A stretch of 49,970 bases of DNA from Polaromonas sp. (lineage in GTDB: Bacteria > Pseudomonadota > Gammaproteobacteria > Burkholderiales > Burkholderiaceae_C), in assembly GCA_028291905.1 (NCBI GenBank), contig JAQGNK010000108.1, forward strand, positions 1 to 49,970. Reading direction: 5' to 3'. The translations under genes were made by a program, and so were the position numbers. The notes beneath the pieces are model-generated. The model searched no databases, was not told the DNA's origin, and worked only from the letters and a program-made list of their open reading frames with translations. Positions 1 to 49,970 of this stretch are shown here, piece by piece; the first letter of the stretch is position 1; every line of letters starts with the position of its first letter.

Positions 1-723
1 CTGCCCAAGACCGTGTTTCCCGGTGGCGCGCTGGTCGGCTGCGAGGCCGGGTATTTGAATGCCAGCCGCATCAAGGGCAGCCACGCGGCGATCAAGACCG
101 GCATGCTGGCTGCCGAGGCCGCGTATGAGGCGGTGACGGCCGGGCGCCAGCACGACGAGCTGAGCGCCTACCCCGAGGCCTATGCCGGCAGCTGGCTGGC
201 CGCCGAGCTGAACCAGGCGCGCAACTTCAAGTCCTGGTTCAAGAAGGGCCTGTACATGGGCTCGTTCATGACCGGCATCGAGCACTGGCTGCTGCCGCGC
301 ATCGGCATCAAAAGCCCGCCGTGGACGATCCACCGCGACAAGCCCGACTACGCCATGCTCAAGCCGGCGGCCGAGTGCCAGCCCATCGTCTATCCCAAGC
401 CCGACAACAAGCTGACCTTCGACCGCCTGACCTCGGTGTTCATCAGCAACACCAACCATGAAGAGCACCAGCCGGCGCACCTGACGCTGAAAGACGCCAG
501 CGTGCCGGTGGGCATCAACCTGGCGAAGTTCGCCGGCCCCGAGAGCCGCTACTGCCCGGCCGGCGTCTATGAGTACGTCAAGAACCCGGACAACTCTGAC
601 CGGCTGCAGATCAATGCGCAGAACTGCGTGCACTGCAAGACCTGCGACATCAAGGACCCAACGCAAAACATCGTCTGGGTCACGCCCGAGGGCGGCGGCG
701 GGCCGAACTACAGCGGCATGTAG
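1..723 (+). CDS. Electron transfer flavoprotein-ubiquinone oxidoreductase, C-terminal part (5' truncated by window)
   Basis: Frame open from window start; C-terminus has 4Fe-4S ferredoxin-like cysteines (CPAGVYEYV...NAQNCVHCKTCDIKDPTQNIVWVTPEGGGGPNYSGM) typical of ETF-QO. Confidence 0.95.
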   Translation: MPKTVFPGGALVGCEAGYLNASRIKGSHAAIKTGMLAAEAAYEAVTAGRQHDELSAYPEAYAGSWLAAELNQARNFKSWFKKGLYMGSFMTGIEHWLLPRIGIKSPPWTIHRDKPDYAMLKPAAECQPIVYPKPDNKLTFDRLTSVFISNTNHEEHQPAHLTLKDASVPVGINLAKFAGPESRYCPAGVYEYVKNPDNSDRLQINAQNCVHCKTCDIKDPTQNIVWVTPEGGGGPNYSGM

Positions 724-759
724 ACATGCTAGTCCAGGCCGCCGCCTGGACCCGAACTG

Positions 760-787
760 AAAAGCCCCGCCAAGCCGGGGCTTTTTT
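760..787 (+). terminator. Rho-independent terminator after ETF-QO
   Basis: GC stem aaagccccg / cggggcttt followed by a T tract. Confidence 0.85.
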
Positions 788-980
788 CATGGCTGCGTTA
801 GCAGTGGCGGGCGGTCAGATACACAAGAGCTGAATCGCCCTGCCCTGGCCAGCGTCGCTCAAGCGCACAAACGCACAGGTCGGGCAGGACTGGGCCGGAT
901 TCGGGCACAGCCCCATCCCGGCCTTTCTCCAGCGGACAAGCAAAAATACGGAGTCAGCAGGAAACAGGCACGAACAGGCA

Positions 981-1040
981 ATAAAAGAGGCTTTTGCGCA
1001 TGCGAAACCTGCCCAAGCAGCTATGAATTAAATTGCAAAA
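981..1040 (-). repeat. Interspersed ~60-bp repeat, orientation B (divergent copy)
   Basis: ataaaagaggcttttgcgcatgcgaaacctgcccaagcagctatgaattaaattgcaaaa; matches other copies in this window. Confidence 0.65.
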
Positions 1041-1200
1041 AGGTGGTTGGATGGCTGCTGCCATCCAGAGAGATTTCGCTCGCACCAACTGCCCTTGCCG
1101 GGCTTTTCACTGAGTGGGAAAAGTTCATGGCTCATTCGGACTATTGCCGATCAGCACACCGCGCAAGAGACTTGGCTCCTGTTCAAGTGATGGGAAGTTC

Positions 1201-1533
1201 ATGTGCCGAGTCTTGTTGACGGTTGTTTTGACCACGGGTATTTTTGCGGTGTCCGCATCGCTGCCTCTGCACGCGCACACGGTCAAGGCCCCCACTCAAC
1301 TCAAACCCGAAGCCATGGCTGTTTTGAAGGCCCAAGCCGGCGCCGAGCTGATCAAGACCAGTGCGCTGCAGCCTTTGGCAGGAAACCTGACCACCTCTCT
1401 CTCCCTGAACCCGGCCGCCAGCCAGCCGGGTCCCGACGATGAAGCCGGCTGGCGCTACAACGCCGCGCTGCTGAGCACGCTGGGACTGATCGCCACCATT
1501 GCCCTGCGGCGCCATTCAGCCGGAAAGCGCTGA
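1201..1533 (+). CDS. Small secreted protein at head of EPS operon, with C-terminal TM plus basic tail
   Basis: N-terminal signal-like MCRVLLTVVLTTGIFAVSASLPLHAH; C-terminal NAALLSTLGLIATIALRRHSAGKR; start uncertain (longer ORF from 1114). Confidence 0.55.
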   Translation: MCRVLLTVVLTTGIFAVSASLPLHAHTVKAPTQLKPEAMAVLKAQAGAELIKTSALQPLAGNLTTSLSLNPAASQPGPDDEAGWRYNAALLSTLGLIATIALRRHSAGKR

Positions 1534-1535
1534 GG

Positions 1536-3074
1536 ATGAGCGGACTCGGCCCGTCGGGCGTGGCAGCCGTTAAATGGAGCGCACTCTCGACAGCGGCCCG
1601 CTTCGGGCTGCAGTTGGTGGCCCAGGTAGTGCTGGCGCGCACCCTGGGGCCCGAGGTTTTCGGCATATTCGCCATTGGCCTGGTGGTGCTGACGTTCGCC
1701 AATTTCTTCTCCGGTTTCGGTTTCAGCTGGAGCCTGCTGCAGCGCGAAACGCTGCGGGATGAAGACATTCGCTTCGCCTGGACCTGGCAGCTGATTGCCG
1801 GCGCCATCACCATGCTGGCCGTGTACCTGATGGCGCCGGTGCTCGCGGGCTATTTCAGGGAGCCCCGGGCGCAGTTCGTCATCGAGTGGCTGTCGCTGGC
1901 CTGCCTGCTGTCGGCCGCCGCCGCGCCGGCCACTTTTTTGCTGCAGCGCGACCTGAACTTTCGCGCCGCCGGGCTGATACAGGTGGGCAGCTATGCGGCA
2001 GGCTATGTGGCCGTGGGCGTGCCCCTGGCCATTTTCGGCTGGGGCGCCACGGCTCTGGTGGCGGCCTGGCTGGTGCAAACCGCCGTCATGCTGGTGGCCA
2101 GCTATGCGCTCAAGCCCCATGCCGTGCGGCCGCTTTTCTGGTATGCCGATGCGGCCTCAGCCATCGGCACCGGCCGCGCGGTGTTCCTGACCAACATCGT
2201 CAACTGGATGCTCAACAACCTGGACCGCGTGCTCATCGGCCGGCTGCTCAATGCCCATGCGCTCGGCCTGTACAACATGGCCTACAACCTGGCCACCATG
2301 CCCAACGCCTTGCTGCTTGGCGCGCTGCAGCCGGCCTTCCTGGCGGCGGGCGCGCGACTGCAAAACGAGCTGGAGCGCCTGGGCCGGGCCTATTTCCAGA
2401 TGCTGGCGACGATTCTTGTGCTGGTGCTGCCGGCTTTCGTGCTGCTGGCGCTGGTGTCAACCGATCTGGTGCGGGTGCTGTACGGACCCAAGTGGAGCGA
2501 CGCCGCATGGGTGCTGAGCCTTCTTTTCCTGAGCATGCCGGCCTATGTGATCTGGGGCATTTCCACGCCGGTGCTTTGGAATACCGGCCGCAAGTACCAT
2601 GAATCGATGCTGCAGTTGCCGGTTCTGGTGATTGGCGGCCTGGCGTTCTACCTGTTTGCAGGCCAGGGCCTGCAGGCGGCCGCTGGCGTGGCCGCCCTGC
2701 TGCTGGTGCTGCGGGCGCTGGTCATCGGCACGGCCGCAATCGTGGCATTGAAGCTGAACTGGACTGCCCTGCTGCCCCATGCCGGGCGCGGCTTGGCGCT
2801 GAGCAGCCTGTGCGCTGCCGGCGTCATGGCCGGCCAGCAAGGCGTGGCACGGTTTGATCTGCCGCTGCTGTCGCTGGCCGCCGGCAGCCTGATGGGCATG
2901 AGCCTGCCAGCCGCGCTGGTGCTGGCTCGTCCACAGCTGCTGGGCGAGCAGACCACAGCCATGGTGAAGCGATTCTTTCCAGGGTTAAACGAGCGTAAGG
3001 CATGTGCGGCCGGTCCGACCCCGAAAACAGCGGCGGTGCCGATTCCGGAAACCCTGGGCGAACAGCGTCTTTAA
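1536..3074 (+). CDS. Wzx-type polysaccharide flippase / lipopolysaccharide biosynthesis protein
   Basis: Multi-TM ORF of 512 aa; WSALSTAARFGLQLVAQVVLARTLGPEVFGIFAIG typical of the WzxC-like family. Confidence 0.88.
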   Translation: MSGLGPSGVAAVKWSALSTAARFGLQLVAQVVLARTLGPEVFGIFAIGLVVLTFANFFSGFGFSWSLLQRETLRDEDIRFAWTWQLIAGAITMLAVYLMAPVLAGYFREPRAQFVIEWLSLACLLSAAAAPATFLLQRDLNFRAAGLIQVGSYAAGYVAVGVPLAIFGWGATALVAAWLVQTAVMLVASYALKPHAVRPLFWYADAASAIGTGRAVFLTNIVNWMLNNLDRVLIGRLLNAHALGLYNMAYNLATMPNALLLGALQPAFLAAGARLQNELERLGRAYFQMLATILVLVLPAFVLLALVSTDLVRVLYGPKWSDAAWVLSLLFLSMPAYVIWGISTPVLWNTGRKYHESMLQLPVLVIGGLAFYLFAGQGLQAAAGVAALLLVLRALVIGTAAIVALKLNWTALLPHAGRGLALSSLCAAGVMAGQQGVARFDLPLLSLAAGSLMGMSLPAALVLARPQLLGEQTTAMVKRFFPGLNERKACAAGPTPKTAAVPIPETLGEQRL

Positions 3075-3085
3075 AGCCAACCCTC

Positions 3086-4591
3086 ATGAACCAAATCATC
3101 ATCCCGACCATTCTTGTCGCGGCGGCCATCATAGCGGCGCTGCTGGCCTCGCTTGGCCTGGCCAGCGCGGTGCATCTGACCTCCAGGCGAGCGCCTGGCG
3201 GCTACCTGCATCTGATTTTTTACGCCATGCTGCTGCTTGTGGCCCTGAGCACCCTGGTGTCGGGACGCGACATGTCGATTGTCTCGATGACCGGGTTGCT
3301 GGTCGAGCCGGCCGCAGCGCCGCGCCACCCCTTGCTGGTGCCAGCCCAGCCGCTGATCTCGCTGCTGCTGCTGACGGTTTCGGCCGAACGCATCATCAGC
3401 CACCTGCTCAGGCCCGCCGAGGGCGACCGGGGCGGCCATGCGGTCAGGGCGCTGCTGCTGGCGGTGTTCATCCTTTTCTGGATCGGCACCGTGGCGGCCC
3501 CGGCACTGCTGGGTGCCCACCCGTTCATGGTCTATTTCTATTTTTACTCGCTCGTCATCGGCACTGCGGCGGCCCTGGCCACGACCGTCGAGCAGGACAA
3601 GGCGCTCGGGGCGGCGCGCAATGCGGTGCTGATCTTCATGGCGGGCAGCATGCTGCTGGTCCTGGTCAAGCCGGGCCTGGTGCTGGACGCCGACTATTCG
3701 CAGGGCCTGCTGCCCGGCGTGCCGCGCCTGGCGGGTCTGGCCGCGCATGCCGTGTCGCTGGGCATACTGGCCCAGCTTGGCCTGCTATGCCTGTATGCCC
3801 GCCCCTACCCCGCCGCGTGGCTCAACCGGCTGGCCTGGGTCATCGGGCTTTCGGCGCTGTTTCTGGCGCAGTCCAAGGCGGCCTGGATTTCTTTTGTCCT
3901 GTGCTTCATCTGCCTGGTCGCCGTGCGCGACGGCGCCAGGCTATGGCGCCGTTTCAGCGATCCGGCCCGCCCCGGATTCGGCATGCTGTCCGTGGGTCTG
4001 TTCATGGCGCTGGTGCTGTCCATCACGCTGGTGCTGATGTTTGGCGACCTGGACACGCGGCTCAGCAATTTCTTCAACAGCCGCGAAGGCGCGCAGCTTG
4101 CCTCGCTGACAGGTCGCGACAAGATATGGGCTATCGCCTGGCAGGAATGGCAGCGCAATCCGGTCTTCGGCTACGGCCCGCTGATCTGGGAGACCAACTT
4201 CAGGCTGAGCATCGGCATGCCCAACGCCACCCATGCGCACAACCAGTTCATGGACACGCTGTCAAGGTCGGGCACTGTCGGCGCGGCGGCGCTGGTGATC
4301 TACGGCCTGGTGCTGCTGGTGCTGTCGGTGCGCTATGCGCGCGCGACCAGCGGGTTGTCGCTGGCGCTGTTTCTGACGCTGCTGCTGCGCTCCATCAGCG
4401 AGGTGCCGCTGTCGCTGTTTGGCTACGGCGCCGAGATGATTGCCCATGTGCTGCTGCTGATGACCCTGGCGGCCACCGCCAGCACGCCGCGCGTCCGCAA
4501 AACCCATGCCGCACACGCGCGCGCCAGCACAGTGCCTTCAGGCTTGCGCCCGGCCAGAAATCCCTTGCCCACTGCAAATTTCAGCCCATGA
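3086..4591 (+). CDS. O-antigen ligase / Wzy-like polymerase
   Basis: Multi-TM; motif TGRDKIWAIAWQEWQRNPVFGYGP...NATHAHNQFMDTLSRSG typical of Wzy_C/O-antigen ligase. Confidence 0.85.
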   Translation: MNQIIIPTILVAAAIIAALLASLGLASAVHLTSRRAPGGYLHLIFYAMLLLVALSTLVSGRDMSIVSMTGLLVEPAAAPRHPLLVPAQPLISLLLLTVSAERIISHLLRPAEGDRGGHAVRALLLAVFILFWIGTVAAPALLGAHPFMVYFYFYSLVIGTAAALATTVEQDKALGAARNAVLIFMAGSMLLVLVKPGLVLDADYSQGLLPGVPRLAGLAAHAVSLGILAQLGLLCLYARPYPAAWLNRLAWVIGLSALFLAQSKAAWISFVLCFICLVAVRDGARLWRRFSDPARPGFGMLSVGLFMALVLSITLVLMFGDLDTRLSNFFNSREGAQLASLTGRDKIWAIAWQEWQRNPVFGYGPLIWETNFRLSIGMPNATHAHNQFMDTLSRSGTVGAAALVIYGLVLLVLSVRYARATSGLSLALFLTLLLRSISEVPLSLFGYGAEMIAHVLLLMTLAATASTPRVRKTHAAHARASTVPSGLRPARNPLPTANFSP

Positions 4592-5556
4592 AGTTTTCCA
4601 TTGTCATTCCCCTGCACAACAAGGCCCCTTACGTCGGTTGCACGATTGAATCGGTGCTGGCCCAGACCTTCACGGATTTCGAGATCATCGTGGTGGACGA
4701 CTGCTCCACCGACGGCAGCGCCGCGCTGGTCGCGGCCATTGCAGACCCGCGCCTGCGCCTGGTGCATCAAAAGACCAACGCCGGCGTCTCGGCCGCCCGC
4801 AACCGGGGAATCGAAAGCGCCAGCGGGGAGTGGGTCGCCTTCCTTGATGCCGACGACTCGATTCATCCTGACTATCTGGCTTTCCTGCTCAAGGCCCAGC
4901 AGGCCTGTCCCGATGCGCAGGTCGTGGGCACTGACTATGTGCTGACGCCCGACGCGGACGGCCCCTGGCCTGGCGCCTGGCCCGCCGTCAGCGAGACACC
5001 CGAAATAGAGCGCATCACCGACCTGCCGACGCGCTGGATGACCGGCCCGTCGGTATGCGCCAGCTCTATTGCGGTGCAAAACCGGCTGCTGCAGCAGATG
5101 CAGCCCTGCTTTCCGCCCGGAGAATCGCAGGGCGAAGACCTTGATTTGTGGTTTCGCCTGGCCGAGAAAACGCCTTTTGCGCTGGTGCATTCCCCCTTGT
5201 CAGCCTACCGGATCAGCGTGCAGGGCAGCCTGACCATGCAGAACGTGGTGATGATGCCGCCCTATCTCGAACGCATGCGCATGCGCGCGCAGACGGGCAG
5301 CATGAGCGCGGCGCAGCGCAAGTCGGCGCTGTGGTTCGTGGCGCAGTCCAAGCTGACCCTGGCGCGCCTGGCGCTGGCTTCGGGTGACCGGCTGGAGGGC
5401 GTGTCCTGGCTGCTCGACGCGCGCCATGCCGCCCGTGGCAAACGCTGGTGGCTGACGGCTGCCATGGCCTGCTTTTTCCCCAGCAGCCTGGTCAGGAACT
5501 GGGAACGCTGGCGTGAACAACGCCAGGCACTCACACCCCTCATGGCCTCTCGCTGA
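4588..5556 (+). CDS. Glycosyltransferase family 2
   Basis: FSIVIPLHNKAPYVGCTIESVLAQTFTDFEIIVVDDCSTDGSAALV...FLDADD; ATGA overlap with previous gene. Confidence 0.93.
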   Translation: MKFSIVIPLHNKAPYVGCTIESVLAQTFTDFEIIVVDDCSTDGSAALVAAIADPRLRLVHQKTNAGVSAARNRGIESASGEWVAFLDADDSIHPDYLAFLLKAQQACPDAQVVGTDYVLTPDADGPWPGAWPAVSETPEIERITDLPTRWMTGPSVCASSIAVQNRLLQQMQPCFPPGESQGEDLDLWFRLAEKTPFALVHSPLSAYRISVQGSLTMQNVVMMPPYLERMRMRAQTGSMSAAQRKSALWFVAQSKLTLARLALASGDRLEGVSWLLDARHAARGKRWWLTAAMACFFPSSLVRNWERWREQRQALTPLMASR

Positions 5557-5583
5557 GGCAGGGCACTGGATGAAGACATTGAC

Positions 5584-6657
5584 ATGAAGCCCGAAAACTT
5601 TTCCAAGTCATTCCCGGCCACCTGCCGCGTCACCGTGGTCATCAAGGCGCTGAATGAAGAAAAACGCATTTGCGCAGCCATAGAAAGCGCCCTGCACGCT
5701 GTCTCCAGCGTGGGAGGTGAGGTGGTGCTGGCCGATTGCTGCTCAAGCGACCGCACCGTGGAGCTGGCACGCGCCTACCCGATCCGCATCGTGCAGCTGG
5801 CGCATCCGCAGGAACGGTGCTGCGGCATTGCGCCCCAGCTGGGCTACCAGCATTCGCAGGGCGAATTCATCTGCCTGCTCGACGGCGACATGCAGATGCT
5901 CGAAGGCTTCCTGGAAGTGGCGGTGGACTTCATGAGGGCACACCCGGAGGTGGCTGGCGTGGGTGGCAGCATGATCGAGATGAACACGCAGAGCCTCGAA
6001 TACATTGCCCGCAGCGAAAAGCTGCGCACGCATGCGCAGCCCGGCAGCGTGGACCGGCTCGGTGGCGGCGGCCTGTACCGGCGCAGTGCCATCGAGAGCA
6101 TCGGTTACCTGTCCAACCGCAACCTGCACAGCTATGAGGAGCTTGACCTGGCCGTCAGGCTGCGCAGCCTGGGCTGGGGGCTGTGGCGCCTGCCGGTCAA
6201 GGCCGTGAGGCACTTCGGCCATGAGGAAGCGGCCTACCGGCTGCTCATGAGCCGCTGGCGCAACCAGTACCTGTGCGGGATGGGCGAGTTGATCCGCGCA
6301 TCAGCAGGCCAGGGGCAGCTGGCGCTGGTGCTGCGGGGCCTGCGTGAGCTGCGCCTCTACCTGGGGGTGCTGTGCTGGTGGGCAGCGCTGCTCAGCATTT
6401 TCTTCTGGCCCGTGTCGCCCGCCCTGCGCGCGGCCTGGTTTGCCGTGCTGCTGGCAGCGCCGCTGCTGCTGATGATCTGGCGCAAGCGCTCGTTCGACAG
6501 GGCGCTTCATTCGGTGGTTTCCTGGTGCTTCAACGCCGCCGGGCTGGTGCGCGGCCTGTTGCGCCGGCAACGACCCACCAGCGAGGCCATCGCCAGCGAG
6601 GTCGTCAAGGACATCCAGGGCATGTCTTGGATGCCACGGCGAGGAGCCGGCCATTAA
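5584..6657 (+). CDS. Glycosyltransferase family 2, membrane associated
   Basis: TVVIKALNEEKRICAAIESAL...FICLLDGDMQML...EELDLAVRLRSLGW; TM segments near C-terminus. Confidence 0.9.
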   Translation: MKPENFSKSFPATCRVTVVIKALNEEKRICAAIESALHAVSSVGGEVVLADCCSSDRTVELARAYPIRIVQLAHPQERCCGIAPQLGYQHSQGEFICLLDGDMQMLEGFLEVAVDFMRAHPEVAGVGGSMIEMNTQSLEYIARSEKLRTHAQPGSVDRLGGGGLYRRSAIESIGYLSNRNLHSYEELDLAVRLRSLGWGLWRLPVKAVRHFGHEEAAYRLLMSRWRNQYLCGMGELIRASAGQGQLALVLRGLRELRLYLGVLCWWAALLSIFFWPVSPALRAAWFAVLLAAPLLLMIWRKRSFDRALHSVVSWCFNAAGLVRGLLRRQRPTSEAIASEVVKDIQGMSWMPRRGAGH

Positions 6658-6729
6658 AACACCCCAAGCCTCCCCCGCCTGGCAGCCTCCTGCCTGCATG
6701 GCCGCTTGCCGGCCGCCAGAGAAACACGA

Positions 6730-7902
6730 ATGAAAACTGAGTCAATCCCAGGCGCCGCCGTCACCAGCGAGAGCGAAAGCTACATCTACATTGCCTGCCC
6801 CTGGACGCCCAAGGGCGGCGGCATGTTCAAGGTGGCCGACTACCTGATTCAGGCGCAGAGCCCTTTCTCGACCAGGGCGGCCCGGTTGCGCCCGCTCGAC
6901 ACACGCGGCAGCGGCCATGCGCTGGCTTCGCTGTGGATTCTGGCCAGCGCCCTGGGCAGGCTGGTGCGCGGGCGCCTGGGCGGGCAGCTGGCCGGCGTGC
7001 ATGTCAACATGGCCGAGCGCCTGAGCCTGTTTCGCAAAAGCGCCATCGTGGTCGCTTGCCGGGCGCTGGGCATTCCGGTGGTGCTGCACCTGCATGCGGC
7101 GCAGCTGCAGCATTTCTACCGCGATCTGCCCCGGCCTCTGCAGGGCCTGACGCGCTGGGTCTTCTCGCTGCCGGCCACCTGCCTGGTGCTGGGCAGCGCG
7201 GCGCGGCAGTTCGTCACCGCCGAGCTGGGGGTGCCGCCCGAGCGGGTGGAAATCATCATCAATGGCGTTCCAGAGCCTTCCCAGCCGCGCCGCGCCGCCA
7301 GCGAAGACACCCCGCGCCAAGTGCTTTTCCTGGGCAACCTGTCGGAGCGCAAGGGGGTTTCGGACCTGCTGCAGGCGCTGGCCCGGCCGGGTTTTGACAC
7401 CGCAAGGCTTGAAGTCACGGTGGCCGGCGGCGGCGACGTGGCCACCTACCAGGCCAGCGCACGGCAGCTCGGCATTGATAGTTTTGTGCATTTTCCGGGC
7501 TGGTGCGACCAGCTTCAAGCCGCCAGGCTGATGGCGCGCGCCGATCTGCTGGTGCTGCCCTCTTATGACGAAGGCCTGCCGCTGGTGATCCTCGAAGCGC
7601 TGGCCAACGGCGTGGCTGTGGTCTGCACGCCCGTCGGTGAAATCCCGTCGGTGCTGCACGACGGCGCGACGGCCTGCTTTGTGCAGCCGGGCGATGTCAC
7701 CGGCCTGGCCGCCGGCATGCAGCGCGTGCTGGACGATCCGGCCTTCAGGCAGACACTGGAGCGCAACGGCCGGGCGCTGTATGAGCAGCAATTTTCCCTG
7801 GCGCGCTTTTTTGGCTCGGTGGCCGCCGTCCACCAGCGCCACTTCGGCACTGCGGGCCAGCCCCGCAAGGACAGCGCCGGCACACCCAAGGCAGCGCCAT
7901 GA
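6730..7902 (+). CDS. Glycosyltransferase family 4 (GT-B)
   Basis: VLFLGNLSERKGVSDLLQAL...LLVLPSYDEGLPLVILEALANGVAVVCTPVGEIPSVL. Confidence 0.93.
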   Translation: MKTESIPGAAVTSESESYIYIACPWTPKGGGMFKVADYLIQAQSPFSTRAARLRPLDTRGSGHALASLWILASALGRLVRGRLGGQLAGVHVNMAERLSLFRKSAIVVACRALGIPVVLHLHAAQLQHFYRDLPRPLQGLTRWVFSLPATCLVLGSAARQFVTAELGVPPERVEIIINGVPEPSQPRRAASEDTPRQVLFLGNLSERKGVSDLLQALARPGFDTARLEVTVAGGGDVATYQASARQLGIDSFVHFPGWCDQLQAARLMARADLLVLPSYDEGLPLVILEALANGVAVVCTPVGEIPSVLHDGATACFVQPGDVTGLAAGMQRVLDDPAFRQTLERNGRALYEQQFSLARFFGSVAAVHQRHFGTAGQPRKDSAGTPKAAP

Positions 7903-9590
7903 TTGCCCAGGCCGACAGCATTCAAAACGGCGCCCGGCTGCAGGCCGACATCTGCATCATCGGCGCCGGGCCTGCGGGCATCGCCCTCACGCTGGACCTG
8001 GCCGAGCGCGGCTTTTCGGTGCTGCTGCTGGAATCGGGCTTCATGAAGGAAGACCCGGCCACCCAGTCACTCTATGCCGGCGAGGTGGCGGACGAACACC
8101 TGCACAGTCCGCCCGACAAATACCGGCAGCGCCGGTTCGGCGGCTCGACGACCATCTGGGGCGGGCGCTGCATGCCCTTCGACCCCATCGACTTCGAGAC
8201 CCGCAGCCATGTGCCGCACAGCGGCTGGCCGCTGTCTTACCATGATCTGCTGCCTTACTACCCCCGCGCCAATGCCCTGGCCGAAGCCGGCCGGTTCAGC
8301 TACCAGGCCGAAGAGGCGCTGGGCGCCAATGCCGCGCCGCTGATCCAGGGCTTCAACAGCCAGCGCGTTCTTTCAAACGGACTGGAGCGGTTTTCCTGTC
8401 CCACTGATTTCGGCAGCCGCTATGCGCGGCAGCTGGCGCTGGCGCCTGGCGCCCGGGTGCTGCTGGGCGCCAATTGCACCGCTCTGCAGCTGAGGCCCGA
8501 TGGCAGCGCCCTGCGCTCTGTCGAAGTCACCACGCTGGCAGGGCGCCGTTTTTCAGTCGCCTCCCGCGCCACCGTGCTGGCCGCCGGCGGCCTGGAAACC
8601 GCCCGGCTGCTGCTGGCCTCGCGCGATGTCAGCCCGGCGGGCATCGGCAACTTTCACGATGTCGTGGGCCGCTACTACATGTGCCACATTGCCGGCAACG
8701 TGGGCCGGCTGACGATCAACGGGCCGACCCGCAACGTGCGCCACGGCTACGAGGTCACGCCCGAAGGCATTTACTGCCGGCGCCGGCTCGCCGTGGCGGC
8801 GGATGAACAGCACCGGCTCGGCTTGTCGAACACCGTGGCGCGGCTGCACTTTGCCCGCATCACCGATCCGGCGCACCGCAGCGGCGTGCTGTCCGGGCTT
8901 TTCCTGGCGCGCCGGCTCATCAGCTATGAATACGGCAAGCGGCTGAACGACGGCAACAAGGCAACGCCGGCAAGCTATGCCCGCCATCTGCTCAATGTGG
9001 CTGCCGATCCGCTGGACACTGCCGCCTTCCTGGCGCACTGGCTGCGCCGCCGCTCACTGGCGGAACGCAAATTCCCGTCGGTGATCCTGCGCAACCGCAC
9101 CAACCGCTTCAGCCTGGAAATGCACGGCGAGCAATTGCCGCAGGCGCAAAGCCGGGTCACGCTCAGCGACAAGGTGGACGCGCTGGGCATGCCGCAGCTG
9201 AAGGTGGACTGGCGCTACAGCCCGGTCGATATCGAGTCGATGCGCCGCACGCTCGATGTGCTGGCGGAGGAGTTCGCCCTGAGCGGCGTCGCCCGCCTCG
9301 ACTACGACCCCGAGACGCTTGAGCAGGACCTGCTGCGCTTTGGCGCTTACGGCGGCCACCATATCGGCACGGCGCGCATGGGCAGCGATCCGCGCACCAG
9401 CGTGGTCAATGCCGACTGCCAGGTGCATTCGGTGGGTAATCTTTTTGTCGCCGGCAGTGCTGTCTTTCCCACCTCCAGCCAGGCCAACCCGACGCTCACG
9501 CTCATCGCCCTGTCGCTCCGGCTGGGCCACACCCTGTCACAACGGCTGGGCAACCGCCACGCAGCCGCCATCGAGGAGGCCTTCGCATGA
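7899..9590 (+). CDS. GMC-type FAD-dependent oxidoreductase
   Basis: ADICIIGAGPAGIALTLDLAERG Rossmann motif; GGSTTIWGGRCMPF; C-terminal GAYGGHHIGTARMG...VFPTSSQANPTLTLIALSLRLG. Confidence 0.9.
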   Translation: MIAQADSIQNGARLQADICIIGAGPAGIALTLDLAERGFSVLLLESGFMKEDPATQSLYAGEVADEHLHSPPDKYRQRRFGGSTTIWGGRCMPFDPIDFETRSHVPHSGWPLSYHDLLPYYPRANALAEAGRFSYQAEEALGANAAPLIQGFNSQRVLSNGLERFSCPTDFGSRYARQLALAPGARVLLGANCTALQLRPDGSALRSVEVTTLAGRRFSVASRATVLAAGGLETARLLLASRDVSPAGIGNFHDVVGRYYMCHIAGNVGRLTINGPTRNVRHGYEVTPEGIYCRRRLAVAADEQHRLGLSNTVARLHFARITDPAHRSGVLSGLFLARRLISYEYGKRLNDGNKATPASYARHLLNVAADPLDTAAFLAHWLRRRSLAERKFPSVILRNRTNRFSLEMHGEQLPQAQSRVTLSDKVDALGMPQLKVDWRYSPVDIESMRRTLDVLAEEFALSGVARLDYDPETLEQDLLRFGAYGGHHIGTARMGSDPRTSVVNADCQVHSVGNLFVAGSAVFPTSSQANPTLTLIALSLRLGHTLSQRLGNRHAAAIEEAFA

Positions 9591-10636
9591 AAGTTCTGGT
9601 CCTGGGCGGCTCCGGCCACATCGGCAGGCGCCTGCTGGAAATCCTTGCAGCCACCGCAGCCGCCCCTTGGCAGCGCCCCACCGGCGCGTCGCGGGGGCCG
9701 GTCAAGAACGGTCCGCGAGGCGTTGACTGGCTGCAGCTGGACACCTGTGACGAAGCTGCGCTGGCCAGCGCCCTGCGCGGCTTTGATGCGGTCGTGAACT
9801 GCGTGGCGGGCAATGCGCGCTCGATTGCGGCAGGCACGCAGGTGCTGGCAAAAGCTGCACTGAAAGCCGACTGCCCGCGCATCATCCACCTGAGCACCAT
9901 GTCGGTGTATGGGCCGGTCGAGGGCACGGTGCATGAAGAGGCGCCGCTCAACCCCGGCCTGGGCTGGTATGGCCGGGCCAAGTGCGAGGCCGAACGGCAT
10001 GTCCGCCAGTTCGTGCTGCAAGGCGGCGAAGCCGTGGTGCTCAGGCCCGGCTGCGTTTTCGGCCCCGGCAGTGAACTCTGGGTGGGGCGCATCGGCCGCT
10101 GGCTGCGGGCCGGCCGGCTTGGCGACCTGGGGGCCGGCGGCGATGGCTGGTCCAACCTGGTGCATGTGGACGATGTCTGCCAGGCCATCATCGCCGCGCT
10201 GGGGTTGACGGTGATTTCCGGCGAACTGCCGGTGTTCAACCTGTCGGCACCCGACAGCCCGCGCTGGAACGCGTACTTTATCGACCTGGCGCTGGCGCTG
10301 CAGGCCACCCCGATACGGCGCATCAGCCAGCGCCAGCTCCAGCTCGACACCCGGCTGGCCGGGCCGCCGCTCAAGCTGGCGCAAATGGCCTTGAAGCGTG
10401 CCCGCTGGTCACGGCCAGGGCTGCCCGACCCTATGCCGCCCGGCCTGCCGGCCTTGTGGGCGCAGCAGATCCACCTCTATTCGGGCAAGGCAAGCCAGAA
10501 ACTGGGACTTGCCTGGACACCCTACACAGCCGGCCTGCAGAGCTCGGCCGCCTGGTTCGGCGTACCTGCAGCCGGCGCGGCTTCGGCTCCGGCATCGACT
10601 TCGGCATCACCTGGAAACACCGCATGCACGCCCTGA
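9587..10636 (+). CDS. NAD-dependent epimerase/dehydratase (extended SDR)
   Basis: MKVLVLGGSGHIGRRLLE Rossmann motif; STMSVYGP...YGRAKCEAE active-site-like Y-x3-K. Confidence 0.9.
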   Translation: MKVLVLGGSGHIGRRLLEILAATAAAPWQRPTGASRGPVKNGPRGVDWLQLDTCDEAALASALRGFDAVVNCVAGNARSIAAGTQVLAKAALKADCPRIIHLSTMSVYGPVEGTVHEEAPLNPGLGWYGRAKCEAERHVRQFVLQGGEAVVLRPGCVFGPGSELWVGRIGRWLRAGRLGDLGAGGDGWSNLVHVDDVCQAIIAALGLTVISGELPVFNLSAPDSPRWNAYFIDLALALQATPIRRISQRQLQLDTRLAGPPLKLAQMALKRARWSRPGLPDPMPPGLPALWAQQIHLYSGKASQKLGLAWTPYTAGLQSSAAWFGVPAAGAASAPASTSASPGNTACTP

Positions 10637-11214
10637 AGGCAGACGCCCATCGCATCTTTGGCCGCTTCAACTGGCCGCTGGTGCTCAAGGGCCTGCTTTT
10701 GAATCCGGCGTTCCGGGTGGTGGCGAGCGTGCGCCTGTGCCAGATGGCCCAGCGCCAGCACCCTGTGTGGCGGCGGCTGCTGCTGACGCCGGCCAGAATC
10801 TTTCATCGCCTGGCCTGCCATTCGGCAGGGATCGAGCTGCCCTGGAAAACCGCCATCGCCCCCGGGCTGGCGCTGACCCATGGCCGGGGCATCGTCGTCA
10901 ATGGCCAGGCCCGGCTTGGCCAGAATGTAACCCTGTTCCATGGCGTCACCCTCGGGCAGCGCGACTCGATAGCCAGGGACGGCAGCCGCACCACCCACTT
11001 TCCGGTGGTGGAAGATGACGTGTGGATCGGTCCGCATGCGATTGTGGTGGGCGCCACCGTCGGCAAGGGCAGCCGGATTGCCGGCGGCGCCTATGTCTTT
11101 GAAAACATCCCGCCCTATTCCATCGTGCTCGGAAATCCGGGCCGGATCGTCAAGAGCGACTGCATGCCTGATGTTGAAAACCCCTGGCGCGCGGCTGACC
11201 CAGCGCTTGATTGA
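10624..11214 (+). CDS. Serine acetyltransferase-like hexapeptide (LbH) acyltransferase
   Basis: HGRGIVVNGQARLGQNVTLFHGVTLGQR...VVEDDVWIGPHAIVVGATVGKGSRIAGGAYV; start MHALKADAHRIFGRF chosen inside longer ORF 10456. Confidence 0.85.
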   Translation: MHALKADAHRIFGRFNWPLVLKGLLLNPAFRVVASVRLCQMAQRQHPVWRRLLLTPARIFHRLACHSAGIELPWKTAIAPGLALTHGRGIVVNGQARLGQNVTLFHGVTLGQRDSIARDGSRTTHFPVVEDDVWIGPHAIVVGATVGKGSRIAGGAYVFENIPPYSIVLGNPGRIVKSDCMPDVENPWRAADPALD

Positions 11215-11229
11215 AAGCAGCGGCTTACC

Positions 11230-11285
11230 GCTACAAAATCAATAGCTGCTTGCGCAAGCAGTGTCTGCGCAATCAGCCTTTTTCA
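11230..11285 (+). repeat. Interspersed ~60-bp repeat, orientation A
   Basis: gctacaaaatcaatagctgcttgcgcaagcagtgtctgcgcaatcagccttttt; contains perfect 16-bp palindrome ctgcttgcgcaagcag (11246-11261). Confidence 0.85.
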
Positions 11286-11344
11286 TGCATAAACCAGCAG
11301 CGGAGCCGGAGTTACCGGTGCGAAAGTTTTGCGCGTTTTTGGAA

Positions 11345-11403
11345 CAAAAATGGCTACAGCCTAGGCAGGATTTGCGCAGGTAGCTATTAATTCAATAGCA
11401 AAA
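11345..11403 (-). repeat. Interspersed ~60-bp repeat, orientation B
   Basis: aaaaatggctacagcctaggcaggatttgcgcaggtagctattaattcaatagcaaaac. Confidence 0.75.
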
Positions 11404-11443
11404 CCCTACCTGGAGCTGGTGCCGTCTGTGCGGCCTGGCGCTT

Positions 11444-12457
11444 TCAACGGCGCTGCAGGGCCGAAGCCAGGCGCATGGCACGCATCAGGAACAGCGGATT
11501 GCCGATCACATAGCGGTGAAACAGCCGGCGCGGCTCCAGTCCCAGCCTGAACAGCCATTCCATCCCCATGCCGCGCATCCACAGCGGGGCACGCCGCGTC
11601 TTGCCGCCCAGAAAATCAATGACCGCGCCGCCGCACACGATCAGGCAGGGAAAGCCGAGCGATGCGCGCAAAATCACGGCAGTTTCTTCCTGGCGCGGCA
11701 TGCCCATGCCCAGCACGATCAGTTCCGGGCAGTGGATATTGGCCAGCGCCACGTAAGTCTGCGCATCGAGAAAGCCGTGTTCACTGATATAGCTGCTCTG
11801 GGGCGAAAACTCGCGCCCGGCAACGCGGATGCCGCGCTCCAGGTAGGGGTGTTGCGTGCCAAAAAATGCAATGCTGCGGCCATTGAACTGCCAAAGCAGT
11901 TCGGGAATCAGGTCGGTGCCGTTGAGATTGTGGCCCGGCGGCAGCCCTAGCATCCTGAACAGCCTGGCCATGCCCGAGCCGTCCCTGAGCACCACGTCGG
12001 CAGTGTGAAGGGCCTCGAAAAAAGACGCTGATTCGGCCACCGAATTCATGGCGTGCGCATTCGCAAACGCCAGTATGGAAGGCTTTTCAGGATGGCTCAG
12101 CCGCTCCAGCAGGCGCCGGCCCTCGGCAAAGGTCTGCACCCGCTCTATCTTGCCCAGCAGCACCAGCCAGCGCCGCAGCCACTCCTCGGCCACCCCCAGG
12201 GTTTTCATGGACTGAAACTGTGCCGCCAGCGCAAAGTACACATCGTCTGCCGTCAGAAGTCCAAGCGCCCTGCCGATCTCGCCGAAACGCCTGCCGCTTT
12301 CCTGCTGGACCACCATGATGCGCTCAACATTCTCAGGTGCCAGCCGGCCGGCGTTCACCAGGAGCATGCCGATGCGCTGGCGCGAACTGCTGGCGCTGGC
12401 TGCTGGCTGGCTGGCCGTCTCTTCGGTGGTCAAATTCATGCCGCCCAGCGTACCCAA
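11444..12457 (-). CDS. WecG/TagA/CpsF-family glycosyltransferase with N-terminal MshEN-like module
   Basis: VVLRDGSGMARLFRMLG...LNGTDLIPELL...LGMGMPRQE...GGAVIDFLGGKTRRAPLWMRGMGMEWLFRLGLEPRRLFHRY; N-terminal RIGMLLVNAGRLAPENVERIMVVQQ...; start could be 12439. Confidence 0.9.
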   Translation of the reverse strand: MGTLGGMNLTTEETASQPAASASSSRQRIGMLLVNAGRLAPENVERIMVVQQESGRRFGEIGRALGLLTADDVYFALAAQFQSMKTLGVAEEWLRRWLVLLGKIERVQTFAEGRRLLERLSHPEKPSILAFANAHAMNSVAESASFFEALHTADVVLRDGSGMARLFRMLGLPPGHNLNGTDLIPELLWQFNGRSIAFFGTQHPYLERGIRVAGREFSPQSSYISEHGFLDAQTYVALANIHCPELIVLGMGMPRQEETAVILRASLGFPCLIVCGGAVIDFLGGKTRRAPLWMRGMGMEWLFRLGLEPRRLFHRYVIGNPLFLMRAMRLASALQRR

Positions 12458-12466
12458 AGCGCCGCG

Positions 12467-13372
12467 CTAGGCGTCATTGAGCACCGAGCCGACCAGGGTC
12501 ACGCCAAATTCGCGCAGGCTGTGGGTGAACTGCGCCAGGTGCGGCATCGAACTCTTGCCCTGCCGCGCCACGATCAGGGCCGCGCCCGCACGAACCGCGA
12601 CCGTGTGGGCATCGGCGCAGACGGTGGCGGGCGGCGTGTCGATGATCATCACGTCGAAATCCATGCCCAGCGACAGCAGCAGCTCCGAGAAATTCTGCCG
12701 GCCCAGCAGTTCCTGCGGATTCGGCGGAATCGCTCCGGCCGAAAGCACCGACAGGTTGGGCAATGCAGCAATCCCGACCAGGGCCTCGGCGCCGGCGCGC
12801 CCGACGAGCATGTCGGACAGTCCGGCGCGCTTGCCGAGATGGAAAAGCTTGTGCTGGCGCGGCGAGCGCATGTCGGCATCTATCAGCAAGGTGCGCTCGC
12901 CAAGCTGTGAAAACACAATCGCCAGGTTGGCCGCAAGATAGCTGCGACCATCGCCGCTGTCGGCGCTGACCACAGCCAGGCCCTTGCGTTCGGCGCCGTT
13001 GTCAAACCAGCGCAGCATCAACTGGCTGCGCAGCATGCGCAATTGCTCCACCGAAGGGCTGGAGGGCTGGTAAGCGGCGACCAGCTCCCGGCTCAGGTTG
13101 CTTTCAGGCGTGATGTAGGAATAGTGAAACTGGACCGACAAGGCAAAGCGCACATCATCTTCCGTCAGCAGCCCCAGCGCACGGCCGGACTCGCCGAAAC
13201 GCAAGCCGCTTTCGCGCTGAAAACCCAGAATCCGCTCCGTGCTGCCTTGCGACAGCCGTCCGGCATCGATCAGAATCGTTCCCATCAATCGGCTGGAATT
13301 CGTGGCTAGATGCGTGCCGCCACCCCGGCTCAGGGGTACGGCTTTCACGATTTGGGCATTGTTGGTGTTCAT
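12467..13372 (-). CDS. epsG: EpsG-like chain-length determinant tyrosine kinase (BY-kinase/ParA-like) with N-terminal MshEN-like module
   Basis: SADSGDGRSYLAANLAIVFSQLGERTLLIDADMRSPRQHKLF; VMIIDTPPA; immediately downstream of EpsF-like gene. Confidence 0.88.
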   Translation of the reverse strand: MNTNNAQIVKAVPLSRGGGTHLATNSSRLMGTILIDAGRLSQGSTERILGFQRESGLRFGESGRALGLLTEDDVRFALSVQFHYSYITPESNLSRELVAAYQPSSPSVEQLRMLRSQLMLRWFDNGAERKGLAVVSADSGDGRSYLAANLAIVFSQLGERTLLIDADMRSPRQHKLFHLGKRAGLSDMLVGRAGAEALVGIAALPNLSVLSAGAIPPNPQELLGRQNFSELLLSLGMDFDVMIIDTPPATVCADAHTVAVRAGAALIVARQGKSSMPHLAQFTHSLREFGVTLVGSVLNDA

Positions 13373-14766
13373 GCGGCGCTTCCGTTGCCGAGTGCCAGTT
13401 GATGCGACCCCTGGAGCTTGCGCGGCGGCGTGCGGCCAGATGAAATACTGGCCAGCACAGGCAGGTCCAGCATCTGCACCAGGTCTTCGGTGGACCTGAC
13501 GCGGCGGTTGGCCAGCTCCAGCAGGAAGGCGCAGGCAATGCCCAGCAGGGTGCCGCCAAAAGCGGCAATCAGCAGGTTGAGCATCAGCTTCGGGCTTGAA
13601 GGATTCATCGGCGCCGTCGCCATGTCGAGGCGAACCACATTGGTCTGGTTGCTCAGGCTTTGCAGGCGGGTTTGCGACGCGCTCTGGCTGACGGTTTCGT
13701 AGGCGCGCTGGGCTGCTTCCACATCGCGCCGGTACACATTGAGTTCGTCGCGCTGCTTGTTGAGCATCAGCACCCGCGCCTTCTGCGCATTGACAGAGCC
13801 CTGCAACTCGCGCTCCCGGTCCTTGCCCACCCGGTAGGCGGTCTCAATGGAGGCTGAAATCCGGGCTGACTCGCTGACAAGCCGGCTTCTCAGCGAGGCC
13901 AGCTCGGCCTCGGCCCGCTGGCGCAGCGGATGGTTGACGCCCAGGTTCACATTGTTTTCCTGCACCTTGGATTCAAGGCGTGCAATATCGGCCTTCAGCC
14001 CATTGATGAGCGGGCTTTGCATCACCTCGGCCACAGTGTCGCCGCGCGCCGCGCGCTTGCTCTGGCTGTCGGTGGTTTCGCCCTGGACGGCGGTGAGCTG
14101 GGTCGAGATCTGCGCCAGCTTGGCAGTTTCATAGTCAACCCGCTCGTCGGTGGAAACAATGCCGGCTTTTTGCTGGTAGTCGGACAAGCGCGCCTGGGCA
14201 TCTTCGAGCTTGGCGCGCGACGTCTTGGTCTGCTCGTCGAACCATTCGGCGTATTGCCTGGCAGGCTCGGTCTTCAAGGCCAGGTTTGTGTCGAGATAAG
14301 CCTGGGCAAATGCATTGGCAACCGCCGCCACTTGATCCGGATCGGAACCCTTGTAGGTGATGTTGATGACATTGCTCTCCCTGGCCGGCTGCACCTGCAG
14401 GCCGGTTTGCAGCGACTGGGCCAGCCAGGCCTCCAGCGAGCCCCGGCCATCATTGGCTTTTTGCCAGGCCGCCTTGGCCTCCTCGTCCTCATCGAGCCTG
14501 AGCATTTTCACCACGCGCTGCGCCACCCGGTCGCCGCCGATGATGTCCACCTGCGTGGCCATATAGCTGGGGGCAACCATACCGGAAATCCCGCCGCCGG
14601 CCAGCGGATCAGGCGTGCGCATATCGACCAGCACCGAAGTCTGGGCGGTGTATTTTTTAGGCAGCAGCAAGCTCACAGCCAGTGCCGCCGCAATGGCCAG
14701 CAGCAGCACCAGAAGCGCCACCCGGTAACGGGCGCGCAGTATCAGGAAGAATTGATGGATTGACAT
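13369..14766 (-). CDS. epsF: EpsF-like chain-length determinant protein (Wzz/GumC family)
   Basis: N-terminal TM and LLLPKKYTAQTSVLVDMRTPDPLAG; central coiled coil; C-terminal TM LMLNLLIAAFGGTLLGIACAFLLEL. Confidence 0.9.
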   Translation of the reverse strand: MSIHQFFLILRARYRVALLVLLLAIAAALAVSLLLPKKYTAQTSVLVDMRTPDPLAGGGISGMVAPSYMATQVDIIGGDRVAQRVVKMLRLDEDEEAKAAWQKANDGRGSLEAWLAQSLQTGLQVQPARESNVINITYKGSDPDQVAAVANAFAQAYLDTNLALKTEPARQYAEWFDEQTKTSRAKLEDAQARLSDYQQKAGIVSTDERVDYETAKLAQISTQLTAVQGETTDSQSKRAARGDTVAEVMQSPLINGLKADIARLESKVQENNVNLGVNHPLRQRAEAELASLRSRLVSESARISASIETAYRVGKDRERELQGSVNAQKARVLMLNKQRDELNVYRRDVEAAQRAYETVSQSASQTRLQSLSNQTNVVRLDMATAPMNPSSPKLMLNLLIAAFGGTLLGIACAFLLELANRRVRSTEDLVQMLDLPVLASISSGRTPPRKLQGSHQLALGNGSAA

Positions 14767-14778
14767 GGCTGCGGCAGC

Positions 14779-15648
14779 TTAAAAAAGGCTTTCACGCACG
14801 TAGATCACATCCTCGGCCTGCACCGTATCGGTCAGCTTTGGAGTGGTTTCCGTGACATTGCCCGCTGGATCCCGCCGATGCAGGCGCAGGCGATTCTGAC
14901 TGCCGCGCACCGTAGGGCCGCCGCCTTGCGCCAGTGCCTGCATGACGGTCATGCCCCGCTCTATGCGGTAGGGCCCTGGACGCTGGGCTTCGCCATAGAT
15001 ATAGAAAACCGGTGCCTTGTTGACATACAGGGTGTCGCCACCGGACAGGACAATGTCCTCATCCGACTTCTGGTTCAGGAAAAGCGCTGGAATATCGATC
15101 ACCTTGCGAAATGGCTGGCCCTGGCGCTGCCCGGTCACGATCAAAACGTCGTCGCCAATGGCAGTGGTGCCGCCCGCCGCAGCCAGCATGTCGCTGACGC
15201 GGGTGTTGAAGGTTTCCAGCGGAAAGCGGCCCGGACGGCTGACCTGGCCCAGCACCGCCACCTGGCTGCCGCGAACCTGCCGAAGCACGATGTTGACCTG
15301 CGGCACCTTGACAAACCCGCCGGTGCGCAGCGCATCGGCGATTTTTTTCTCGGCTTCTGAAATCGTCAACCCGCCAAGCTGCACGGTGCCCACCAGCGGA
15401 TAGCTGATGACGCCGGTTTCGGATACCCGCGCATCGACTGAAAGATCAGGACTTTGGTAAACCTGCACCCCGATGGAGTCGCCTGCGCCGAGCCGGTAAT
15501 CCTGCTGCGTCGGCAGGGCCGCAGCCTGCGTCGCTGGCGCCTGTCGGGAAGCTGCGGCTGCGGAAGGTGGAGTCGCCTGCGCAAAAGCTGTCGCAGCCCC
15601 AAGGAAAAGGCATGCGGCGGCAAGGTAGCGAGTTAAAAATTTCATCAT
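14779..15648 (-). CDS. epsE: EpsE-like polysaccharide export protein (Wza/SLBB family)
   Basis: YRLGAGDSIGVQVYQSPDLSVDARVSETGVISYPLVGTVQLGGLTISEAEKKIADAL; signal peptide. Confidence 0.9.
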   Translation of the reverse strand: MMKFLTRYLAAACLFLGAATAFAQATPPSAAAASRQAPATQAAALPTQQDYRLGAGDSIGVQVYQSPDLSVDARVSETGVISYPLVGTVQLGGLTISEAEKKIADALRTGGFVKVPQVNIVLRQVRGSQVAVLGQVSRPGRFPLETFNTRVSDMLAAAGGTTAIGDDVLIVTGQRQGQPFRKVIDIPALFLNQKSDEDIVLSGGDTLYVNKAPVFYIYGEAQRPGPYRIERGMTVMQALAQGGGPTVRGSQNRLRLHRRDPAGNVTETTPKLTDTVQAEDVIYVRESLF

Positions 15649-15914
15649 GGCGCCTTTGGGTGAAATAAATATCTGAAAAGACAGTGCTGCAAAATCAGAT
15701 CAGGAAAAAAGCTCATGGCATTTGTGAAAATCAGCCAGAAACTATTTGAAGAAGACACTGAATCTTAGAATCCAAGGCCCAACAAGAGCAATAGCCCTTT
15801 CTTCCTAATGAAGCGATATTCTTAATATCATCTTTGATGCTTCAAAAATCCGGACCTATTCAGGGAGAAAATCCCATGCCTGATATGAATATATAATATC
15901 GGCAAGCTTTTCAG

Positions 15915-16727
15915 CTATATTTTTTTAAGTAGCTGTGAATACATCCAGAATAGTTTTCTTTGCCATTGGGTAGCGGCCCGTTTTCGGCAGGTCGCCAGAA
16001 AATGCTTCAGGCCTGCCCATTTCATCCAGGGTTTGTCGGCACCCACAAAGTGAACCACGCGGATCAGCTTGGAAGCATTAACATTCGAAGCAGGCAGCTG
16101 ATAGCCATGCTTCCCAATATAATCATCAAGATGCGTGCAGAACAGGTTATATCCCTGGTCGAGATGAAGATGCCCTGCATCCGGCCATTCAGAATAATAA
16201 GCATTGATCAGGTCCTGATCGCCAAGCCGGTCGATTTCTGCGGCAGAAGCCTGCCTGATGGCAGGCTCCAGCATGGCGGCGATCTTTTCCGGAAGCCCGT
16301 GCTCGGGCTCAATTACCATCAGGCCCGAATTAAGACGCTTCCAGTCAGGGTAAATCAGTCGGCCAGCAGCTACCGCTGACATATGCGGCTTTTCAAACAG
16401 CGCATCTATGTTGGCCAACAGGATCATGTCGCTGTCAAGGTAAACCAGCTTGTTAAAACTGACCAGCCCGAAGAGGTGCAGCTTGTCAAATGTATTGCGC
16501 CAGTGGCCTGACGCCTTGCTCAGGGAAACTGGTATTTTTATACTCGCAGGCAACCTGACGACCTGCAGCCCTTTTTTCTGCAGATCGGCATCAACATGCA
16601 AAGGAATACCTGCAGATATGCCGACCCACAATGGATATGAAGAATCCACCTGCTTCAACGATTCATGCAGCACCAGGACACCGGGCAGGTAGCTCATGGT
16701 ACTCAGCAAAGTAACATAGGCTCGCAT
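15915..16727 (-). CDS. Glycosyltransferase family 8 (glycogenin-like)
   Basis: KLHLFGLVSFNKLVYLDSDMILLANIDALFE (DxD); LNSGLMVIEP; GDQDLINAYY; VVHFVGADKPW. Confidence 0.88.
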   Translation of the reverse strand: MRAYVTLLSTMSYLPGVLVLHESLKQVDSSYPLWVGISAGIPLHVDADLQKKGLQVVRLPASIKIPVSLSKASGHWRNTFDKLHLFGLVSFNKLVYLDSDMILLANIDALFEKPHMSAVAAGRLIYPDWKRLNSGLMVIEPEHGLPEKIAAMLEPAIRQASAAEIDRLGDQDLINAYYSEWPDAGHLHLDQGYNLFCTHLDDYIGKHGYQLPASNVNASKLIRVVHFVGADKPWMKWAGLKHFLATCRKRAATQWQRKLFWMYSQLLKKI

Positions 16728-16800
16728 AGGCTACGACCTGATTATTTTCAATAAACTATTTATGCCATGCAGGACTTGAGACGGCTGAAAAACGCCATGC

Positions 16801-18000
16801 TTAAAAGCTGGCAAGAACCGACAGATTTACAAGATTACTTTTGTAGTCAAAGCCAGGCTGGTTGGAACTGCGCCTGTCGTGCTGCATCGCCAACGTAAGC
16901 TGGATGGCACGGCTCGCCTGCCATTCAAGCGCGACGCTTCCCAGGTTGAGCTTGTCGCGCCGGTCAATCGGGGCAACACCGGGCAACGGGCCTTTATAGT
17001 CTCGGCTGCCGTGGACATAGCGAAGTTTCACAGCCGTTTTCGCAGTTGGTTTCCAGGTGGGTGCAATAAAGAACCGGTAACCCTCGTAATAGCTGGCCGA
17101 AGTGGTCTGGTAACTGTTCAATTCGCGCCCTACGCCAGCCGTGACACTGGTTTTGCCCGTCGCCTGCCAAGTGGCGTTGACATTACCCAAAAACCCTGAG
17201 AAATCCCGTGCCGCAAGCCCCTCATGGGCTCTGTCGAAATAGGAAATTCTTGACTGAATTGTTGTTTTTCCCGTCACTGGCCAGTCAAGCCTGAACTCAT
17301 GCTCGCGGTCCTTGAAATCGCTCGCAAACAGGGAAGAAGCCTGTCTGCCGGGATAACTGCCGCTGCCATGCTTGAGGCGATAGGCAAGCGAAGTGCGCGA
17401 CGGAAAAACATACCGAACACCCCCTTCAACACCTTGGACCTCGGAGTCGCCTTCAAATGTGAAGGCCTGGCTGCTGCTGCTTTTGCGCTCGAATACGCCG
17501 GCCACCGCACGCCACGGTCCGCCGACTTCATATTCGAGATCAAACAGGTTCGAGCGGTCGGTCCGTCGGTTGACCTGGCCCAGGTTTTGAATATCGGCAG
17601 TATTGTCAACATACTCTTGCCGGTCTGCTGTCAAGTTGCCATGCAACGCCGGCGTCAAGCTCCAGCGCCAGGCAGCCGCATAATTTACAGCGGTAAAGTC
17701 CAGACTAGAAAACCGTTTATAGCTGTAGCGGTCAGCGGTGATGTCCAGCTCAATGCGCTGCAAACTATATGACTTGTCTATTTTTGCACCAACGGTTGTC
17801 ACACCAATCGTGTCAGATCGGCTCGATGTTCCCAGCAGGGCGGCGGTATTGGCTGATTCAGATAAGCGGAACACATTGCTGTCGTGCTGCACGCTTTGCC
17901 CAACCTTGAATTGCAGCGTATCCAGTTCATCGGCATGCGCATCAACGGATATCAAGCCCGCCACTGCCAGCTGGACTATTAACAATTTACGCGACAGCAT
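16801..18000 (-). CDS. epsL: EpsL-like outer-membrane beta-barrel protein of EPS biosynthesis
   Basis: Signal peptide, then FKVGQSVQHDSNVFRLSESAN and amphipathic beta-strand pattern ending in LVNLSVLASF. Confidence 0.8.
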   Translation of the reverse strand: MLSRKLLIVQLAVAGLISVDAHADELDTLQFKVGQSVQHDSNVFRLSESANTAALLGTSSRSDTIGVTTVGAKIDKSYSLQRIELDITADRYSYKRFSSLDFTAVNYAAAWRWSLTPALHGNLTADRQEYVDNTADIQNLGQVNRRTDRSNLFDLEYEVGGPWRAVAGVFERKSSSSQAFTFEGDSEVQGVEGGVRYVFPSRTSLAYRLKHGSGSYPGRQASSLFASDFKDREHEFRLDWPVTGKTTIQSRISYFDRAHEGLAARDFSGFLGNVNATWQATGKTSVTAGVGRELNSYQTTSASYYEGYRFFIAPTWKPTAKTAVKLRYVHGSRDYKGPLPGVAPIDRRDKLNLGSVALEWQASRAIQLTLAMQHDRRSSNQPGFDYKSNLVNLSVLASF

Positions 18001-18189
18001 TATTTACAACTCCTCTTGCGGATCAATTCAGCATAATTTTCGGAATATTATTTCCGGTCGAGCAATGGCTGCAATCACTGCAGCTGGGCTGCATTCAAGC
18101 CTACCATGAAATGGTCAGCACAAGAGTAGCATAGGCCTGCGCACCGACGCGCTGCAATAGCCCTTTTGCCCTATTGATGAGCCTGTACT

Positions 18190-19617
18190 TCAGTAAGCCG
18201 CACTGTCCCTGAAAACCAGTCGCACTGTTTTCAGGATAATGAATATATCCAGCTGCAGCGACCAGTTGCGCAAGTAATCCAGGTCCAGATCAATACGTGC
18301 CTGCATTTTTTCCAGGGTATCGGTTTCACCGCGCTGGCCATTGACCTGCGCCCATCCGGTAATACCTGGCCTGACCTTGTGCCTGACCATATAACCCTTG
18401 ATGAGCGTCCTGTACATTTCATTATGCGCAACTGCATGCGGCCTTGGACCCACAACACTCATGCGGCCCTGCAATACATTGATGAATTGCGGCAACTCGT
18501 CCAATGAGGTCTTGCGCAGAAAAGCGCCAATTCGTGTGACGCGCAAATCATTCCTGCGGGCCTGTTGAATGACTTCACCATTTTCCGTCACTGCCATCGA
18601 CCGGAATTTATATACCACGATGTGCTCGCCGTCGAGGCCATACCGGTGCTGCCTGAAAATCGCGGGCCCAGGCGAGTCCAATTTCACCATGATGGTGATG
18701 ATCACCATGACAGGAAAAACCAGTGCAAGGACAAGCAAGGCAAGCACAATATCGCTAAGTCGTTTCAATGCACCGTTAAAGCCCCTGAATGGCGTGTCGC
18801 AAACCGATATCACGGTGACACCGCACACCGAGTCGGTGCGGGCCTGAACCAAGTCAGTGATAAACATATCCGGAACAAAATAAACAGAAGCGGTGGTGTC
18901 CTTCAGTTCATCGAGAATCTGCAGGATTCGCGGCCGGGCGATCATGGGCAGAGACAGGTAAATAAACTGGATGCGGTGCTGCTTGACATAAGCCACCAGC
19001 TCGTCTATTTTTCCAAGCAGCCGGTGTTCACCCTGCCCTCTTCTGCGCTCACCGTTGCGGTCATCAAAAAACCCCAGCAGGTCAATGTCGGAATAAATCG
19101 AACCCATGATATTTCGGGCCAGCGATACGCCCTGGTTATTCATACCGACAATCACGGCGCCCCGCGGAATGCCCTTGAGCTTCAATAGCCATGGGGTTGC
19201 AGCGCGAAACGCCAGCCCGCCACCGATCTGGGCAAGCGGTGCAATCCAGAGCCAGTTAATGATGACGGCGACTGGAAATCTTTGGAGGTATTGCGTCGCA
19301 TAACCCACCAGCATCAGCAGGCCGGCAATCCATATCCAGTGAAAGAGAATACTGAAAATCATCCGTTCCACTGAAAATCGAAGCCGCGAGCTAGCCGGGA
19401 ATGTCAATGAGAAAACAATGACCGAAAGTATGAGATAGGGCGGGCGCACCGCACCTTCAAAATAGAGCGCCACGGCCCACAGCGAAAACACCAGAATCAA
19501 AGGATCGAGCGCGCTCTCTATAACTCTGAAAATATTGCTTTTACTCAATCCGATGAAACCTGACTCGCTGTTTTGCCGCCAAACTGCGGCAGACTGCATG
19601 TCATCGATTTCAGCCAT
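18190..19617 (-). CDS. Undecaprenyl-phosphate glucose phosphotransferase (polyprenyl glycosylphosphotransferase)
   Basis: FRQHRYGLDGEHIVVYKFRSM...RVTRIGAFLRKTSLDELPQFINVLQGRMSVVGPRPHA...RPGITGWAQVNGQRGET; N-terminal TM helices; start ATG overlaps stop of upstream regulator. Confidence 0.93.
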   Translation of the reverse strand: MAEIDDMQSAAVWRQNSESGFIGLSKSNIFRVIESALDPLILVFSLWAVALYFEGAVRPPYLILSVIVFSLTFPASSRLRFSVERMIFSILFHWIWIAGLLMLVGYATQYLQRFPVAVIINWLWIAPLAQIGGGLAFRAATPWLLKLKGIPRGAVIVGMNNQGVSLARNIMGSIYSDIDLLGFFDDRNGERRRGQGEHRLLGKIDELVAYVKQHRIQFIYLSLPMIARPRILQILDELKDTTASVYFVPDMFITDLVQARTDSVCGVTVISVCDTPFRGFNGALKRLSDIVLALLVLALVFPVMVIITIMVKLDSPGPAIFRQHRYGLDGEHIVVYKFRSMAVTENGEVIQQARRNDLRVTRIGAFLRKTSLDELPQFINVLQGRMSVVGPRPHAVAHNEMYRTLIKGYMVRHKVRPGITGWAQVNGQRGETDTLEKMQARIDLDLDYLRNWSLQLDIFIILKTVRLVFRDSAAY

Positions 19618-20398
19618 TGAATATGACTCCATTGATCTTGGAAACTGCCTGGGCACGGTTAAAAACATTGAGCTTCTGAAAAATGCGCTGCATGTGGTTT
19701 TTAACGGTGAAGCCGCTGATATTCAAGATGCTTCCGATTTCGGAGTTGGTCTTGCCCATGGCTACCCAGTCCATGATCTGGATTTCACGTTCGCTCAAAC
19801 CGAACGCTTCTTCATGGGCAGTCCGCAAGGGCTTTGGCGATGGTTTTTTCTGTTGCGGCAGATGCGTGACCTGGCGCAGGGCGCTGTCAATAAAAGGCAT
19901 GAGCACTTTGATGGCCGTGCTGGCCGGCTCTTCAGGAATAGGCTGGGTGCTGAGCATGACATAAAGGCATTCATACTGGCCCCGCTCATCGCACATGCCA
20001 TGAATCAGCACCGAACGCATGCGGCGCAAGGCGCTGGTGAATGAACCCGGCAAGCTGGTATTGCCGAGCAAGTATTCAAACCGGCAGAAGTCGAGCCGTA
20101 TCGGTTTCTTTCCGCCTGAAATCCAGCAGTCGTAAAACTTTCCCAGGAGGAAGGGAAGACTGTCCGTACCCACCGCATAAGACCGCACGCCTGGCAGTTT
20201 TGAGAGAATATCGTGGTGAATCACGCCCTCCGGGAAGTTGCCCCAGCCCACCAGCAATATCTCATGTGGAAGATAATGCTGAATATCATTTTGTAACCAT
20301 TGAAGCAATTCGAAATGTCTTCTGACGATGCTAATTCCTTCAATCAGCTTTAAATAGTGTCCTGTACCTTCGGTCAATGGTATTGAGTGAGCATGCAT
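19610..20398 (-). CDS. epsA: EpsA-like LuxR-family transcriptional regulator
   Basis: C-terminal LSEREIQIMDWVAMGKTNSEIGSILNISGFTVKNHMQRIFQKLNVFNRAQAV; directly upstream of EPS sugar transferase. Confidence 0.85.
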   Translation of the reverse strand: MHAHSIPLTEGTGHYLKLIEGISIVRRHFELLQWLQNDIQHYLPHEILLVGWGNFPEGVIHHDILSKLPGVRSYAVGTDSLPFLLGKFYDCWISGGKKPIRLDFCRFEYLLGNTSLPGSFTSALRRMRSVLIHGMCDERGQYECLYVMLSTQPIPEEPASTAIKVLMPFIDSALRQVTHLPQQKKPSPKPLRTAHEEAFGLSEREIQIMDWVAMGKTNSEIGSILNISGFTVKNHMQRIFQKLNVFNRAQAVSKINGVIFNG

Positions 20399-20486
20399 GT
20401 TTTCTTTCCCTCTGAGACGTTATTTATTCTTCCAGTTACTGTAGCGTTTCGTTGCATTACACCCTGTAAGCCTTTGCCAGTCTATG

Positions 20487-20498
20487 CCCTATATAGGG
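20487..20498. promoter_or_regulatory. 12-bp perfect palindrome, candidate operator upstream of epsA
   Basis: ccctatataggg about 90 bp upstream of the epsA start. Confidence 0.35.
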
Positions 20499-21014
20499 GA
20501 GTAAATAACATTTGTTGTGGTAGCGCTTGACGTCGGATTTTTATAAGTCTAGGGGTTTATGAACTTAAAGATGAAGTCACGATAATTAATTCAATGCACG
20601 GCCAGCGGATAGTCTTGCTGCGAAAATTCCTTACCTGCTGTCAGCCAGACACCTGATCGCGGCGTAGGCTACAAGCGCGAAAATTAAGTAAATCTGCCTA
20701 TGCACTGCCTTTTCCCTGGTTAGTGATAGCTGTGTACCTGCTTCTCGGATACATGGCGGCCGCCAACTGCACTAACCGCGCAAACTACGGCAGCTGGATT
20801 GCAGCATGCAAGAAGGGACTCTGTTCCAGCAATCCGGTACCCAACTTTGTGCCCGGAACCAAGCCGCTCAACCTGCTTTTTCTGTTGCGCGCCAAGGTCG
20901 CTTCGCGTGCCGTGCTCGATGCGAAGCAAAGGCATTCGACGCAAACGGGCAAATTCATGAAATTGTCATGAAACCGCCCGATGCTCAGGGTTTCCCCTGT
21001 TTCAAGGAAATCCG

Positions 21015-21602
21015 ATGCAGCTTCACAAAACCGACCGCGCCCGCGCCGAACTCAAGCCCGGCACCAGGACGCTTGGCCAGCGCGAGCGCACTTTGCTGCT
21101 GATGGCCGACGGCAGCCGGTCTGCACAGGATTTCGGTTCACTGTTTGATGGCCTTGGCGAGCAGTTGGCGCTGCGCCTGCTGCGGGAAGGATTTCTGGCG
21201 GGTCATCCGGGTCAGCCACAGCAAAAAACAGCCACTCCAGCGACATTGCCACCGCACGCTGCAGTGCAACCCCACGATGCCACAGGCAGCGAAGGCGTGC
21301 AGATCATCAAGCTGGGCGCCGATACGTTTGAGGGCAAGCGCTCGCTGGCCACCACGCGCATGTTTTTATTTGATATCTGCGAACGCATGTTTGCCCGCCG
21401 CAGCCCGCTGCTGGCTGAAAGCTACCGGGAAGGCCTGCGCCTTGCGAAAGACCGCGCATCCATGCTCGCTGTTGCGCGTGAAATGATGCGGGAAATTGAA
21501 AAAATAGCCGGCTCCGAAAGAGCCGATTCCATCAGCGAGCGTCTGGCGATGCTGCTGCCGGTCGAATCGGCCCAGCAGAAGCTCATGACTCAGGCCGTCT
21601 GA
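21015..21602 (+). CDS. Hypothetical protein
   Basis: 195-aa ORF with high-GC codon usage, RBS-like aaggaaat upstream, no better overlapping ORF. Confidence 0.6.
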   Translation: MQLHKTDRARAELKPGTRTLGQRERTLLLMADGSRSAQDFGSLFDGLGEQLALRLLREGFLAGHPGQPQQKTATPATLPPHAAVQPHDATGSEGVQIIKLGADTFEGKRSLATTRMFLFDICERMFARRSPLLAESYREGLRLAKDRASMLAVAREMMREIEKIAGSERADSISERLAMLLPVESAQQKLMTQAV

Positions 21603-21631
21603 AAAACGCGCCCGGCATCTATTACACTGGG

Positions 21632-21858
21632 CGTCGTCAGGAGAGAGTTTCCCATGCGGAAGCCGCCGAAGGCGCATGCGCCACCCCCAATGGTGGACTG
21701 AACGCTCAGGCAAAAGGACTGGCAGCCGCCCTGGCCAGCGTATCCCGCTGGCCAGGGCGTTCCCTACTGGAGAGAGGCCGTTTCTACAACGGTCCACCGA
21801 AGGAGCAAACCCGCATCGCCGGGCGAATCTCTCAGGTAAAGTGGACAGCAGGGGCAAA
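21632..21858 (+). promoter_or_regulatory. Tandem glycine riboswitch upstream of gcvT
   Basis: Two aptamer-like units: ggagagag...gccgccgaaggcgca...cgctcaggcaaaaggac and ggagagag...ccaccgaaggagcaaa...aatctctcaggtaaagtggacagcagggg, followed by gcvT. Confidence 0.95.
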
Positions 21859-21907
21859 CCGTGGCTTTTGGCCATGGATTCATGTTTGCCCCTATTCGGA
21901 GAACGTC

Positions 21908-23062
21908 ATGTCCCAAGCCACTTCCGCCGCGCCCCCCCTCCTGCTCCAAACACCGCTGCACGGCCTGCATGTCGAGCTGGGCGCGCGCATGGTGCCGTTC
22001 GCGGGCTATTCCATGCCGGTGCAGTACCCGGCCGGGCTGATGGCCGAGCACCTGCAGACCCGCAGCAGCGCCGGCTTGTTTGATGTGTCGCACATGGGCC
22101 AGTTGCGGCTGGTCGGCCCGGACGCAGCCGCTGCCTTTGAAACCCTGGTGCCGGTCGATGTGATCGGCTTGGCGCCGGGCAGGCAGCGCTACGGCCTGCT
22201 GCTGAACGAGGACGGCGGCATCATCGACGACCTGATGTTCTTCAACCGCGACTACCTGAACGGCGGCGACATCTTTGTGATTGTCAACGGCGCCTGCAAG
22301 GCCGGCGACATCGCCCATATCCAGCAAAAAATCGGTGCCCGCTGCGCCGTGATTCCCATGCCCGAGATGGCGCTGCTGGCGCTGCAGGGGCCGCAGGCCG
22401 TGACTGCCCTGAAGCGGCTGGCGCCCGATGTGGAGCAGCTGGTGTTCATGACCGGCGGGCGCTTCACCATCGCCGGCTGCGACTGCTTTGTGACCCGCAG
22501 CGGCTACACCGGCGAAGACGGTTTCGAGATTTCAGTGCCCGCGTCAGAGGCCGACACCCTGGCCCGCGCCCTCCTGGCACAACCCGAGGTCGAGGCGATT
22601 GGCTTGGGCGCGCGCAACTCGCTGCGGCTGGAGGCGGGGCTGTGCCTCTACGGCAGCGACATCGACGCCAGCACCACGCCGGTCGAGGCCAGCCTGAACT
22701 GGGCGATTCAGAAGGTCAGGCGCAGCGGCGGCGAACGGGCCGGCGGTTTTCCGGGCGAAAAGAAAATCCTGGCGCAACTTGACAACCCGGCCAGCCTGGC
22801 CAGGAAACGCGTCGGCCTTGTCGCCCTTGACCGCATCCCGGTGCGCGACCACACCGAACTTCAAAGCCTGGAGGGCGCCGTCATTGGCGAGGTGACCAGT
22901 GGACTGCCCGGCCCGACGGTCAACCAGCCCATCGCCATGGGCTATGTCAAGCCAGAATTTGCCGCCATCGGCAGCCGCGTCAATGCCATGGTGCGCGGCA
23001 AGCCGGTGGCCATGCAGGTAGCCAGCATGCCTTTCGTGCCGGCCCGCTACCACCGGGGCTGA
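21908..23062 (+). CDS. gcvT: Glycine cleavage system aminomethyltransferase T
   Basis: LHVELGARMVPFAGYSMPVQYPAGLMAEHLQTRSSAGLFDVSHMGQ; TRSGYTGEDGFEI; followed by gcvH and gcvP. Confidence 0.97.
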   Translation: MSQATSAAPPLLLQTPLHGLHVELGARMVPFAGYSMPVQYPAGLMAEHLQTRSSAGLFDVSHMGQLRLVGPDAAAAFETLVPVDVIGLAPGRQRYGLLLNEDGGIIDDLMFFNRDYLNGGDIFVIVNGACKAGDIAHIQQKIGARCAVIPMPEMALLALQGPQAVTALKRLAPDVEQLVFMTGGRFTIAGCDCFVTRSGYTGEDGFEISVPASEADTLARALLAQPEVEAIGLGARNSLRLEAGLCLYGSDIDASTTPVEASLNWAIQKVRRSGGERAGGFPGEKKILAQLDNPASLARKRVGLVALDRIPVRDHTELQSLEGAVIGEVTSGLPGPTVNQPIAMGYVKPEFAAIGSRVNAMVRGKPVAMQVASMPFVPARYHRG

Positions 23063-23122
23063 GCTGCCTCCATTTTTACTGCTGCTTTTCATTTTTATTC
23101 ATTCAACCCCCGGAGAAACCTC

Positions 23123-23491
23123 ATGACCGTCAAATACACCGAAGACCACGAATGGCTCAAGATCGAAGGCGACACGGCCACCGTCGGCATCACCGTGCAT
23201 GCGCAGGACGCCCTGGGCGATGTGGTGTTTGTCGAGTTGCCGGAAGTCGGCGCGACCTTCGCGCAGAAGGAGACCGCCGGCGTCGTCGAGTCGGTCAAGG
23301 CCGCCGCCGATGTGTACATGCCGGTCAGCGGCGAAGTGACGGAAGTCAACGAAGCGTTGCGCGACGACCCGTCGCTGGCCAACAGCGACCCGCTGGGCGC
23401 CGGCTGGTTTTTCAAGGTCAAGCTGAGCGATCAGTCGCAGCTCGATGCGCTGATGGACGAAACCAGCTACTCGGCTTTCTCGGCCGCCTGA
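23123..23491 (+). CDS. gcvH: Glycine cleavage system H protein
   Basis: [39 protein letters not shown]...[27 protein letters not shown] (lipoyl-Lys motif). Confidence 0.98.
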
Positions 23492-23546
23492 CCGTTTTTT
23501 ATTCAACGCTTTAGCTTTTTATCAAAGCCTGACACGGAACCCTGCC

Positions 23547-26453
<2,907 letters not shown>

Positions 26454-26460
26454 CATGAAA

Positions 26461-26500
26461 AAAGGCAGCAATGGCTGAATGCCCTGCTGCCTTTCGTTTT
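26461..26500 (+). terminator. Hairpin terminator after gcvP
   Basis: Perfect 10-bp stem aaaggcagca / tgctgccttt followed by cgtttt. Confidence 0.75.
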
Positions 26501-26572
26501 CAGTGCGCTGTAATTTGCAAACGCAGTGCCAGGCGCCGCCCTTTTAATCAAGAGTAGCGGCTTGCCAGGGTG

Positions 26573-27532
26573 TCAGGTCGAGCCCTTCTTGGCGTTCTTT
26601 TTCACCTGGGCCTTGGCTTCCTCAACAGGGTCGCCCAGCACGGACAGGTCGGCCATGCCCAGCTCGGCGCCGGTCATCGGGTCCAGGCCGGGGTCGGACG
26701 CGCCCCGCGAGGCCATCTGCTCCACTGCCTTGAGTTCGGCCGGCTTCAAATCGACGCTGCCGATCCCGGAGCCGCCGTCCACCGCCACCTGCTGATCGCG
26801 GGCGGAGATGAATTTCCACTGGTCGCCCTGGTTCCAGGAGCCGCGCAGAGCGTCGGTGGCAATCGTGCCGTCACCCTGGGACATGTCGAAATAGGTGTTG
26901 GTGAAGCGCGGGTCGCCGGGCAGCTTGCCGGGTGGAAAGTTGCCTTCAATGGAATACAGCGCTTTCTCGAACGATTTCTGGTGCGCGATTTCACGCGTCA
27001 TCAGGAACGTCAGCGCATCCTTCACGCCAGGGTCGTCGGTCAGGTTGATCAGGCGCTCGTAAATGATCTTGGCGCGGGCCTCGGCGGCGATGTTGGAGCG
27101 CAGATCGGCCGTCGGCTCGCCGATGGTGTCGATGTAGGCCGCGGTCCAGGGCACGCCCGCCGAGTTGATCAGCGGTGGGCCGCCGCCGTACAGCACCTGG
27201 GTCACATGGCTGTCGTTGCCGCCACCGGTGATCGAGCGGTACATTTCGGCTTCGCTTTCGGTGCCTTCGGCGAGTCGGCCCTTGGCGCCCTTGTTCAGCA
27301 TGGCGACGATGGTGCCGATGACTTCGAGGTGGCTCAGCTCCTCGGTGGCAATGTCCATCAGCAAGTCCTTGCGGCCTGCATCCTCCTCACCCAGTCCCTG
27401 GGTGAAATAACGGCAGGCAGCGGCCAGCTCGCCTTGCGGTCCGCCGAATTGTTCGAGCATCAGGTTGGCCAGACCGGGATTGGTTTCGCTGACCCGAACC
27501 GTGTATTGCAGTCGTTTGTTGTGTGCAAACAT
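26573..27532 (-). CDS. Manganese catalase
   Basis: MFAHNKRLQYTVRVSETNPGLANLMLEQFGGPQGELAAACRYFTQG...DIATEELSHLEVIGTIVAML...REIAHQKSFEKAL; GGAGA RBS. Confidence 0.93.
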   Translation of the reverse strand: MFAHNKRLQYTVRVSETNPGLANLMLEQFGGPQGELAAACRYFTQGLGEEDAGRKDLLMDIATEELSHLEVIGTIVAMLNKGAKGRLAEGTESEAEMYRSITGGGNDSHVTQVLYGGGPPLINSAGVPWTAAYIDTIGEPTADLRSNIAAEARAKIIYERLINLTDDPGVKDALTFLMTREIAHQKSFEKALYSIEGNFPPGKLPGDPRFTNTYFDMSQGDGTIATDALRGSWNQGDQWKFISARDQQVAVDGGSGIGSVDLKPAELKAVEQMASRGASDPGLDPMTGAELGMADLSVLGDPVEEAKAQVKKNAKKGST

Positions 27533-27831
27533 TAATAATCTCCATGGGTTGAAAACAAGGCCAGGCATGCGGGCATGCCTTGGCGCGGTGGTATCAACAT
27601 CCAATCTAGGCAAAGGCATTCTTTGATGACTTAGGAACTCAAGCCCAATGCATGTAGGCTGTGCCTGACAGGCGATTGACTGTGCCGGGCTGGCTTTATT
27701 GCTTTCTCGGCTTTGGCGGTAAAGTCCAGCCGTCCCGCTCGCCTTGCGCAGCGGTGATGGCGGTTGAGCCATCCTTGGCTCAAGCCAGGCCTTTCATGCC
27801 TTCCCCTGTTATCCACACTCGCGAGACCTCC

Positions 27832-28260
27832 ATGACGAACACTGCTTTTAAAAAATACGCATCCTCTTTATTCCTGGGCCTCTCAAGCATTGCCCTGTCG
27901 GCCAGCGCGCTGGCGGCCGCCCCGGCTGAAACGCTGCCCTCGGGCGTGAAAATCGTTCACACCACCGACGGCACCGGCGCCATGCCCAAGGCCTCCGATA
28001 CCGTCAAGGTTCACTACCGGGGCACCCTGGCCGATGGCAAGGAGTTCGACAGCTCCTACAAGCGCGGCACGCCGGCAACCTTTCCGCTGGGCCGCGTCGT
28101 GCCGTGCTGGACCGAAGGCATGCAAAAAATCAAGGTCGGCGGCAAGGCCACCCTGACCTGCCCGCCGGCCACCGCCTACGGCGACCGGGGCGCCGGCGGC
28201 GTGGTGCCGGCGAATGCCACGCTGACGTTTGAGGTCGAGCTGCTCGGCATCGAAAAATAA
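27832..28260 (+). CDS. FKBP-type peptidyl-prolyl cis-trans isomerase, exported
   Basis: Signal peptide; VKVHYRGTLADGKEFDSSYKRGTPATFPLGRVVPCWTEGMQKIKVGGKATLTCPPATAYGDRGAGGVVPANATLTFEVELLGI. Confidence 0.95.
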   Translation: MTNTAFKKYASSLFLGLSSIALSASALAAAPAETLPSGVKIVHTTDGTGAMPKASDTVKVHYRGTLADGKEFDSSYKRGTPATFPLGRVVPCWTEGMQKIKVGGKATLTCPPATAYGDRGAGGVVPANATLTFEVELLGIEK

Positions 28261-28277
28261 GCGCTGGCGGCGCCGGC

Positions 28278-29165
28278 TCAGCGCCAGTCGAGCGCGGCCA
28301 GCAAGGCGGTATTGAAGGCTTCGGCCTGCTCGAACTGCACCCAATGGCCGGCCGCTTCGATCAAGGTAAGGGCCTGAAAACCCGGCGCCTGCCGCAGCGC
28401 CGGCGCCAGCGCCGCCATGCGGCCCCGGTACAGCGCATCTTCAGCGCCGTAGATGGCCTGCACCGGGCACGCTACCCGTGCCAGCGCACGGGCCAGCGCA
28501 TCGGTGCGCGACAGGCTGCGCCCCTGCATGCGGTCGCGCACCACATTCGCCACGTGCAGGCGCAAGGCGAGTTCGGTGATGGCTTCAGGATTGAACAACA
28601 TCAGCGCGGCCAGGTTGTGCCGGTGTATGCCGTCGCGCTCGCTGGCTGTAGGCCGGTGCCGCCAGGCCTTCAGGCGAATGATTTTTTCCGGCGCAATGCC
28701 CAGGCCCGGCGCGCCCACCAAGACCAGCCGCGCGACCCGCGCCGGCCACTGTGCTGCCAGGAAGCCGGCCACCATGCCGCCAAATGAAAAACCCGCCACG
28801 TCACAGGCCGCGTCGCCCAGCAGGCATTGCAAGCCTTGCGCCAGCAACTCGGGCACCGCATCGGCGTCATTGCCATGCAGGGGCGCGGCGGAGTCGCCGA
28901 AGCCGGGCAGGTCGGGCACCAGCACCCGGCGCCCGCTGGCAGCCAGCGCGTCGATGTTGCGCAGCCAGTGGGTCCAGCTGCCGCTGCCGCCATGCAGCAA
29001 GAGCAGCGGTGCCAGCGACGCATCAAAGCCTTGCTGGCCCCAGAGGTGCCAGACCATAGTGCCGCTGACCGTGCGGCAAGGGGTTTCGCAGCGGGTGGCG
29101 CGCGCCAGGAGCGCCTGCGCTTCGGCAGGCAAGGCAGGAATGGAGGGACTTGGTTCGGGCGTCAT
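28278..29165 (-). CDS. Alpha/beta hydrolase
   Basis: LLLHGGSGSWTHWLRNIDAL...VPDLPGFGDSA...VAGFSFGGMVAGFLAAQWP...AAGHWVQFEQAEAFN. Confidence 0.92.
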   Translation of the reverse strand: MTPEPSPSIPALPAEAQALLARATRCETPCRTVSGTMVWHLWGQQGFDASLAPLLLLHGGSGSWTHWLRNIDALAASGRRVLVPDLPGFGDSAAPLHGNDADAVPELLAQGLQCLLGDAACDVAGFSFGGMVAGFLAAQWPARVARLVLVGAPGLGIAPEKIIRLKAWRHRPTASERDGIHRHNLAALMLFNPEAITELALRLHVANVVRDRMQGRSLSRTDALARALARVACPVQAIYGAEDALYRGRMAALAPALRQAPGFQALTLIEAAGHWVQFEQAEAFNTALLAALDWR

Positions 29166-29204
29166 GCCCGGTTTATACCTTTTGGGCCGCAGGGCGCTGG
29201 CGCT

Positions 29205-30089
29205 TTAGCCAGGCAGCAGGCTGGCAAAGCCGTCCATCGGCTCGAAACGCTTGTTGCGGTAGTAAAGCCGCGTCGGGCCGGGCATGGCCCGCTGGTGCAG
29301 CGAATGGCGCCGGTCGCCGGGGTAGCAGATCACCCGCACGCCTTCGTCGTCGAAAGGCTCGGGCAGGATGACCGGCGGCGGGCGGTTGCGCGCCGCCGTC
29401 ATCACGCTGCCGACATGGCCATAGCCGGCCAGATGGACCAGGCTCATGATCTGCGGCGGCGCCAGCGCGATGCGGCCGTCCCAGTACTGCGCCAGGGCCG
29501 CGCGCGGGCTGAGCCAGATGCTGTCGGTGGTTTCATGGTTGTCGTGAACCGCCACCTGGCCGGCGGGCACGGCCGCCACGAAAAACCGGGTGTCGAAGCG
29601 CTTGTTCATGACCGACGGCGCGGTCGGGGTGATCCAGCGCGTCCAGGGAACCAGGCTGCGGCTGTGCAGGCGCAGCGACAGCTTGGCCAGCATCGCATTG
29701 AAGCCATGGCCCTCTTTCAGCAGCGCGGCGGCCTGGGCGCACTCAAGCTGGCGCCCGAAAGGCGTTTGCGCGAACAGCACGCCCGATTCTTCAAACACTT
29801 CCCGCACGGCGGCCACGTACAGCGCGCCTGCCATGCGCTCGCTGATGTCGGCCTCGTTCAGGCCGGCCAGCAGCACCGGCAAGGGCTGGTCCAGGTGGGC
29901 CGCCATGTCCAGCTGGGCATCGGCCGCATCGACCTTGCCGCCCGGAAACACATGGGCGCCGCCGAGCACGTCGGACAAGCCGTGGCGCTTCATCAAAAAA
30001 ACCTCCAGCCCGGCAGGACTATCCCGCAGCAGCATCACCGTGGCGGCCGGCCGCAGGGGCGTGGTGACGGTTTCCAGATTCAGTTCCAT
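29205..30089 (-). CDS. Nudix hydrolase with split Nudix box
   Basis: GGAHVFPGGKVDAADAQLD...AAVREVFEESGVLFA; start MELNLET chosen. Confidence 0.85.
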   Translation of the reverse strand: MELNLETVTTPLRPAATVMLLRDSPAGLEVFLMKRHGLSDVLGGAHVFPGGKVDAADAQLDMAAHLDQPLPVLLAGLNEADISERMAGALYVAAVREVFEESGVLFAQTPFGRQLECAQAAALLKEGHGFNAMLAKLSLRLHSRSLVPWTRWITPTAPSVMNKRFDTRFFVAAVPAGQVAVHDNHETTDSIWLSPRAALAQYWDGRIALAPPQIMSLVHLAGYGHVGSVMTAARNRPPPVILPEPFDDEGVRVICYPGDRRHSLHQRAMPGPTRLYYRNKRFEPMDGFASLLPG

Positions 30090-30188
30090 GGTTTCTTTCT
30101 TGTGTTTCTTGCCTGCCTGGATGGCGTGGCGGCACAGGCTTGCGGCGCCACGCCGCATTAGAGCGCATTTGCTGGAGCCCGCCAACAG

Positions 30189-30253
30189 TTTTCAGCATCA
30201 AATAGGCGTCTAGTGCAGGTGATGCTTGCGCTGTCAGCTACGAATTCAGTAGC
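30189..30253 (-). repeat. Interspersed ~60-bp repeat, orientation B
   Basis: ttttcagcatcaaataggcgtctagtgcaggtgatgcttgcgctgtcagctacgaattcagtagc. Confidence 0.75.
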
Positions 30254-30305
30254 AGGATGCGCCACTAAAATGCGGCTGGCCGTATGGCTGTCCTGCAACC
30301 TGTAC

Positions 30306-30360
30306 GCTACTTAATTCATAGCTGCCAGCGCAACAAACACATGGGCCACAACCAGTTTTT
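30306..30360 (+). repeat. Interspersed ~60-bp repeat, orientation A (divergent copy)
   Basis: gctacttaattcatagctgccagcgcaacaaacacatgggccacaaccagttttt. Confidence 0.65.
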
Positions 30361-30596
30361 ATACCTAATCACGCAAATTTTCCGTTTCTAGCCAGCATGT
30401 CGCCTTCAATAGCGAAAGCAGGATTCATTTGTACCTGCCAGCAGATGTTCATGCCATGAGTTGAACCGTTCATTGTCGTCATTCAGGTTCGTTTCCTCTG
30501 CAGTTAACAACTCGTTTCACGCTATTGAATCCATGGCTGCTTGCCCAATCCCTGCTTTCACCAGAGGCCTTTTTGATGCTGAAGCACTTATGCGCT

Positions 30597-32369
30597 TCAA
30601 GCTGGCACCGCGCTGCTCATCAAGTCGCCCAGCGCCCGGTACAGCTGGTCCGGCGCGACGGGCTTGTGCAGCAGCGGCACGTCGCTGGCCAGGGCTTCGC
30701 GCAGCCGCTCGGGGGCGGTGTCGCCGGTGATCATCAGGGCGGGCAGCTGCCTGCCGAGCAGGCCGCGCAGCGCGGCGATGGCTTCGGTGCCGGTGCGCTG
30801 CTCGCGCAGCCGGTAGTCGCTGATGACCACATCGGGCGCATGAAGCGCGGCCAGGGCCAGCGCTTCGCCAATCGAGCCGGCGGTGTCGCAGCGGCAGCCC
30901 CAGCCGTGCAGCAGATGCGCCATGCCCAGCAGCACGGCCTCGTCGTCGTCCACCACCAGCACGCGCAGGCCTTGAAGATAGGCCGGGTCAGGCGCCCAGG
31001 CCGGCTCGCCCAGCTTCATCACGGCGCAGCTCCGGGGCAGCGCCAGCCGGAAGACACTGCCGCGCCCCGGCCTGGACGACAGCGACAACGTGCGTCCCAG
31101 CGCCTGCGCCAGCCCCTGGGCAATCGCCAGGCCCAGGCCCAGCCCCTTGCGGCGGTCGCGCTCCGGGTTGCCCAGCTGGTGAAATTCGCGAAAGATGTCT
31201 TGCTGGTTTTCAGGCGCAATGCCGATGCCGGTGTCCCAGACTTCAACCAGCGCCAGCTGGCCGCGCTGGCGGCAGGTGATGAGGACGCCGCCGCGCTCGG
31301 TGTAGCGGATGGCGTTGGAGACGAGGTTGCGCAGGATCATCTCCACCAGCGTAGGGTCGGAGTCGATGGCGAGCTGGGTTTCACGCGAGCGGTACACCAT
31401 GCCCTTGGCATCGGCCAGCGGCGCCAGGTCATTTTCGATCTTGTGCAGCAGCGTCTGCAGCGCAAAGGGCTGGATGTGCGGCTTGACCACGCCGGCGTCG
31501 ATGCGCGAGAAATCCAGCAGGGTGTTGAGCATCTCGCTGGACGCCACGGAAGCCGAGCGGGCGCAGCCCAGCACCTCGCGCTGGTGCGGGTTCAAAGGGG
31601 TCTGGCCGAGCACTTCCAGGAACAGGCCTTGCGCATGGATCGGCTGGCGGAGGTCGTGGCTGGCCGCCGCAAGAAATTTGGACTTAGCGGCATTGGCCTC
31701 TTCCGCTTCATGGCGCGCCGCTTCGGCGATGACGGTTTTATTGCGCAGCTGCTCCATCAGCTCGATGTTTTCAAAACGCAGGTCAATGGAAGTGCGGGCG
31801 GTGCGGGCAACGTTGAGGGCCTGCCCCATCATGGTGACGAAGTACAGCAGGCCGGCCACGCCCAGGGCGCTGTAGGCCGGGTTGCCCACCAGCAGCAGCT
31901 TGGTCACGACGACGCTGATCTGGGCGATCAGGAAGCCCAGGAACACTGGCAGCACCGGCGACAGCAGCGACATCGAATTGGCAGCCACGCCGGTGAGCAC
32001 GGCAAAGACCAGCACGCTGCCCTGGACATTGCCGGTGTCCAGGCCGACCCACATCAAGGCGCCCCAGATGGCGCCGTCCATGACATTGAGCGCCATCAGC
32101 ACCCAGACCAGGCGAGGCGCATCCGCATTGGACACGGACCTGGCGAGCTGGCGTCTTGCGTGAAGCCAGCAGGACACCTTGGACAGCGCGGCCAGCAGGC
32201 ACCAGCTGCCCAGCAGCACCGCACCGCACTCGTCGGCAAGCACGCCGAACACCAGGGCCAGCAGTACAAACGTCGGAATCACCGAGCTGCCCACGTTCGC
32301 GCAGAGCAGCCGCACCTGCTCCACCAGCACGCGGCCCTCGGCCAGCCGCAGCAGCGTGATCGGCATCAC
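30597..32369 (-). CDS. Hybrid sensor histidine kinase with C-terminal receiver domain
   Basis: Multi-TM N-terminus; H-box FLAAASHDLRQPIHAQGLFLEVL; N/G boxes NLVSNAIRYTERGG, VWDTGIGIAPENQQ, GLGLGLAIAQGLA; receiver LRVLVVDDDEAVLLGM...VVISDYRL. Confidence 0.95.
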   Translation of the reverse strand: MMPITLLRLAEGRVLVEQVRLLCANVGSSVIPTFVLLALVFGVLADECGAVLLGSWCLLAALSKVSCWLHARRQLARSVSNADAPRLVWVLMALNVMDGAIWGALMWVGLDTGNVQGSVLVFAVLTGVAANSMSLLSPVLPVFLGFLIAQISVVVTKLLLVGNPAYSALGVAGLLYFVTMMGQALNVARTARTSIDLRFENIELMEQLRNKTVIAEAARHEAEEANAAKSKFLAAASHDLRQPIHAQGLFLEVLGQTPLNPHQREVLGCARSASVASSEMLNTLLDFSRIDAGVVKPHIQPFALQTLLHKIENDLAPLADAKGMVYRSRETQLAIDSDPTLVEMILRNLVSNAIRYTERGGVLITCRQRGQLALVEVWDTGIGIAPENQQDIFREFHQLGNPERDRRKGLGLGLAIAQGLAQALGRTLSLSSRPGRGSVFRLALPRSCAVMKLGEPAWAPDPAYLQGLRVLVVDDDEAVLLGMAHLLHGWGCRCDTAGSIGEALALAALHAPDVVISDYRLREQRTGTEAIAALRGLLGRQLPALMITGDTAPERLREALASDVPLLHKPVAPDQLYRALGDLMSSAVPA

Positions 32370-32373
32370 GAGG

Positions 32374-33168
32374 TCAACCGATCAGCCCGCTGCGACGCGC
32401 GGCCAGCATCACCTGCGAGCGGCTGGACACCCCCAGCAGGCCGAGCACCGCCTGCACATGCCCGCGCACCGTGAACTCCGACAATTCCAGGCGCCGTGCA
32501 ATTACCTTGTTGGACAGGCCTTCGCACAGCAAATCGAGCACCTCGCACTGCCGGGGCGTCAGGCGCGGCCGGGGCATGTCATGGGCCAGCATGCCGTGCG
32601 CCATGTCGGCATTCGGATCAGGCAAGGTGCCGCCCAGAACCTGCTCGATGACCTGGATGATCTTTTCGGCCGTGTCGGCCTTGGAGACAAAAGCCGCCGC
32701 GCCCCGCGACAAGGCCAGACGAACGGTTTCAGGCTCGGCGGCCGACGACAGCATCACCACCGGCACGCCCGGCCAGCGCTGCCTGAACAAGCCCAGCCCT
32801 TCAAGCCCGTTGACGCCTTGCAGCTGAATGTCGAGCAGCACCAGCGCGGGCGGCGCGGCGGCGGCGCGCACCGCCTGCTCGATGGAGGACGCCTCCAGCA
32901 CCTCGACCTGGGGCAAGCCGGCCAGCAGCACCAGGCGCATGCCGGAGCGAAACAGCGCATGGTCATCGACCAGCAGGATGCTCAGGCCCGGCAAGTCCGG
33001 CAGCGCCCGGCTGGCGGCGGGCAGCGCTGCATTGGCAGGCATGGCGCCGTGCCATGCCTGGGCAGCGCTGCCCTGCCCTGGCGGGCCGGAGGCGACAGCA
33101 TTTTTCAACATCTGCGATGCCAAGCTTGTGAATGGCCTAGACAGACTGCTCGTTCCACGCCGTTCCAC
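32374..33168 (-). CDS. NarL/FixJ-type response regulator
   Basis: ILLVDDHALFRSGMRLVLLAG...VLLDIQLQGVNGLEGL; HTH LTPRQCEVLDLLCEGLSNKVIARRLELSEFTVRGHVQAVLGLLGVSSRSQ; likely start at 33111. Confidence 0.93.
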   Translation of the reverse strand: MERRGTSSLSRPFTSLASQMLKNAVASGPPGQGSAAQAWHGAMPANAALPAASRALPDLPGLSILLVDDHALFRSGMRLVLLAGLPQVEVLEASSIEQAVRAAAAPPALVLLDIQLQGVNGLEGLGLFRQRWPGVPVVMLSSAAEPETVRLALSRGAAAFVSKADTAEKIIQVIEQVLGGTLPDPNADMAHGMLAHDMPRPRLTPRQCEVLDLLCEGLSNKVIARRLELSEFTVRGHVQAVLGLLGVSSRSQVMLAARRSGLIG

Positions 33169-34525
33169 TCACCGTTTTGCCCTCGAAGGTGCCGGTTACG
33201 CTGGCAACGCCTTCGTAGGTCGGCCTGGTCGGCACCGGGAATTCCTGCGAATCCATCAGGCTGGTGACGGTCAAGGAGGCATTGAAGGAGGGAATCTCAA
33301 TCAGGAACTGCATGTTGAAGGTGGTTTTGGACACAGGGCTGGTCCAGGTCCTGCCAATGGGCGTCAGGAAGGAATCCACCAAGTAAGTGGTGCCGTCGGC
33401 GCGCTGCACGGTCACTTGGCTTGGTGCCTTTTTATTGAGCACCGGGGCACCGCTGGTGTAGGTCGCGTAGTTCGAGAGGCACACGCCGTTGTCCAGCTGC
33501 ATCGCTTGCAAGACCCATTTGACCGGATTGATGGCGGTGCCGAAGGCGCCGTATTCATGGTCCATCCAGGTGACGCCGCTCACGTCGAGCTTTTCGCCGC
33601 CTATCGTGACGGTGCCCGAGGTTTGCAGGCGCGTCAGCGAGTAGTAGTAGTTGTTCTTCTGCAGGTGCGTAGCGGCATTGGTGTCAAAGCTGCCACCGCC
33701 GTTGACGCCGGTGCCCCAGACGATCAGGGGCGGGCCGTTTTGCGACAGCTTCAGGTCAAAGTCCACCAGGGTGCCGGTGGCTTCGTCCACCAGGGCGGCC
33801 TTGACCTTCATGTTCTTGCTGGGGTCGGCCCACGGCGCGTCCATGGTGACATAAGTGAACAAGGCCTTCGCCGTGGCACCCGTGCCGCCGCCGCCGACCA
33901 GCGTGACGGTGGGCAGCGAGGTGTAGCCGACGCCGGCGCCGAACAGCACCACATTGGCGACCTTGCCGGTGGCGCCGTCCAGCACCGCAATGCCGGAAGC
34001 CAGGACGCCGCCGCCGCCGCTGATTTGAACCGTCGGCGCCGAGGTGTAGCCGCTGCCGGGGTTGGTCAGCTCCAGGGCCGACAGCTTGTTGGCCGGGTCG
34101 CCCAGCTTGACCGACCAGTCCTTGGTCACATCGCTCTGCGCCCAGTTGTCGGCATCGAACATGAAGGGTGGGATGTAGGGCGTAGTGCGCTGGTAATTCT
34201 TGTTGTTGGCAATGTCGGACAGCATGATCTGGCTGAAGGCAAAGCCGTCCTTGGCAAACGAGGCGGTATTGATCTCGAAGCCGAAGGTGCGCGTGCCGGC
34301 CTTGAGCGTGCCGATGTGCCACCACCATTCAGTGGGTGCGCCCCGGTGAAGGTAGTGGTCGGCGGGCAGGCGGATCTGCACAGCGCTCGAAGGGATGGGC
34401 GTGGGGCCGGGCACCGGCACAGGCACGGGGTCATCGCTGCCGCCGCAGCCCGCCAGGCCGAAGAAGGGGGCCATGGCCGCAGCATAGGCGGCTCCGAGGG
34501 CAAATTGGCGTCGGTGCAGAGTCAT
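33137..34525 (-). CDS. Tat/lipobox-exported CrtC/AttH-like lipocalin-fold protein with inserted GSGYTSAPTV repeats
   Basis: MTLHRRQFALGAAYAAAMAPFFGLAGCGGSDD signal; APTEWWWHIGTLKAG; VSGVTWMDHEYGAFG; insertion with two GxGYTSxPTV repeats. Confidence 0.72.
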   Translation of the reverse strand: MTLHRRQFALGAAYAAAMAPFFGLAGCGGSDDPVPVPVPGPTPIPSSAVQIRLPADHYLHRGAPTEWWWHIGTLKAGTRTFGFEINTASFAKDGFAFSQIMLSDIANNKNYQRTTPYIPPFMFDADNWAQSDVTKDWSVKLGDPANKLSALELTNPGSGYTSAPTVQISGGGGVLASGIAVLDGATGKVANVVLFGAGVGYTSLPTVTLVGGGGTGATAKALFTYVTMDAPWADPSKNMKVKAALVDEATGTLVDFDLKLSQNGPPLIVWGTGVNGGGSFDTNAATHLQKNNYYYSLTRLQTSGTVTIGGEKLDVSGVTWMDHEYGAFGTAINPVKWVLQAMQLDNGVCLSNYATYTSGAPVLNKKAPSQVTVQRADGTTYLVDSFLTPIGRTWTSPVSKTTFNMQFLIEIPSFNASLTVTSLMDSQEFPVPTRPTYEGVASVTGTFEGKTVSGTAWNEQSV

Positions 34526-34656
34526 TTTCTTTCCTTCTTTGATAAATTAAATTTTCAAGCAGTGGCCGGCCAAGCCGGCCCTGCGGGTTCAGGGCATTGC
34601 CGCCACAAGCCAGAGCGCAAATCAGCTTGACTTGCCATCGCTGCGGCTCGCGGTGT

Positions 34657-34718
34657 GCTACCAAATAAATAGCTGCTTGCGCAAGCATTGCCTGCGCTGC
34701 AGCCTTGTTTTGTTTAAA
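34657..34718 (+). repeat. Interspersed ~60-bp repeat, orientation A
   Basis: gctaccaaataaatagctgcttgcgcaagcattgcctgcgctgcagccttgttttgtttaaat. Confidence 0.85.
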
Positions 34719-34747
34719 TCTTGCAGCTGCGGGTCAGCGGGGCCGCT

Positions 34748-36457
34748 CTAGGCGATCACATCGACCAGCTGCATCATCCCCAGGTCTTCATGGTCCAGCG
34801 CATGGCAGTGCCAGACGTATTTGCCGGTGAAGTCGGTGAAGCGCATGCGAAAGGTGATGCTGCCGTTGGGCGGCACCGGCAGCGTGTCGGCCCAGAAAGG
34901 CGTGACCGCCTCGCCGTTGACCCGAACCACATAGCTGTCGTTGACATGGATGTGAAACGGATGCGGATAGTCGTTCAGGCTGTTGATGGTCCACTCTTCC
35001 ACCGCATTGAGCGCCACCGTCTGGGTGGTGGTCAGCGACGACTGGAAAGGCGCCAGCTTGGCCGAGGCGCTGGCATCGCCCGACACAAACACTTTGTCCA
35101 CCAAGAAGCCGGTCACGCCGTCGCCGGCCGGGATGAACCAGCCTTCGTCCGGCACCGGCTGGGGCAGCCGGTTGCTGGTCTTTTCCAGAATCGCCAGCAC
35201 CAGGTTGCGCTGCTTGCCGCCGTGGCTGGCCAGTTCGGCATCGGTGATGGGCAGGTGGTCGGCATAGCGCGGCAGGTTGGCCGCCAGCGGCAGCGCGGTC
35301 GTCATCGGCAGGCCCTCGACCACGATGCGGGCCACGATCTCTTCCTTGTCTTCGCTCGACGGCGCCAGCGCGGCGCGCAGGAAATAAGTGCCGGGCACAT
35401 TGCTGGCCTTGACCACCAGCGAATGCCGCCCGCCCGGATACACCGCGTTGCCCGGCCACTGCTGGTTGCCAAACTCGGTCGAGGTGGCCTTGTTGATCGG
35501 CTTGAACTTGCGGTCGAACACGTTGCCGTCCCGGGCGTAGGCCAGCAGGGTATGGCCGTCGAGCACCGGGTTGAAGGGGTAGAACGACGCGGTGTTGATG
35601 AAGTGCCAGTTCTGCACTTCGCCGGGGCGCATCACGAGGGTCGGCTGGTAGGCGCCGTTGAGCAAAAACGCCGAGGTGTCGGTGGTTACCGAGTCGTAGA
35701 ACGACTCGGTCTTGCCGTCCTTGTTGAGGTTGACCTTGTGGACATGGATGACGCGCTCGCGGATCTCGGGCGAGGTGATGAACTTGTCGGCCGGGTCGCG
35801 GATGATGATGGCGCCGAACATGCCGCTGGACACCTGCACGTTCGATGAGCCGTGCAGGTGCGGGTGATACCAGTAGATGCCGTTGGTGTGGTCCAGCGGA
35901 ATCGTCAGCTCGTGCTGGCGGCTCTGGCCGGGCAGCACGCCGCCCTCGGCGGTATCGACCACATAGTCGCCAAACACGCCGGGCCTGAATTCCTTCGGGT
36001 CAACATGCAGGCCATGGAAATGCAGGTTGGTGCTGTTCTGGTGGTTGAGGTAGGCCAGCTTGGACTGCCTGGGCACATTGGCCGGCAGCTTGTTGTTGAG
36101 CTTGATGCGCAGCGTGTTGCCGACCGCCAGCACCAGGGTGGGCGCCATGTACTGGCCGTTGAAGCTGCGCAGCGCGGTCGCGGTTTTTTTGGCGACGCCG
36201 GGGTAGGCGGTGGCCTGCGCGCCAGCGATGGTCAGCACCTGCGACGCGTATTGCGCATCCAGGTCAAGGCTCAGCTTGCCGCCGGTAGAGGCTAGAGTCT
36301 GCGGGTCAGGCAGCGTGTCGGCGGTGGCAAAGTTGTCATCGGAGCCGCCGCAGCCGGCCAGCGGCACCAGCGCGGTGCCGACAGACAGGCCGAATGCCCA
36401 GCGCAGGGTATCGCGGCGTTTTGCATCCGGCAGGAGGGTCGAAGCAGAAGTCGTCAT
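34748..36457 (-). CDS. Multicopper oxidase (CotA/CueO-like), exported putative lipoprotein
   Basis: Copper motifs TNLHFHGLHVDP, YWYHPHLHGSS, YPHPFHIHVN, VWHCHALDHEDLGMM; KRRDTLRWAFGL...VPLAGCGGSDD; start MTTSAST chosen. Confidence 0.93.
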   Translation of the reverse strand: MTTSASTLLPDAKRRDTLRWAFGLSVGTALVPLAGCGGSDDNFATADTLPDPQTLASTGGKLSLDLDAQYASQVLTIAGAQATAYPGVAKKTATALRSFNGQYMAPTLVLAVGNTLRIKLNNKLPANVPRQSKLAYLNHQNSTNLHFHGLHVDPKEFRPGVFGDYVVDTAEGGVLPGQSRQHELTIPLDHTNGIYWYHPHLHGSSNVQVSSGMFGAIIIRDPADKFITSPEIRERVIHVHKVNLNKDGKTESFYDSVTTDTSAFLLNGAYQPTLVMRPGEVQNWHFINTASFYPFNPVLDGHTLLAYARDGNVFDRKFKPINKATSTEFGNQQWPGNAVYPGGRHSLVVKASNVPGTYFLRAALAPSSEDKEEIVARIVVEGLPMTTALPLAANLPRYADHLPITDAELASHGGKQRNLVLAILEKTSNRLPQPVPDEGWFIPAGDGVTGFLVDKVFVSGDASASAKLAPFQSSLTTTQTVALNAVEEWTINSLNDYPHPFHIHVNDSYVVRVNGEAVTPFWADTLPVPPNGSITFRMRFTDFTGKYVWHCHALDHEDLGMMQLVDVIA

Positions 36458-36482
36458 GGCAAAGTCCTCTTGCACGATAAGG

Positions 36483-37583
36483 TCAGGCGAAGGCCACCAG
36501 CACAGGCGAGGCCTGCACGGTGACCGAGGGGAACTGGCCGCAGGCCGAGGCGCGGTTGTCGCCCCAGGCATGCACGCCGCGATCATTCAGGGCCAGCACA
36601 TGGCCGACACCGGCCGCCAGCTGAGTGACGTTCGACAGTTCCTTGAAGCGCAGCGGTTTTGAAGAAAAAGCCAGCCCCTGCCGGCCCATCTGCCCCATGC
36701 CGTTCCAGCCCCAGCCAAACACATCGCCCTGCGTCGAGGTGGCCACGGTGTAGAACATGCCGGCGTCAATCTGGGCGACCGGGAAATCGGTCTTGATGCG
36801 GTGCGGGCTGGTGAAATAGGCGGCAGCCAGCCTGGGGTTCAGCGCTTCGCCGACCTGCCCGAAATTGTTGGCGCCCCAGCCCCACAGGCGGCCCATGGCA
36901 TCGACAGCGAAACTGTGGGTGTCGCCAGCGGCGATGCGCTTGACGGGCGCCGGCAGCGCCACCTGCACAGGCCTTGCGCTTTGCGCCAGGTGGCCCGCGC
37001 CCAGCTGGCCCGCCCCATTGGCACCCCAGGCCCAGACCTTGCCGCTGCGGTCCAGCGCCAGCACATGGCCGTGGCCCGCCGCCAGCGCGGCAATCCGGCT
37101 CAAGCCTGTGATGGGTGCGGGCGCTTCCAGCCGTGAAGCCGCCTCGCGCCCGAGCTGCCCATGGGCCGGCATGCCCCATGACCAGACCGCGCCGTCGGCA
37201 TACAGGGCAAAGCCGCCGGACTCGGTCAGCGCGACCTGCACCGGCGATGGCGGCAAGCCGGCGACGGCCGAACGCATCGCGCCCTTCTCGGGCGACACCA
37301 CCGGCCGGCACGACAGCACGCTGCCGCTGCGCTCGACACCCACGGTATCGATGTAGCCATCGTTGACCGTGGCGAAAGGCGCGCCGGCATTGAGGGCTCT
37401 GGGAATGGGCTGCGCATAGCGGTTATGGCCGATTTCAGTGGCATTGCTGGTGCACAGCTCGCCCGGATAACCGGGCGGCAGGGTGGCGCCGAGCAGCTTG
37501 ATGCCGCCCCAGCCGTAGGCGCTGCCGTCGCTGGCAAGCGCCACCGAGCGGTCCCGGCCGGCGCTGATCTGGGTGATTTTCAT
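36483..37583 (-). CDS. RCC1-repeat beta-propeller protein
   Basis: Repeated blades: VWSWGMPAHGQLGRE, VWAWGANGAGQLGAGH, LWGWGANNFGQVGEAL, VFGWGWNGMGQMGRQG, VHAWGDNRASACGQF. Confidence 0.92.
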   Translation of the reverse strand: MKITQISAGRDRSVALASDGSAYGWGGIKLLGATLPPGYPGELCTSNATEIGHNRYAQPIPRALNAGAPFATVNDGYIDTVGVERSGSVLSCRPVVSPEKGAMRSAVAGLPPSPVQVALTESGGFALYADGAVWSWGMPAHGQLGREAASRLEAPAPITGLSRIAALAAGHGHVLALDRSGKVWAWGANGAGQLGAGHLAQSARPVQVALPAPVKRIAAGDTHSFAVDAMGRLWGWGANNFGQVGEALNPRLAAAYFTSPHRIKTDFPVAQIDAGMFYTVATSTQGDVFGWGWNGMGQMGRQGLAFSSKPLRFKELSNVTQLAAGVGHVLALNDRGVHAWGDNRASACGQFPSVTVQASPVLVAFA

Positions 37584-37698
37584 GGGGTCGTCCTTAAAGT
37601 GAACAAGCTCGATACCTCGGCATGGGCTATTCCCGTCCGCAGCGCAAGGCGAGGTTGTCGATGGCGTTCAGGAACTCGGCGGCAAAAAATCTGCATCG

Positions 37699-38385
37699 CT
37701 ACTGCCTGAGCACAAAGGCAGCCAGCGCCTTGAGTTCTTGCGGGCTGAGCGCGGCGAACGCGGGCATGGGCACGGCGCCCCATTTGCCCGCGCTTCCGGC
37801 CCGGATGCTGGCTTCAAGCCGGGCCTGGGCCTGCGCATCGCCTTTGTATTTCAGCGCCACGTCGCGGTACGCCGGGCCGACTATCTTCTGGTTGATGGCG
37901 TGGCAGCCAAGGCATGCGTTGGCGCCCAGCAAGGCCTGCACATCGACAGCCCTGGCCGCCGCCGGCGGAGCAACGGGAGGCGCAGGCACCGCCGAAACGG
38001 CTGAAGGCGCCGGCTGGGCGCCGCCGTAAGCCACGGCCAGGTACTCGCCGATGGCGTTGATGTCCTGGTCGCTCAGCGGCGCGGCGTAGGCATGCTGCAT
38101 CTTGCGCACTTCCGCAGTCCACTGCGGCTGGGTCATGGCCGGCGGCTGCAGCTTGATGTAATCGGCGGAATGGCAGATGCCGCACTTCTGCAGGGCAAGT
38201 TGGTAACCCGGCAGGATCGAAGGCTTGAGCGCGGCGGTCTCAGGCGGCAGCTTGATCGACAGCCCCTTCGCGGGCTTCACCGCTGGCACTGCCGCCTGCG
38301 TTGCGCCAGGCCCTGCCGGCTGCGCCATTGCCGCGCCGCAGGCAAGCCCCAGGGCCAGCAGCAACAGACATTTGAAGTTCATCAT
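37699..38385 (-). CDS. Exported diheme cytochrome c (SorB-like domain plus class I cytochrome c domain)
   Basis: Signal peptide; two heme motifs CGICH and CLGCH; PAYRDVALKYKGD...GAVPMPAFAALSPQELKALAAFVL. Confidence 0.88.
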   Translation of the reverse strand: MMNFKCLLLLALGLACGAAMAQPAGPGATQAAVPAVKPAKGLSIKLPPETAALKPSILPGYQLALQKCGICHSADYIKLQPPAMTQPQWTAEVRKMQHAYAAPLSDQDINAIGEYLAVAYGGAQPAPSAVSAVPAPPVAPPAAARAVDVQALLGANACLGCHAINQKIVGPAYRDVALKYKGDAQAQARLEASIRAGSAGKWGAVPMPAFAALSPQELKALAAFVLRQ

Positions 38386-38394
38386 CGCCTGCTC

Positions 38395-39621
38395 CTAGAC
38401 CGCGACGATGCGGGTGACTTCCACCACATTGCGCGCATAACCGCCAGGGTTCCAGCTGGCGGTGGCGGGCTGCGCATCGCCCTGCATGCTTGTCGCGCGG
38501 ACGTGCAGGCTGACAGCGCCTTTTTTCGAGGGCGTGAACGGCAGGCTCCACTCCCGAAATGAATAGCGCCCGAGGTCCTTGCCCAGCGCCGCGTCCCGCC
38601 ACTGCTGGCCGTCTTCGGAAACCTGCACTTTTTTGATGCCGCTGCCGCCGTCGAAGGCAATGCCCTTGAGCAGCGCGGCACGCCCGGCCGCAATGCGCGC
38701 GCCATCGGCCAGGCTGGTGATGAACGAGCGCACCGGCAGGCTGGTGATGGGCCGGGTGGCCGTGGGCGCGGTGCCTGCCGGCACGCACAGGCAGGCGTTG
38801 TCGGGCACGCGGTAGGCGGTTGACATGAAAAAGCCTTCAAAGCCGTGGTCAAGCACTTCGATATCGCTCAGGTGCTTGACCCAGTAGGTACCGAAATAGC
38901 CCGGCACGATCAGCTTGATGGGGTAACCATTGAGAAAAGGAATGTCCGTGCCGTTCATGCTCCAGGCAATCAGGGGCTCGGCACTCAGGGCCAGGTCGAT
39001 GTTGAGCGCCTTGACGAAATCAGGCGTGGCGGGCAGTACGGGCGCATCCAGGCCATTAAATGACACCTGTTTGGCGCCGGGCATGACGCCCGCTTTTTCA
39101 AGCACCGCACGCAGCGGCACGCCGACCCAGCGCGCATTGCCCATCGATCCGTTGGCCAGTTGCGCGCCGAAGACACGCGGCTCCGAAAAGGCGCGGCTGT
39201 TGCCCGAGCATTGATTCACCGCCACCACCTCCGCCGGCTCGGCCAGCGCCTTCAGATCGGCCAGGGAAAGCGACAGCGGCTGCCTGACATGGCCGCCGAC
39301 CTTGAGCCGGTAGGCCTGCGCGTCAATGCGCGTCGGGAAATTGGCCAGGTGGTAGCGCACGAAGAAAGCATCGTTCGGCGTGATGGCGCCTTCGGCAAAC
39401 ACCTTGAACGGCGTTTCCAGGTGCGGCGGCCGCGTGGTGATGCGCAGCAAAGGCCGCTTTTGCGGGTAAGCCACCAGTTCGCGGGCGCCGTTGCCGAAAG
39501 GCAGGTTTTCATTGCCGGCGGCCAGGCCGCGCAGCGGCAGGGCGCCAAGGCTGGCGGCTGCCAGGCCGGCACGCCGGACAAACTGCCGCCTGGCGATGTC
39601 ATGCTCATTGCTGCGGTGCAT
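38395..39621 (-). CDS. SorA-like sulfite oxidase / sulfite dehydrogenase molybdopterin subunit
   Basis: Tat signal ARRQFVRRAGLAAASLGALPL; NDAFFVRYHLANFP; VVAVNQCSGNSRAFSEPRVFG; GYPIKLIVPGYFGTYWVKHLSDIEV. Confidence 0.88.
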   Translation of the reverse strand: MHRSNEHDIARRQFVRRAGLAAASLGALPLRGLAAGNENLPFGNGARELVAYPQKRPLLRITTRPPHLETPFKVFAEGAITPNDAFFVRYHLANFPTRIDAQAYRLKVGGHVRQPLSLSLADLKALAEPAEVVAVNQCSGNSRAFSEPRVFGAQLANGSMGNARWVGVPLRAVLEKAGVMPGAKQVSFNGLDAPVLPATPDFVKALNIDLALSAEPLIAWSMNGTDIPFLNGYPIKLIVPGYFGTYWVKHLSDIEVLDHGFEGFFMSTAYRVPDNACLCVPAGTAPTATRPITSLPVRSFITSLADGARIAAGRAALLKGIAFDGGSGIKKVQVSEDGQQWRDAALGKDLGRYSFREWSLPFTPSKKGAVSLHVRATSMQGDAQPATASWNPGGYARNVVEVTRIVAV

Positions 39622-39877
39622 GGATTTCCATTTGGATTTGAATAAACACAGCCGACCCGTTACATGACCTTAAGGAAGCAGCCGGCAGCAAGTGCCAGCC
39701 ACACAAGATGTTTCAGTTTCCGCTTTTTGTAAATTTATGTATATAGTTAAAACTGACTGGTTGCCAGTTTCTGCCATCAAGTGCTCAAATTGTTTCAAAC
39801 CGATTCTAATTTTTCAATTTATGCCAGACACTGGCCTGATGCGCTGGCCGGGCAGTCTTTACATTGAAGGAAACCCC

Positions 39878-40987
39878 TTGAAATCCGCCATTTTTCTGGC
39901 ACGCCGCGGTGCGGCTTCGCTGGCCTTGCTGACGCTCGCCGCCCTCCCCCTGGCCGCCGCTGCGGCGGAACTCCCCGCCGACCTGAAAAGCCTGATCGGC
40001 ACGCCTGTGCCAGCGCCGGGCGAGATTGAAAATGCCAATGTGCTGGCGCTGAACCGGGCCATGTTCGAGCTGTACGGCGACGCGTCCGACGTGTTCCGCA
40101 AAAACATCCTGGCCAACCATCCGGTCATCCTGGCGCTGTTTTCCGGGGCGGGCGGCAGCTTCACGCTGTACCGGCCCGGCCAGGCGCCGCTCGAAGCGCC
40201 TTCGGTTCCGCTGGCCTACCAGCTGCTCAAGTCGGTAGGCCACAGCACCATGGCGCTGGCCCAGGTGGTCGGGCCTTACCTCAACAATCCAAAAGACAGG
40301 TCCTGGGTCGCGCCGATGCTGGCCTTTCGCAGCCGCATGCAAAGCGCGCTGGAAGGCGTCAACGCGACCGCCATGCCGCCTGAATGGCGCGAGAACAACC
40401 AGGTCATCCTGAAGGCCAACATCGCCTTCATGGACGACTGCTTGAGAAAAGGCGACATCAGCCATGACGCGCTCAAGGCGTTCTCGGTCAAGCAGGCGCC
40501 GTTCCTGGCCAAAAATGTCGCCTGGGCCGCGCAGGTGCAGGTGGCGCACTGGATGAACGTCATGGCCGAATGGAAGGCGCTGCTCGGCAATGACTGGGCC
40601 AAGACCTACGGCGCCAGCAACACGATTTACGTGACCCGCCAGAACAATGTGATCTTCAGCGTGCTGGCGCAGTTCTTCGGCCCCGAAGCCATCAACGACC
40701 GCCTGCTGTTGAGTGAAACCGTGTCCTTCACGACCAGCAAGGCCGACATGCTGGGCTCGCTGACCCGCATCATTGCCGACCGTTCGGTGGGCGATCTGTT
40801 CTTTGGCAACGCCCGCCTGATGGACTACGAGCTGATGGGCGGCGATGCCCGCGACGCCATCATTGCCGAAGCCGGCAAGCGCAACATGCAGCCGTTCTTG
40901 CCGCCCGTGGTGCCGTTTGGTTCAAAACAATGGCCCACGCTGGTCACGCCCGGCCCCGGCCCCGCCTCCATCAAGGATTTGCGCTAG
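39878..40987 (+). CDS. Hypothetical exported protein
   Basis: TTG start with gaagg RBS; signal-like LKSAIFLARRGAASLALLTLAALPLAAAAAEL; long ORF extends upstream to GTG 39692; family not recognised. Confidence 0.65.
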   Translation: MKSAIFLARRGAASLALLTLAALPLAAAAAELPADLKSLIGTPVPAPGEIENANVLALNRAMFELYGDASDVFRKNILANHPVILALFSGAGGSFTLYRPGQAPLEAPSVPLAYQLLKSVGHSTMALAQVVGPYLNNPKDRSWVAPMLAFRSRMQSALEGVNATAMPPEWRENNQVILKANIAFMDDCLRKGDISHDALKAFSVKQAPFLAKNVAWAAQVQVAHWMNVMAEWKALLGNDWAKTYGASNTIYVTRQNNVIFSVLAQFFGPEAINDRLLLSETVSFTTSKADMLGSLTRIIADRSVGDLFFGNARLMDYELMGGDARDAIIAEAGKRNMQPFLPPVVPFGSKQWPTLVTPGPGPASIKDLR

Positions 40988-41016
40988 CCGCATTCGTTTT
41001 AACCAGTAAATATCCA

Positions 41017-41086
41017 TTTTCAGCATCAAACAGGCCTCCAGCGCATGTATATCCTGCGTGATCAGCTATGAATACAATAGCAAAAA
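41017..41086 (-). repeat. Interspersed ~60-bp repeat, orientation B
   Basis: ttttcagcatcaaacaggcctccagcgcatgtatatcctgcgtgatcagctatgaatacaatagc. Confidence 0.8.
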
Positions 41087-41201
41087 CCTTTCAGCCAGCC
41101 CTGAACGCCGTGATGACCAGTCCAGGCGATTCGGGTAATTCTGCTTTCGGCCGGACGCATCGCGTCTTTGATCTTTCAACCACTCGCCCAGGGGCGCCAC
41201 T

Positions 41202-42053
41202 TTGAACCTCAACACAATTACCTCGGTCAAACGACCTGCCACCGCAGAAGAAATCAGCCAGTGGCAGCCCGGCGACGCCTGGCTGGCCGGCGGCACCTGG
41301 CTTTTCTCGGAGCCGCAGGCGCATCTGCGCACCCTGATCGACCTGCACGGCCTCGGCTGGCCGGCCCTGACGCCGACGGCCAGCGGCCTGGACATCGCCG
41401 CCACCTGCCGCATCGCCGACCTGCATGCCTTCCGGGGCGAGGCTGGATGGACGGCCACGCCGCTGATCGCCTCCTGCTGCGAATGCCTGCTGGCGTCGTT
41501 CAAGATCTGGAACGCGGCCACGGCGGGCGGCAATCTCTGCATGTCGCTGCCCGCCGGCGCCGTCATCTGCCTGACGGTGGCGCTGGAAGGGCAGCTTGAG
41601 CTGCTGGCGCGGGACGGCACTTCGCGCACTGTCGCTGCCGTCGATTTCGTAACCGGCAACAACGCCAACATCCTCCAGCCGGGCGAGCTGCTGCGCAGCA
41701 TCCACCTGCCGGCCAACGCGCTGCGCAAGCGCTTTGCCACCCGCCGCGCCACCCTCACCCACCTGGGCCGGTCGGCGGCGCTGCTGGCCGGCACGCAGGC
41801 GCACGATGGCGGCGACCTGCTCATCACCATCACGGCGGCCACGCCCCGCCCGGTCCAGCTGCGGCTGGCGCAGGGCACATCGGCCGAAGGACTGAAGCAG
41901 GCGCTTGACGCCGCGATTCCCCAAGACGGCTACTTCGACGACGTGAACGGCACACCCGCCTACAAGCGCCATGTCACCTACTACTTTGCCGAACAGATAC
42001 GGGCCGAGCTTTCAGCGCCCGCCCACGGCGCCACCCCCGGAGCAAACGCATGA
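41202..42053 (+). CDS. FAD-binding subunit of xanthine dehydrogenase/CO dehydrogenase-family molybdenum hydroxylase
   Basis: WLAGGTWLFSEPQ...LASFKIWNAATAGGNLCMSLPAGAVICLTVALEG. Confidence 0.88.
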   Translation: MNLNTITSVKRPATAEEISQWQPGDAWLAGGTWLFSEPQAHLRTLIDLHGLGWPALTPTASGLDIAATCRIADLHAFRGEAGWTATPLIASCCECLLASFKIWNAATAGGNLCMSLPAGAVICLTVALEGQLELLARDGTSRTVAAVDFVTGNNANILQPGELLRSIHLPANALRKRFATRRATLTHLGRSAALLAGTQAHDGGDLLITITAATPRPVQLRLAQGTSAEGLKQALDAAIPQDGYFDDVNGTPAYKRHVTYYFAEQIRAELSAPAHGATPGANA

Positions 42054-44761
42054 GCTACACCATCAACGGCCAGCCATTCAATGCCGAGCCCACCCCCGGC
42101 CAGTGCCTGCGCACCTTTGTGCGCGAGCAGGGCATGACCGGCGTCAAGAAGGGCTGCGACCAGGGCGACTGCGGCGCCTGCACCGTGTGGCTCGACGGCG
42201 AGCCGGTGCATTCCTGCCTGATGCCGGCTTTTCGCGCCGAAGGCCGCGCCGTCACCACGATTGAAGGGCTGGCCAAGGGCGACACACTGCATCCGGTGCA
42301 GCAGGCTTTTCTCGATGCGAATGCCTTCCAGTGCGGCTTTTGCACCGCCGGCATGATCATGACGGCGGCTTCATTCGACGATGCCCGCCGCGCCGACCTG
42401 CCGCGCTCGCTCAAGGGCAACCTGTGCCGCTGCACCGGCTACCGCAGCATCGAGGACGCCATCCAGGGCGCGCCCTGCGCCGCGCAGCTAGACGTGGCCG
42501 GCCGGGCCTGCGGCGCGAGCCTGGGCAACCCGTTCGGCCCCGGCATCGTGACCGGCAAGGCGCGCTACACCATGGACGCCGAAAAGGAATTTCCCGGCCT
42601 GCTGCACCTGAAGGTGGTGCGCTCGCCGCATGCCCATGCGCGCATCCTCGGCATCGACCGTACAAAAGCCCTGGCGCATCCCGGCGTGGTGGCCGTGCTG
42701 ACCTGGGAAGACGTGCCGAAACGGCTGTTCAGCACCGCCACCCATGAAGACCATCTGGTCGATCCCGACGACACCTATGTGCTCGACAACGTGGCGCGCT
42801 TCGCCGGCCAGCGACTGGTGGCGGTGGTGGCAGAAACCGAGGCGGCGGCGCAGGCCGGCTGCCGGCTGGTAGAAATCGACTATGAAGTGCTGCCCGCCGT
42901 GTTCGACCCGGTGCTGGCGATGCAGCCCGGCGCGCCGTTGCTGCATGACAAGGGCACGGCGGCCCAGGGCAACATCTTCGTCAACATCAAGGGCGAGGTC
43001 GGCAGCGTGAAGGACGGCCTGGCCGCCGCCCATGCGGTGCATGAGAAGACCTATTCCACCTCGCGGGTGCAGCATGTGCACCTGGAAACCCACGGCTCCA
43101 TCGTCTGGACCGGTGACGACGGCCGCATGCATGTGCGCACCAGCTCGCAGGCGCCGTTCATCGTCCAGCAAAAACTGGCCTACGTCTTCGGCATCAATGC
43201 CAGCCAGCTCCATGTGTTCACCGAGCGGGTCGGCGGCGGCTTCGGCGGCAAGCAGGAAATGCTGTCCGAAGACCTGTGCGTGCTGGCCAGCCTGAAGACC
43301 GGCCGGCCGGTGAAGTGGGAATTCACCAGAGAAGAGCAGTTCATCGGCGCCTCCACCCGGCACCAGATGACGACCCACGTCAAGCTCGGCGCCACCAAAG
43401 AGGGCCTGCTGACCGCCATCGACGTGCGGGTCGTGTCCAACACCGGCGCCTACGGCTCGCACGGCAGCGAGACGCTGGCGGCGGCACTCGGCAACCCGCT
43501 CACCGCCTACCGCTGCGCCAACAAAAAGGCCGACGGCTTTGCCATCTATACCAACATGATGCCGGGCGGCGGCTTTCGCGGCTACGGCGCCTCGCAGACC
43601 ACCTTTGCCATCGAATGCGCCATGGACGAGCTGGCCGGACAACTCGGCATCGACCCGTTCACCCTGCGCCGGCTCAACATGGTCAAGCCCGGCGACTGGA
43701 TGGAGTCGGTCTGGAAAGACCCGTCCGATGTCAGCTTCGGCAGCTACGGCCTGGACCAGTGCATGGACATCGTTGAAAAAGAGCTGGCCGGCGCCGGCGG
43801 CCTGTCCTGCCCGCCGGGCGACGAATGGCGCGAAGGCACCGGCATGGCGCTGGCGATGCTCGACTGCGGCCCGCCGACCGAGCACCGCTCGGGCGCGGTC
43901 ATGGTGATGCGGGCCGACGGCAGCTTTCACCTGGCAGTCGGCTCGACCGAAATGGGCAACGGCTCGGTCACCTCGCACCGGCAGATTGCCGCCTCGCTGC
44001 TCAACTGCCGCGCCGAGCACATCGAGATCATCAATGCTGACACCGACCTCACGCCCTACGACACCGGCACCTTCGCCAGCACCGGCACGGTGGTGGCCGG
44101 CAAGGGCGTGGCGCTGACGGCGGCGGCGCTGGCGGAGAACATCCTCGACTACACCGCCCGCCACACCGGAACGACAGCCGACCAATGGACGCTTGAAGAA
44201 GGCTTCGTAGTGTCCGGCGACCGGCGCATCGCCCTGCCCGAGCTGCACGCGGCGGGGATGCGCGACAGCCACCGCTTCGAGGCCAAGCGCAAGGCCTACC
44301 TGTCGCCGCGCACCACCGCCTTCAACGTGCAGGGCATCAAGCTGGCCGTACATACGGTGACCGGCGAGATCAGGATTTTGCGCAGCGTGCATGCCGCCGA
44401 CATCGGCCGGCTCATCAACCCGATGCAGTGCCGGGGCCAGATCGACGGCGCCATCGGCATGGGCGTGGGCTGGGCGCTGACCGAGCACATGGTCTATGAC
44501 GACAAGGGAAAGATGCTCAACCCCGCGCTGCGCAACTACCATATTCCGGCCTTTGCCGACGCGCCGCGCAGCGAGATCTTCTTTGCCGACACCTACGACA
44601 CCATCGGCCCGCTGGGTGCCAAGGCGCAGGGCGAATGCGCCATCAACCCGGTGGCGCCGGCGATAGCCAATGCGCTGAAAAACGCGACCGGCGTGCGCTT
44701 TGCCGACCTGCCGCTCACGCCCGACCGCATCTTCGACAGGCTCGCGCCGGTCGGCGCCTGA
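42050..44761 (+). CDS. Fused [2Fe-2S] plus molybdopterin-binding subunit of molybdenum hydroxylase (xanthine dehydrogenase/aldehyde oxidase family)
   Basis: [49 protein letters not shown]; then [41 protein letters not shown]. Confidence 0.94.
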
Positions 44762-44764
44762 GCC

Positions 44765-45769
44765 ATGGCCGCAGCATCAGCGCCGCCGGTGAGCAGCACT
44801 TCCAGCGCGCCCCGCGTGTCCGCCGCCGGCACCGTCACCATCGTCACCCAGACGCGGGTGATGGCCGGCAAGGAAGTCGCCTTCACCGCCTGGCAGGAAA
44901 CCGTCAGCGCGGCGGCCGCCGGCCATGCCGGCTTCATCGACCAGAAAGTCATTGCGGCCAGCCCGCCGGCGCAGGTGGACTGGGTCATCCTGCAGCGCTT
45001 TGCCAGCATGGCTTCGGCCCGGCAATGGATGCAGTCGGACAGCCGGCTGCAGCTGATGAAAAGCGCCCAGCCGCTGCTGATGGGCAATGACGACATCCAC
45101 ATCATTCCCGACAGCGGCGGCGGCGTGCTGCCGGCGCCGGTGTCGGCGGTGATTTCCACTCGCGTCAAGCCGGGCCAGGAAGACGCCTACCGGGAATGGG
45201 AGCGGCGCATTGCCGCCGTCCAGGCCAGGGCGCCCGGCTTTCAGGGCTACCGCATCGAGCCGCCGATTCCGGGCGTGCAGGACAGCTGGCTGGCCATCGT
45301 GCGCTTCGATTCGGACGCCAGCCTGGACGGCTGGATGAAGTCGCCCGAGCGCCTGGCGCTGCTGGCCGAAGGCGAGGCGCTGAGCACGGAAGTGCGCGCC
45401 CGCACCGTGCGCAGCGGCTTCGACCAGTGGTTCACCACGGGCGGCGCGGCGGGCGCCAAGGCCCCGCCGACCTGGAAGCAGAACATGGTGGTGGTGCTGA
45501 TGCTGTATCCGGTGGTGTTCCTGTTCGGCCTGTGGGTTCTGAACCCTTTGCTGCTGACCCAGTGGCGCCTGCCGTTCTGGCTGGCGCTGTTTGTCGGCAA
45601 TGTCGCCAGCGTGGTGCTGCTGAACTGGCTGGTGCCCTGGGCCAGCAACCGTTTCAGCTGGTGGCTGCAGCCGGCCGGCGGCGACACGGCGCGCACCAAC
45701 TGGCTGGGCGCGGGGGTGATCATTGCGCTGTACGCGGCCACCATGGCGGTGTTTTCAGCGCTGCAATAA
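44765..45769 (+). CDS. Tandem antibiotic-biosynthesis-monooxygenase (ABM)-like domains with C-terminal TM helices
   Basis: Two similar units TVTIVTQTRVMAGKEVAFTAWQETVSAAAAGHAGFI and SAVISTRVKPGQEDAYREWERRIAAVQARAPGFQGY; TM segments MVVVLMLYPVVFLFGLWVL etc. Confidence 0.85.
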   Translation: MAAASAPPVSSTSSAPRVSAAGTVTIVTQTRVMAGKEVAFTAWQETVSAAAAGHAGFIDQKVIAASPPAQVDWVILQRFASMASARQWMQSDSRLQLMKSAQPLLMGNDDIHIIPDSGGGVLPAPVSAVISTRVKPGQEDAYREWERRIAAVQARAPGFQGYRIEPPIPGVQDSWLAIVRFDSDASLDGWMKSPERLALLAEGEALSTEVRARTVRSGFDQWFTTGGAAGAKAPPTWKQNMVVVLMLYPVVFLFGLWVLNPLLLTQWRLPFWLALFVGNVASVVLLNWLVPWASNRFSWWLQPAGGDTARTNWLGAGVIIALYAATMAVFSALQ

Positions 45770-45790
45770 GCAGAAATTTGCACAATTTTT

Positions 45791-45848
45791 AATAAAACCG
45801 CCTGAAGCGCATGCAGTACCTGCGCAGCCGGCTATTAACTTTGTAGCA
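45791..45848 (-). repeat. Interspersed ~60-bp repeat, orientation B
   Basis: aataaaaccgcctgaagcgcatgcagtacctgcgcagccggctattaactttgtagca. Confidence 0.75.
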
Positions 45849-45969
45849 TTCGGGCTGCCGGGCTGCAGCTGTTGCAAGTCGGGGTGATCTCGCACCAAGC
45901 GTTTCTTGTCCCAGGATGTGGCGGCCCCGCATCGGCTTCACGTCGAGCGATTGCCGTGCGCGGCTCCTT

Positions 45970-47445
45970 TCATGACGCCGCTTCGCTGATTGAGTTGCGC
46001 CTTGCAAGCGCACGGCCTGCCACCGCGATGGCGAGCGCGGCGACGATCAGCACCGCCGCGACGGCGAAGGTGACCCGCATGCCGGCGGCCACCGCCTCGG
46101 GGCGCGCCGTGGCGATGTCGGCTGCCTTTGAGGCGAGCGCGAACACGGCGCCCATCACGGAGGCGCCGGTGATGAGCCCGAGGTTGCGCGACAGGCTCAG
46201 CATGCCGGAAATGACGCCCCGCCGGTCCGCGCCAACATCGGCCATGACGGCGGTGTTGTTGGCCGTCATGAACAGCGCATAGCCGACGGTGATGACGACC
46301 ATTGGGGCGATGTAGCCGAAGAGGCCGAACGACGCCGGCATGCTGGCCAGGACGAGGCAGCCGGCGGCCACACCGACGAGCCCGGCGAGGGTCATGCGCT
46401 GGGCGCCAAAGCGGTCCGCCATGCGGCCAGCCGGCACGCCGGTGAGCGCGGCGGCGAGCGGGCCGACCGACAGGGCAAACCCGACCGTGGCCGCATCAAA
46501 ACCGAGCGCGCGGGACAGGTAGAACGGCCCGACCACCAGCGTTGCCATCATCACGGTCGAGACCAGCGCGCTCATGGCCAGGCTCGCGCTCAATGCAGGA
46601 TCGCGGAACATGGCCAGCCGGATCAGGGGCGAAGCGGCCCTGGCCTCGGCGAGCACGAAGAGCCCGGCGCCGACAAAAGCCGCCAGCAGCAGCGCCATGT
46701 TGAGCGCACCGAAACTGCCGCGCCCCAGGGTCACGGCCAAGGCGTAAGCCGCTAGCGTCAGGGCCAGCAGCAGCGTGCCCGCAGGGTCGAAACCGGCCTT
46801 GCCCGTCTTGGGCTGCGGGCGATCAACCGGCAGGCAGCGGTAGGCGAGCAGAAAAGCCACCAGCCCCAGCGGGATGTTGACGAAAAAGATGGCGCGCCAG
46901 CCAGGCCCGGCAATCAGCAGGCCGCCCAGCGAGGGGCCGAGCGCGGTGCCCATCGCCGACATCGTGCCGAGCAAGCCCATGGCGCTGCCGGTTCTGGCCT
47001 TCGGAACAATCCCGCTGACAAACGCCATGCTCAAGGCCATCATGATGGCGGCGCCCAGGCCCTGCACCGCCCGGGCGGCAATCAGCAGCCAGAGCGCGGG
47101 CGCGGCGCCGCACAAGGCCGAGGCCAGGGTGAACAGCAGGATGCCGGCCAGCAGCAGCCGCTTTCGGCCCATGATGTCGCCCAGACGCCCGGCGCTGACG
47201 ATCAGGGTGGTGATGGCCAGGAGATAGGCCAGGACGACCCACTGCACCTGCTGGAAAGAGGCGTTGAAGGCCTGGGCCAGGCTGGGCAGGCCGACATTGG
47301 CGATGCTGGTGCCCAGCGAGGACAGCAGCATGGACAGCGACAGGGCGGCGAGCGCCCACCGGACGGACGGGGCCGTGTCGGCGCTTCCCGCACTGGCGCC
47401 GCTTGCAGGAGCGGGCTCGGCTGGTGTTGCAGTGATTGATTTCAA
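45970..47445 (-). CDS. MFS transporter, DHA2 (EmrB/QacA-like) family
   Basis: LSMLLSSLGTSIANVGLPSLAQAFNASFQQVQWVVLAYLLAITTLIVSAGRLGDIMGRKRLLLAG; TTG start with GGAG RBS inferred. Confidence 0.92.
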   Translation of the reverse strand: MKSITATPAEPAPASGASAGSADTAPSVRWALAALSLSMLLSSLGTSIANVGLPSLAQAFNASFQQVQWVVLAYLLAITTLIVSAGRLGDIMGRKRLLLAGILLFTLASALCGAAPALWLLIAARAVQGLGAAIMMALSMAFVSGIVPKARTGSAMGLLGTMSAMGTALGPSLGGLLIAGPGWRAIFFVNIPLGLVAFLLAYRCLPVDRPQPKTGKAGFDPAGTLLLALTLAAYALAVTLGRGSFGALNMALLLAAFVGAGLFVLAEARAASPLIRLAMFRDPALSASLAMSALVSTVMMATLVVGPFYLSRALGFDAATVGFALSVGPLAAALTGVPAGRMADRFGAQRMTLAGLVGVAAGCLVLASMPASFGLFGYIAPMVVITVGYALFMTANNTAVMADVGADRRGVISGMLSLSRNLGLITGASVMGAVFALASKAADIATARPEAVAAGMRVTFAVAAVLIVAALAIAVAGRALARRNSISEAAS

Positions 47446-47592
47446 GGTGAACTCCGTGGTGTGGCGGCTCCCGAAATGGAGCTGCCTCAAGCCTATGGCT
47501 TTGTCCGGCATGGCGGAAGCCGCACCGGTTGCACTTTGTCCCTGCACCAGACGCCATGCCAGGCCACCCTCAAGCTGCGCTATGGTCGATGG

Positions 47593-48495
47593 ATGCCACT
47601 ACCCGATCTCAACCTGCTAATCACCCTGGATGTGCTGCTCGCCGAAGGCAGCGTGGCGCGCGCCGCAAGGCGGTTGCGGCTGAGCCCGTCGGCAATGAGC
47701 CGGGCGCTGGCGCGCTTGCGCGAGACCACGGGCGACCCGCTGCTGGTCCGGGCCGGGCGCGGCCTGGTGCCCACGCCCCGCGCCCTGGAGTTGCGCGAGC
47801 AGGTCGGCCAGCTCGTGCAGGACGCGCAGGCAGTGCTGCGCCCGGCCGACAAGCTCGACCTCCAGCAGCTGGTCCGCACGTTCACGCTGCGCACCAGCGA
47901 AGGCTTTGTGGAGAACTTCGGCGCAGGCCTGATCGCACGCGTCGGCGAGCAGGCGCCCGGCGTGCGGCTGCGCTTCATGCCCAAGCCAGACAAGGACAGC
48001 GGGCCGCTTCGGGACGGCGCCGTCGATCTGGAAACCGGCGTGGTCGGCAGGGCGACGGCGCCGGAGGTACGCACGCAGGCCCTGCTGCGGGACCGTTTCA
48101 TCGGCGTCGTGCGCAGCGGGCACGCGCTGGACCAGGGCGAGGTCACGCCGGCCCGTTACGCGGCCGGCAGGCACATCCTGGTCTCGCGGCGGGGGCTGGA
48201 CAGGGGGCCGGTGGATGAAGCCCTGGTCTCATTGGGGTTGGAGCGGGAGGTCACCACCATCGTCGGCGGCTTTTCGCCGGCCCTGGCGCTGGCTAGGGCG
48301 TCGGACCTGATTGCCACCGTTCCCGAGCGGCACACCGGCAACCTGCGCGACGGCATGCACAGCTTTCCCCTTCCGTTTGCCACGCCGGCGATCACGGTGT
48401 CCTTGCTCTGGCATCCACGGCTGGACGCCGATCCGGCGCATCGCTGGCTGCGCGGGTGCGTGCGCGAGGCGTGCGGAATCGATCCGGAATACTGA
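47593..48495 (+). CDS. LysR-family transcriptional regulator
   Basis: LNLLITLDVLLAEGSVARAARRLRLSPSAMSRALARLRETTGDPLLVRAGRGLVPTPRALELREQV; divergent from MFS gene. Confidence 0.93.
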   Translation: MPLPDLNLLITLDVLLAEGSVARAARRLRLSPSAMSRALARLRETTGDPLLVRAGRGLVPTPRALELREQVGQLVQDAQAVLRPADKLDLQQLVRTFTLRTSEGFVENFGAGLIARVGEQAPGVRLRFMPKPDKDSGPLRDGAVDLETGVVGRATAPEVRTQALLRDRFIGVVRSGHALDQGEVTPARYAAGRHILVSRRGLDRGPVDEALVSLGLEREVTTIVGGFSPALALARASDLIATVPERHTGNLRDGMHSFPLPFATPAITVSLLWHPRLDADPAHRWLRGCVREACGIDPEY

Positions 48496-48553
48496 TCAAA
48501 ACAGCCTCCAGCGCAGGAAGCATCTGCGCAAGCAGCTATTGATTCAGTAGCAA
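48494..48553 (-). repeat. Interspersed ~60-bp repeat, orientation B
   Basis: tgatcaaaacagcctccagcgcaggaagcatctgcgcaagcagctattgattcagtagca. Confidence 0.85.
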
Positions 48554-48566
48554 ATCGACATCGGCG

Positions 48567-49538
48567 TCACAAATCGAGTACCAGCCGGGGCGAGAGCGAG
48601 CGCGAGCAGCACGGCGTGAACTGGTCGTTGGCGGCCTGCTCCTCGGGCGTGAGGTACATGTCCTTGTGGTCGGGTGTGCCCTGGAGCACGCGCGTCAGGC
48701 AGGTGCCGCACACGCCCTGCTCGCACGACACCTGCACCTCCACGCCCGCATCGGCCAGAGCCTGCACCACCGTCTTGCCCGTGCGCACGACGACAACCTT
48801 GCCCGAGCTGGCCAGCTGCACCTCGAAGCTGGCATCGCTGCTGGACGCCGTCACCGTCCCGGCAAAAAACTCGTAATGCAGCTGCGCCTCGGGCCAGCCG
48901 CTGGCGCGGGCGGTGCCGAGCACCGCGTCCATGAAGCCCTTGGGGCCGCAGACGTACAGGTGCGTGCCGCTGGCGGGCGCGGCCAGCAGGCCGGCCAGGT
49001 CCAGCTTCTGCCCGGCAGCGCCGTCGTCGAAGTGGAAACTGACTTTCGGCGCAAAGCTGGAAGCGGCAATCCGCTGGCGGAACGCGGTGCGCTCGGGCGA
49101 GCGGGTGCAGTAGTGCATCTCGAAGTCGGCGCCCATATTGGCCAGCCGCTCGGCCATGCACAGGATGGGCGTGACGCCGATGCCGCCGGCCAGCAGCAGG
49201 TGGCGCTTCGCGTCATGCGCCAGCGGGAAATGGTTGCGCGGCGCGCTGATCTGCAGCAGCTGACCTTCGGCGATCTGCGCATGCATCGCCTCGGAGCCGC
49301 CGCGCGAGGCCGGGTCGCGCAGCACGCCGATCAGGTAGCGGTCGCTCTCCGACGGCGCATTGCACAGCGAATATTGGCGCGTCGGGCCGCCGGGCAGGTG
49401 CACGTCCACATGCGAGCCGGCCGAAAACGCCGGCAGCGCGCTGCCATTGACCGAGACCAGCTCGAAGGTGGCGATGTCCACCGCCTCGGGCTGCTTGCGG
49501 GCGACGCGGACCGACAGGGTTGATGTCGTGGTGCTCAT
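48567..49538 (-). CDS. Phthalate dioxygenase reductase/VanB-like oxidoreductase (FMN, NAD, C-terminal [2Fe-2S])
   Basis: GSHVDVHLPGGPTRQYSLCNAPSESDRYLIGVLRD; LLLAGGIGVTPILCMAERL; CEQGVCGTCLTRVLQGTPDHKDMYL. Confidence 0.93.
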   Translation of the reverse strand: MSTTTSTLSVRVARKQPEAVDIATFELVSVNGSALPAFSAGSHVDVHLPGGPTRQYSLCNAPSESDRYLIGVLRDPASRGGSEAMHAQIAEGQLLQISAPRNHFPLAHDAKRHLLLAGGIGVTPILCMAERLANMGADFEMHYCTRSPERTAFRQRIAASSFAPKVSFHFDDGAAGQKLDLAGLLAAPASGTHLYVCGPKGFMDAVLGTARASGWPEAQLHYEFFAGTVTASSSDASFEVQLASSGKVVVVRTGKTVVQALADAGVEVQVSCEQGVCGTCLTRVLQGTPDHKDMYLTPEEQAANDQFTPCCSRSLSPRLVLDL

Positions 49539-49551
49539 AAAAAAAGCTTTC

Positions 49552-49970
49552 TTAAACGCTGGTCAGCACGCCGGCTGCCACCTGCCGGGGCGCCTGCTCC
49601 TCTGCCAGGATGCGGTCGATGATTTTGCGCGACTGCACGCCGCCGGCGTCGATGTTGAGCTTGAGCAGGCCGCGCTCGGGGTAGTCCAGCAGGTTCTGCT
49701 GCTGGCGCTCGAGCATCTGCAGGTCTTCGCCGAAAATCTTGCCCTGGCCCTCGCGGATGCTGTCGGTCAGCGCCTGGTCCTGCGGATTGAACTTGCGCGC
49801 CATGCCCCAGAAATACCACATCGAAGTCTCGGTCTCGGGGGTGAGGAAGTCCACCACCACGCTGTTGGCCTTGTGGTTGGCCGGCGCGTCGTAGCCGCCC
49901 AGGCCGGCATGGGCCACGCCGACTTCGATCATCACGTGGCTGGGCGGGCTGAAGCGGCAGATCTGCCAGC
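49552..49970 (-). CDS. VanA-like Rieske oxygenase alpha subunit, C-terminal part (truncated by window end)
   Basis: Frame open to window end; VVVDFLTPETETSMWYFWGMARKFNPQDQALTDSIREGQGKIFGEDLQMLERQQ; next to VanB-like reductase. Confidence 0.88.
   Translation of the reverse strand, partial: WQICRFSPPSHVMIEVGVAHAGLGGYDAPANHKANSVVVDFLTPETETSMWYFWGMARKFNPQDQALTDSIREGQGKIFGEDLQMLERQQQNLLDYPERGLLKLNIDAGGVQSRKIIDRILAEEQAPRQVAAGVLTSV

Follow-up and report, generated by a model that had tools for sequence, protein, structure and literature searches.

A stretch of Polaromonas sp. DNA (contig JAQGNK010000108.1; its whole 49,970 nucleotides are called the window below) carries two genes, wecG and epsG, whose products, a glycosyltransferase and a chain-length protein, start with much the same sequence. 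The question raised by this locus is whether the common N-terminal module is a c-di-GMP receptor of the MshEN type, and whether it could bring the transferase under the control of that signal. Both genes are on the minus strand, a detail omitted from the earlier note, which correctly described them as adjacent; the wecG ATG is 27 nt past the epsG stop codon, and an alternative TTG start at 12457 is the start in the mechanical ORF call. The relevant features, in window positions, are these.

7899..11214, plus strand: GMC oxidoreductase, SDR/epimerase and hexapeptide acyltransferase, a convergent syntenic flank
11444..12439, minus strand: MshEN-WecG fusion gene, an ORF of 331 aa from the first ATG
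11447..12184, minus strand: WecG/TagA/CpsF (GT26) glycosyltransferase domain with C-terminal helical appendage (PF03808, TagA alignment, AlphaFold2, Foldseek)
12218..12376, minus strand: MshEN-like module of WecG, 53 residues (residues 22-74; NF053729 positions 1-53, whole-genome search, AlphaFold2, Foldseek)
12467..13372, minus strand: epsG, chain-length determinant BY-kinase-like protein, 301 aa (TIGR03029)
13130..13288, minus strand: MshEN-like module of EpsG, 53 residues (residues 29-81; NF053729, motif register)
13369..14766, minus strand: epsF, membrane chain-length determinant, Wzz/GNVR (TIGR03017, 585.6 bits)
14779..15648, minus strand: epsE, outer-membrane polysaccharide export, Poly_export/SLBB (TIGR03028, 363.3 bits)
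15915..16727, minus strand: family 8 glycosyltransferase, GT8 (PF01501)
16801..18000, minus strand: epsL, XrtB/PEP-CTERM-associated EPS outer-membrane protein (TIGR03014, 391.5 bits)
18190..19668, minus strand: WcaJ-type undecaprenyl-phosphate glucose phosphotransferase, for the first sugar (TIGR03023, 486.9 bits against a cut-off of 410.75)
19610..20398, minus strand: LuxR-type regulator, overlapping the wcaJ start (PF00196)

The operon order is thus WcaJ, EpsL, GT8, EpsE, EpsF, EpsG, WecG. The gene order of the cluster is common to many relatives, the nearest loci being mostly from Polaromonas, and the GMC oxidoreductase, SDR and acyltransferase genes flank wecG in the same order in many Polaromonas relatives. 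The GT8 gene between epsL and epsE is also found in P. glacialis-type relatives (L076, L082 and L092) and is absent from most others, and a LuxR-type gene lies at the same place by the wcaJ start in some relatives. The product of 12467-13372 is a full member of the EpsG family (TIGR03029, 359.4 bits against an equivalog cut-off of 313.8), with EpsF and EpsE encoded alongside. We note that arginine stands in place of the Walker A lysine (GDGRS or GEGRS) in nearly all EpsG orthologues read, in the window and in the loci compared, and that EpsG lacks the C-terminal tyrosine cluster of BY-kinases; 'tyrosine kinase' may therefore misname its activity.

The N-termini of WecG and EpsG align without gaps, with 35 of 61 residues identical (57 %, pairwise E-value 5e-23), a likeness far above chance that bears out what the earlier note had claimed. 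The MshEN motif was taken as (R/K/L)LGxx(LVI)(LVI)xxG(LVI)(LVI)xxxxLxxxLxxQ, in two 24-residue copies with a 5-residue spacer; over this motif 32 of 53 residues are common to the two modules, and the register of 24 + 5 + 24 residues is exact in both, the layout in WecG being RIGMLLVNAGRLAPENVERIMVVQ + 5 + RFGEIGRALGLLTADDVYFALAAQ. NF053729, the NCBIfam model for MshE-related c-di-GMP domains, matches the WecG module over its positions 1-53 (E-value 5.5e-8, 32.5-36.2 bits) and also the EpsG module (E-value 2.3e-5, 24.1-27.5 bits), in both cases with significant E-values although the bit scores are under the curated cut-off of 38, and it finds 31 of the 32 modules gathered from relatives, the WecG module among them. 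The module was not reported by Pfam, where T2SSE_N gave no match even at E-values of 1-10. The WecG module also matches positions 3-60 of the EpsG model TIGR03029 (E-value 2.5e-14).

In MshE the contacts with c-di-GMP are made by R9, L10, G11, L25, L29 and Q32 of the first motif and R38, L39, G40, L54, L58 and Q61 of the second (PMC5013675). The residues at these positions are R, I, G, V, M, Q and R, F, G, V, L, Q in WecG, and L, M, G, T, L, Q and R, F, G, V, L, Q in the EpsG of the window. The four motif glycines and two glutamines are kept in both modules, and the ligand-contacting glycines and glutamines vary little or not at all across most EpsG modules, while the hydrophobic contact leucines of WecG are replaced conservatively (by I, V, M, F and V) at several positions. 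The doubled RxG pattern that had been ascribed to both proteins is found in WecG (RIG and RFG), where both guanine-stacking arginines are kept, but it fails in the first motif of EpsG, which reads LMG in register with the arginine one residue upstream, and has threonine at the L25 position; in register, the first arginine is absent from every EpsG module tabulated. Leucine in place of this arginine is tolerated in PilF GSPII-B (PMC11731258). The C-terminal subdomain of MshEN is missing here; since the 62-residue MshEN_N of MshE, isolated from its C-subdomain, still binds c-di-GMP at 0.35 uM (PMC5013675), that absence need be no obstacle and a module as short as this could suffice.

The predicted structure agrees with this assignment. 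AlphaFold2 folds the WecG module alone as a four-helix bundle, with a pLDDT of about 87-93 in the core, and Foldseek superposes it on MshE with c-di-GMP (5htl) at 1.0 A over 55 residues and on the PilF GSPII-B c-di-GMP complexes (8pdk and 8pfa) at 1.0 A over 52-53 residues. The best 16 matches are all N-domains of MshE, PilF or PilB, none with an E-value below 0.001, as the chain is short. By this model the WecG module has the four-helix MshEN_N fold, and the MshEN-like character proposed in the earlier note is upheld by both profile and structure. The model was made of the WecG module alone, and for EpsG it is the sequence that makes the same fold probable and the N-terminal module look like a c-di-GMP receptor.

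A quite different role for the module would be that of a docking domain, tethering WecG at the export machine through EpsG or the EpsF/EpsG platform, with ligand binding weak or absent. The N-domains of GspE and PilB also bind proteins, the Foldseek matches include the N-domain of Xanthomonas PilB bound to PilZ, wecG and epsG are encoded side by side, and the departures of EpsG at the first arginine and L25 positions also speak for such a function. Docking alone does not, however, predict that WecG should be nearer to the ligand-binding consensus than EpsG is, nor does it sit well with the near-invariance of the four glycines and two glutamines that contact the ligand in most EpsG modules, and no evidence of contact between WecG and EpsG was found. 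We regard docking as unlikely, if worth keeping in mind, and favour ligand binding.

The WecG/TagA/CpsF family includes teichoic acid and holdfast enzymes, and the remainder of the fusion protein is, as had been supposed, a WecG/TagA-type (GT26) transferase; its active site is intact. It matches PF03808 (E-value 1.2e-35), its AlphaFold2 model has a pLDDT mostly above 90, and Foldseek aligns it with TagA at a TM-score of 0.82 (of target). The TagA alignment shows that the catalytic aspartate (DGSG), the GMPRQE motif and the C-terminal arginines are kept; in TagA the C-terminal arginines complete the active site (PMC6493773). In the full-length model the pLDDT of the module falls to about 63-71, which we attribute to an alignment in which no other sequences cover the module; mixed alignments of module fragments and transferase sequences were misaligned and were left out of folding. 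The geometry by which module and transferase are coupled is consequently a guess.

The two fusions differ greatly in distribution. Chain-length proteins of the EpsG type occur widely in Betaproteobacteria, the EpsG orthologues examined in Comamonadaceae carry the module, which is also built into TIGR03029, and EPS biosynthesis in Methylobacillus was named among MshEN systems by Wang et al. (2016; PMC5013675), so that the EpsG half of the earlier note's claim was already known. That paper hinted at a c-di-GMP receptor role for the EpsG module, and no direct test of EpsG as a receptor was found in the literature searched. The EpsG half is thus ordinary, whereas the WecG half is new to this survey, which covered 151 family, 87 genus, 369 class and 399 phylum genomes together with GTDB contigs: a single fused MshEN-WecG protein was found, the window's own copy, and no match in the wider samples spans both module and transferase. 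A motif scan of ORFs in 193 loci (191 with a WecG ORF) likewise found both parts together only in loci cut from the window's contig, and the possibility that the WecG fusion is common is rejected. Borderline matches running from module into transferase (G261, G029, G033, G196 and two Azospirillaceae loci) proved to be either EpsG or a WecG with a stop or unrelated sequence in front of it. About 35 of the 87 Polaromonas genomes have a WecG orthologue at the same locus without the module, the protein starting near DWRxRW. Since the fused form occurs in one genome only, it offers no conservation by which selection could be shown.

The space ahead of wecG has acquired other things elsewhere. A VanZ-like membrane domain and WecG share one ORF in six freshwater Comamonadaceae bins (L078:5611-6738, L080, L081, L084, L093 and L099), and in some Polaromonas an opposite-strand VanZ-like gene lies between epsG and wecG. 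The epsG-wecG gap is variable, and the position ahead of wecG seems to take up additions readily.

Being confined to one genome, the fusion might be suspected of being a chimera of metagenome assembly, absent from the organism itself, the more so as the genome is a fragmented bin of 579 contigs (82.8 % complete, 5.07 % contamination). This we consider very improbable, as the genes on either side follow the order seen in the relatives, the joint is in frame and starts 27 nt past the end of epsG, and the module copies no other sequence in the genome or its relatives, the best of which have 56-60 % identity.

The origin of the WecG module can be traced in part. In a tree of modules it lies among those of Polaromonas-type EpsG, split at 100/100 from Ramlibacter and Caenimonas, its placement there being unresolved and its branch long (0.97). 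The EpsG module of the window clusters with those of P. glacialis-type EpsG (97/96) and the WecG module does not; that, with only 68 % identity between the motif DNAs, leads us to reject a recent copy of the genome's own epsG. Pairing of the two modules is neither favoured nor rejected (AU p 0.385), which leaves room for a duplication of greater age and fast change since, and the strong divergence of the WecG module means that it is neither a recent copy nor an obvious assembly artefact. On the simplest account, WecG acquired the module from an EpsG-type gene at an earlier time, and the sequence then diverged rapidly.

The long branch could also mean relaxed constraint, and the module might then be a decaying or neutral passenger, left by chance duplication of the start of epsG and of no regulatory effect. 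Occurrence in one genome is compatible with this, as is the codon comparison with EpsG, in which 39, 40 and 29 of 53 are identical at positions 1, 2 and 3 (pairwise) and constraint is only moderate. Random decay, though, would not be expected to spare the key glycines, glutamines and arginines, including a first arginine that EpsG lacks, and the frame has stayed open in exact 53-residue register, with NF053729 scoring WecG above EpsG (32.5 against 24.1 bits). A passenger thus appears improbable, and a functional receptor module is the reading that we prefer.

Our main reading, to which we give a probability of about 60 %, is that a lineage-specific MshEN-WecG fusion puts a TagA-type transferase under c-di-GMP control alongside EpsG. 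We infer that WecG in this Polaromonas lineage gained an N-terminal MshEN_N receptor module of the kind carried by its neighbour EpsG, and that c-di-GMP would be bound between the two 24-residue motifs. A very short link (about 10 residues) joins the last module helix to the first transferase helix, and through it ligand binding may shift WecG between inactive and membrane-active states, most likely switching it on. TagA-type enzymes pass between an inactive dimer and a membrane-active monomer (PMC6493773), HfsJ of the WecG/TagA family is a post-translational control point for holdfast, an adhesive polysaccharide, and the target of the inhibitor HfiA (PMC3900383), and NfrB is a glycosyltransferase activated by c-di-GMP through an MshEN domain (PMC8669469); these together are why activation is taken as the most likely sign. 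WcaJ would make the lipid-linked primer to which WecG would add the second sugar, and the same c-di-GMP would act on EpsG and thereby on chain length and export, which suggests that two steps in the making of slime (EPS) could answer to one signal. Against this reading, the conservative leucine substitutions may affect the predicted site, and the profile score is below its cut-off.

The signal itself is plausibly made, since the same genome encodes a PAS-GGDEF-EAL protein whose GGDEF motif is intact. This was the single GGDEF match in the genome search, and as the bin is incomplete the number of such proteins carries no inference. The gene (L195, G000:C80, 2-1969) is overlapped by 37 nt by wecB (UDP-GlcNAc 2-epimerase, 1933-2994), both on the minus strand, and at least six further Polaromonas genomes have the two genes next to each other. 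The GGDEF-EAL gene was considered as a dedicated partner of the fused WecG and set aside, the same linkage being found in Polaromonas without this WecG.

A more far-reaching proposal, for which we put the chances slightly short of even, is that a lineage-specific transfer of a domain within one operon has placed sugar addition and chain-length control under the same c-di-GMP receptor module, with direct allosteric control of a WecG/TagA-family enzyme. The fusion amounts to a natural experiment, in which a second enzyme of one pathway has received the same module. If WecG binds c-di-GMP it would be, to our knowledge, the first WecG/TagA/CpsF enzyme to be switched directly by this ligand.

Among known systems, the MshEN/GSPII domains of Vibrio cholerae MshE and Thermus PilF GSPII-B share with the WecG module the two 24-residue motifs, the 5-residue spacer, the ligand-site glycines and glutamines and the four-helix bundle, the fold matching to about 1.0 A. 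They differ in being attached to a traffic ATPase rather than a GT26 enzyme, and the WecG module lacks the C-terminal subdomain, has partly I, V, M or F as its hydrophobic residues and scores below the curated threshold. EpsG (TIGR03029, a methanolan-type chain-length protein) has only the module in common with WecG and not its kinase-like domain. TagA/TarA, WecG and HfsJ (GT26) have the same catalytic domain as the window WecG, with its aspartate, GMPRQE motif and C-terminal arginines, and none of the other WecG/TagA/CpsF members examined has an MshEN module; HfsJ is a regulated control point, but through the separate inhibitor protein HfiA. E. coli NfrB (GT2-MshEN) likewise joins a secreted-glycan glycosyltransferase and MshEN on one chain, and ManNAc chemistry is implicated in both families. 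NfrB is a membrane-embedded processive GT2 enzyme with transmembrane helices and a C-terminal MshEN, whereas the WecG described here is a monotopic GT26 enzyme with an N-terminal MshEN_N, encoded in a Wzx/Wzy-type (EpsEFG) cluster; it is not of the NfrB type, but it may work like NfrB.
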